NCBI GenBank assembly: GCA_028822585.1
Contig: JAPKDL010000014.1
Coordinates: forward strand, 1-45,980
DNA: 45,980 bases
From: Alphaproteobacteria bacterium
GTDB taxonomy: Bacteria > Pseudomonadota > Alphaproteobacteria > UBA8366 > GCA-2717185
Reading direction: 5' to 3'
The notes below the pieces were generated by a model. That model was not told where the DNA came from. It saw nothing but the letters and a program-made list of their open reading frames with translations, and ran no database searches. Positions 1-45,980 of the stretch are shown here, piece by piece. The first letter of the stretch is position 1. Each line of letters starts with the position of its first letter. The position numbers were made by a program, and so were the translations under genes.

Positions 1-2
1 TT

Positions 3-596
3 TTACTTAACCTCGAATGCAGTCCGTTTGGTAATGCGTTCTGCGTAGCGTGCTAAAGCCGGAAAGCTTTCACGCCAACCCATGTCAGGTACCCTGATGT
101 CGATACATATAAGCGCACATCCACAGGAAATATCAGCGAGGCTAAACCTGTCACCATGGCAGAATCTTTGATCGCCGAGATCTTTTTCCATTACAGCAAG
201 ACCGAGATCGATCTTTTTTTGCTGCTTCGCATAAAAATCAGGGCCTTTACGCGTCGCTTCTGGTTCACGGTTTTCGTGAGATATAGCGACCGATGCATCC
301 ATAACTCCGTTCCCTAGGGCCTCCCAACGTTTTACTTCGACCCGCTCTTCAAATTTCTCCGGAATCAATTTGGGCGAGTCTACAATGCCATCAAGATACT
401 CGACGATAACCGAAGAATCGTAAAGCGCCTTGCCATCATCACAGATGAGAGTCGGGACCTTAGACAACGGATTGGCTGCCGTGACCTCTGGGCTGGATGG
501 ACTGCTATCACTGAATTTGCAAGTAATGCCCTTTTCCGCAAGCATCACCATAACCTTAAAAGCGTAGGGACTCCGACTCGGCCCAAGTAACTTCAT
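3..596 (-). CDS. Glutathione S-transferase family protein
   Basis: A 197-residue cytosolic GST-like protein. The N-terminal thioredoxin-like domain (about residues 1-80) opens with the typical strand and a Ser-Pro-Tyr motif at residues 9-11. The glutathione-site cis-proline motif (KVPTL) and the acidic YDSSVIVEYLD helix follow. The C-terminal all-alpha domain (about 85-197) carries the conserved FSLADIS N-capping motif. Such proteins conjugate glutathione to electrophiles or reduce small substrates in the cytoplasm; the substrate here cannot be read from sequence. The ATG is preceded by a purine-rich AAGGGG about eight bases upstream. The stop lies at the very edge of the window, so downstream neighbours are unseen. 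Upstream is the comEC remnant. Family assignment is secure, specific function is not. Confidence 0.9.
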   Translation of the reverse strand: MKLLGPSRSPYAFKVMVMLAEKGITCKFSDSSPSSPEVTAANPLSKVPTLICDDGKALYDSSVIVEYLDGIVDSPKLIPEKFEERVEVKRWEALGNGVMDASVAISHENREPEATRKGPDFYAKQQKKIDLGLAVMEKDLGDQRFCHGDRFSLADISCGCALICIDIRVPDMGWRESFPALARYAERITKRTAFEVK

Positions 597-926
597 TGTT
601 CGTACCCCTTAACTTGTTTTCAACTTAAAAATAGTAGCTACAGCCCTGACGGATGAATAACTCTCCACCCTATGAATATGCTTTTTATAAGATACCGTTC
701 ACACTTAAATGTGTCTATTCATGTCTTATTTCCGTTTTCTTCTGCCACGTTAAAATACGCATCATGGCTCTGCTACAGCGCTGGATATCGGCACCGGTGC
801 CCCAGCTTTAGCCAACATGATCAAGGTCATATTTCTTGTGTTCGGCACGTGAGTTTCGTTACTTTAATCTTAAGAAAAATCCATTCCGGCATCTCAAGAC
901 ATCGCCCAAGATCACTCGTTTGGCTG
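597..926. other. Intergenic stretch without a recognisable gene
   Basis: This stretch lies between the GST gene and the recognisable part of the comEC remnant. The reading frames are short, overlap each other and look like no family I know. It may hold the further decayed middle of comEC, but I could not match any segment to that protein. The GST ribosome binding site (about 604-611, minus strand) is the only site I can support. Confidence 0.5.
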
Positions 927-1600
927 TTATGACGTATATTCGTTTCCGCTCACTAATCCTGTGTCTCGCCGTCCTTTATAGTTGCACCGAGATAGATGCC
1001 ACATCACTGGCTGGAACCGCGCCTTTAGCGCGGCAGAAGTAACATGGGCACTATGGCGGACGTCAATTTCGGTAAGGTGTGCATTGGTCTCATGTTCGAC
1101 GGTTACCGCACCACGTCGGGATAATGAGCGGCGACCATGCGGGCAGCTATCCAGCACCACCCTCGGGCCACGCGGCAGTCTTTCAATATGTAAAACTAGC
1201 CTAACAATAAGGCCAGGGCCTTAGGGGCGTCCCAACACTGGCGAGGCGACAAGCTGTGTTCTTATTTTCGCGCGGCTAAAACCTGCGCCCACCAATCCTA
1301 ACGCGATCGCAATCAATATCGTGAACTGGCTTGATTTTTCCAGCCACGCCAACGCGGCGCGCAATAAAAAACTCGGTCCAACCCAAACCCGGATTCGGTC
1401 GACAACGCAAAATACCCCGCCACACCTATCCCGAAGAAAGCCGGTGCCCAAAGGATCCAGAATTCGTGTTCGTTTGAAGACGAGCCGGCAAGATAGCGCC
1501 CGAGCTGTCTGACACAAGGGCGCGCCCAATTTGTACCGGGTGCTTTATCGCGGAAAAAATTGAGTTTGACCTTACGCCCTAATCCTTCGCTATTAATAAC
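927..1600 (-). pseudogene. comEC: Decayed N-terminal fragment of a ComEC/Rec2 DNA-uptake channel gene
   Basis: Two minus-strand frames together resemble the N-terminus of alphaproteobacterial ComEC. The frame at about 1600-1395 reads RQLGRYLAG, then WILWAPAFFGIGVAGYFAL, like the first membrane segment after the usual RW.LW.P motif. It then runs into a stop. The neighbouring frame takes over at about 1395 with FLLRAALAWL, LIAIALGLVGAGF and RTQLVASPVL, matching the second hydrophobic stretch and the RT..VA.PVL motif. An in-frame TAA at 1221-1223 interrupts it, and the same frame continues with IERLPRGPRVVLD, the family's first beta-rich segment. Similarity fades below about 1000. So at least one frameshift and one stop are present, and the DNA-channel and metallo-hydrolase domains are missing. 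ComEC beside and divergent from gltX is a familiar alphaproteobacterial arrangement, which supports the call. Intact ComEC carries incoming single-stranded DNA across the inner membrane. Confidence 0.7.
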
Positions 1601-1660
1601 CCGACGACAAATAATCCCGTGTGCCTCTTAAAATTAACTCGCCAAATGAAGCCGTACATT

Positions 1661-1690
1661 TTGCCCTGACGGTCCCATATATGCTACATC
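1661..1690 (+). promoter_or_regulatory. Possible gltX promoter
   Basis: TTGCCC (1661-1666) and TACATC (1685-1690) are separated by 18 bases, with a TG one base before the second hexamer as in extended -10 promoters. It lies about 50 bases before the gltX start. The match is modest and other A/T-rich hexamers lie nearby. Confidence 0.3.
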
Positions 1691-1741
1691 CGAAATCCGT
1701 TTGTGAATATTCCACCAACGGCAAAACCAAAGGAATTGCAC

Positions 1742-3142
1742 ATGAACGTTGTGACGCGTTTCGCGCCATCGCCTACCGGGTTCTTGCATATCGGCGGCGC
1801 TCGTACCGCCTTGTTCAACTGGCTGTTCGCCCGCCATCATGGCGGTCAATTTCTGTTGCGTATTGAAGATACGGACCGGAAGCGGTCCACATCAGAAGCG
1901 ATGGACGCTATTTTGGCGGGCCTTCGATGGCTTGAACTGGATTGGTATGGCGACGAATTTTACCAATCGCGCGGCATCGAAAGACATAAAGCTACCGCAC
2001 AGGAATTGCTCCGCGACGGAAAAGCCTATCTTTGCTACTGCACTCCTGAAGAGTTGACAGAAATGCGAGAAACGGCACGGAAGAATGGCCGATCTATGCG
2101 CTATGATGGCCGCTGGCGCGACCGAGACCCCGCCGATGCGCCGAAAGGCGTTGATCCGGTTGTGCGTCTGAAAACGCCACTGGACGGAGTAACTATTGTG
2201 GATGACCAGGTTCAGGGCCCTGTCTGCGTGGAAAATACACAACTCGATGATATGATCCTGTTGCGGAGCGATGGGACGCCGACCTATATGCATTCCGTTG
2301 TCGTCGATGACCATGACATGGGCGTCACGCATATTATCCGCGGAGACGACCATCTGACAAACGCCGCTCGCCAAACCCAATTATTCTCCGCCTTCGGCTG
2401 GGAAGTACCGACCTTCGCGCATATCCCTCTCATCCATGGCCCCGACGGAAAGAAGTTGTCAAAGCGCCATGGCGCCTTAGGAGTGGAGGCGTATCGCGAC
2501 ATGGGGTATTTGCCCGACGCGTTGCGAAATTACCTCCTACGGCTTGGATGGAGCCACGACGATGAAGAATTAATTTCAACCGAACAGGCAGTGTCATGGT
2601 TCGATTTAGATGCCGTTGGACAATCGCCCTCCAGAATGGATTTTGCGAAACTGGAAAGCGTCAATTCGCATTACATTCAACAGGAAGACTCTGCGAAACT
2701 GGTTGAATTAACCATTCGCCGTATTGTTGAAAGCCAAGCGGCGCCCGTCACCCTAGAAGCGCAAGGCCGCATCCTTTCCGGCTTGGTCGGACTTCGGCAA
2801 CGTGCAAAAACGATAAACGAGCTTGCCGAAGCCGCCATGATTTATGTGAACCGTCCCGTATTCCCTCTGGACAACGCAAAGGCCGCTCGATTACTGGAAA
2901 ACGATGGCGGCACCCTAGTCCTCGACTCAGCAAAGCTTCTAATTACAATTGACGACTGGTCGGAAGAAACCATTGAAGCCGCGGTCCGAAAACTGGCCGA
3001 AAGTAAAAGCCTTGGCTTTGGAAAAGTCGCACAGCCGTTGCGGGCCGCGTTAACGGGGTCAAACGCGTCTCCCAGCATTTTTGAGGTCATGAAAGCGCTC
3101 GGAAAGAATGAAACCATAGCGCGGTTAAACGCCGTTCCTTAA
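1742..3142 (+). CDS. gltX: Glutamate-tRNA ligase
   Basis: Class I aminoacyl-tRNA synthetase of 466 residues that charges tRNA-Glu (and, in many alphaproteobacteria, possibly tRNA-Gln) with glutamate using ATP, in the cytoplasm. The HIGH-type motif is HIGG at residues 16-19 in the Rossmann fold. The KMSKS-type motif is KKLSKRHG near residue 240. The C-terminal helical anticodon-binding part fills the remainder, and the length fits the family. I chose the ATG at 1742 because AAAGGAA sits seven bases before it. An upstream in-frame ATG at 1703 would add 13 residues and has no such site. gltA follows after 147 bases with its own promoter. Upstream is the divergent comEC remnant. Confidence 0.96.
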   Translation: MNVVTRFAPSPTGFLHIGGARTALFNWLFARHHGGQFLLRIEDTDRKRSTSEAMDAILAGLRWLELDWYGDEFYQSRGIERHKATAQELLRDGKAYLCYCTPEELTEMRETARKNGRSMRYDGRWRDRDPADAPKGVDPVVRLKTPLDGVTIVDDQVQGPVCVENTQLDDMILLRSDGTPTYMHSVVVDDHDMGVTHIIRGDDHLTNAARQTQLFSAFGWEVPTFAHIPLIHGPDGKKLSKRHGALGVEAYRDMGYLPDALRNYLLRLGWSHDDEELISTEQAVSWFDLDAVGQSPSRMDFAKLESVNSHYIQQEDSAKLVELTIRRIVESQAAPVTLEAQGRILSGLVGLRQRAKTINELAEAAMIYVNRPVFPLDNAKAARLLENDGGTLVLDSAKLLITIDDWSEETIEAAVRKLAESKSLGFGKVAQPLRAALTGSNASPSIFEVMKALGKNETIARLNAVP

Positions 3143-3162
3143 CAATATTTTACGCCTCAAAT

Positions 3163-3191
3163 TTGCTCAAATGAAATTTCATGACTATAAT
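3163..3191 (+). promoter_or_regulatory. Sigma-70-type promoter of gltA
   Basis: TTGCTC (3163-3168) and a perfect TATAAT (3186-3191) are separated by exactly 17 bases. The start of transcription would be near 3198, giving a leader of about 90 bases before gltA. This is the best-looking promoter in the window. Seen in sequence; activity is inferred. Confidence 0.65.
3171..3182. promoter_or_regulatory. Perfect 12-bp palindrome in the gltA promoter spacer
   Basis: ATGAAATTTCAT is a perfect palindrome lying wholly between the -35 and -10 hexamers, where a bound repressor would block RNA polymerase. Which regulator might bind it is unknown. An AT-rich 12-mer can also arise by chance. Confidence 0.4.
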
Positions 3192-3289
3192 GCTCTTAGA
3201 CAATGGAAGACGTTAGAGTGGGAGGGGAATTGCCACCCCCGGACTGTCGGATTTCCAATAACGTATATAAAAGAAACGGAAGGGTTGCT

Positions 3290-4609
3290 ATGAGCGACAA
3301 CGCCAACGACGCCTCGGGAAATGAATTCGTCACACTGAAAGACAACAGTACAGGAAAAACCTACGATTTTCCACTAATTCCAGGCTCCACCGGCCCCAAG
3401 GTCATAGACGTTCGCACCCTTTATCGCGACACCGGGTATTTCACATACGACCCGGGCTATACATCGACCGGCTCCTGCCAATCCGAACTCACCTATATTG
3501 ATGGTGAAGAAGGAATCCTTTTACATCGCGGTTATCCCATTGAGGAACTTGCCGAGCAGAGTAATTTTTTGGAGTTGTGCTATTTGCTGCTGAATGGCGA
3601 TTTGCCATCCAAAGATGAACGCGCAAAATTCGAAAAAACGATTACTTATCACACAATGATTCATGAACAGCTCATGAATTTATTCCGAGGTTTTCGCCGC
3701 GATGCGCACCCCATGGCGATCATGGTCGGTGTTGTCGGTGCCCTCTCGTCGTTCTATCACGACTCAACCGATATCAACGACCCTGTCCAACGGATGATTG
3801 CGTCACATCGTCTGATTGCGAAAATGCCCACGATGGCCGCCATGGCGTATAAGTATTCTGTTGGTCAGCCGTTCATGTATCCCAAGAATAATTTGAACTA
3901 CGCGGAAAATTTTCTGCATATGATGTTTTCGGTGCCCGCAGAAGATTATGTCGCCAGCCCGGCGGTTGCGCGCGCGATGGATCGTATTTTCCTTCTCCAT
4001 GCTGATCATGAACAAAATGCGTCGACATCCACGGTTCGAATGGCTGGTTCTTCTGGCGCCAACCCATTCGCCTGTATTGCTGCGGGAATAGCCTCTCTCT
4101 GGGGCCCGTCACATGGCGGCGCAAATGAAGCTGTACTCGATATGCTGGGACAAATCCCTTCCAAAGACCAAGTTGGTATCTTCGTCGAAAAAGCCAAAGA
4201 TCCCAACGACCCCTTCCGACTCATGGGCTTTGGACATCGCGTATATAAAAATTTCGACCCCCGCGCAATTGTCTTGAAAGAAAGCTGCGATGAAGTTCTG
4301 GCGGAGTTAGGCGTCGACGACGAACCGCTACTTGGGATCGCCATGGAACTGGAGCGTATCGCACGGGAAGATGAATATTTCATCGAACGTAAATTATTCC
4401 CGAATGTAGATTTTTACTCCGGCATCATTCTTAAAGCGCTCGGGTTTCCGACATCCATGTTCACCGTATTGTTCGCGCTGGCGCGGACTGTTGGCTGGAT
4501 CGCACAGTGGAAGGAAATGATTGAAGACCCTTCGCAGAAGATTGGGCGCCCTCGTCAACTCTATAACGGCCCCACACAACGACCTTATGTACCGCTAGAT
4601 AAACGGTAA
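3290..4609 (+). CDS. gltA: Citrate synthase (type II)
   Basis: Condenses oxaloacetate and acetyl-CoA to citrate, the entry step of the TCA cycle. The 439-residue length and the beta-strand-rich N-terminal extension fit the hexameric, NADH-sensitive type of Gram-negative bacteria. The catalytic residues are visible: His in GPSHGGAN near residue 276, His in GFGHRVYK near 315, and Asp in NVDFYSG near 373. The start at 3290 is supported by GGAAGGG about six bases upstream. The in-frame ATG at 3203 would add an unlikely 29-residue leader that lies in the promoter-proximal leader RNA. The gene has its own promoter, is convergent with lpxB, and is separated from it by a bidirectional terminator. Confidence 0.96.
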
Positions 4610-4647
4610 ACAAAATAAAATTTACCTCGTTCGACAATGCGATATGA

Positions 4648-4690
4648 AACAGGCGGATGCAGAATTTACATTCGCCTGTTTTAGTTTTTA
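4648..4690 (+). terminator. Intrinsic terminator between gltA and lpxB
   Basis: AACAGGCGGATG (4648-4659) pairs with CATTCGCCTGTT (4669-4680) across a 9-base loop, giving a 12-bp stem with one G-U pair. It is followed on the plus strand by TTAGTTTTTA. It sits between convergent genes and abuts the lpxB stop, so it may also end the lpxB message, although the minus-strand side lacks a good U-run. Confidence 0.75.
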
Positions 4691-5847
4691 GGGGCTAATT
4701 TATCGTCGGTGATAATTTCCAACACTGCGCTAGCGGCGCGGTCGCTAGGCGACAATCCATCCAATCCCAACGCTTTCAATCCCGGTTTCACTAACTCCCG
4801 CTGCGTATATCCCTCTGACTCCAGCAATTTTATGAGCGCCTGACTCAAATTTTTACCGGTACATTCGCTTTGTAAAAATTCAGGGATAATCGGCCTATCT
4901 AAAATCAAATTGATCAAGTTCGCATAAGCGACATTCATTAATGGCTTACCCAGAATATATGTGAGAAACGCCATTCGATACGCAATGATTGTTGGCGTGC
5001 CCGCCATCGACAATTCCAAAGTAACCGTGCCCGACGCGGCTAACGCCACATTACTCGCCGCCATCGCCCCGTATTTTTCCTCATTGCCCAACAGCACAAC
5101 GGTCCGACACGGCAAACGTTTCGAAAACTCACGAACCTTGTCAACCAAATGAGGAACCGTCGGTAACACGCAAACTAATCCCGTTGAATTTTTCCCCACC
5201 CGCTTTATTGCCGAGTGAAAGGGGCCTATGTGACGTTTTACTTCTCCATGCCTGCTACCCAAGAGGCAACATAACACCGTCGCATCGGGCGAAATTTGGT
5301 GACGTTTTCGAAAACCCACTCCGTCCCCCTGCCCTGCCCGGCTTTCAATAACGGGATGACCCACGAAAAGACACGAAACGCCTCTACGTTCAAACCAATC
5401 TGGTTCAAATGGCAATAACGCGAGTATATGATTAAAATCCCGCCGAAATTTATGAACCCGCCAAGGCCGCCACGCCCATAATTGAGGCGCAACATAGTGG
5501 ATGCGCGGAATATCTCGCAGGCGAATTCGTTTGGCGACTCCGTGCGCAAATGCGGGCGCATCTATGGTGACAACCGCGTCGGGTTTCAATCGGTCGATAT
5601 CCTTTGCGACCTCCGTCATGCGACGTAATAACTTTGGTACATGAGGCAGGATTTCCACGATCCCCATTACCGAAAGCTCTTCCATAGAAAATAGGCTTTT
5701 CAGGCCCTCCGCCTGCATCTGTTCTCCACCAACTCCAGAAAATTCAACTTTATCGGACTGCCGTCGCAACGCCGACATCAAGCGTCCCCCCAACACATCA
5801 CCGGATGGTTCACCCGCAACGACATAGATAAGCGGTCTGGACGTCAT
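4681..5847 (-). CDS. lpxB: Lipid-A-disaccharide synthase
   Basis: GT19 glycosyltransferase of 388 residues. It joins UDP-diacylglucosamine and lipid X to form the lipid A disaccharide at the inner face of the cytoplasmic membrane. The family's N-terminal glycine-rich motif GEPSGD is at residues 12-17, followed by GVGGEQM near 38-44, YVAPQLWAWRPWR in the middle, and the donor-binding LAASGTVTLELSMAGTP near 270. The start overlaps the lpxI stop by four bases (ATGA), which implies translational coupling. It is the last gene of the envelope cluster and ends at the shared terminator with gltA. It uses the product of the upstream lpxI, so adjacent genes encode successive steps. Confidence 0.96.
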   Translation of the reverse strand: MTSRPLIYVVAGEPSGDVLGGRLMSALRRQSDKVEFSGVGGEQMQAEGLKSLFSMEELSVMGIVEILPHVPKLLRRMTEVAKDIDRLKPDAVVTIDAPAFAHGVAKRIRLRDIPRIHYVAPQLWAWRPWRVHKFRRDFNHILALLPFEPDWFERRGVSCLFVGHPVIESRAGQGDGVGFRKRHQISPDATVLCCLLGSRHGEVKRHIGPFHSAIKRVGKNSTGLVCVLPTVPHLVDKVREFSKRLPCRTVVLLGNEEKYGAMAASNVALAASGTVTLELSMAGTPTIIAYRMAFLTYILGKPLMNVAYANLINLILDRPIIPEFLQSECTGKNLSQALIKLLESEGYTQRELVKPGLKALGLDGLSPSDRAASAVLEIITDDKLAPKN

Positions 5848-6662
5848 GTGGTAATTTCTATGGCGATAACGAAAAGGCCAAGTTCATCGGCCTCCCGAAC
5901 CACGTCCTCACGTTCTAAAACCATCGTACCATCTGCTTCAATGGCAACACCGCGAAGCCCTGCCCGAGCCGCTGCTCGGATGGTTTTGACGCCGATTGTC
6001 GGCAAGTCCACGCGGTTATCCTGACCAAATTTTCGAAATTTAACGAGAACTCCACCTAGTCCCTCTCTTTGCAAAGCCCCGCAGCGTTTCAGCAGTTCAT
6101 CGGTGCCTTCAATCGCTTCGACGCCAAGGACCAAGCCTTCCTGTACGACGGTTGCTTGGCCAACGTCAACGTCGCTCAACGCCATAAGAACTTTGCTGCC
6201 GCGTTCGATATCACCGCGCGCCTGATAGTCAGGACTATGGGCGCCAATTAATCCCGGTGCGGCAAAAACTGAACCTAGCAACGTGTCAGCGCCGACAATA
6301 CTAAATCCCTCATCTTCCAGAGTTTCAAGAATTGAACTGAGCAAGCCGTCGTCTCCGAATGCTTTTTTGCCGAACTTCCTTAATAAATTCATTGCGGTCA
6401 AATCTGGACGTAAATCAGCCAAAGATGGTCGACGCACAGGTCCCGCTAAGACAAGATCTGAAACAGCTCCGGCCCGAAGGTGTGCAAGCATTTCACCGAC
6501 AGCTCCTAATCGCACCCACGCATGGGAATAGCCCTCGACCGTTTTTAAATCTGTGTAGCCTTCAAGGGCGACAATGAACACGTCACGGCCTTGCGACCGG
6601 CTTAAATCTGCGATTTGACGGGGAAGTGCACCGCCACCAGCGATGATACCCAACCTACTCAT
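5844..6662 (-). CDS. lpxI: UDP-2,3-diacylglucosamine diphosphatase LpxI
   Basis: Hydrolyses UDP-2,3-diacylglucosamine to lipid X and UMP. LpxI replaces LpxH in most alphaproteobacteria (known from Caulobacter work). The 272-residue protein begins MSRLGIIAGGGALP, the family hallmark, and shows the two-domain DUF1009 pattern, with a second conserved block PTIGVKTIRAAARAGLRGVAIEA near the C-terminus. I chose the ATG at 6662, which has AGGGGAG 9-10 bases before it. A GTG twelve bases further upstream is possible but overlaps that site. It sits between lpxA (27 bases upstream) and lpxB (4-base overlap). Confidence 0.93.
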   Translation of the reverse strand: MSRLGIIAGGGALPRQIADLSRSQGRDVFIVALEGYTDLKTVEGYSHAWVRLGAVGEMLAHLRAGAVSDLVLAGPVRRPSLADLRPDLTAMNLLRKFGKKAFGDDGLLSSILETLEDEGFSIVGADTLLGSVFAAPGLIGAHSPDYQARGDIERGSKVLMALSDVDVGQATVVQEGLVLGVEAIEGTDELLKRCGALQREGLGGVLVKFRKFGQDNRVDLPTIGVKTIRAAARAGLRGVAIEADGTMVLEREDVVREADELGLFVIAIEITT

Positions 6663-6689
6663 TATTGAGCCCACTCCCCTATAGAAGCC

Positions 6690-7475
6690 TTATCGTGGCT
6701 GTGTCAGAGCACGTGAAGACTCCGCTCTCATGAAGCCGATAATATCCATGACAGCCGTATTATTGACGAACATTTTTGCAACATCCTCAGTTCGTTCCGC
6801 CAGCGTACCTTCTTCTGCGAATAACATCCGATAGGCGGTCCTCAAGTTCTTAATGTCTTCTTTTAAAAATGCCCGGCGGCGTAAACCTACAATGTTTAAT
6901 CCTGACAATCGGGCCCGGTCGCCCACGACTGAACCGTAAGGAATAACATTATTTTCAACACCGGACATGCCGCCGATAATCGCGTGCTTTCCGATCTTAA
7001 CGAATTGATGGACAGCAGATAAGCCACCGATGATTGCGAAATCACCTACTTCAACGTGCCCCGCAATTGTCGCATTGTTCGCCATAATTACGTGGTTTCC
7101 AACAATACAATCATGCGCTATGTGGGTACTGGCCATGAACAAACAATCGTCACCGACGATTGTTCTCATACCGCCATCCGCTGTACCCGGGTTCATGGTG
7201 ACATATTCCCGAATTGTGTTTCGCGCACCGATAATAAGTTCCGAGGCTTCGCCTTTATATTTCATGTCCTGTGGGGGTAAGCCAATGGACGAGAACGGAT
7301 ATATTTGTGTCTCTGTACCAATTGTGGTCCGTCCATCGATCACGACATGGGAATGAAGACGAACGCCATCACCTAAATTCACGTCTTGGCCCACGATGCA
7401 GTAAGGTCCAATGGATATGTCCTTACCCATCATCGCGTTTGGATCAATGACCGCCGTGGCGTGAATATTTTGCAT
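6690..7475 (-). CDS. lpxA: UDP-N-acetylglucosamine O-acyltransferase
   Basis: First enzyme of lipid A synthesis. It transfers a 3-hydroxyacyl chain from ACP to UDP-GlcNAc in the cytoplasm and works as a trimer. The 261-residue protein is built of hexapeptide repeats of the left-handed beta-helix (for example IDPNAM, ISIGPY, VNLGDG). The catalytic histidine is His121 in HIAHDCIVGN. A helical C-terminal tail follows from about 185. The start codon directly abuts the fabZ stop, so the two are probably coupled. Confidence 0.96.
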   Translation of the reverse strand: MQNIHATAVIDPNAMMGKDISIGPYCIVGQDVNLGDGVRLHSHVVIDGRTTIGTETQIYPFSSIGLPPQDMKYKGEASELIIGARNTIREYVTMNPGTADGGMRTIVGDDCLFMASTHIAHDCIVGNHVIMANNATIAGHVEVGDFAIIGGLSAVHQFVKIGKHAIIGGMSGVENNVIPYGSVVGDRARLSGLNIVGLRRRAFLKEDIKNLRTAYRMLFAEEGTLAERTEDVAKMFVNNTAVMDIIGFMRAESSRALTQPR

Positions 7476-7937
7476 TCATTCATCCACTATCATGGCGGCA
7501 TAGACCGCCTCAGCTACCACAGCGCCATCAACTTTGGCCTCTGCCGTAAATTGCCAAACACTTCCCCGGTTTCGTTTCTTTGTCACATGCACATACACCG
7601 TGTCGCCAGGCGTCACAGGCTTTCGAAAGCGCGCCTTATCTATGGACATAAAATAGACAAGTTTTCCCTCAGATTCAGCCCCTATGGTATGTACCACCAA
7701 TATGGCGGACGTTTGCGCCATCGCTTCGATCAATAACACGCCCGGCATAACAGGTCGTTGCGGAAAATGCCCTTGGAAATGCGGTTCCGCAGCGGAGACC
7801 GCCTTAATACCCACGGCGCTTTCATTTGCAACGATATCAATCACCCGGTCGATCATCAAGAACGGGTAGCGGTGCGGAATCATTTTCATGATTCCGTTAA
7901 TATCAATTTCCAGTGGCGCTTGGTCATCCATATTCAC
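7476..7937 (-). CDS. fabZ: 3-hydroxyacyl-ACP dehydratase FabZ
   Basis: Hot-dog-fold dehydratase of 153 residues that removes water from 3-hydroxyacyl-ACP in fatty acid elongation. It therefore competes with LpxA and LpxD for the same 3-hydroxyacyl-ACP pool. The catalytic pair is visible: His57 in GHFPQRPVMPG and Glu71 in LLIEAMAQ. The start overlaps the lpxD stop by four bases. A second ATG two codons in (7931) is an alternative. The lpxD-fabZ-lpxA order is conserved in proteobacteria. Confidence 0.96.
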   Translation of the reverse strand: MNMDDQAPLEIDINGIMKMIPHRYPFLMIDRVIDIVANESAVGIKAVSAAEPHFQGHFPQRPVMPGVLLIEAMAQTSAILVVHTIGAESEGKLVYFMSIDKARFRKPVTPGDTVYVHVTKKRNRGSVWQFTAEAKVDGAVVAEAVYAAMIVDE

Positions 7938-8956
7938 TTACCCCTGGCTTTCGTTAACCGTTCGATTAAGGCCAGTCGGCGAAAAAACTGTCGCGCAGGC
8001 ACCGCAGGAGAACCCAACATGCGTTCGCCGGATGGAACATTTCGCATCACGCCGGATTGCGCGCCAATTTGCGCGCCGGCACCGATCCTAATATGACCAT
8101 TGATTGCCGATTGGCCACCGACAGCAACATGATTTTCAAGAATACTGCTTCCTGCAACTCCAACCTGGGCGACAATGACACATCCTTTCCCAATCTGCAC
8201 ATTATGAGCAATCTGCACCAAATTATCGATCATGACCCCATCGCCTATCACTGTGTCCGGTCCTGCGCCACGATCAATCGTACTGTTGGCGCCCACTTCC
8301 ACATCATCGCCAACGATTACCCTGCCAAGTTGCGGGACTTTCTGATGACCACTTGCGTCTATCGCAAAACCAAATCCTCGTTGCCCTATGCGAACGCCCG
8401 CGTATAGATGCACCCGCGCGCCAATATCACAGCACTCCAATGACGTGTTCGAATCTATTCTTGTTTCCTCGCCAATTCGGACCGCGGCGCCAATCACTAC
8501 ATTTGGCCCTATCACGCAGCGTGCGCCGATAATTGCCTTGGGTCCGATAACCACACCAAATCCAATACTGCAACCCGTTCCAATTGTTGCGCTGTCGTCA
8601 ATAACAGCCGTGGGCGCAACGAATGGAATGGTTTTTGGGTCTGGATAAAGGGCAGTAGCGACGGTCGCGTAGGCCTTATACGGCGTCTTTGTCAACAATA
8701 AGGCCATATCAGCTGGCGCCTTGTCGGCCATAGCCGGTTCCAGAATACACGCCGTACCTTTACAAACTTTCAAATCAGCGACATATTTTTTGTTGTCCAA
8801 AAAACTAATATCGTTGAGCTTTGCCGTCGCCAAAGGTGAAACATCCCTTATTTTCAACAAAGGGTCAGAATTCTCAGACAATGTTGCGCCGGATAATTTT
8901 GCCAAAGCGCCAAGCGTGAACGGTCCGGCGCGATTAAAAAATCGTGGATCTGGCAT
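7934..8956 (-). CDS. lpxD: UDP-3-O-acylglucosamine N-acyltransferase
   Basis: Adds the second hydroxyacyl chain to UDP-3-O-acylglucosamine in lipid A synthesis. The 340-residue protein has the N-terminal uridine-binding domain (about 1-110, with DISFLDNKKY) and a long hexapeptide-repeat beta-helix (about 110-310). The catalytic histidine lies in the IAHNVQIGKG block. The start at 8956 gives the family's usual N-terminus and has AAAGGGC about ten bases before it. A longer frame from 9001 would overlap the end of the skp gene and add 15 unlikely residues. It overlaps fabZ by four bases. Confidence 0.95.
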   Translation of the reverse strand: MPDPRFFNRAGPFTLGALAKLSGATLSENSDPLLKIRDVSPLATAKLNDISFLDNKKYVADLKVCKGTACILEPAMADKAPADMALLLTKTPYKAYATVATALYPDPKTIPFVAPTAVIDDSATIGTGCSIGFGVVIGPKAIIGARCVIGPNVVIGAAVRIGEETRIDSNTSLECCDIGARVHLYAGVRIGQRGFGFAIDASGHQKVPQLGRVIVGDDVEVGANSTIDRGAGPDTVIGDGVMIDNLVQIAHNVQIGKGCVIVAQVGVAGSSILENHVAVGGQSAINGHIRIGAGAQIGAQSGVMRNVPSGERMLGSPAVPARQFFRRLALIERLTKARGK

Positions 8957-8969
8957 TCTGGTCGGCCCT

Positions 8970-9596
8970 TTATTTACGATCTGGCGCCGCCGGCAACCCA
9001 ATGGCCTGTTTATCCATCAGCGGCAATTCTAATTCGACCTTGGGCAAGCGCGTATTTAGGCGATTCATGGATTCTTTCGAGATTACAATTCGGGAATCAA
9101 CAAACAAAACCGTCCCACGAACCCGACCTGCATTCATAATGATGTTGATACCTTTTTCCTTGGCAATTTCACTCAGGACATCCGCTAAGACGAGCTCCAC
9201 TTTTTGCATTCCCCTTGTGAATGCCGCATCTAATTGTTTTTTAATTTTTTGTACATTCTGTTGAAGTCGCCTCGCCTTATTTTGAAATTTTACGCGGCGC
9301 TCGGAAAACACCTTTGGATCCAAAAGTGTTTGCTGCCGGGCTAACTGCTGCCGCGATTGTTCCAATTCCGCAGTAACCACCTGAATGTCTTTTTGATAAG
9401 CCGCATGTTGTTCATTTATCTGGGCAATAATCTCTTGCCCTGCCAACGAGCTTCGAACGGTTCTGGCAAAGTCAATAACACCAATAACAGGCACAGGAAA
9501 TTGAGAGGACCCTGTAGTTTGCGCCCTAACAGACGTAGGCTCCGCCAGCAGCAATACACCCAGGACAAATAAAAATCCGGTCAGGTATTTCATCAT
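8970..9596 (-). CDS. skp: Periplasmic OmpH/Skp-family chaperone
   Basis: Skp-like chaperones hold unfolded outer-membrane proteins in the periplasm on their way to BamA. The 208-residue protein has a signal peptide (hydrophobic residues 5-18, probable cleavage after VRA at residue 25), then VIGVIDFARTVRSS, the short strand that starts the family domain. A long charged coiled coil follows (about 60-125) and then the returning segment ending in VLFVDSRIVIS. The C-terminal tail after about residue 180 is longer than in E. coli Skp. It lies three bases after bamA, in keeping with their shared task. Confidence 0.9.
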   Translation of the reverse strand: MMKYLTGFLFVLGVLLLAEPTSVRAQTTGSSQFPVPVIGVIDFARTVRSSLAGQEIIAQINEQHAAYQKDIQVVTAELEQSRQQLARQQTLLDPKVFSERRVKFQNKARRLQQNVQKIKKQLDAAFTRGMQKVELVLADVLSEIAKEKGINIIMNAGRVRGTVLFVDSRIVISKESMNRLNTRLPKVELELPLMDKQAIGLPAAPDRK

Positions 9597-9599
9597 GGT

Positions 9600-11966
9600 T
9601 TAGAACCTGGTTCCAAAATTAAACCGAATGGCCTCTGTGACGTCGAAATCCTCTTTTAAAATCGGAAAGGAAAAATCAATTCGGATGGGACCAAACGGAG
9701 ACTGCCAACCAAGTCCTACGCCCACAGCCAATCGAATTGATCCTGTGTCCACAACAACTGCGTCGTCAAAATCAAGTTCCGTAATTGTTCCTGCATCAGT
9801 GAAGACCGCGCCGTTGACGCTGAATTGTTTGGGCAGCCCCAGCGGAAAGAGCACTTCGGCAGTTGCGGCATAACTCTGCTTGCCTCCCAACGCATCATCT
9901 GTGCTCAAATCCCGCGGCCCAATGCCAGCAGACTTAAACCCACGAAGTTTGTCGCCTCCCTGAAAAAACCTGTCGCTGACCCGAATATCGTCGTTAAATC
10001 CAAATATATTTCCGACTTCTCCTCTCACCGACGCGACCCAACCTTCCTTGATAGGGTAAAAATATTGCGCCTTGGCGCGCGTCTTGAGATAACTGACGTC
10101 CCCACCTATCCCTGCAATGTCATTTGACAAGCTGAGCAAGTATCCACTTGTAGGCGACACTGAAGAATTTCTTCGATCATACGTTAAATCATGTCCGATA
10201 ACGGACGAAATTTTACTACCGACTTCCGCCCTAATAAATTTAGATGCTCCACTATCAACATCGGTAATATCATCTTCTCGAATTGTATAACGCAGCGAGT
10301 GCAGCAAATATTCACTTATAGCGTATCCGAGTCGGAGCTTTCCGCCAGTTGCAGTAGTTTGAAATTCATCAATAATATTAGATTGAGTATGGAAAGCATC
10401 AATACCAGCCGCGAGCTCCTTACCCATGAAATAGGGTTCCGTGACCCCGATATCGAAAGTTTGCCTCGAAGCTGCCAAACTTAACGCCATGCGAAAAGTT
10501 TTGCCCCGCCCCAATAAATTCCGTTCGCGCAGTTTGATATCTGCCAAAACGCCCGCCGAGGACGAAAATCCAGCGCCGAGACTCAACTCACCGGTCGACT
10601 TTTCCGCAACTTCAACTTTGACAATTGTTTTGTCCGGCGTTGAGCCAGGAATGTTGTTCACCTCGACGCGTGAAAAGTAATCTAGATTTTGAATTCTGGT
10701 CCTCGAACGCCGTAACTTCGTGGAACTGAAGGCGTCACCTTCGACAATTTTAAATTCGCGTCGAATAACTTTATCCAGCGTTCGGACATTACCGTCGATA
10801 TCAATTTTTTCGACAAAAACTCGCGCGCCTTCACGTATGTCAAATATGATATTAATTAAGTTATTTTTGCGATCCCGTTGAACCTGTGGCCTTACATTCA
10901 CGAAGGCGAATCCCTTATCACCGACGGCGTTTGTTAATGTAGTTACGGCTCTGTCCACCGCTTCGGCGTCATACCAATCACCGGATTCCGCCTCTATCAC
11001 CGCGATTAAATCCTTGGGGTCGACATCTTTGATTTTGGAAATGACGTCGAATTTTTTGAATTTATATCGCTTCCCTTCCTCGATCGTGAAGGTTATGAAA
11101 AAGTCCTTACGATCAGGTGAGAGTTCAGCGACTGCTGAAGCGACCCGGAAATCTGCAAATCCATTTTGCAAATAATACCGTCGCAAAAGTTCCCGATCGA
11201 ACGTTAAACGGTCTGGATCATAGGTGTCGTTGGATGTTAAGAACATATACCAACGTGTTTCCGTGGTTTGGATAACCTCTCGCAACGCTCGGTCAGAAAA
11301 CTCTCTATTGCCCACAAAAGTAATTCTGCGAATACCTGTTAGCGCGCCTTCGTCAATTTCAAATATAAGATCCACACGGTTTTGCGGCAATTGGATAATT
11401 TTTGGCTCCACTGTCGCGGCAAACCGACCAGTTCTACGATATAAATCCAACAGACGTTTCACATCGTTTTGCACACGTGTCCGCGTGTACACAATTCGCG
11501 GGCGTAATTGTACTTCGTTTTCCAGCAACTCTAGTTCCAGTCGAGCGTTTCCTTCAAAAGAAATTCGATTGATGATAGGGTTTTCAACAACTCGAACCAC
11601 CAAATCATCGCCTTGCCGACTCAACGTCACATCTGCAAACAAGCCAGTCGCAAATAGCGCTTTCAAGGATTGGTTTACCCGAGTGGGCTCGAACGGATCC
11701 CCTTCCTTGATAACCATATATGAACGAACGGTTTCGGGCTCAATTCGTTGGGCACCTTCAATGGCGATTTCCGAGACAATGGCCTGCCCCGCGCTGCGCG
11801 GCTCGGGAGGAACAGTGCGTTGGGAAACGCTTGGTACGCCCACGCGCGGCGCAGGCGTCACGATTGCCGGAGTCCCCTGCGCCAACAACACAGATTCAGA
11901 ACTTGATATCAGTAGAGCGCCCACGAGGAGCGCTCTAAATACAATTATGGGGCTGAATGAATACAA
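9600..11966 (-). CDS. bamA: Outer membrane protein assembly factor BamA
   Basis: Essential Omp85-family core of the BAM complex, which folds beta-barrels into the outer membrane. The 788-residue protein has a signal peptide (cleavage probably after residue 29), then five POTRA domains (about 60-430; the first begins IAIEGAQRIEP, a later one reads EKIDIDGNVRT). A C-terminal 16-stranded barrel follows. The lid-lock loop motif is present as KLRGFKSAGIG, and the protein ends in phenylalanine, the usual outer-membrane barrel signature. The start is TTG. I accept it because GAGGGA lies five bases upstream and no ATG or GTG lies near the signal peptide. It is preceded by rseP and followed by skp. 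Confidence 0.95.
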   Translation of the reverse strand: MYSFSPIIVFRALLVGALLISSSESVLLAQGTPAIVTPAPRVGVPSVSQRTVPPEPRSAGQAIVSEIAIEGAQRIEPETVRSYMVIKEGDPFEPTRVNQSLKALFATGLFADVTLSRQGDDLVVRVVENPIINRISFEGNARLELELLENEVQLRPRIVYTRTRVQNDVKRLLDLYRRTGRFAATVEPKIIQLPQNRVDLIFEIDEGALTGIRRITFVGNREFSDRALREVIQTTETRWYMFLTSNDTYDPDRLTFDRELLRRYYLQNGFADFRVASAVAELSPDRKDFFITFTIEEGKRYKFKKFDVISKIKDVDPKDLIAVIEAESGDWYDAEAVDRAVTTLTNAVGDKGFAFVNVRPQVQRDRKNNLINIIFDIREGARVFVEKIDIDGNVRTLDKVIRREFKIVEGDAFSSTKLRRSRTRIQNLDYFSRVEVNNIPGSTPDKTIVKVEVAEKSTGELSLGAGFSSSAGVLADIKLRERNLLGRGKTFRMALSLAASRQTFDIGVTEPYFMGKELAAGIDAFHTQSNIIDEFQTTATGGKLRLGYAISEYLLHSLRYTIREDDITDVDSGASKFIRAEVGSKISSVIGHDLTYDRRNSSVSPTSGYLLSLSNDIAGIGGDVSYLKTRAKAQYFYPIKEGWVASVRGEVGNIFGFNDDIRVSDRFFQGGDKLRGFKSAGIGPRDLSTDDALGGKQSYAATAEVLFPLGLPKQFSVNGAVFTDAGTITELDFDDAVVVDTGSIRLAVGVGLGWQSPFGPIRIDFSFPILKEDFDVTEAIRFNFGTRF

Positions 11967-11971
11967 ATATT

Positions 11972-11977
11972 TCCCTC
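11972..11977 (-). promoter_or_regulatory. Ribosome binding site that fixes the TTG start of bamA
   Basis: GAGGGA on the minus strand, five bases before the TTG at 11966-11964. It decides the start because the signal peptide has no other start codon nearby. Confidence 0.7.
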
Positions 11978-12010
11978 AAACAACTGTATACAGTACTGGA
12001 AATTTACTTA

Positions 12011-13123
12011 CTAATTCCAATAAGGCAAATTAACAACATCATTAATTGTAACGAATACCATGAGGGTCAAGACTAACGCCAGTCCAATTCGCAACCCATA
12101 TTCTTGAGTTTTTTCGCTAAGCGGACGTCCCCTTATGGCTTCAAGCATGAAAAACATTAGGTGTCCCCCATCGAGCATGGGGACGGGAAACAAGTTTATC
12201 AACCCAAGATTCACCGACAATAGAGCCATGAAGGTAATCAGCGACAACACGCCATTTTCCCACACCTCGCCCGACATTTGCGCAATTTTTATGGGACCGC
12301 CCAGTTCATCCGCGTTTCGGGCGCCGGAGATTATTTGGCCAACAGCCTCCAGCGTCCCCGTAATCAACGACCATGTTTCTTGCATCGCGTACCAAACGGC
12401 AGTGACCGGGTCCCGTTGCTTGAATTCAACGCCCTGCCGCGTCACACCGAGAAGGCCAATCCTGTGCTTGTTGCCCGACCGAACTGTGATTTCCTTGATT
12501 TTCGGCGTAGCGGTTAATACGACCTCAATATTTTCCCGGAGCACAACAATCGTTACTGGTGAACCCGGGTTCAAACGAATGAGATGTTGAACGTCTTCGA
12601 ATCGTTCAATGGTTTTGTCTTCAATTCTAAGAAACCTGTCGCCAGGTTGAAATCCGGCTGCGGCCGCTGCGCTGTCTGGAACGACGGTTCCGACTTCGGC
12701 AGGTGAAAACGGTTGTCCAAGTGTCGAAAATAACCCAGCCAGCACCACAATCGCGAAGATAAAATTTGCAGCCGGCCCAGCAAAAACGATCAACGCCCTT
12801 TTAAATAAGGGCTTATGCTTAAATGAAACCTGTTTCTCCGCCTCCGAAAGAAGGCGCGGGATGTCGCTGTTACCCTCGAAATCACCTTCACCAAACATTT
12901 TTACATACCCGCCCAATGGCACAGCGCTAATTTTCCACCGAGTATTGGTTTTGTCCGTCCACCCCATCAATTCCGGCCCAAATCCAATCGAAAACACCTC
13001 TACGCGTACACCCGCCCAACGGGCAATCGCGAAATGTCCCATTTCATGAACGAAGACCAGGACAGTCAAAACGACCAAAAAAGGAAGGACGGTGGTCCAA
13101 AGTGGCGAAAAAAATTCAATCAT
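12011..13123 (-). CDS. rseP: RIP metalloprotease RseP (site-2 protease)
   Basis: Membrane zinc protease that cuts anti-sigma factors and leftover signal peptides within the bilayer. The 370-residue protein has the zinc motif HEMGH at residues 26-30 in the first membrane helix. One clear PDZ domain covers about residues 125-205 (GTVVPDSAAAAAGFQPGDR). The third zinc ligand motif is NLFPVPMLDGGHL near 320, and a last membrane segment closes the protein. A single PDZ rather than the two of E. coli RseP is seen in the alphaproteobacterial type (MmpA-like). It lies 16 bases after dxr and 44 bases before bamA. Confidence 0.94.
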   Translation of the reverse strand: MIEFFSPLWTTVLPFLVVLTVLVFVHEMGHFAIARWAGVRVEVFSIGFGPELMGWTDKTNTRWKISAVPLGGYVKMFGEGDFEGNSDIPRLLSEAEKQVSFKHKPLFKRALIVFAGPAANFIFAIVVLAGLFSTLGQPFSPAEVGTVVPDSAAAAAGFQPGDRFLRIEDKTIERFEDVQHLIRLNPGSPVTIVVLRENIEVVLTATPKIKEITVRSGNKHRIGLLGVTRQGVEFKQRDPVTAVWYAMQETWSLITGTLEAVGQIISGARNADELGGPIKIAQMSGEVWENGVLSLITFMALLSVNLGLINLFPVPMLDGGHLMFFMLEAIRGRPLSEKTQEYGLRIGLALVLTLMVFVTINDVVNLPYWN

Positions 13124-13139
13124 AATTACTGAAATTCAC

Positions 13140-14330
13140 TTAATTTCTAACAGTGTTCAAGATCGAGCGCGCTTCTTGTCGCGCAGCGGCGTCGAATTCA
13201 ACGACTTCATCCAAACTCGACATGGATTGCGTAGGGCGTTTATTCAAGGTTTTTTCAACAATTTCAGCAATCTTTAAAAACCCAACGCGTCCAGCGAGGA
13301 ATGCTTCCACGGCAATTTCATTCGCCGCATTCAATGTTGTCGGGGCGTCTCCCCCCGCCAACAGCGCTTCGCGCGCCAGCCGAAGTGCTGGAAATCGTTC
13401 TGGATCAGGCGCTTCAAAGGTCAATTTCGACAGAGTTGCAAGATCCAAAGGCACCAAAGCGGCGTTCATCCGCCCCGGCCAAGCTAATGTATAAGCTATC
13501 GGCGTTCGCATATCTGGGGTGCCAAGCTGCGCCAAAACCGAACCATCGACATAAGCCACAAGACTATGGACGACGGATTCGGGGTGGACCAACACCTTGA
13601 TCTTTTCTTCCGGCATATCAAACAAGTAATGGGCTTCTATAACTTCCAACCCTTTGTTCATCATTGTCGCGGAATCAACCGAAATTTTAACGCCCATGTC
13701 CCAATTGGGATGCGCGATGGCTTGAGCTGGCGTGACACCGCGCATTTGTTCTGTTGTAAAGGTCCGAAATGGGCCGCCAGACGCCGTCAAAGTCAAATGA
13801 TCAACTGCCATACGTTGATCAACATTAAACACTTGAAAAATGGCGTTATGTTCTGAATCCACGGGCAATAACACGGCCCCATTTCGCTCAATAGCGTCCA
13901 CCATCAAATCGCCGGCGCAAACGAGACATTCCTTGTTCGCCAATCCAATCGTAGCGCCCCGATTTACTGCCGCTAATGTCGGTGCCAACCCCGCAGCACC
14001 AACAATTGCGGCAATCACCAAATCAGATGGCCGCGCAGCGGCGTCGATAATCGCGTCACGCCCGCACGCAACCTCGGTTGTCGTATCGGAGAGTGCGTCC
14101 TTAACCGCTTTGTACCGAGTTTCATCTCCAATCGCCACAAACCGGGGGTGCAAACGACGCGCCTGATCGATCAGCAATTCGAAATTACGTGAAGCTGTTA
14201 AGGCTTCAACTTTATAATCTTCGGGATTGCGCTCAATCAGATCAATTGTACTGCAGCCAACCGACCCCGTTGACCCCAAAATAGTTACCGTTCTACGCGT
14301 ATTAGTTATAGACCGCGCCGTTACGTCCAT
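13140..14330 (-). CDS. dxr: 1-deoxy-D-xylulose 5-phosphate reductoisomerase
   Basis: Second enzyme of the MEP isoprenoid pathway. It converts DXP to 2-C-methyl-D-erythritol 4-phosphate with NADPH. The 396-residue protein shows the NADPH-binding ILGSTGSVG near residues 18-26, LANKECLVCAG, the metal and substrate motif LPVDSEHNAIFQ, LTASGGPFR, and SVDSATMMNKGLEVIEAHYLF. Its first 10 bases overlap the end of cdsA. Its product leads to the C15 precursor used by UppS two genes upstream. Confidence 0.97.
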   Translation of the reverse strand: MDVTARSITNTRRTVTILGSTGSVGCSTIDLIERNPEDYKVEALTASRNFELLIDQARRLHPRFVAIGDETRYKAVKDALSDTTTEVACGRDAIIDAAARPSDLVIAAIVGAAGLAPTLAAVNRGATIGLANKECLVCAGDLMVDAIERNGAVLLPVDSEHNAIFQVFNVDQRMAVDHLTLTASGGPFRTFTTEQMRGVTPAQAIAHPNWDMGVKISVDSATMMNKGLEVIEAHYLFDMPEEKIKVLVHPESVVHSLVAYVDGSVLAQLGTPDMRTPIAYTLAWPGRMNAALVPLDLATLSKLTFEAPDPERFPALRLAREALLAGGDAPTTLNAANEIAVEAFLAGRVGFLKIAEIVEKTLNKRPTQSMSSLDEVVEFDAAARQEARSILNTVRN

Positions 14331-15148
14331 GTAAACGGACTCCCTCCGTTAATCCACACAATAAGACCGGCCAATGGCGCTACTGTCAAAAATCCATCAA
14401 GGCGGTCCAATACCCCCCCGTGACCAGGGATAAGCGTCCCGGAATCTTTCACGTTATAACGCCTTTTTAAAGCTGATTCTATCAAGTCGCCAGCTTGCGC
14501 AGCTAAACCCAAAACCACACCAAGAACTGCGAAGGTAAACAAAGTCGATTGTCCTGAAATCACCGCTGCGACTACCGCAACACCGCCGGCGCAAATGGAT
14601 CCGCCGAGTAAGCCCGACCACGTTTTTCCTGGGCTAATTTTCGGTGCCATCTTCGGTCCCCCTACGGTGCAACCCACGGCATATGCGCCAATATCCATCG
14701 CAATGACAACTCCCACCAAACAAGACACGGTCTCTAATCCATTGGCAGGTATACTGCGCAGCCACGCCAAAGACATTCCCGCCGCAGATATATAGAGGAA
14801 GCCAAATATTGTTAGCTTTATGTCGTCGACCGCGCCCCATCGCGCCAATCCACAAATCAAGATCGCGCTCACAACGACAAGCCCCACTGCAGCGGCACCA
14901 TATCCAAATTGAAGGATTAACACAGCGCAAGCAGCCGCAATCGGTAAAATCAGGGAAATCCATTTTGAGGATGCAAGGCTCAATCTCGCCCACTCAACGC
15001 ACATAATTCCGGACAACAAGGCGATGAAGATTGTAAACGGCCACTCGCCCAGCCAAACAAGCGCTATTGCAAACGGCAAAATTATTGCAGCAGACACAAT
15101 TCGTAAAAATAAGTTACTGTATTTAGCGGTTTTCAACAGTACGCCCAT
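14321..15148 (-). CDS. cdsA: Phosphatidate cytidylyltransferase
   Basis: Integral membrane enzyme that makes CDP-diacylglycerol from phosphatidate and CTP, the branch point for all phospholipids. The 275-residue protein has about eight hydrophobic segments. Near the C-terminus it has the CdsA signature, SALKR followed by VKDSGTLIPGHGGVLDRLDG. The start is uncertain: I take the ATG at 15148, which overlaps the end of uppS by 26 bases. The longer frame from 15289 would add 47 charged residues that are out-of-frame uppS sequence. No strong ribosome binding site is visible, so coupling to uppS translation is likely. Confidence 0.93.
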   Translation of the reverse strand: MGVLLKTAKYSNLFLRIVSAAIILPFAIALVWLGEWPFTIFIALLSGIMCVEWARLSLASSKWISLILPIAAACAVLILQFGYGAAAVGLVVVSAILICGLARWGAVDDIKLTIFGFLYISAAGMSLAWLRSIPANGLETVSCLVGVVIAMDIGAYAVGCTVGGPKMAPKISPGKTWSGLLGGSICAGGVAVVAAVISGQSTLFTFAVLGVVLGLAAQAGDLIESALKRRYNVKDSGTLIPGHGGVLDRLDGFLTVAPLAGLIVWINGGSPFTWT

Positions 15149-15860
15149 ACCGCCGCTCGCGGGTGCCAAATTCTTCGATCGCTGCCTGAAAATCTTTCTC
15201 TTGAAAGTCTGGCCATAGCTGATCGACAAAGACCAGTTCCGTATAGGCGGATTGCCATAGTAAAAAATTACTAATACGCTGTTCACCACTGGTCCGAATT
15301 ATCAGGTCAGGGTCAGGAATATCGCGGGTGAGCAAATAATTGGATACGAGGTCTTCATTAATTTCATCCAGGTTAAGTACGCCCTGAACCGCATCTTCCG
15401 CAATAGCGCGAACCGCCCAAGTTATCTCCTGGCGCCCGCTATAACTCAACGCCAGGACTAATGTTAATTGCTTGTTATCAAAAGTTTTATTTTCAGCTAA
15501 CTCTATTAACCCAACAGTTTCCTTATCGAATTTCGTTCGGTCGCCTACGACACAAATTTTAACGCCTTTCGCATGTAACTCTTCAGTTTCGGAGTGCAAA
15601 TAATAGCGTAAAAGCCTCATAATTTCGCCGACTTCGTCTTTAGAGCGATTCCAGTTTTCTGATGAAAACGCAAACAACGTCAAATACGAAACACCACAGT
15701 CGCTCGCTGCCTGAATCGCGCGGCGTACAGAGTCCGCACCTTTGCGGTGCCCCATAATTCGCGGCAAGCCACGAGTTGTCGCCCAACGCCCATTTCCATC
15801 CATGATGATGGCAACATGGACTGGCGTTGCCACGTTATGATCTGATACGCCCCTCATCAT
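15123..15860 (-). CDS. uppS: Di-trans,poly-cis-undecaprenyl-diphosphate synthase
   Basis: Cis-prenyltransferase that elongates farnesyl diphosphate to the C55 carrier used for peptidoglycan and LPS precursors. The catalytic Asp is at residue 21 in HVAIIMDGNGRWA. Further conserved blocks are TLFAFSSENWNR, ALSYSGRQEI, and the C-terminal DPDLIIRTSGEQRISNF with LWPDF. I chose the ATG at 15860 because AGG lies seven bases before it. A GTG two codons earlier (15866) overlaps the frr stop by four bases and is the alternative. Confidence 0.95.
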   Translation of the reverse strand: MMRGVSDHNVATPVHVAIIMDGNGRWATTRGLPRIMGHRKGADSVRRAIQAASDCGVSYLTLFAFSSENWNRSKDEVGEIMRLLRYYLHSETEELHAKGVKICVVGDRTKFDKETVGLIELAENKTFDNKQLTLVLALSYSGRQEITWAVRAIAEDAVQGVLNLDEINEDLVSNYLLTRDIPDPDLIIRTSGEQRISNFLLWQSAYTELVFVDQLWPDFQEKDFQAAIEEFGTRERRYGRTVENR

Positions 15861-15862
15861 CG

Positions 15863-16420
15863 TCACACCTGCAGTATTTCGCTTTCCTTTGTTTGAAGCG
15901 TTTCATCGACTTTTTTTATATGGGCGTCGGTGAGTTCTTGTATTTCGTCGGAGTAGAGTCGTTGGTCATCTTGGGAAATGTCTCCCGCCTTTTCTGATTT
16001 TTTTAATTGGTCCATACCATCCCGGCGAACATTTCTTACCGCAACGCGCCCTTGTTCTGCGTATTTTCCCGCGATCTTAGTTAATTCAACGCGGCGTTCC
16101 TCACTCAAATCCGGAATTGGCACGCGCACTAAATTCCCTTCGGTCTGGGGATTTAACCCAAGGTTGGACTCACGGATCGATTTTTCCACATTTTTAACTA
16201 AACCTTGGTCCCAAACCTGTACGGTCAGCATTCTCGCTTCCGGAACACTGATAGTACTCACCTGATTAATTGGCGTTTGTGCGCCATACGCTTCAACTGA
16301 CAAAGGCTCCAAAAGACTCGCCGAAGCTCGACCGGTCCGCAACCCGCCGAATTCTCGCGACAGCGCATCTAACGCACCATCCATCCGCCTTTCGATATCA
16401 TCAAGATCAATGTTCGCCAT
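15863..16420 (-). CDS. frr: Ribosome-recycling factor
   Basis: Splits post-termination ribosomes together with EF-G. The protein is 185 residues, exactly the usual length. It has the conserved GLRTGRAS near residue 30, the VRNVRRD block near 130, and the C-terminal charged helix that completes the three-helix bundle. The ATG at 16420 has GGGGG about eight bases upstream. A longer frame from 16441 would add seven residues overlapping the pyrH stop. The pyrH-frr-uppS order is conserved across bacteria. Confidence 0.96.
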
Positions 16421-16437
16421 TTTTATTCTGCCCCCAA

Positions 16438-17166
16438 TCATTCATCGGTAATAATCGTGAATGTTCCGTTTCCTTTTATCACATCCGCGAACGCGCCCTT
16501 ATTGTGGATCGAAAATACCAGAATAGGAATGTTGTTTTCGCGCGCCAAAGATATTGCAGCAGCGTCCATAACTCGTAAGTCTCGCGACAAGACCTCCATG
16601 TATCCTAATTTATCATATCGTGTTGCGTCAGGATTAGTAACAGGGTCCTCACTATAAACGCCGTCAACCTGAGTCGCCTTCAACAGGGCGTCACAGTCCA
16701 TTTCTGAGGCGCGCAGTGCCGCCGCCGTATCTGTAGTAAAAAACGGATTTCCGGTCCCTGCGGCGAATATTACCACGCGTCCCTTTTCCATATGTCGAAT
16801 GGCGCGCCGTCGAACAAAGGGTTCGGAAACCGATTGCATGGGGATTGCCGATTGAACTCTGGTCGGCAGCCCTAACTTTTCGATGGCGTTCTGCATCGCG
16901 AGCGCATTGATTACAGTCGCCAGCATGCCCATGGTATCGGCACTTGCGCGTTCCATACCTTCTGCGGCACCGGAAACGCCCCGAAATATATTGCCACCGC
17001 CAATAACTATGCAAACCTGCACGCCCAGCTCCGTGACAGTAACAATTTCCGCCGCTATTCTTCCAACAATCGCCGGGTCCAACCCGTATTCACGGGTCCC
17101 CATCAGCGCTTCACCTGATAACTTTAACAATACGCGTTGATAACGGGGGCGATCCTGATTCGACAT
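16438..17166 (-). CDS. pyrH: UMP kinase
   Basis: Hexameric amino-acid-kinase-fold enzyme that phosphorylates UMP to UDP. The 242-residue protein has the phosphate-binding [12 protein letters not shown] near residues 12-23, [10 protein letters not shown] near 55-64, [20 protein letters not shown] near 135-155, and the metal-binding [13 protein letters not shown] near 163-176. It sits 33 bases after tsf with no terminator between, so it probably shares that transcript. Confidence 0.97.
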
Positions 17167-17199
17167 ATTTCGTTTCGCTCCTGTTTATGTGCCTTTGAT

Positions 17200-18126
17200 T
17201 TAACCCGCCAGCGTCGCCGCAACTTCATCGGCCAGGTTTTCCGACTTTTTCTCGATGCCTTCGCCAAGTGAAAACCGCACAAAACTGGCAATCTTCACAG
17301 GTGCGCCAACCTCTTTAGCCGCGTTTTCGAGCACCTTTGAAATCTTGGTTTCATTGTCGATAACAAAGGTCTGCTCCAGCAAGACGACTTCTTCGTAAAA
17401 CTTTCGCAATCGACCTTCCACCATTTTTTCAATGATGTTTTCCGGTCGATCTGTGGCCCTCGCCTGCTCAGTCAGAATCACACGCTCACGATCCAAATCT
17501 TCCGCTGCCACTTCATCCCGAGACACCCAACGCGGTAATGTCGCAGCGACATGCATCGCAATCTGTTTTCCCAAAGCGTTTAGAGCATCCTTGTCACCCT
17601 CAGATTCTAACGCGACCAAAACACCAATCTTCCCAATTCCCGTCGCCAAAGCATTGTGGACATAAGGCGCAACGACGCCATTGCCCACGCTCAACGCATG
17701 ACAACGACGGATAGACATGTTTTCGCCAATCGTCGCTATCATATCCGTCAATTCATCTGGTACGGACCGATTGGTACCAGGATAGTCGGTTCCAAGCACA
17801 GCTTCCATGTCGCCTCGGTTTTCCAGGGTCAGTTCAGCCATTGTCTTAACGAATTTTTGGAACGCTTCATTCCGCGCCACGAAGTCAGTTTCGGAATTCA
17901 CTTCGATTATGGCGCCGCTATTCTCGCCCGCCGCAACGGCGACCAAGCCTTCGGCCGCGATCCGACCGGCCTTCTTCGCCGCCTGGGACAAACCCTTTTT
18001 CCGAAGCCAATCAACCGAAGCTTCGATACCGCCATCTGTTTCGGTTAACGCCTTTTTGCAATCCATCATGCCAGCGCCGGTTTTATCCCGCAGTTCCTTA
18101 ACAAGCGCGGCTGTAATTTGAGCCAT
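17200..18126 (-). CDS. tsf: Translation elongation factor Ts
   Basis: Guanine-nucleotide exchange factor for EF-Tu. The 308-residue protein has the N-terminal UBA-like domain with the signature [18 protein letters not shown] (residues 10-27), then the two core subdomains, including [14 protein letters not shown]-type sequence near residue 75 (here [14 protein letters not shown]). It follows rpsB after a 69-base gap that contains a terminator-like hairpin. Confidence 0.97.
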
Positions 18127-18153
18127 CTTTAACCTCTATCAGAAATAAACTTA

Positions 18154-18185
18154 AGGCCCCTTTAATTTAACGTTCAAAGGGGCCT
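18154..18185 (-). terminator. Terminator or attenuator hairpin between rpsB and tsf
   Basis: AGGCCCCTTT and AAAGGGGCCT form a perfect 10-bp stem around a 12-base loop. On the minus strand it is followed by TTAAGTTTATTT, a weak U-rich tail. Placed between two co-transcribed genes, it would let rpsB be expressed above tsf, or act as partial termination. It could also protect the rpsB message end. Confidence 0.6.
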
Positions 18186-18195
18186 CATGAAATCA

Positions 18196-19098
18196 CTATT
18201 CAGCAACGGTTGATGCTTCCGTTGTTTCAGCGGCAGCCGCTTCTACGACAGGCGCAGCTTCTACTACAGGAGCAGCTTCCACGACTGGGCTAGCTTCTGG
18301 AGCTATTTCCGCCGTCACTTCCACAGGCGCTTCTGCTGCAGGCGCAGCTTCCACAGACACTTCTGGCAACACCTCCTCAGCATCGCCTGCATCGCCGCCG
18401 CTCGACATCAGTTCCGCTTGCAATCCATCGAGAACCGCGCCGGACACCAAATCACAATATAGATTAATTGCGCGCATGGCGTCATCGTTGCCCGGTACAG
18501 GATAATCAATGCCAATAGGATTGGAGTTACTGTCGACCACGGCCATGACTGGAATACCCAGTTTTTTAGCTTCGGCGATCGCGATCGCTTCTTTGTTTGT
18601 ATCAATCACGAACAAAATATCAGGCAGGCTGCCTAGGTCCTTAATACCGCCAAGAGAACGCTCCAATTTATCGCGCTCCCGCGTCAAACGAAGCAGTTCC
18701 TTTTTGGTGAAACCGGCGTTGTCTTGAGCTAGGCGTTCATCAACTGTTTTTAGACGCTTAATAGAATTTGAAATCGTTTTCCAGTTGGTTAACATGCCGC
18801 CCAACCAGCGGTGATTCACGTAGTACTGACCGCAACGTTGCGCCGACGCTGCGACAATTTCCGACGCTTGACGCTTTGTACCAACGAACAGAACACGTCC
18901 GCCCCCCGCGGCGACTTCACGCACGGCTTCCAGGCCGCGGTGCAGCATTGGTACGGTTTGTTCCAGGTCGACAATGTGAACGCCATTGCGCACACCGAAG
19001 AGAAAGGGCCGCATCAGCGGGTTCCAGCGGCGCGTTGTGTGTCCGAAGTGAACGCCAGCTTCTAGTAACTGACGCATCGTAAATGTTGGCATGGTCAT
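18196..19098 (-). CDS. rpsB: 30S ribosomal protein S2
   Basis: Small-subunit ribosomal protein S2, 300 residues. The body (about 1-230) has the family start [30 protein letters not shown] in the coiled-coil arm, and PDILFVIDT and [14 protein letters not shown] later. A tail from about residue 235 is made almost only of Ala, Glu, Val, Pro and Thr, including three copies of EAAPVV. E. coli S2 ends near residue 241, so this is an added disordered acidic tail; tails of this kind occur in alphaproteobacterial S2. The ATG at 19098 has AGGA seven bases upstream. A second ATG two codons later is possible. Confidence 0.97.
18240..18296 (-). repeat. 18-bp tandem repeats in the rpsB tail
   Basis: About three imperfect 18-bp units, each coding for six residues (EAAPVV), in the acidic tail of S2. 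The unit length is a multiple of three, so changes in copy number keep the frame. Confidence 0.7.
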
Positions 19099-19123
19099 GC
19101 GATAATCCTTTTACCGGTTAAGC

Positions 19124-19158
19124 CTCCGCAAGCGACAGTCGTAATTACGACACCGGAG
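19124..19158 (-). promoter_or_regulatory. Hairpin in the rpsB leader, possible S2 autoregulatory site
   Basis: The leader RNA can fold as CTCCG...CGGAG enclosing a perfect palindrome GTCGTAATTACGAC (19138-19151), a 5-bp stem with a 4-base loop. It begins about 26 bases before the rpsB start. S2 is known to repress its own mRNA in E. coli through the leader. That this hairpin plays that role here is inference. Confidence 0.35.
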
Positions 19159-19209
19159 CAGCCGACGCTGTCATGCGCCAGATACAAGCCTGCGTGTGAA
19201 GTAGCGGCG

Positions 19210-19237
19210 GTATAACGCTAATACAAAGGTAGTGCAA
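19210..19237 (-). promoter_or_regulatory. Candidate rpsB promoter
   Basis: On the minus strand TTGCAC (19237-19232) and TTATAC (19215-19210) are separated by 16 bases. Transcription would start near 19203, giving a leader of about 105 bases. It lies just after the end of dnaE, so the rpsB cluster probably begins here. Confidence 0.5.
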
Positions 19238-19271
19238 GCGCCTTTAAACGCTTAACTTCGGGGTTTTCCAC

Positions 19272-22200
19272 CTATAAATCCTGAACGGCAATAATTCCGG
19301 GGATCGCTTTAACCGCAGATCGAATTGCGCCGGAAATAGCGTATGTCTCTTTAAGGTTCATTTCGATTTCTCGGCCCTCTGTATCAATAATTATCTGGAC
19401 CCGGCCCCGCCCCTTTTCCCCGTGGTCACAAAAGACTTTTGCTAGGCTATCCAAGGGGTGCTTATCCCGAACGAAAACGCGTAATCCTGACGCCGCCTTG
19501 GCCGCTGCCTCTTCAAGCGGTTGTATGTTATTAGCTGTAACCCGGAATCCATCGTTCCAACGCTGCACATCCGCCGTCACCAAAAGCGGAGCACCAGACT
19601 CGATCAATTCCCGGCCCATGGCGAGGGTTTCTGAAAACACCGTAACTTCATAAGCCCCGCTGGCGTCCGACATTTGTACAAACGCCATTTTACTGCCCTT
19701 GGAAGACGTGGTGAAGCGGCGCGATGTCACAATACCGGCTAGCTTCATACGACCGTCCCGCACCTTGCCCGATTCAACCAACGCCCAATCAATGATATTT
19801 AATTTACGGCAAGTCTGTTCGTGAGATTTCAGCGGATGGGACGACAAATAAAATCCAATGGCGTCGAATTCCTGCTGCAAAACCTCTTGGGCACTCCAAG
19901 CCTCGCAAGCTGGCAGCGTTGGAAGTGGTATGGCCACAGAATCATCCCCAAATAGACTAACTTGACTGCTGGCTCTTTCTATTTGGGCCGACGCTGCAAA
20001 TTTTACGAGCAATTCAACCGCCTCATAAACCTGTCGACGGTTTGAGTTAACGCAATCAAAGGCACCCGCCCGCACAAGGTTTTCGACCTGACGTTTATTC
20101 ATAACACCCAATCCAATCCGCCCGGCAAAATCGAATAGTGACTTATATGCGCCTTGGGTGTCTCGTTCCGAGACCAACATCTCCATGGCAGCCGCGCCAA
20201 CATTCTTTAGAGCTGACAAAGCGTAGCGAATGCCTGATTCTCCATCGACCAGGTCTTCGACCATAAAATCCACGCCAGATTTATTCACATCCGGCGGAAA
20301 CAAGGCGATGCCCATCCGTTCCAATTCAATTTTGAAGCCATTCAACTTGTCGATATTACCTTTGTCTTCACTCATTAATGCGGCAAAAAATTCAACTGGG
20401 TAATTGGCTTTCAGATAAGCGGTTTGATACGCAACCAATGCATACGCGGCGGCATGAGATTTATTGAAGCCATATCCCGCAAATTTCGCGACCTGGTCAA
20501 AAATGCGTCCCGCTAGCGCTTCATCCACAGTATTGTCAACGGCGCCTTTCACGAAATTTTCGCGTTGAGCGTCCATTTCCGCTTGAATTTTCTTACCCAT
20601 CGCGCGACGCAATAAATCGGCACCGCCAAGGCTATAGCCTGAAAGTGTTTGCGCAATCTGCATGACCTGTTCCTGATAGATCATGATACCGTAGGTTTCC
20701 TTCAGGATCCCTTCGATAGAGGGGTGCATATAATCAGGAGTTTCTTCCCCGTGTTTGCGCTTGATAAAACTTGGAATATTATCCATAGGTCCGGGACGAT
20801 ATAACGCTACCACAGCGATAATATCTTCAAACCGGTCAGGCCTCAGCTTTTTCAGGACATCACGCATGCCGGAGCTTTCCAACTGGAAGACGCCCGTGGT
20901 GTCCGCGCGGCACACCATCTCATAGGTCTTTATGTCGTCCAGTGGTATCTGCTCCAAATTCAGGGTAACGCCGCGTTGCTTCAACAGCTTCACCGCCCCC
21001 GCGAGCACGGTAAGTGTTTTCAGGCCCAAAAAGTCAAATTTTACCAACCCCGCTTTTTCAACAAATTTCATGTTAAATTGTGTCACCGGCATGATCGAGC
21101 GCGAATCCTTGTACAGCGGCACGAGTTCCTGAAGCGGTCGGTCTCCAATCACCACGCCAGCAGCGTGGGTGGAGGCATGTCGGTACAATCCTTCAAGCTT
21201 GAGCGCCGTGTTCAGCAACTGCCCGACGATGGGTTCTTCATCACGCATTTGGCGAAGCATGGGTTCTTCATTGATCGCTTTGCGCAAACTGACGGGATTG
21301 GCGGGATTGTTGGGTACCAATTTACAAATTCGATCGACCTGACCGTATGGCATTTCCAATACACGCCCGACATCGCGCAAAGCCGCCCGGGCCTCCAGTT
21401 TTCCAAAAGTTATGATCTGGGCGACACGGTCTGCCCCATATTCGGATTGCACGTAGTGGATGACTTCATCGCGGCGGTCTTTGCAGAAATCGATGTCAAA
21501 ATCCGGCATGGACACGCGTTCCGGGTTCAAAAACCGTTCGAACAGCAATCCCCATCGAAGCGGGTCGAGATCGGTGATCGTCAACGCCCAGGCTACGACG
21601 GAGCCGGCACCCGACCCGCGTCCAGGCCCCACCGGTATATCCCGCTCCTTCGCCCATTGTATGAAATCCGCAACAATCAGAAAATAGCCGGGAAACCCCA
21701 TGGACTTGATCACGTCTAATTCGTAATCGAGGCGTTCACGATACGGTTTTTCCAACGCCGCGCGTTCTTCATCATCGGTGGCCAAATTAAATATTTGGGC
21801 ATTTAGGCGTTTCCCTAAACCTTCCGCCGCCATTTCTTTGAGAACCTGTAATTCGCTTCGTCCTTCCAATTTAGGATAGGCGGGCAGTATCGGATCACGT
21901 GTTTCACTCATGTAAGCGCATCGTTGCGCAATCACCTGTGTATTCAGAATCGCTTCCGGCAAATCTACAAACAAAGCCTCCATTTCCGCCCCAGATTTAA
22001 AGCGATGCTCCGAAGTAACACGACGGCGATCGTCCCGAGAAATGGTGACCCCTTCGGCTACGCAGAGCAATACATCATGGGCGTCTTGCATCTCTATATC
22101 AGAAAAATAAACATCGTTGGCCGCGACCAACGGAAGATCCCGAGAATATGCCAGGTCGATTAATTCCGGTTCAATTCTATCCGCGTCCGACAAACCGTGG

Positions 22201-22727
22201 CGCATGAGTTCGATATAAAGCCTGTCTTTGAAAGTATCGGAAAGCTGGTCCAACGCGGCTTCTGCAAACGCCCTTTGTCCATCGCGCAACAAACGGTCCA
22301 CCGGCCCATAAAATCCGCCAGTCAGCGCAATTAATCCATCATTGTGCGTTGTCAAATCTTCAAATGAAATTTGAGCCGAAGCCTCTCCTGCCGAATCCAG
22401 GAAGGATTTGCTAACCAACGCCAAAAGGTTGAGATAACCGACCTCAGATTGGACCAACAAAACCAAAGGGTCTCCCGTTTGAAGACCGTTTGTTTCACCA
22501 AATTCGCGGCGTAGCGCAATCTGACACCCGATTATCGGCTGAACGCCCGCATCCCGAGCTGTCAGCGAAAATTCCAACGCCCCGAAAAGGTTACCTGAAT
22601 TGGTGACCGCAATTGCTGGCATATCATGTGCGACACACAATTTTAGCAGGTCAGGGATTTTGATCGCCCCCTCAGAAAGAGAGAAGGCGTCATGAACATG
22701 CAGATGCACGAAATTCGAAATAGTCAT
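19272..22727 (-). CDS. dnaE: DNA polymerase III subunit alpha
   Basis: Replicative polymerase subunit of 1151 residues. It has an N-terminal PHP domain (FVHLHVHDAFSLSEGAI near residues 6-22), the pol-III palm with two catalytic aspartates in MPDFDIDF near 406-412, and the fingers region VGPGRGSGAGSVVAWAL just before it. A YRPGPMDNIPSFI block lies near 645-660, then the tandem helix-hairpin-helix and a C-terminal OB fold with beta-clamp contacts. The length is typical of DnaE1, so this is the main replicase rather than the mutagenic DnaE2/ImuC. The GGAGG is only one base from the ATG, unusually close. The lolD gene lies 117 bases upstream. Confidence 0.96.
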   Translation of the reverse strand: MTISNFVHLHVHDAFSLSEGAIKIPDLLKLCVAHDMPAIAVTNSGNLFGALEFSLTARDAGVQPIIGCQIALRREFGETNGLQTGDPLVLLVQSEVGYLNLLALVSKSFLDSAGEASAQISFEDLTTHNDGLIALTGGFYGPVDRLLRDGQRAFAEAALDQLSDTFKDRLYIELMRHGLSDADRIEPELIDLAYSRDLPLVAANDVYFSDIEMQDAHDVLLCVAEGVTISRDDRRRVTSEHRFKSGAEMEALFVDLPEAILNTQVIAQRCAYMSETRDPILPAYPKLEGRSELQVLKEMAAEGLGKRLNAQIFNLATDDEERAALEKPYRERLDYELDVIKSMGFPGYFLIVADFIQWAKERDIPVGPGRGSGAGSVVAWALTITDLDPLRWGLLFERFLNPERVSMPDFDIDFCKDRRDEVIHYVQSEYGADRVAQIITFGKLEARAALRDVGRVLEMPYGQVDRICKLVPNNPANPVSLRKAINEEPMLRQMRDEEPIVGQLLNTALKLEGLYRHASTHAAGVVIGDRPLQELVPLYKDSRSIMPVTQFNMKFVEKAGLVKFDFLGLKTLTVLAGAVKLLKQRGVTLNLEQIPLDDIKTYEMVCRADTTGVFQLESSGMRDVLKKLRPDRFEDIIAVVALYRPGPMDNIPSFIKRKHGEETPDYMHPSIEGILKETYGIMIYQEQVMQIAQTLSGYSLGGADLLRRAMGKKIQAEMDAQRENFVKGAVDNTVDEALAGRIFDQVAKFAGYGFNKSHAAAYALVAYQTAYLKANYPVEFFAALMSEDKGNIDKLNGFKIELERMGIALFPPDVNKSGVDFMVEDLVDGESGIRYALSALKNVGAAAMEMLVSERDTQGAYKSLFDFAGRIGLGVMNKRQVENLVRAGAFDCVNSNRRQVYEAVELLVKFAASAQIERASSQVSLFGDDSVAIPLPTLPACEAWSAQEVLQQEFDAIGFYLSSHPLKSHEQTCRKLNIIDWALVESGKVRDGRMKLAGIVTSRRFTTSSKGSKMAFVQMSDASGAYEVTVFSETLAMGRELIESGAPLLVTADVQRWNDGFRVTANNIQPLEEAAAKAASGLRVFVRDKHPLDSLAKVFCDHGEKGRGRVQIIIDTEGREIEMNLKETYAISGAIRSAVKAIPGIIAVQDL

Positions 22728-22844
22728 GCCTCCAACCTACACAGCGACAATCATATCACCACGAGAATATTCATTAAATTTTAGAACGTCTTGACGAACA
22801 AAGGCTTGGCTGCAACCAGCGTCGGTATCTTCGCAGAGAAAACT

Positions 22845-23534
22845 CTACTCTGATGTCAACCTTCCTTCTTCAAGCCTAACGATTCGGTCCATTCGGGCGG
22901 CGAGGTCAAGATTATGGGTCGCGACAAGCGCCGAAAGCTTGGTTGCGCGAATGAGCGAGATCAATAAATCAAAAACCTCCCCAGACGTTTGCACATCAAG
23001 ATTGCCTGTCGGTTCGTCCGCCAGGAGAATTCGGGGTTCATTCGCTAGCGCACGGGCCAATGCGACGCGTTGCTGCTCCCCACCAGACAATCGCGCCGGA
23101 CGGTGGGATTGTCGTTCCGACAATCCCACCGCATTGATCCATTCCCGAGCCCGTCTTCGGGCGACCGACCGTCGCGTTCCTGAAATCAAAAGGGGTAACA
23201 TGACATTTTCGAGTGCCGAAAATTCCGGCAATAAGTGATGAAATTGGTAAACGAAACCAATTTCATTGCGGCGCACGAGCGTACGTTCCTTGTCGTTCAT
23301 ACCCTGGCAGGAACGACCCGATACTCGCACATCCCCCCCATCGGGCCATTCAAGTAATCCAGCAATGTGAAGCAAAGTCGACTTGCCCGAACCCGACGGA
23401 CCAATCAATCCGACAAGTTCACCGGTTTCAATGGACAATGAGGTGCCACGCAAAACTTCAAGACGATGGTCCCCAAACTGGTAGGTGCGTTCAACGCCAT
23501 CAAGAACTAGAGTTGATGAACTCAGATCACTCAT
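22845..23534 (-). CDS. lolD: Lipoprotein-releasing system ATP-binding protein
   Basis: ABC-transporter ATPase of 229 residues that powers release of outer-membrane lipoproteins from the inner membrane to LolA. Walker A is GPSGSGKST at residues 45-53, the signature is LSGGEQQRVALARAL, and Walker B is ILLADEPTGNLD, with the switch His in VATHN. The start at 23534 overlaps the lolC stop by eight bases. A longer frame from 23597 is only an out-of-frame reading of the lolC end. It pairs with LolC directly upstream. Confidence 0.95.
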   Translation of the reverse strand: MSDLSSSTLVLDGVERTYQFGDHRLEVLRGTSLSIETGELVGLIGPSGSGKSTLLHIAGLLEWPDGGDVRVSGRSCQGMNDKERTLVRRNEIGFVYQFHHLLPEFSALENVMLPLLISGTRRSVARRRAREWINAVGLSERQSHRPARLSGGEQQRVALARALANEPRILLADEPTGNLDVQTSGEVFDLLISLIRATKLSALVATHNLDLAARMDRIVRLEEGRLTSE

Positions 23535-24771
23535 AACGAAGAACCTCAACCGGGTCGAGGCGGGCCGCCCGTCGAGCGGGAAATATGGAAGCGGCAAACG
23601 AGAGAAACAAAGCCATCAAAATAACCCACACAACTTCACCGGGATCTATGACTGCGGGTAATTTGGACAAAAAATAAATTTCCGCCGCAAACAAATCTGT
23701 TTTCGTCAATCCTTCAATCCATTGACGAATGCTTTCGATGTTAACCGCGAAAGCGATCCCCAAAACGCTACCCAACGTCGTGCCAATAATTCCAACGCTA
23801 GCGCCTGTCATAAAAAATATTCGAAGAACCATTCCACGGGTCGCCCCCATGGTGCGCAAGATCGCGATGCCCCGTCCTTTGTCATTCACCAACATAATTT
23901 GACTGGAAATGATATTGAATGCCGCAACGATGATGATCATCGTCAAGATAAGAAACATAACGTTTCGTTCGACCTGCAGGGCTGTAAAAAAGCTTGAATT
24001 GACCTGCTGCCAATCCAAGATATGCACGTCCGGTCCCAGGGTCGTAAAAAGTCGTTTCCGCATGATCGAAATGGCGTCAGCATCCACCGTCAAAATTTCC
24101 AACACCGATATCGATTTTTTTTTCTTGAAAAATATCTGCGCCTTGGCGAGCGGCATATATATGTAGGAATTGTCGTATTCGAACATGCCAATTTGAAAAA
24201 CCGCCGCCACGGGGTAGGCCTTCATTCTTGGTACGGTGCCAAACGCGCTGGTGTTTCCTTTAGGAGAAATCAGCGTGATTTTACTACCGATGTGTAATCC
24301 CATACGAGCCGCCATTCGACTGCCAACCATCACCCCTTTACCCGATGCGTAGCTTTCTATGGATCCATCTATGATAGCGTTAGCCAGAACAGGGCGCGCA
24401 GCAAAATCCACCGCGCGCACTCCCCGCACTAAGGCACCTGACGCCACGCCATTCGCCGTGGCCATAACCTGACCTTCCACCAACGGCGTCGCGGAAACGA
24501 CACCTTCGACGCCCCTCACCTTTTTTGCAACGGCGTCATAATCCGTAAAATCTCGCTCAACGCTCATCACACTCATGTGCCCGCCAAGACCTAAAATTCG
24601 CGCGAATAATTCCTCCCGAAATCCGTTCATAACGGACATCACGATGATCAACGTCGCCACGCCAAGCATAATTCCAATTAAGGAAAACCACGCGATAACG
24701 GAAATGAAACCTTCTTGACGCCGGGACCGGAGATATCGGCTCGCAACCAACCGTTCAAAGGCGGTAAACAT
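23527..24771 (-). CDS. lolC: Lipoprotein-releasing system permease LolC/LolE family
   Basis: Inner-membrane permease of 414 residues that extracts mature lipoproteins for transfer to LolA. It has one membrane helix near residues 25-50 (ending in the conserved MNGFREELFARILGL), a large periplasmic domain (about 50-265), and three C-terminal helices (FtsX/MacB-type fold). It ends with the coupling-region motif ARRAARLDPVEVLRYE. No lolE copy is adjacent, so a single LolF-like homodimer with LolD is possible, but a second copy could lie elsewhere. It begins two bases after proS ends. Confidence 0.93.
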   Translation of the reverse strand: MFTAFERLVASRYLRSRRQEGFISVIAWFSLIGIMLGVATLIIVMSVMNGFREELFARILGLGGHMSVMSVERDFTDYDAVAKKVRGVEGVVSATPLVEGQVMATANGVASGALVRGVRAVDFAARPVLANAIIDGSIESYASGKGVMVGSRMAARMGLHIGSKITLISPKGNTSAFGTVPRMKAYPVAAVFQIGMFEYDNSYIYMPLAKAQIFFKKKKSISVLEILTVDADAISIMRKRLFTTLGPDVHILDWQQVNSSFFTALQVERNVMFLILTMIIIVAAFNIISSQIMLVNDKGRGIAILRTMGATRGMVLRIFFMTGASVGIIGTTLGSVLGIAFAVNIESIRQWIEGLTKTDLFAAEIYFLSKLPAVIDPGEVVWVILMALFLSFAASIFPARRAARLDPVEVLRYE

Positions 24772-24773
24772 GC

Positions 24774-26102
24774 TCAGGCTTGCCCCGCGGACAAGCGACT
24801 CAACGCCTCATCTATCGATATTTCGTCGCGTTCTTCTGTTCTGCGCGATTTCAACTCGACAACGCCATTTTTCAACCCGCGGGGCCCCACGATCAATTGC
24901 CAGGGCAGGCCAATTAAATCCATCCTCGCAAACTTAGCACCCGCCCGGTCATCGCGATCATCGTACAGCGTTTCCACGCCGGCTTTCTCCAACTTTGCGT
25001 AGATTTCTTCACACGCCGCCTCGCAAGCTACATCACCGGCCCGAAGGTTAATCAAGCCCACCTTGAATGGCGCCACGGAGTCGGGCCAAATAATGCCTTT
25101 GTCATCGTGACTGGCTTCGATAATGCCCCCGACCAATCGTGATACACCAATGCCATAAGACCCCATTTGAACGGCCACGTCGCCACCTTCGGGGGTTGAA
25201 ACGGATGCGCCCAATGGCTTGGAGTATTTGTCACCGAAAAAGAAGATATGCCCCACTTCGATACCGCGCGCACTCACGCGTTTATCTGCCGGCACTTCTG
25301 ATTCAAAACGCGCAGGATCATGCTGTTCATCGGTCGCAGCGTAGATACTTGTCCAGGAGTCAACGACCGGCTGCAAATCAGACTCTTCGTCGAATTCCTC
25401 CGCAAGCACATCCCGGTTGAGGAAATCCTGATGACAAAATACTTCACTTTCACCGGTATCAGCCAAAATAATAAATTCATGGCTTAAATCTCCGCCGATA
25501 GGTCCAGTATCCGCCTGCATAGGGATGGCCTTCAAACCCAGGCGCGCATAGGTGCGAAGATAAGCCACAAACATCTTGTTATACGCCTTGCGACCCTGTT
25601 CTGCGTCAATATCAAAGGAATAAGCGTCCTTCATTAAAAATTCACGCCCCCGCATAACGCCAAATCGAGGGCGCACCTCATCCCGAAATTTCCACTGGAT
25701 ATGATACAAATTGAGCGGCAAATCTTTGTAACTTCGGACCGACCCGCTAAATATCTCCGTTATCTGTTCTTCGTTTGTCGGTCCGTACAGCATTTCCCGA
25801 TCATGGCGATCCGTGATTCGTAGCATTTCCTTACCGTAACCATCGTACCGCGCGCTTTGACGCCATAAATCTGCCGATTGAATTGTTGGCATCAGAACTT
25901 CCTGTGCACCTGTCGCATTTTGTTCCTCGCGAACAATTTGTTCGATTTTTTTCATCACACGAAGCCCTAGCGGCAGCCAAGAATAAATTCCGGCGCTCGC
26001 CTGACGCACCATGCCCGCGCGAAGCATCAAACGATGCGACGCAATTTGCGCTTCCGATGGCGTTTCCTTCAATGTGGGCAGAAAATATTGAGACAGGCGC
26101 AT
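24774..26102 (-). CDS. proS: Prolyl-tRNA synthetase (short alphaproteobacterial type)
   Basis: Class II synthetase of 442 residues that charges tRNA-Pro. At this length it lacks the roughly 180-residue editing insertion found in the E. coli enzyme, as is usual for the alphaproteobacterial and mitochondrial form. Seen are the N-terminal [20 protein letters not shown] motif 1 region, motif 2 with [21 protein letters not shown] near 130-155, and motif 3 with GIGVSRL near 325. A C-terminal anticodon-binding domain carries [24 protein letters not shown] lies just before the ATG. It heads the lolC-lolD(-dnaE) group. Confidence 0.96.
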
Positions 26103-26185
26103 TATATATCCTTAACTGAAAGGGCTGAATTCAACCGCGCAGCGGAACTTACGGAAACACATTATCCATGTCCACGATACTAAGG

Positions 26186-26497
26186 TTAATTACGCAACAG
26201 ATCGCGGCATTTTTTAACGAAATCGCGGCAAGCAACAGCTTGCAAAGGTCGCCCCCTATAGGTCACCGCCATCGTTTTCAAATTAAAGATAATCTGTCCC
26301 AAGTTTAATTGTGTTTTGCCAAAACGCGTAGCTGACCTCCCTTTCAAGGGATTAATCGAAATTTGAAATTCATAGATTTTCGGCAGCATCGCCGTCAAGC
26401 CGCCATTGCTAGGCAGGTTAGCCAACGCCGCGGGTCGGCCGCGGAGCTCTACACCAGTTGTAAACGCCACACCTTTAACTGGCTTATGCTTTGCCAA
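26186..26497 (-). CDS. Unclassified small protein, possibly a gene remnant
   Basis: I do not recognise this 103-residue frame. It is basic, has no signal peptide or membrane segment, and ends in a region that looks like real protein: NLGQIIFNLKTMAVTYRGRPL, then ACRDFVKKCRDLL with two cysteines. The start would be TTG, with AAGGAG eleven bases before it. The open frame continues upstream of that codon for about 100 bases without a start, so it could equally be the tail of a once longer gene. It lies 83 bases upstream of proS, same strand, in the only patch that breaks the conserved gene order. Confidence 0.35.
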   Translation of the reverse strand: MAKHKPVKGVAFTTGVELRGRPAALANLPSNGGLTAMLPKIYEFQISINPLKGRSATRFGKTQLNLGQIIFNLKTMAVTYRGRPLQAVACRDFVKKCRDLLRN

Positions 26498-26729
26498 TTT
26501 TTGCAGGACTCCTTGGTCACCGCAATGGTAAAACCTGCTGCGGCCCCGGAAAAGGCTTATACAAGAACCCCTACAGAGATCAAAAATCCAGATAACTTAT
26601 ACCTGCCTAAAATTTTAAATTATTAGAAGACATTATATATTTTGACCTTCTATTTAGGACTAAATAAATCCGTCGCATGGGTATTAAACCATAAAATTTA
26701 TAAATATTTCTAAGTTTGTTCGAAATATG

Positions 26730-26759
26730 ATGACTCGAAGAGAAAACGTTTTCTATAAT
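26730..26759 (+). promoter_or_regulatory. Candidate plus-strand promoter
   Basis: Perfect TATAAT at 26754-26759 with ATGACT (26730-26735) 18 bases upstream as a fair -35. It points toward the hairpin region and against tag. The -10 is strong; the -35 matches four of six bases. Confidence 0.4.
26741..26754. promoter_or_regulatory. 14-bp palindrome resembling a LacI-family operator
   Basis: AGAAAACGTTTTCT is a perfect palindrome with the central CG flanked by A- and T-runs typical of LacI/GalR-family operators. It fills the spacer of the candidate promoter and touches its -10. No LacI-type regulator is encoded in the window, so the binding protein is unknown. Confidence 0.45.
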
Positions 26760-26766
26760 TCCGCAC

Positions 26767-26845
26767 AACAATGAAGAAGGCTGGGGTCAAGTCAAAAGCC
26801 GCCTAGGGAGGCGACGCCAACGTTTGTTTTTAACAAACCGGCACA
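26767..26845 (+). ncRNA. Candidate structured small transcript
   Basis: Downstream of the promoter-like element three hairpins follow each other: GGCT/AGCC (26779-26782 with 26797-26800), CGCCT/AGGCG with a 4-base loop (26800-26813), and GTTTGTT/AACAAAC with a 3-base loop (26822-26838), the last extended by GCC/GGC. No U-run follows the last stem, so a terminator is not evident. I cannot assign it to a known RNA family. Confidence 0.25.
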
Positions 26846-26927
26846 GAAACTGAAAGAAATCTAGCGAGAGTGAAAAATAAATGCGGCAAGGGATTCGTCT
26901 CTTGCTTTTTTGTCTGCAAGACCAATA

Positions 26928-27491
26928 TCAGTCAACAGACTCCCAAAACTCAATCCCGACGCGCGCCCATGGCGGTTCCAACACCTTAATTTTTTGGATG
27001 ACAGGACAACCCTTGTCATGGGCACCAGGTAAATATCCCGTACTCATCAAGAATTCACCGGTAATTTCACTGCCAGTAAATAAAAACGTTTGTTTGAACA
27101 ATCTAACCCAATCGGGCTTCATTAAAGGATGGTGCGTTTCCAACCAAGCTTTAAAACCGCCGCCCGAATCACGTAACGTCTGAATTCGTTTTGCATTTTC
27201 GACAGCGGCGTTAACTTTTAGTTTATTCCGGATTATGCCAGCGTCACCGAGCAAACGCGCCCGGTCATCAGGTCCGTACGCCGCCACTGTATCAACGTCA
27301 AAGCCATCATAAGCCTTGAAGAAAGCCTCACGCTTTTTCAACACGGTCAACCAGGACAACCCCGCCTGGTTTATCTCCAAGATAAGCCGTTCGAATAAAA
27401 TATGTTCGTCGGATACCGGAAACCCATATTCCGTTCCGTGATAAGGACCATGCCAATCGTGGTTTGGCGAGCTCTCGCAATACGAAGTCAT
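26928..27491 (-). CDS. tag: DNA-3-methyladenine glycosylase I
   Basis: Base-excision repair enzyme that removes 3-methyladenine from alkylated DNA. The 187-residue protein matches the Tag family from the start: WHGPYHGTEYGFPVSDE near residues 13-29, LILEINQAGLSWLTVLKKRE near 36-55 (including the catalytic-site Glu), AGIIRNKLKV near 83-92, and FTGSEITGEFLMSTGYLPGAH with the C-terminal His and Cys of the zinc site (HDKGC). It lies 18 bases after the DUF1467 gene, on the same strand, between two blocks whose junction usually lacks it. It is probably read through from the upstream operon. Confidence 0.94.
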   Translation of the reverse strand: MTSYCESSPNHDWHGPYHGTEYGFPVSDEHILFERLILEINQAGLSWLTVLKKREAFFKAYDGFDVDTVAAYGPDDRARLLGDAGIIRNKLKVNAAVENAKRIQTLRDSGGGFKAWLETHHPLMKPDWVRLFKQTFLFTGSEITGEFLMSTGYLPGAHDKGCPVIQKIKVLEPPWARVGIEFWESVD

Positions 27492-27509
27492 CTCAAAAAA
27501 TCCCGCCCC

Positions 27510-27743
27510 TTACGTTCGAAAATTAATAATTCCAGAATCAGCGACGAACCAGAATATTGTAAACAAAACGCCTGTAATCGCTGTTGTAACACCGAATTTA
27601 ATCAGCAACATGGGCCGTTCAGGCGCGCCTGCGGTGTGTACAGGGTCGGGGTTATCAGGTTGGCGCACGCCCCAAGGCAGCACAATGAATAATACCAGCC
27701 ACCAAGTGACAATGAATGTGACGACGCTTCCTGCGATGTCCAT
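27510..27743 (-). CDS. DUF1467 family small membrane protein
   Basis: A 77-residue protein with two membrane helices: about residues 5-25 with VVTFIVTWWLVLFIVLPWGV, and about 52-72. The tryptophan-rich WWLV and the LPWGVR motif at the end of helix one mark the DUF1467 family. The function is unknown. The gene habitually follows mce and precedes proS in alphaproteobacteria. The start at 27743 has AAAGGA nine bases before it. A longer frame from 27782 would overlap the mce end. Confidence 0.85.
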   Translation of the reverse strand: MDIAGSVVTFIVTWWLVLFIVLPWGVRQPDNPDPVHTAGAPERPMLLIKFGVTTAITGVLFTIFWFVADSGIINFRT

Positions 27744-27759
27744 TTCGGCATCCTTTGTG

Positions 27760-28167
27760 TTATGAGGCTTGTTCCAGTTCAATGAGCGTACCGGAAAAAT
27801 CTTTCGGATGAAGAAAAATCACCGGTTTGTTATGTGCGCCCAATCGTGGTGCGCCATCCCCAAGAATTTTTGCGCCACCGGCCAGAAGCGCATCGCGCGC
27901 CACGGTGATGTCTTCAACTTCGTAACACACGTGATGCATGCCACCCGACGGATTGTTATCGATAAATTTCTGAATCGGCGAATTCGCCCCCAACGGCTCC
28001 AGTAACTCAATTTTGGTGTTCGGCAATTCAACAAAGACAACTGTCACACCATGATCAGGTAACGCGATGGGTTCGGACACCGTGGCACCAAGGGTATCAT
28101 AATAGATCGCCGCCGCCGCAACGACATCAGGTGTGGCAATGGCCACATGATTAAGTTTGCCAATCAT
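27760..28167 (-). CDS. mce: Methylmalonyl-CoA epimerase
   Basis: Vicinal-oxygen-chelate fold enzyme of 135 residues. It interconverts the (R) and (S) forms of methylmalonyl-CoA in propionate and branched-chain catabolism. Metal-ligand positions typical of the family are visible: His in LNHVAIAT (residue 7), Glu in KIELLEPLG, His in GMHHVCYEVED, and the final Glu in TLIELEQ. It lies 35 bases after rnj. The mutase it serves is not in this window. Confidence 0.93.
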   Translation of the reverse strand: MIGKLNHVAIATPDVVAAAAIYYDTLGATVSEPIALPDHGVTVVFVELPNTKIELLEPLGANSPIQKFIDNNPSGGMHHVCYEVEDITVARDALLAGGAKILGDGAPRLGAHNKPVIFLHPKDFSGTLIELEQAS

Positions 28168-28202
28168 TTCTTCATCTCATGTAATCAATACGCCGGCCTA
28201 TC

Positions 28203-29888
28203 TTACAAACGAACGATATGCACATCTGTTTCCGGTCGTTTGCCGCACAAATCACGCAACCGTCGGCGCAACGCATTGCGGGCGGATGTCTGCACCGCGT
28301 CGTCATTCGAACGCCGGGGCAAGGAATCCACAGCTTCTATAATGGCGTCCACCACAGAATTAGCGATTTCATCATCGTTGTTTAAATCATAAACACCTTG
28401 CACCGTTACCAGAGGATCATCACGCAAATATCCATCTTTATCCATGACAAGCGTGGCGACAGCCGATCCGTTAAACAACATTTTTCGACGATCCCGAAGC
28501 GCGGGGTTTTCGGACGGCAATACCCGGTTTCCATCCACGATAAGGCGTCCCGCGAAAACTTTTTCTATTACTTGCACCGGTCCCGGCGCCAGACGCACAA
28601 GGTCTCCGTTCAAGGCCAATTGTGTCTCGGGCACCTGGCAAGTTTTCGCGAGACTGACATGTTCTTCCAAATGCCGCCGTTCACCGTGAACCGGCACGGC
28701 AATTTTTGGTCGGATCCACTGATACATCTGCGCTAGTTCGTCACGGGCGGGGTGTCCCGACACATGAACGTCGGGGATGTCTTTCGCCGTAATAATATCC
28801 ACACCTAAAGCCGCCAGCCTGTTGTGCAGGCGGCTGATGGATTTTTCATTTCCGGGAATGACACGGCTGGAAAACACGACCGTATCGCCTCTTTCGAAAG
28901 CCACATGTCTGTGGTCGCCTTGGGAAATTCGGGTTAGCGCGGCCCGCGGTTCCCCTTGGCTTCCCGTGCAGACATACATAACTTTATCGCGGGGCAAATG
29001 CGCGGCTTCTTCGGGATCCAAAAACCGGTCGACATCCATCAGGTAACCGTTCTCCTTCGCAACCTCATAAAACCGCCACAGGGAACGCCCCGCCAGGGAC
29101 ACTTGTCGACCACATGCGGCACCCACAAATGCCGCTGTTTCCAAACGCGCAATATTCGACGCGAAACAGGCTATTGAGACTCTTTGTTTTAATCCCCCAA
29201 CGACATCAATCAATTTGCGTCGAACGTCCGCTTCAGACTTGGTATGGCCTGGCACGAAGACATTCGTCGAATCACACACCATCGCCAAAACGCCATCGTC
29301 ACCAAGCTTGCTCAACGCCTCCCCGTCTGCCGAAGGGCCAACGAGAGGGTCCGGATCCAGTTTCCAATCCCCTGTGTGCATAACCGCACCCAGGGGCGTT
29401 CGCACCACGCAGGCATTCGGTTCGGGAATAGAATGAGTCAATGTAATCAATTCTATATCAAAGGGACCGACTGAAAATTTCCCCGAAAGCGGAACAACCG
29501 TTACAGGGACTTTATCCACCAGGCCGGCCTCCGTTAGTTTGCGCCGCAAAATGCTTGCGGCAAACGCGGTGGCATAGACCGGGCACTGTAATCGCGGCCA
29601 CAGATGCGCCACAGCGCCCAAATGGTCTTCGTGGGCGTGCGTAATAATCAAACCGGCCAAGTCTTCCTTACGCTCTTCAATATAGCTCGGGTCCGGCATA
29701 ATGACATCAACCCCGGGCGTTTCGTCATCACCAAACGTTATGCCAAGGTCAATCATCAACCACTTGCCGGCATGGCCATACAAATTCAGGTTCATGCCAA
29801 TTTCACCGGCACCGCCCAGCGGCAAGAATAAGAGTTCTTCGTCGGAAGGGTGACCCGTCGTTTCGATTAAATTTTTGTTGTTGGGCAT
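28203..29888 (-). CDS. rnj: Ribonuclease J
   Basis: Beta-CASP metallo-beta-lactamase RNase with 5'-to-3' exo- and endonuclease activity, acting in mRNA decay and rRNA maturation. The 561-residue protein has the zinc motif HAHEDH at residues 84-89, a second His in SGHPARDEL in the beta-CASP region, SRVIPGNEKSI, and VPVHGERRHLEEH near 375. The C-terminal domain follows. I use the ATG at 29888. A GTG two codons earlier overlaps the coaX stop by four bases (GTGA) and is equally plausible. Confidence 0.95.
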   Translation of the reverse strand: MPNNKNLIETTGHPSDEELLFLPLGGAGEIGMNLNLYGHAGKWLMIDLGITFGDDETPGVDVIMPDPSYIEERKEDLAGLIITHAHEDHLGAVAHLWPRLQCPVYATAFAASILRRKLTEAGLVDKVPVTVVPLSGKFSVGPFDIELITLTHSIPEPNACVVRTPLGAVMHTGDWKLDPDPLVGPSADGEALSKLGDDGVLAMVCDSTNVFVPGHTKSEADVRRKLIDVVGGLKQRVSIACFASNIARLETAAFVGAACGRQVSLAGRSLWRFYEVAKENGYLMDVDRFLDPEEAAHLPRDKVMYVCTGSQGEPRAALTRISQGDHRHVAFERGDTVVFSSRVIPGNEKSISRLHNRLAALGVDIITAKDIPDVHVSGHPARDELAQMYQWIRPKIAVPVHGERRHLEEHVSLAKTCQVPETQLALNGDLVRLAPGPVQVIEKVFAGRLIVDGNRVLPSENPALRDRRKMLFNGSAVATLVMDKDGYLRDDPLVTVQGVYDLNNDDEIANSVVDAIIEAVDSLPRRSNDDAVQTSARNALRRRLRDLCGKRPETDVHIVRL

Positions 29889-29890
29889 AT

Positions 29891-30664
29891 TCACGATGTC
29901 TGATTTCTTTCATAAATTTCTATCAAACCGGCAACAGTCAGGTTGGAATCTGTTTCGTCTATCATGTCGGTTGATTCTGCGAAAAGCGGTGCCAGTCCGC
30001 CGGTTGCGACAACAGTCATGGCCACGCCACATTCCGTCTTAATCCGGGTTACAAGACCCTCTATCATGCCGATATAACCCCAAAAAATCCCAGACCGCAT
30101 CGCCGCGACAGTTGTTTTTCCAATGACTTCATCGGTACGGAGAATTTCAATACGGGGCAATTGCGCCGATCCCATATGCAGCGCTTCCGCCGATAGATTA
30201 ATGCCGGGCGCGATAACGCCGCCCTGGTAATTGCCATCAATATCTACCACTTCAAATGTCGTCGCGGTTCCAAAGTCGATAACAATCAAAGGACCCTGAA
30301 ACTTTTTATGCGCCGCGACCGCTGTCGCCAACCGATCTGCACCGACTTGCGAAGGGTGATCGAAAATGACTTCGAGACCTAAATTTACATTGTCCGCGCC
30401 AACAACAAGCGGCTCCGTTCTAAAATAGCGCTCACACAACGTTTTGATATTGAATAATGCCTGCGGTACGACAGAGGCGATGATCGCGCCCGTAATGTCG
30501 CCGGGTTTAACATCTTCCAGAGTCATCAACTGCGTAAGCCAGACCGCGTATTCATCCGCTGTCCTCTTGGTATTGCTAGCGCAGCGCCACGACCCCTTGA
30601 TATGGTCCCCCTCGCAAACTGCAAAGACGACATTGGTGTTTCCGAAATCTATAACCAACAACAT
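29891..30664 (-). CDS. coaX: Type III pantothenate kinase
   Basis: First step of coenzyme A synthesis, phosphorylating pantothenate. The 257-residue protein has the ASKHA-fold phosphate loop DFGNTN at residues 6-11, the pantothenate-binding GADRLA near 102-107, and IDFGTATTFEVV near 121-132. The start at 30664 puts the first motif where the family has it. The upstream frame from 30700 overlaps birA. The gene is one base after the birA stop, so translation is probably coupled. The birA-coaX-rnj order is conserved in alphaproteobacteria. Confidence 0.95.
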   Translation of the reverse strand: MLLVIDFGNTNVVFAVCEGDHIKGSWRCASNTKRTADEYAVWLTQLMTLEDVKPGDITGAIIASVVPQALFNIKTLCERYFRTEPLVVGADNVNLGLEVIFDHPSQVGADRLATAVAAHKKFQGPLIVIDFGTATTFEVVDIDGNYQGGVIAPGINLSAEALHMGSAQLPRIEILRTDEVIGKTTVAAMRSGIFWGYIGMIEGLVTRIKTECGVAMTVVATGGLAPLFAESTDMIDETDSNLTVAGLIEIYERNQTS

Positions 30665-30665
30665 A

Positions 30666-31439
30666 TCACGGGCCTTCAAAAAATACATCGCCAGCGGCAA
30701 TGCGAATTACGGTGCCGTCCGGCCGTTCCAACATTAACGCGCCGTCATCGTCCAAATCGAGAAATCGACCCGTCGTTTCAGTCGTTGCGCTCCGCACGAT
30801 TATCGCGTCCCCTAAACCCTTCGCGCGATCCAACCAAGCTTCGCGAAGAGGCGTCATGCCTTTTAAATTCCATTCGTCGCGCCAAATCAGGAGCCGCGTC
30901 ACAAAACCGGTCAAAACAGCAGCCGCTGTAACAGATGGATCGTGCGCCGTCATATGCGTTGCCGGATATAGCGTATCTTCTGGGTGCGACACAACATTTA
31001 CGCCACACCCCAACACTAGCCAATCCACTGTGCGGCACATGCCACCTCCGGCAGATTCTAACAATATGCCTGCAATTTTTCCGCCATCCACAAGAACGTC
31101 ATTAGGCCATTTATGCTGTACCACAACAGTATCAGGCAACAATGCGCATAAGGCGTCTCCGAGAGCGATTGCGGCAAGCAGCGATATTTGCGCAGCTTCT
31201 TGCGGCGGTTTATTAGGACGTAAAATAGTCGAACAATACAAATTACCCTTTGGCGACACCCAATTCCGACCGCGACGTCCCCGACCTTTCGTTTGCATAT
31301 CCGCCCATATAACCGTCCCGTCATCTGCGCCATCCGCCGCAAGTTCACGCGCAACGTCATTGGTTGACTCAACCGTATCTCGGTGAATGAGTGAAATTCC
31401 CATCGGCCAGTTTGCGGGGCGCTCCAAAGCAGATCTCAT
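30666..31439 (-). CDS. birA: Biotin-[acetyl-CoA-carboxylase] ligase
   Basis: Attaches biotin to the carrier protein of acetyl-CoA carboxylase and related enzymes through biotinyl-AMP. The 257-residue protein begins at the catalytic domain (VESTNDVARE near 24-33), with the adenylate-binding GRGRRGRNW, the KWPNDVLVDGGKIAGILLE block, and GCGVNV. A small C-terminal SH3-like domain ends it. The N-terminal helix-turn-helix of E. coli BirA is missing, so it is a ligase without repressor function. It follows nuoN by 17 bases and is probably part of the nuo transcript. Confidence 0.95.
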   Translation of the reverse strand: MRSALERPANWPMGISLIHRDTVESTNDVARELAADGADDGTVIWADMQTKGRGRRGRNWVSPKGNLYCSTILRPNKPPQEAAQISLLAAIALGDALCALLPDTVVVQHKWPNDVLVDGGKIAGILLESAGGGMCRTVDWLVLGCGVNVVSHPEDTLYPATHMTAHDPSVTAAAVLTGFVTRLLIWRDEWNLKGMTPLREAWLDRAKGLGDAIIVRSATTETTGRFLDLDDDGALMLERPDGTVIRIAAGDVFFEGP

Positions 31440-31456
31440 CCGTATGCGTCGCTATT

Positions 31457-32908
31457 CTAACCGGAAAATAATGATGCCGCCGCCAGCGAGGCACCGTCTA
31501 ATACTGGTGTTAATATAATGAAAAACAATACCGTCGCGACACTGGTGATTGTCATGATTGCCGACAATGAGCGACCAACGGGCATATCGAACGCATCACG
31601 TTCATCATCAAAATACATAATTTTTATGATACGCAGATAATAAAAAGAACCAACAACGCTTGAAAGCACCCCAATAATGGCCAGCGTAAAGAGTTCGGCC
31701 TCAATGGCAGCGAGGAATACATAAAGTTTGCCAAAGAACCCCGCCAACGGAGGCACACCGGCAAGTGAAAACATGAAAATCATCAAGGCCAGTGCGATTT
31801 TGGGGTGCGTTTTTGACAAACCGGAAAGATCATCGATATTTTCAACCATTTGCCCATTTCGACGCATACACAAAATACAAGCGAAAGTCCCCACAGTCAT
31901 CACCAGATAAATTGTCATATACAGCAGAACGCCGCGAACCCCGGCTTCGGTTCCAGCTGCTATACCAACTAATGCATAGCCGACATGGCCAATGGAGCTA
32001 TACGCCATCAGACGTTTAATATTCGTCTGGGCGATCGCTGCAAAGGCACCGAGAAGCATTGATGCAATCGAAATGGCGATAATAACCTGGCGCCATTCGT
32101 CCACCAACCCGCCAAACGGCTCCATCAACACCCGGAGAAATAATGCGATGGCGGCAACCTTGGGCGCGACAGCAAAAAATGCTGTAACCGGCGTCGGCGC
32201 GCCTTCGTAGACATCCGGGGCCCACATATGAAATGGCACAGCTGAAATTTTAAATGCGAGCCCTGCGCATAAAAAGACAATGCCGACAACGACACCGACA
32301 GAACCGTGACCATCATGCCCGCCCAATTCCGCCGCCAGCGTGGTAAAGGAAGTTGTCCCGGCAAAGCCGTATATCATCGAACAACCATACAAGAGCAGTC
32401 CGGAGGACAATGCGCCCAACACGAAATATTTCAGCCCTGCTTCCGTGGAACGCAAATTATCGCGCTGCATCGCTGCAAGGACGTACAAGGATAAACTTTG
32501 CAGTTCCAATCCAATATACAATGAAATTAAATCATTGGCGGACACCATCATCATCATGCCAACACAAGCGAAAACAATAAGTATTGGAAATTCAAACCGG
32601 TCCATATTTTCGCGTTTGACGAAACCATCGCTCATGATCAACGCCACGGTAGAGCCGATCAATACCAGCAGTTTCATGTAGACTGCAAAGTGGTCCGTTA
32701 CAAACAGGCCGTTGAAAGCCAAGGCTTCGCCTTTGTTCATCATCACAACCAGAAAAATGGTGACGATGAGAACCAAAATGGACAAGATAGAGACGAGAGA
32801 GGAAGCCCGCTCCTTGGACGCAAACACGCCGACCATCATTAAGCCCATGCCGCATATGGCAAGGAAAATTTCAGGAATGGCGGGAAGTATAATTGGCATT
32901 TCAGTCAT
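31457..32908 (-). CDS. nuoN: NADH-quinone oxidoreductase subunit N
   Basis: Antiporter-like proton-pumping subunit in the membrane arm of complex I. The 483-residue protein has about 14 hydrophobic segments. The conserved charged residues of this family sit in helices, including Glu in [17 protein letters not shown] and Lys in AEAGLKYF-type sequence (here [11 protein letters not shown]). The discontinuous helix region is [22 protein letters not shown]. It is the last nuo gene, 21 bases after nuoM. Confidence 0.96.
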
Positions 32909-32929
32909 TGTATTTCAGGCTGTCCCCGT

Positions 32930-34453
32930 CTATCGCGCAGCCAAGGCGTGACCGCCATCCGCCGCGGCGAGCGCAGTGTTGTAATTTTCGATCAAATTAG
33001 CGACCGATGCAGACATAGGTTCAATGAAGGATGACGGATAAATACCCATCCAAAACACCAAGATGATCAACGGCGCAAATTGGATAATTTCCCGTGGGCT
33101 TAAATCAACGATCGACTTCAGATCTTCCTTCGTCATTTTTTCAAACACGACACGGCGGTACATATACAACATATAGGCCGCCCCCAAAACCATTCCTGTC
33201 CCTATCAGCAAAGCCACCCAGGTATTTGCCTGGAAGGCGCCCACCAGGATTAGGAATTCGCCAACAAACCCGCTTGTTCCCGGCAATCCGACTGAGGCCA
33301 ACATGAACACCATAAAGATCAGCGCATATCGCGGCATACGTTCCACCAAACCGCCGTATCGCGAAATTTCTCGCGAATGAATTCGATCGTAAACCACGCC
33401 AACACACAAAAATAAGGCGCCGGATACAAAGCCGTGGCTCAGCATTTGGAGCAACGCCCCTTCCACTGCTTGCTGGTTAGCTGCGAAAATCCCAACAGTC
33501 ACGAAGCCCATATGCGCAACCGAAGAATACGCGATAAGTTTCTTCATATCTTCCTGCACCAGCGCCACCAGCGATGTGTAAATCACCGCGACGATGCTCA
33601 GGGTGTAAATCATGGGAGTAAAAAACGCGGAGGCTTCCGGTAACATCGGTAACGAAAAGCGAAGGAACCCATAGGCACCCATTTTCAACAGAACTCCCGC
33701 CAAAATTACCGACCCCGCCGTCGGCGCCTCGACATGCGCATCCGGCAACCAGGTATGTACGGGCCACATGGGCACCTTGACCGCAAAGGACGCGAACAAC
33801 GCCAGCCACATCCAAAGTTGCACTTCATATCTGAAATGATGCTGCATGATCGTCGGAATGTCTGTTGTGCCTGTTTGGACGTACATCGCGATCAACGCAA
33901 GCAGCATCAGCACAGAGCCAAGCAATGTGTAGAGAAAAAACTTAAACGCCGCATAGACGCGTCGATTCCCCCCCCAAACCCCAATAATCAAGAACATAGG
34001 TATCAGAACAGCTTCAAAGAAGATGTAAAAGACGATGAAATCCAGCGCGCAGAACATACCAACCATCATGGTTTCCAACACCAGGAAGGCGATCATGTAT
34101 TCTTTCACGCGAGTCTTAATTGCGTCCCAACTCGCCAGAATGCAAATTGGGGTCAATAAAGTCGACAGCAACACAAAGAACATTGAAATGCCGTCAACAC
34201 CAACGTGGTAGGTGATATTGAACGACGGCATCCATTCCTGGCGTTCCGCATATTGAAAATCTGCCGTTTCATTTTTGAAATTCAGCCAGATTAGCAGCGA
34301 GAAGCCAAAGGTGAAGAGCGACACCCACAGCGCGCCCCACTTGGCGTTGCGAGCCACCAGATCCTCTGGACCACGCACAAACAGGAATATCGCCAACGCT
34401 CCCGCCAAAGGCGTGAAGATCGTGACGCTAAGTAGCGGAAAATCATCCATCAT
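32930..34453 (-). CDS. nuoM: NADH-quinone oxidoreductase subunit M
   Basis: Second antiporter-like subunit of the complex I membrane arm, 507 residues with about 14 membrane segments. Seen are the conserved glutamate helix (IFFEAVLIPMFLIIGVWG near 145-162), the discontinuous helix KVPMWPVHTWLPDAHVEAPT near 230-250, and KKLIAYSSVAHMGFV. It is distinct from Mrp antiporter subunits by its place in a full nuo operon. Five bases separate it from nuoL. Confidence 0.97.
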   Translation of the reverse strand: MMDDFPLLSVTIFTPLAGALAIFLFVRGPEDLVARNAKWGALWVSLFTFGFSLLIWLNFKNETADFQYAERQEWMPSFNITYHVGVDGISMFFVLLSTLLTPICILASWDAIKTRVKEYMIAFLVLETMMVGMFCALDFIVFYIFFEAVLIPMFLIIGVWGGNRRVYAAFKFFLYTLLGSVLMLLALIAMYVQTGTTDIPTIMQHHFRYEVQLWMWLALFASFAVKVPMWPVHTWLPDAHVEAPTAGSVILAGVLLKMGAYGFLRFSLPMLPEASAFFTPMIYTLSIVAVIYTSLVALVQEDMKKLIAYSSVAHMGFVTVGIFAANQQAVEGALLQMLSHGFVSGALFLCVGVVYDRIHSREISRYGGLVERMPRYALIFMVFMLASVGLPGTSGFVGEFLILVGAFQANTWVALLIGTGMVLGAAYMLYMYRRVVFEKMTKEDLKSIVDLSPREIIQFAPLIILVFWMGIYPSSFIEPMSASVANLIENYNTALAAADGGHALAAR

Positions 34454-34458
34454 CGCTC

Positions 34459-36408
34459 TTAGCCCGCCGCTGTAAATAGGTGCCAGGTTACGAGTCCGAC
34501 AATGCCAATCAGCATCGCAAACGCGTAATGGTAAAGATATCCACTTTGCAAATTGCTCGCCCGCTGCGCCCAGCGTTTTGTCAAAGCAGCGACGCCATCG
34601 GGTCCCACGCCATCAATTAACGCGCCATCACCGGATTTCCAAAGGCCGCGGCCGAGATAAAAAGCCGGTTTAACGAATATAGCGTTAAACAATTCGTCGA
34701 AATACCATTTGTTGTATGAGAACAAATACAGGGGACGAAACGCATCAGCCAACGCCTTGGGAAGGTTAGTGTTGACGATATACATCCAATACGCCAGCGC
34801 GATACCGCTCACGCCCATGGCCAAGGGTAATACTTTCACCCAAATTGGAACATAATGGGAATCGACCAGGGCCGTGTGCGTCGACAGGACCTTAATTGAG
34901 TCTCCCCAAAAGGCGTCCATGCCGTCGCCGACAAAGACAGAGTATCCCGCGACGCCGGCAAATATCGAGCCCGCAGCAAGCAATACCAAGGGTAAAAGCA
35001 TGATTTTTGGCGATTCATGGATATGCGCCAACGTTTTTTCATCGCAACGAGGCTTGCCGTGAAACGTCATGAATAACAGCCGCCATGAATAGAACGCCGT
35101 CATGAACGCCGCTGCAATACCCATCCAGAATGCGTAGGTCCCAACGCCCGTATGGGCGGCGAAGGATGATTCTATAATCGCGTCCTTGGAAAAGAATCCA
35201 GCAAACCCAATTGAGGTACCAGGGATCCCGATTCCCGCCAACGCCAGACTGCCAATCCACATCAAGGCGTAGGTAAACGGAATAAGCTTATAAAGCCCTC
35301 CCATTTTGCGCATGTCCTGTTCATCGGACATGGCGTGGATAACCGAGCCCGAGCCCAAGAACAACAAGGCTTTGAAAAATGCATGTGTCATAAGGTGGAA
35401 CATGGCTGCCGAATAAGCCGAAACACCGACCGCAAAAAACATATAACCCAATTGGGAACAGGTCGAATAAGCAATGACCCGTTTGATGTCGTTTTGGGTT
35501 AACCCAACTGTGGCCGCGAAGAACGCAGTTGAGGCGCCGACCACAGTCACCACCATCAACGCGGTTTCCGATAATTCAAACAAGGGCGACAAACGGCACA
35601 CCATGAAGACACCCGCCGTCACCATCGTCGCGGCGTGGATCAGTGCGGAGACCGGCGTCGGGCCTTCCATCGCATCGGGCAGCCAAGTATGGAGCCCCAA
35701 TTGCGCTGATTTCCCCATCGCGCCGATAAATAGCAGCAAACATAGAACCGTCAATGCATGGTATTCAACACCCAGGAACACCAAGGTCGCATTCGCCATT
35801 CCCGGCGCGGCGGCGAAAATTTCATCAAAGGAAACCGTGCCGAACAACACATACACGCCAAATATACCCAGCGCGAACCCAACATCCCCGACCCGGTTGA
35901 CCAAAAACGCCTTAATTGCAGCCGCATTCGCCGAAGGTTTGTCGTACCAAAACCCGATCAAAAGGTAGGAACAAAGCCCAACACCTTCCCATCCAAAAAA
36001 TAACTGTACGAGGTTTTCGGCTGTCACCAACATCAACATGAAGAACGTGAACAGGCTTAAATATGCGAAAAACCGGGGAATCGACTTATCGTGATGCATG
36101 TATCCAATGGAGTACAGATGAACGACCGCCGACACCGTCGTCACGACTAACAACATCACCGCCGTCAAGGTGTCCACCTTCAACGACCATGCGAACGACA
36201 AATCGCCGGAGACAACCCAGTCTAACAACGGCACGGTTCGCGGCGCAGCGCCCAAAGCGACGTCATAAAACAGGTAATAGGAAATCAGCGCGGAGATCAC
36301 CATGAACGCACAAGTCACTAACTCAGCACCACGGTCACGAATGACCGATCCAAAGAACCCCGCGACGAAAGCGCCCAGGAGCGGCAGAAATACGGCGGCA
36401 GCTTCCAT
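34459..36408 (-). CDS. nuoL: NADH-quinone oxidoreductase subunit L
   Basis: Distal antiporter-like subunit of complex I, 649 residues. The core has about 14 membrane helices with [19 protein letters not shown] near 133-151, the discontinuous segment [19 protein letters not shown] near 235-253, and [18 protein letters not shown]. The C-terminal part includes the long amphipathic lateral helix that braces NuoM and NuoN, followed by a last membrane helix. Seven bases separate it from nuoK. Confidence 0.97.
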
Positions 36409-36415
36409 CCGTCCC

Positions 36416-36727
36416 TTAACCCTTCATCATATTGATGTCTTCAACAGCAATCGATCCGCGATTACGGTAATACACCACAAGTATAGCAAGCCCGATCGCG
36501 GCTTCCGCCGCCGCTACCGTTAAAACGAACAGCGCGAAAACCTGACCAACCAAATCGTGAAGATGCGTTGAAAACGCCACAAAATTTATGTTGACCGCCA
36601 AGAGCATCAATTCTATCGACATCAAAATTATGATCACGTTTTTGCGATTCAGAAATATCCCAAAAAGCCCCAGCGTAAACAAAACCGCCGCGACTGTCAG
36701 GTAATGCGATAAGCCAATTTCCAGCAT
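36416..36727 (-). CDS. nuoK: NADH-quinone oxidoreductase subunit K
   Basis: Small membrane subunit of complex I, 103 residues, three membrane helices. The two membrane glutamates important for proton transfer are in place: Glu in [10 protein letters not shown] (helix 2) and Glu in [10 protein letters not shown] (helix 3). The start overlaps the nuoJ stop by one base (TGATG), so the two are coupled. Confidence 0.96.
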
Positions 36728-37341
36728 CAGACGCCGCTCCCCGGGACAACTTTCACAATCTCAATCGTGTCGGCCACCTTGCGGTCAACTTGATCGGAAA
36801 TCCGTTGCCGTCTGACCCCTTCGCGGTCGCGCAAGGTCAAGACGATGGCGCCAATCATGGCGACCAGCAAAATCAGACCAGCCGCTTGAAACAAATATAT
36901 ATAATGGGTGTAAACCAGCCGGCCCAAGGCGTTGGTATTGGTAACCTGATCAATGGGTGGAGTTGGCATTGCAGAAGCCGCCTCGCTGAGTGGCAAGACA
37001 ACCCAACTGCCACCAATGACCGCAAGTTCTGCCAGCAACACTATGCCGATCAGCGCACCGATGGGCAGGTATTGCAACACACCTTCGCGCATTTCCACGT
37101 AATTGATGTCTAGCATCATCACCACGAACAAGAACAAGACAGCCACTGCGCCGACATAGACAATGACCAAGATCATCGCCAAGAATTCAGCGCCCATTAA
37201 AACAAATAACCCAGCCGCATTAAAGAACGCCAGGATCAGAAATAATACCGAATGAACAGGATTACGTGACGATATCACCATCACCCCTGCGGCCACGGCC
37301 ACAAAGGCGAACAGATAAAACGCCAGTCCTTGAATAATCAT
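36727..37341 (-). CDS. nuoJ: NADH-quinone oxidoreductase subunit J
   Basis: Membrane subunit of complex I, 204 residues with five helices. The conserved third-helix region [23 protein letters not shown] (written here in part: [15 protein letters not shown]), which bends in the proton path, lies near residues 57-75. A charged C-terminal tail of about 40 residues faces out of the membrane. AAGGGG lies a few bases before the ATG. The 68-base gap to nuoI is the second largest within the operon and shows nothing else. Confidence 0.95.
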
Positions 37342-37409
37342 GTAATCCCCTTGTCGCGCGCGCTTGAGACGCCTTTAAAGCAATCCGTTAGAGCATCCGT
37401 GCGATTTGT

Positions 37410-37895
37410 TTAGCGATACGGCGCATCCAATGCAATATTCGACGCTATTTCCGCTTCCCACCTATCCCCGTTCGCTAGAAGCTTGTCTTTATTGTAAAAA
37501 AGTTCCTCGCGCGTTTCTGTTGCGAATTCGAAATTGGGCCCTTCCACGATGGCGTCCACCGGGCATGCTTCCTGGCAGTACCCGCAATAAATACATTTCG
37601 TCATGTCGAGGTCGTAGCGCGTGGTGCGCCGGGACCCGTCTTCGCGCGGTTCAGCTTCGATAGTGATCGCTTGCGCCGGGCATACCGCCTCACACAATTT
37701 GCAAGCGATGCATCGCTCTTCCCCATTTGGATATCGGCGCAACGCGTGCTCCCCACGAAACCGGGGCGACAACGGGCCTTTTTCATAAGGGTAGTTAATC
37801 GTGTGTTTGGGTCGAAACATCGCCTTCAAGGTCAACGCCATGCCTTGAACAAGCTCCATCAACAAAAACGAACTCGCGGTGCGATTAAGCATCAT
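37410..37895 (-). CDS. nuoI: NADH-quinone oxidoreductase subunit I
   Basis: Iron-sulfur subunit of complex I that carries clusters N6a and N6b in the peripheral arm. The 161-residue protein has two ferredoxin motifs: Cys62, 65, 68 and 72 ([12 protein letters not shown]), and Cys101, 104, 107 and 111 ([12 protein letters not shown]). The N-terminal amphipathic helix (about 10-30) rests on the membrane. All eight ligands are present. Confidence 0.97.
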
Positions 37896-37934
37896 ACAAG
37901 CCTCCGGTTAGATTCCTGTTCGCCATCAATTCAT

Positions 37935-38960
37935 TCATGCGCCCACTGCCTTGCCACCATAAACGACGTAACCTGCAATCAAGACGACCCACAATAATGA
38001 GAGTGGCAAGAAAACTTTCCACCCCAACCGCATAAGCTGATCATATCTGTAACGGGGGAATGTCGCGCGTATCCAAAGAAAGACGAACAGACAAAAGGCG
38101 ATCTTGACTGCAAACCAAATTGGTCCTGGCACCCACGTAAACGGCACAAAATCGAACGGAGACATCCACCCGCCCAAAAATAACAACGAGGTCATGCCGC
38201 ACATCAAAATCATGTTTGCGTATTCCCCCAAGAAGAACATCGCAAACGTCATTGAGGAATATTCGACGTTGTACCCCGACACCAACTCAGCTTCGGCTTC
38301 TGGTAAATCAAACGGCGCCCGGTTCGTTTCCGCCAATGTCGAGATAAAAAAGACGACAAACATTGGGAACAAGAGGCCAAAGAAATGCCAGTTCCAGAAC
38401 CCGCCCGACTGTGCTTCGACAATCGCCGACAGGTTCAGCGAACCGACATAGAGCAGCACGGTGATGATAACAAAGCCCATGGACACTTCATACGACACCA
38501 TTTGCGCCGCAGAACGTAAGGCACCCAAAAACGCATACTTCGAATTCGACGACCACCCGGCCATGATAATGCCATAAACGCCTAAAGACGAAATAGCGAA
38601 TAAGTAAAGAATTCCGACGTTTATATCCGCCAGGACGAGTCCTGAATCAAAGGGGATCACCGCCCACGCAATGAGGCTTAAGACGAAAGTGACCATCGGC
38701 GCCGCGACAAACATAATGCGGTTGGCACCTGACGGAATAATCGTTTCCTTCAGGAGCAACTTGAGACCATCGGCCATCGGTTGCAACAAACCGAACGGCC
38801 CCACGACGTTGGGACCTTTTCGGTACTGCATCCACCCAATGACCTTGCGTTCCGCCAATGTCAGATATGCAACGCTACCCAGCAAGGGCCCAACAATGCA
38901 GGCAATGTAAAAAACCGTCCAAAGTGTCGGATAGACGTAGATGCCCAAGAATTCAACCAT
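37935..38960 (-). CDS. nuoH: NADH-quinone oxidoreductase subunit H
   Basis: Membrane subunit of complex I that forms much of the quinone chamber, 341 residues with eight helices. The signature [27 protein letters not shown] lies near 36-60 (key residues ERK, RKGPN). The loop motif [24 protein letters not shown] lies near 210-235 and carries the acidic residues of the proton entry. The start overlaps the nuoG stop by eight bases. Confidence 0.97.
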
Positions 38961-41019
38961 CGGTACCGGTCGCCCCCTCGGCGTTCAAAATAAATTCTCG
39001 CGTGCACGCGGCCATGGTTTCCGACGCGCGACTTATGGGGTCGGTCATGTAGAAGTTTTCAATGGCGGATTTAAATGGCGCAGCTGACATATCGCCTATA
39101 GTTCCGAAGTCCTCCCATGACGTCGGCTCAACCGTATCGATGTGGGTAAAATGGGGGCAGGCTTCGTGCATCGCTTTCCGCAAGCCTGGCAAATCGTCAT
39201 AAGGTAGTGTTTTTCCAACAATCGCCGACAACGCACGAAGAATTGTCCAATCTTCGCGTGCATCGCCCGGCGGGAATGCCGCGCGGCGTCCACGTTGGAC
39301 CCGCCCTTCCAGATTCACATAAACACCACTCTTTTCCGTATACGCAGCGCCGGGGAGAATCACATCAGCGGCATGTGCGCCCGCATCGCCATGATGACCT
39401 TGATAAATCACAAAGGCTTTATCCAGCGACGACATTTTGATTTCGTCGGCGCCCAACAAATACACCACGTCGATGGCGCCGGATGAGGCACCGTTTAAAA
39501 TGCCCGAGACATCGCAACCGCCTTGGCCCGGGGTAAAGCCCAAATCCATGCCACCGACCCGCGCAGCGGCGGTATGAAGAACGTTAAATCCGTTCCAATC
39601 ATCACGGATCAAACCACAATCATTGGCAATTTTACGCGCAACCGCCAAACACGCGGCACCGTCGTCCCTTGATAAAGCGCCCATCCCAATCATCAACATG
39701 GGGCGTTTCGCCGCTTTTAACGCTGCGGCGAAAGGATGTGTTCCATCCGCTATTTCCTGTAACGTCGCAGTACTTGCGCCTAGATAGTCATAGTCATATG
39801 TCAGGTCGAGTTGCGGGCCGATGACGCTAATCTTCATCCCGCCGTCCAGCCAGCCTTTGCGGAGGCGCGTATTGACCAAGGGCGCTTCCCACCGGGGGTT
39901 GGCGCCGATAATCAAGCAGATATCCGCCTCTTCGGCTTTGGCGATCCCAGTATTGAACAAATAACTGGACCGGACGGATGGGTCCAAGGCGGCACCGTCC
40001 TGTCGGCAATCCAAATTTGGCGACCCTAAGGCGTCCATCAACCCCTTCAAAGCAAACATAGATTCCGCATCGCATTGATCCCCCGCAATTGCGGCAATGC
40101 GTTCGCCTGCCGCCCCCGATAATTTTGCGGAAATCACAGCAAAGGCTTCATCCCAGCTCGCGGGTTCCAATTTGCCTGCCGCGTTCCGGACATAGGGTTT
40201 GTCGAGCCGTTGGCTCCGCAATCCGTCACAGGAGAATCGAGATTTATCGGAAATCCACTCTTCATTGACGTCTTCGTTCAAGCGCGGCAACACACGCATG
40301 ACTTCATTACCGCGCACGTCGACGCGAATATTGCTGCCCATGGCGTCCAAAACGTCAATCGTTTCAGTTTTCTTCAATTCCCAGGGGCGGGCGACAAACG
40401 AGTATGGTTTTGACGTTAAGGCGCCGACGGGACATAAATCGATGACATTGCCGGACAATTCCGACGACACCGCTTTTTCCAAGGTCGTAATCTCTGCATT
40501 TTCGCCACGATTGACCATGCCCATATCGGTGACGCCACCAACTTCGGTGGAAAAGCGAACGCAGCGCGTACAATGGATGCAACGGGTCATGATCGTATTT
40601 ATCAAAGGACCCATATATTTCTCAGAGACCGCGCGCTTGTCTTCCGTGTAACGACTGCCGCTATTGCCGTACCCCATGGCCTGATCTTGTAAATCGCATT
40701 CGCCACCCTGATCGCAGATGGGGCAATCCAAAGGATGATTGATCAACAGGAATTCCATTACGCCGGTGCGCGCTTTTTCAACCATTGGCGAGTTTGTCGT
40801 CACTTCCATGCCCTCACCGGCGGGAAGCGCACAGGATGCCTGGGGTTTTGGCGGCCCGGGAGACACCTCGACTAGACACATCCGGCAATTGCCCGCAACA
40901 GACAGCCGTTCGTGGTAACAAAATCGGGGAATTTCCACACCGGCCTGTTCGCACGCCTGTAAAACGGTTAATCCGTTTTCGACCTCGATTTCCACACCAT
41001 CGATTTTTAATTTCGGCAT
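38953..41019 (-). CDS. nuoG: NADH-quinone oxidoreductase subunit G
   Basis: Large peripheral subunit of complex I, 688 residues, holding clusters N1b, N4 and N5. The [2Fe-2S] ligands are Cys34, 45, 48 and 63. The N5 site is [15 protein letters not shown] (His plus three Cys) near 94-108. The N4 motif is [10 protein letters not shown] with a later Cys in [10 protein letters not shown]. The rest is a molybdopterin-oxidoreductase-like domain without a cofactor. The length matches the mitochondrial-type NDUFS1 form rather than the longer E. coli NuoG, as expected in alphaproteobacteria. It lies nine bases after nuoF. Confidence 0.97.
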
Positions 41020-41028
41020 GTCGAGTTC

Positions 41029-42324
41029 CTATTCGGCCGCAACTGGGCGCCTACTCACGCCTTTACGTTCTAAAATGCGGTGCTCTATCTCTTTCCGAAA
41101 ATGTCGGATCAAGCCTTGCACCGGCCATGCCGCGCCGTCGCCAAGCGCACAAATCGTGTGCCCTTCAATCTGCTTCGACACATCATGCAGCATGTCGATT
41201 TCTTCAATTTCGGCATCGCCCGTGACCATGCGTTCAAGTATGCGCCACATCCAGCCCGTGCCTTCCCGGCACGGCGTACATTGCCCGCAGCTTTCGTGCT
41301 TATAAAAATACGCTAAACGTGCGATGGCTTTAACGATATCGGTGGACTTATCCATGACGATCAACCCAGCCGTCCCCAAGCCGGTTTGCTGTGCTTTAAG
41401 AGAATCAAAATCCATCAACACATCATCGCAGATATGCCTAGGCAACATCGGCGTTGAACTTCCGCCCGGAATAACCGCCAGAAGATTGTCCCACCCGCCA
41501 CGAACACCGCCTGCGTGGGTTTCAATCAGTTCCTTCAATGGAATAGACATTTCTTCTTCGACATTACATGGGTTGTTCACATGACCCGAGATGCAAAACA
41601 CCTTTGTGCCATGATTGTTTTCACGACCAAAACTGGAAAACCACTCGGCACCGCGCCGGAGAATAGTTGGCGCCACAGCGATTGTTTCAACATTATTCAC
41701 CGTTGTCGGGCAGCCATATAAACCCGACATTGCTGGAAACGGCGGTTTCAAGCGAGGTTGGCCTTTTTTGCCTTCCAAGCTCTCCAGCAGCGCGGTTTCC
41801 TCACCGCAAATATACGCTCCGGCACCCCGATGCACGAAGACATCAAAGGCCCAGCCAGACCCACACGCATCAGGTCCTATCAAACCAGCCCCGTAGGCTT
41901 CATCAACCGCCTTTTGCAGCGCCGCGGCTTCATTAAAAAACTCGCCGCGCACATAAATATAAGCCGCGTGCGCGCTCATCGAAAAACCAGCCAGCAAACA
42001 CCCCTCGACGAGCTTATGAGGATCATGTCGGAGAATATCGCGGTCTTTACAGGTGCCGGGCTCGCTCTCATCACCATTCACAACCAAGTAATGCGGGCGA
42101 TCACCAATTTCCTTCGGCATGAAGGACCATTTCAACCCACTTGGGAATCCTGCGCCGCCTCGTCCCCGCAGCCCCGAAGATTTCATCTCCTCGATGATCC
42201 AATCGCGACCCTTGGCGAGGAGCTCCTTGGTGTCGCGCCAATCGCCTCGCTTCCGGGCGCCGTCCAACCCCGGGTCGTGCAACCCGTACAGATTGGTGAA
42301 GATTCGATCCTTATCCTGAAGCAT
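41029..42324 (-). CDS. nuoF: NADH-quinone oxidoreductase subunit F
   Basis: NADH- and FMN-binding subunit of complex I, 431 residues. The FMN/NADH loop [13 protein letters not shown] lies near residues 53-65, [14 protein letters not shown] near 82-96, and [14 protein letters not shown] near 173-186. The N3 [4Fe-4S] ligands are in [15 protein letters not shown] near 346-360 with a later Cys in [13 protein letters not shown]. Four bases separate it from nuoE, its partner in the NADH dehydrogenase module. Confidence 0.97.
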
Positions 42325-42328
42325 TATT

Positions 42329-42916
42329 TTAATCTTCCGAAAAAGTAAGTTTAGTCAAAACTGCGGCGCCACTGGATGGCGCTGATTTCTGGCGGTCAAT
42401 TTGTGGTCCATGCGGCGGGGTTTCACCGGCTTTTAACGCCTTCAATACTGCCACCATGCTTTCAGCCGTCAAATCTTCGTACATATCGTCGTTGATTTGA
42501 ACAATCGGCGCATTGACGCAAGCGCCAAGACATTCGACCTCCAGCATCGAAAACATACCGTCCTCCGTTGTTTGGCCCAGCCCAACGCCCAGGTATTCGC
42601 TCGCCGCCGCCAAAACCGCTTCGGAATTGCGTAGCCAGCAGGGCGTGGTCGTGCAGAACTGCAGCAAATATTTACCGACGGGTTTCATACTGATCATCGT
42701 GTAAAAGCTGGCGACTTCGGTAACCCGGATGCGGGGCATGTCCAAAAATAACGCGACGCCATTCATAACCGCGTCACTGGCCCATCCTTTATTTTGCCGT
42801 TGTCCCAAATCCAACAACGGCAACACCGCACTGGCTTCCCGGCCTTTTGGATATTTGGCCACGATTTGCTTCGCAGTAACCAAATTTTCCAGCGTGAATT
42901 CGAATATCTCACTCAT
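42329..42916 (-). CDS. nuoE: NADH-quinone oxidoreductase subunit E
   Basis: Thioredoxin-like [2Fe-2S] subunit (cluster N1a) of complex I, 195 residues. The ligands are Cys88, Cys93, Cys129 and Cys133 (CTTTPC and CLGAC). The C-terminal tail after about residue 160 is low in structure and somewhat longer than in E. coli, as in other alphaproteobacteria. It lies twelve bases after nuoD. Confidence 0.96.
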
Positions 42917-42928
42917 CTAACCCGCGCC

Positions 42929-44110
42929 CTACCGGTCAATTTCGCCAAAGACAACATCCATGGATCCCAATATCGCCACAGAATCAGCCAACATATGGCC
43001 CTTGCACATAAAGTCCATAGCTTGAAGATGGGCAAACCCCGGCGCACGAATTTTGCACCGGTATGGCTTGTTCGAACCATCCGCGACCAAATACACGCCG
43101 AACTCGCCTTTGGGCGCTTCCACAGGAACATAAACGTCGCCTTTGGGGACATGAACGCCTTCGGTGTAAAGTTTGAAATGATGGATCAGCGCTTCCATCG
43201 ATTGTTTCATGTCTGACCGGCTTGGTGGCGAAACCTTGCCGTCATCCGTCATTACAGGCCCATCCGGCATCTGTTCAATGCACTGCCTGATGATGCAGAC
43301 GCTTTGGCGTATTTCTTCAACGCGCACCAAGTAGCGGTCATAACAATCGCCGTTTTTACCGATGGGTATATCAAAGTCCATGTCGGCGTAGACGTCATAG
43401 GGTTGCGCCTTGCGTAAATCCCAAGCGACGCCAGAGCCCCGCAACATAGGCCCGGAAAACCCCCAGGCCATGGCGTCCGCCGCAGAAACAACCCCAATAT
43501 CGACGGTGCGTTGTTTGAAAATACGGTTATCCGTCAGAAGCGTTTCCATGTCGTCAATGAACTTTGGAAATTCATCGGCCCACGCGATGATCTTGTCCAT
43601 GATTCCGACAGGCAGATCCTGATGCACCCCGCCAACCCGATAATACGCCGCATGGAGGCGCGCACCGCAAACGGCCTCGTGGATCTCCATTAATTTTTCA
43701 CGTTCTTCAAACGCCCACAGCATCGGCGTCATAGCACCAACGTCCAGGGCGAGCGCAGGAACGTTCAGGAGGTGATTCAAGACCCGTGAGATTTCTGCAA
43801 AAAGGACCCGGATATATTGTCCGCGTGGCGGCGGCGCGATACCCAGCAGCTTTTCCGCTCCCAGAACAAACGCATGTTCCTGACACATCGGCGCCACGTA
43901 ATCCAACCGGTCAAAATAGGGTATCGCCTGTAAATACGTCTTGTGTTCGATAAGTTTTTCAGTGCCGCGATGAAGTAAACCAATATGAGGGTCCAGACGC
44001 TCCACAATCTCCCCGTCCATTTCCATCACCATACGCAACACGCCATGGGCGGCGGGGTGCTGGGGGCCAAAATTCAAGGTCAGGTTTTTAATTTGCGCAT
44101 CGGCGGTCAT
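42929..44110 (-). CDS. nuoD: NADH-quinone oxidoreductase subunit D
   Basis: The 49-kDa-type subunit of complex I, 393 residues, related to the large subunit of NiFe hydrogenases and forming part of the quinone site. The N-terminal [23 protein letters not shown] block carries the quinone-site histidine. Also seen are [18 protein letters not shown] near 42-59, [15 protein letters not shown] near 145-159, and the C-terminal DVVFGEIDR ending with the conserved arginine. It is separate from nuoC (not fused as in E. coli) and overlaps its stop by four bases. Confidence 0.97.
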
Positions 44111-44736
44111 TCGTCCTGTTCCTTTTCCGCCTTCTCGTCACCAGGGAGATGTTGGTTCAGACCCTCCCACGGACTCATAAAATCAAAGGTTCGAAATGAT
44201 TGCATCAACTTAACCGGCTCGTACACCACACGCTGTTGTTCGTCGTCGTAACGGACTTCCACATGCCCCGTAAGCGGAAAGTCTTTACGAAGAGGATGAC
44301 CATCAAACCCATAATCCGTCAAAATTCGCCGAAGATCCGGGTGCCCAGAAAAGAAGACGCCGTATAAATCCCAAACTTCCCGTTCAAACCATCCCGCTGC
44401 AGGGAAAATTTCGGCAATAGAGGGAACCTGGGTATCTTCACCAGCCTGCACCTTAACGCGCAAGCGTTGGTTCAGATTATAACTCAGAAAATTGTATACA
44501 ACATCGAAGCGAAGCGGGCGTTCGGGATAATCAACCCCGCAGACATCCACAATTGTTTTAAAGAGGCAATTCGCATCATCGCGCAAAAATTTAGAAACCT
44601 TGCAGATAGAACTGCTTGAAACCTCCAAGCATAATTCGCGCCGGTCAACGCCCCAGCCGACAACCTCATCGCCAAGATGACCCGTTAAATATTCGGCCAG
44701 CTCTGAAAGAGCGGCGTTACTGTCCTCTTCTGCCAT
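44107..44736 (-). CDS. nuoC: NADH-quinone oxidoreductase subunit C
   Basis: The 30-kDa-type subunit of complex I, 209 residues. The signature is [38 protein letters not shown] near 120-157 (key residues ERE.WD..G and RRIL.D.GF.GHP.RKDFP). I chose the ATG at 44736, 13 bases after the nuoB stop, with AAGAG about nine bases upstream. The longer frame from 44805 would overlap the nuoB end by 56 bases with unrelated residues. Confidence 0.95.
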
Positions 44737-44749
44737 CAAATATTTGCTC

Positions 44750-45298
44750 TTAACGCGCGATGCTGCCGGTTCGTCGGATTTTCTTTTGTAACTGCATGAC
44801 ACCATAAATTAACGCTTCCGCTGTGGGAGGGCAGCCCGGCACGTAAATATCGACAGGCACGATCCGGTCACAACCACGAACAACGGAATAGGAGTAATGA
44901 TAGTAACCGCCGCCATTGGCGCAGGATCCCATTGAGATCACCCACCGGGGCTCCGCCATCTGGTCGTATACTTTACGCAACGCTGGCGCCATTTTATTGG
45001 TCAAGGTGCCCGCCACAATCATGACGTCAGATTGCCGAGGGCTACCGCGCGGCACCACGCCAAAGCGGTCCAAATCGTAACGCGGCATATAAGCATGGAT
45101 CATCTCAACAGCGCAGCACGCCAGCCCGAACGTCATCGGCCACAATGACCCTGTGCGCGCCCAATTCACCAGCTTGTCCGCGTTCGCCAGGACAAATCCT
45201 TTTTCAGCCAGAGAATCGGTTACCGACTCAATGTATTTCCCCTGAGCGGAGCCCGGAAGTACGGGCGCAGTTCCATGCATAGTTGGATTCATTCCCAT
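44750..45298 (-). CDS. nuoB: NADH-quinone oxidoreductase subunit B
   Basis: Subunit that holds cluster N2, the last electron carrier before quinone. The 182-residue protein has the four ligands Cys61, Cys62 ([10 protein letters not shown]), Cys126 (GSCANGGG) and Cys156 (VPGCPP). I chose the ATG at 45298 because AAAAGGGG lies about seven bases before it. A GTG at 45319 would put that site inside the coding region. The start overlaps the nuoA stop by ten bases. Confidence 0.96.
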
Positions 45299-45669
45299 TC
45301 TAGGGCCCCTTTTCGCCACTCATAAACAAACCCGATTGTCAGTATGCCCAGGAACATAACCATAGACCAGAACCCGAAAACGCCAATATCCCCCAAAGAA
45401 ATAGCCCATGGGAATAAAAATGCGACTTCCAAGTCGAAAATAATAAACAGGATCGCAACCAGGTAAAACCGAACATCAAACCGGCCTCGAGCGTCATCGA
45501 AAGCTTCGAACCCGCATTCGTAGGCCGAAAGTTTTTCTGAGTCGGGGCGTTGATTGGCAAGCACCATACTGGCAACAAACATAGCACCAGATATGCCAAT
45601 GGCGAGGGCTAGAAAAATTAATATAGGGAGGTATTCCCTAAGCAGCCCTTCCATGTTTAGAACTGCCAT
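45289..45669 (-). CDS. nuoA: NADH-quinone oxidoreductase subunit A
   Basis: First gene of the nuo operon. The 126-residue subunit has three membrane helices (about 9-34, 67-87, 96-117). The conserved loop between helices one and two contains [36 protein letters not shown] (key residues ECG, FD.R.RFD and FDLE). AGGA lies six bases before the ATG at 45669. An internal ATG five codons later is an alternative. A candidate promoter lies about 60-90 bases upstream. Confidence 0.96.
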
Positions 45670-45713
45670 GTGCTTTCCTGTGCGTTTAACCGTTTTATCT
45701 TCACGCCGAAGAT

Positions 45714-45724
45714 TTGAATTTCAA
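45714..45724. promoter_or_regulatory. 11-bp palindrome near the predicted nuoA transcription start
   Basis: TTGAA-T-TTCAA on the plus strand is a perfect inverted repeat with a single centre base. It lies 7 bases downstream of the candidate -10, so it would overlap the start of transcription. It resembles the gltA spacer palindrome in its TGAAATT core. Confidence 0.3.
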
Positions 45725-45731
45725 GCTAAGC

Positions 45732-45759
45732 AATTTATCAATTCGCCGAGCCCCGTCAA
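45732..45759 (-). promoter_or_regulatory. Candidate nuo operon promoter
   Basis: On the minus strand TTGACG (45759-45754) and TAAATT (45737-45732) are separated by 16 bases. The -35 matches five of six consensus bases. The leader to nuoA would be about 55 bases and contains a small hairpin (TCTTC/GAAGA). A second A/T-rich candidate lies about 40 bases further upstream. Confidence 0.45.
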
Positions 45760-45852
45760 TCGTCCATCAAGGATCGCAGCAATATAAGATTAAAGTATAG
45801 TGAAGCAAAGCCGTAAGTCGGAAAACCGGTTATTCAGTTTAATTCATCCTGG

Positions 45853-45915
45853 TTGCTGGCTGGCTGGTTGGTTGCTGGCTGATTGCTGGCTGGTTGCTGG
45901 CTGATTGCTGGCTGG
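45853..45915. repeat. 11-bp tandem repeat next to tRNA-Asp
   Basis: Five copies of TTGCTGGCTG(G/A). The last four (45872-45915) are contiguous and alternate A and G at the final base, so they form two copies of a 22-bp unit. The first copy (45853-45863) is set apart by eight related bases. It begins 11 bases beyond the 3' end of the tRNA gene, in its trailer. Confidence 0.85.
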
Positions 45916-45926
45916 ATTTGGGATGA

Positions 45927-45980
<54 letters not shown>

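Follow-up and report, generated by a model that had tools for sequence, protein, structure and literature searches.

We report that positions 26766–26911 of the plus strand of the window (i.e., the whole 45,980-nt stretch of alphaproteobacterial DNA analysed here) are likely to form a stand-alone, intergenic gene for a structured small RNA of approximately 146 nt. The assignment comes from sequence comparison: a promoter and an intrinsic terminator flank a stretch without a conserved gene, and both are kept in a sister species of the same genus. A preliminary description of the locus, made from the window alone, had suggested either a regulated small RNA or a control region left stranded by the loss of its gene. 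The small RNA of the first suggestion is borne out by conservation, synteny, strand-specific structure and the terminator, while its LacI-type regulation is not. The second suggestion is not supported, given the conservation of RNA body and terminator as a unit behind the promoter and a sister genome that has no gene at this place.

Locus, promoter and predicted fold

The window is part of contig C135 in a genome of 3.8 Mb (265 contigs, 95.7% complete; G000). The candidate RNA sits in an intergenic stretch of 328 nt, with minus-strand genes on both sides. On the left are a gene at 24774–26102, presumably proS judging by its domain match, and, between it and the intergenic stretch, a short gene running from 26186 to about 26590. 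On the right is tag (26928–27491, Pfam Adenine_glyco), beyond which the gene order continues with a DUF1467 gene and then a glyoxalase-type gene. As had been described, the plus-strand unit runs against tag, on which it converges without overlap (i.e., there is a gap of 16 nt between the predicted RNA 3′ end and the tag stop codon).

The short gene at 26186–26590 is homologous to that of an exported, conserved protein of 140 aa, which was present in 10 of the 11 family genomes searched and has no match in Pfam and NCBIfam. In the copy found here the signal-peptide region is interrupted by an in-frame stop near 26557–26559 and, next to five consecutive A's, by a frameshift near 26500; this disrupted copy is either a pseudogene or an assembly error.

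The promoter is of the sigma-70 type (26730–26759, plus strand) and consists of ATGACT at 26730–26735, an 18-nt spacer and a perfect TATAAT at 26754–26759, matching the consensus at 10 of 12 positions. Transcription would start at this housekeeping-type promoter and end at the intrinsic terminator; accordingly placed RNA ends are 26766 (from the −10 box, ±2 nt) and 26911 (from the terminator). Immediately upstream, an AT-rich stretch at 26661–26729 (GGGTATTAAACCATAAA...) is identical to the sister sequence at 46 of 69 positions, compared with 24 of 61 in the intergenic sequence further upstream (26600–26660), and is possibly a UP element or an activator site.

Folding the RNA of each species alone gave the same four elements, namely a closing helix P1, two hairpins P2 and P3 enclosed by it, and the terminator. 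In P1 (26780–26865), positions 26780–26785 and 26787–26788 pair with 26860–26865 and 26856–26857, respectively. P2 occupies 26800–26813 and has an AGGG loop, and P3 occupies 26816–26842; P2 is the minimum-free-energy prediction in each species alone and a hairpin is also predicted at P3 in each, the one in the sister being 8 nt shorter and shifted in register. An AU-rich stretch and the terminator follow at 26873–26911, the terminator hairpin itself (26885–26906) being trailed by 6 T's here and 8 in the sister. The three successive hairpins that had been noticed from the sequence alone are thus P2, P3 and the terminator. The transcript was also rightly described as holding no normal ORF, only an 11-codon frame (ATG to TAG, 26771–26806) that is near-leaderless and reads MKKAGVKSKAA (MKKAGIKSKVV in the sister).

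Conservation in the sister species

Taken one at a time, these features are not exceptional. The scan found 3 promoter-like sites against 2.5 in shuffled sequence and 3 terminator-like sites against 2.4, and the single-sequence fold of the RNA is of ordinary stability compared with shuffles (z = −0.76). With no single feature rising above chance, the case depends on comparing the locus with that of the sister species (G001, a Rhodospirillaceae MAG of the same genus), where blastn detected a homologue on contig C395 (E = 9e-29). Promoter, RNA body and terminator are retained there together at the syntenic place, with tag, the RNA on the opposite strand, and the gene for the 140-aa exported protein. 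The two species have identical TATAAT boxes, the same TGAC core in the −35 element and the same spacing between the two. Identity amounts to 27/36 in the promoter, 59/77 in the 5′ part of the RNA and 24/28 in the terminator; conservation is poor in the linker preceding the terminator (21/34), and tag itself is 73% identical (409/564).

We then assessed whether the structure is conserved beyond what the alignment would yield by chance, permuting alignment columns within conservation and gap classes. The plus-strand consensus fold reached −26.65 kcal/mol against −11.2 ± 3.0 for shuffled alignments (z = −5.1; 0 of 300 shuffles reached the observed value), and the minus-strand fold was no better than shuffles (z = +0.3). 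With the terminator removed, the values were z = −2.8 (2/300) for the plus strand and z = +2.0 for the minus strand, and a repeat run gave z = −4.9 (0/200) for the RNA and −2.7 for its body. Among 14 strand-wise control stretches, one matched the body (27085–27234, plus strand, within tag; z = −2.87, 1/200) and the remaining 13 fell between −1.9 and +1.2. The strong z-score therefore owes much to the terminator, as the body-only value of −2.7 is equalled by one of the 14 control stretches, and the body signal alone is suggestive rather than decisive. The asymmetry between strands follows from several changes that leave G–U wobbles when read on the plus strand but would give mismatches on the minus strand.

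All 25 pairs of the two-sequence consensus are kept in both species, six of them with changes; only one pair is compensatory, a thin covariation signal that reflects the use of two sequences. This compensatory pair lies in the terminator. In P1, 8 of 8 pairs are kept, two of them through one-sided changes that preserve a standard or G–U pair, and P2, whose AGGG loop is unchanged, is kept by wobble on the plus strand only. Slid by 1–3 columns, the consensus pairs left 34–52% of cells paired. A letter-shuffle control was uninformative, with 244 of 500 shuffles reaching the observed value.

The promoter palindrome and alternative explanations

The perfect 14-nt palindrome that had drawn attention to the locus, AGAAAACGTTTTCT, does lie in the promoter spacer as described (26741–26754), its last T being the first T of TATAAT (26754). 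It had been read as a LacI-type element, such that a LacI-type repressor would bind across the −10 box and block transcription until an inducer frees it. The perfect symmetry with a central CG, the position where a repressor would block and the fact that this is the only exact copy in the genome are all in keeping with such regulation. However, the 95.7%-complete genome has no match to the LacI family (PF00356) at E ≤ 0.01, in a search whose control was positive in 10 of 14 named genomes, Caulobacter included. The sister counterpart, GGAAAATGTTATCT, differs at 3 of 14 bases and has lost the symmetry. Looking for the palindrome elsewhere in the genome, as had been recommended, gave no enrichment either: 10 near-copies per strand were counted when up to 2 mismatches were allowed, compared with 12 for the reversed pattern. 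Perfect 14-nt palindromes are also near expectation in the window (6 observed, 3.9 ± 2.1 expected), and the probability of at least one in the 328-nt intergenic stretch is 0.041. A LacI operator was rejected on these grounds; LacI-type regulation is largely refuted and, in our estimate, extremely improbable. The palindrome is probably a coincidence, and the small-RNA reading does not need it. Absence of conservation in sister species, named beforehand as evidence against the original proposal, was thus found for the palindrome and not for the RNA. Another of the window's six palindromes (19138–19151) falls inside a match to the Rfam rpsB sRNA family (RF01815, 42.8 bits; 19101–19198, minus strand), located just downstream of a dnaE-like ORF.

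The remaining alternatives concern the RNA itself. One explanation is that the transcript is a leaderless mini-mRNA, starting at the AUG and encoding an 11-residue basic peptide, MKKAG(V/I)KSK(A/V)(A/V), with the rest serving as a stable 3′ UTR. The AUG lies 11 nt after TATAAT and 3–5 nt from the transcript 5′ end, and the sister keeps both frame and stop with conservative replacements. Against this, the five base changes in the ORF fall at codon positions 1, 2, 2, 3 and 3, and so show no third-position bias; there is no ribosome-binding site, the stop codon overlaps hairpin P2, and the conserved RNA lies mostly outside the frame. Two indels relative to the sister (8 nt and 4 nt) further exclude a conserved frame beyond about 26825, i.e., past the 11-codon ORF. 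The frame is probably not translated, and we regard the mini-mRNA as quite unlikely.

Alternatively, there may be no RNA gene of its own, only the terminator region of tag together with a promoter that fires without function. The terminator hairpin lies roughly 21 nt beyond the stop codon of tag, and the chance-level single features would fit; yet only on the plus strand is this hairpin followed by the T-run, the minus-strand consensus fold does not exceed shuffles, and a mere terminator would not require the body between it and the promoter to be conserved. We consider this unlikely. A cis-acting leader, riboswitch or antisense regulator of tag would be suggested by the head-to-head arrangement of the RNA with the end of that gene, but no plus-strand gene follows downstream, the next conserved gene being tag on the other strand, and Rfam offers no match. 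Moreover, since the RNA ends 16 nt before the tag stop codon, antisense overlap would require readthrough, and such a regulator seems highly improbable.

Distribution, possible targets and known systems

To place the predicted small RNA among known families and related genomes, we combined Rfam, blastn and covariance-model searches. Searching 26600–26940 against Rfam gave no match at the gathering cut-off. A known RNA family was rejected both at gathering and at E ≤ 5, the best sub-threshold match being to Yfr21 on the opposite strand, with 16.6 bits (cut-off 100; E = 2.8). Across 59 genomes, blastn matches were significant in the source and sister genomes only; the next had E = 0.042, and 29 of the 59 genomes showed some match at E ≤ 1. 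The covariance model (CM R1) scored 177.6 bits in the source genome and 174.9 bits in the sister, both high by construction, and found no second copy in the source genome at E ≤ 0.05. In 43 genomes of the order it recovered the source, the sister and one terminator-driven match (G035, E = 0.008). In a sample of 289 genomes of the class (strict filters, no more than 10 scored candidates in each genome), the model recovered the source and another terminator-driven match (G072, E = 7e-4). No RNA match was found in phages, plasmids and viral contigs.

The 140-aa gene is also present in the family's two other genera, and in two genomes among them (G006 and G009) the close tag homologue lies nearby. 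An unfiltered model search of 11 loci detected no homologue at the nine around tag or the 140-aa gene in these genera (best E = 3). The third member of the source genus (G002) is uninformative, being 62% complete and lacking tag too. An exact-pattern search of contigs returned the sister (JABJJH010000569.1, Rhodospirillaceae MAG, isolate SI074_bin63) and one Lentisphaerae contig, the latter taken as a chance match. The RNA, found in two genomes of one genus, is probably lineage-restricted. In G009 (C424, 5070–6547), which represents a different genus of the same family, an open frame of 317 codons with a start resembling a signal peptide lies between tag and the 140-aa gene, occupying the position where the candidate RNA sits in the source genus.

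How such an RNA might act is suggested by three features: the genome encodes hfq (G000:C40; PF17209, 111 bits), the 3′ end has an Hfq-type layout, and the most conserved unpaired parts of the RNA are its 5′ end and a CAARUCAAAAG linker. From these we infer a trans-acting sRNA, in which the AU-rich stretch and the U-tail would be bound by Hfq. Pairing with target mRNAs would fall to the CAARUCAAAAG linker or to the unpaired 5′ end (ACAAYAAUGAAGAAGG), which is almost invariant. We put the odds of action in trans through Hfq at roughly even.

To look for targets, both genomes were screened for sequences complementary to the 5′ end and to the linker. The 5′-end complement gave 43 and 40 sites, all of which were inspected, with 5 pairs common to both species. 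The reversed control gave 15 and 13 sites with 1 shared pair, and the 5′-end set showed no clear excess over it. A nearby start codon with a Shine-Dalgarno-like stretch was seen at 4 of 45 sites (a count in which two sites from overlapping loci appear twice) and at 9 of 40, compared with 0 of 15 and 1 of 13 in the control. The linker complement gave 8 and 5 sites, compared for orthology through their loci only.

Only one site was both shared and near a start codon. It lies in dctM (gene names from Pfam), at codons 8–12 (CCUUCCUCAUUGUUG; loci L072 and L075), a position common to both species, and departs from the seed complement by a single mismatch. That it is shared carries little weight as evidence, because the two species are 95% identical over this stretch. 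The dctPQM operon, which encodes a TRAP transporter, has this 95% DNA identity at its dctQ/dctM junction (positions 1380–1640 of both L072 and L075), compared with 73% for tag. A genus-specific Hfq sRNA whose invariant 5′ end represses the TRAP-type transporter operon by pairing with dctM codons 8–12 would link uptake control to an RNA without relatives found outside the genus, and we judge this specific proposal very unlikely.

The candidate small-RNA gene is probably functional and ordinary in kind, its novelty being that it was previously unnamed. For the uncultured Rhodospirillaceae-like lineage it would mean one more probable small-RNA gene, leaving the general picture of bacterial RNA regulation unchanged. 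As a rule to be drawn from this locus, the perfect promoter palindrome proved the least trustworthy element of what had been noticed, and conservation was found in the neighbouring RNA that had looked unexplained.

Several known systems offer a comparison. Some alphaproteobacterial sRNA families carry anti-Shine-Dalgarno loops, which the candidate lacks on its plus strand. 6S RNA (RF00013) is likewise single-copy and structured with a closing helix, but the candidate fails the RF00013 model and 6S RNA was ruled out, the genome's sole match to that model lying elsewhere (G000:C120, 9142–9301; 54.7 bits, over the cut-off). Trans-encoded sRNAs of the same bacterial class have been surveyed in Rhizobiales (PMC3927594, PMC2873474); they share with the candidate the bacterial class and a trans-encoded arrangement, and the candidate has no sequence or structure match to any Rfam family. 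At the level of literature listings, we found no small-RNA work on this uncultured Rhodospirillaceae-like lineage. The closest likeness in layout is to the Hfq-associated, intergenic, trans-acting sRNAs, which are a kind rather than one family. The candidate differs from them in being known here from the sequence of two genomes alone, and shares with them its own promoter, an intergenic location, a length of about 100–200 nt, several hairpins, an AU-rich stretch before a U-tailed terminator, a conserved unpaired 5′ end and the presence of hfq in the genome.
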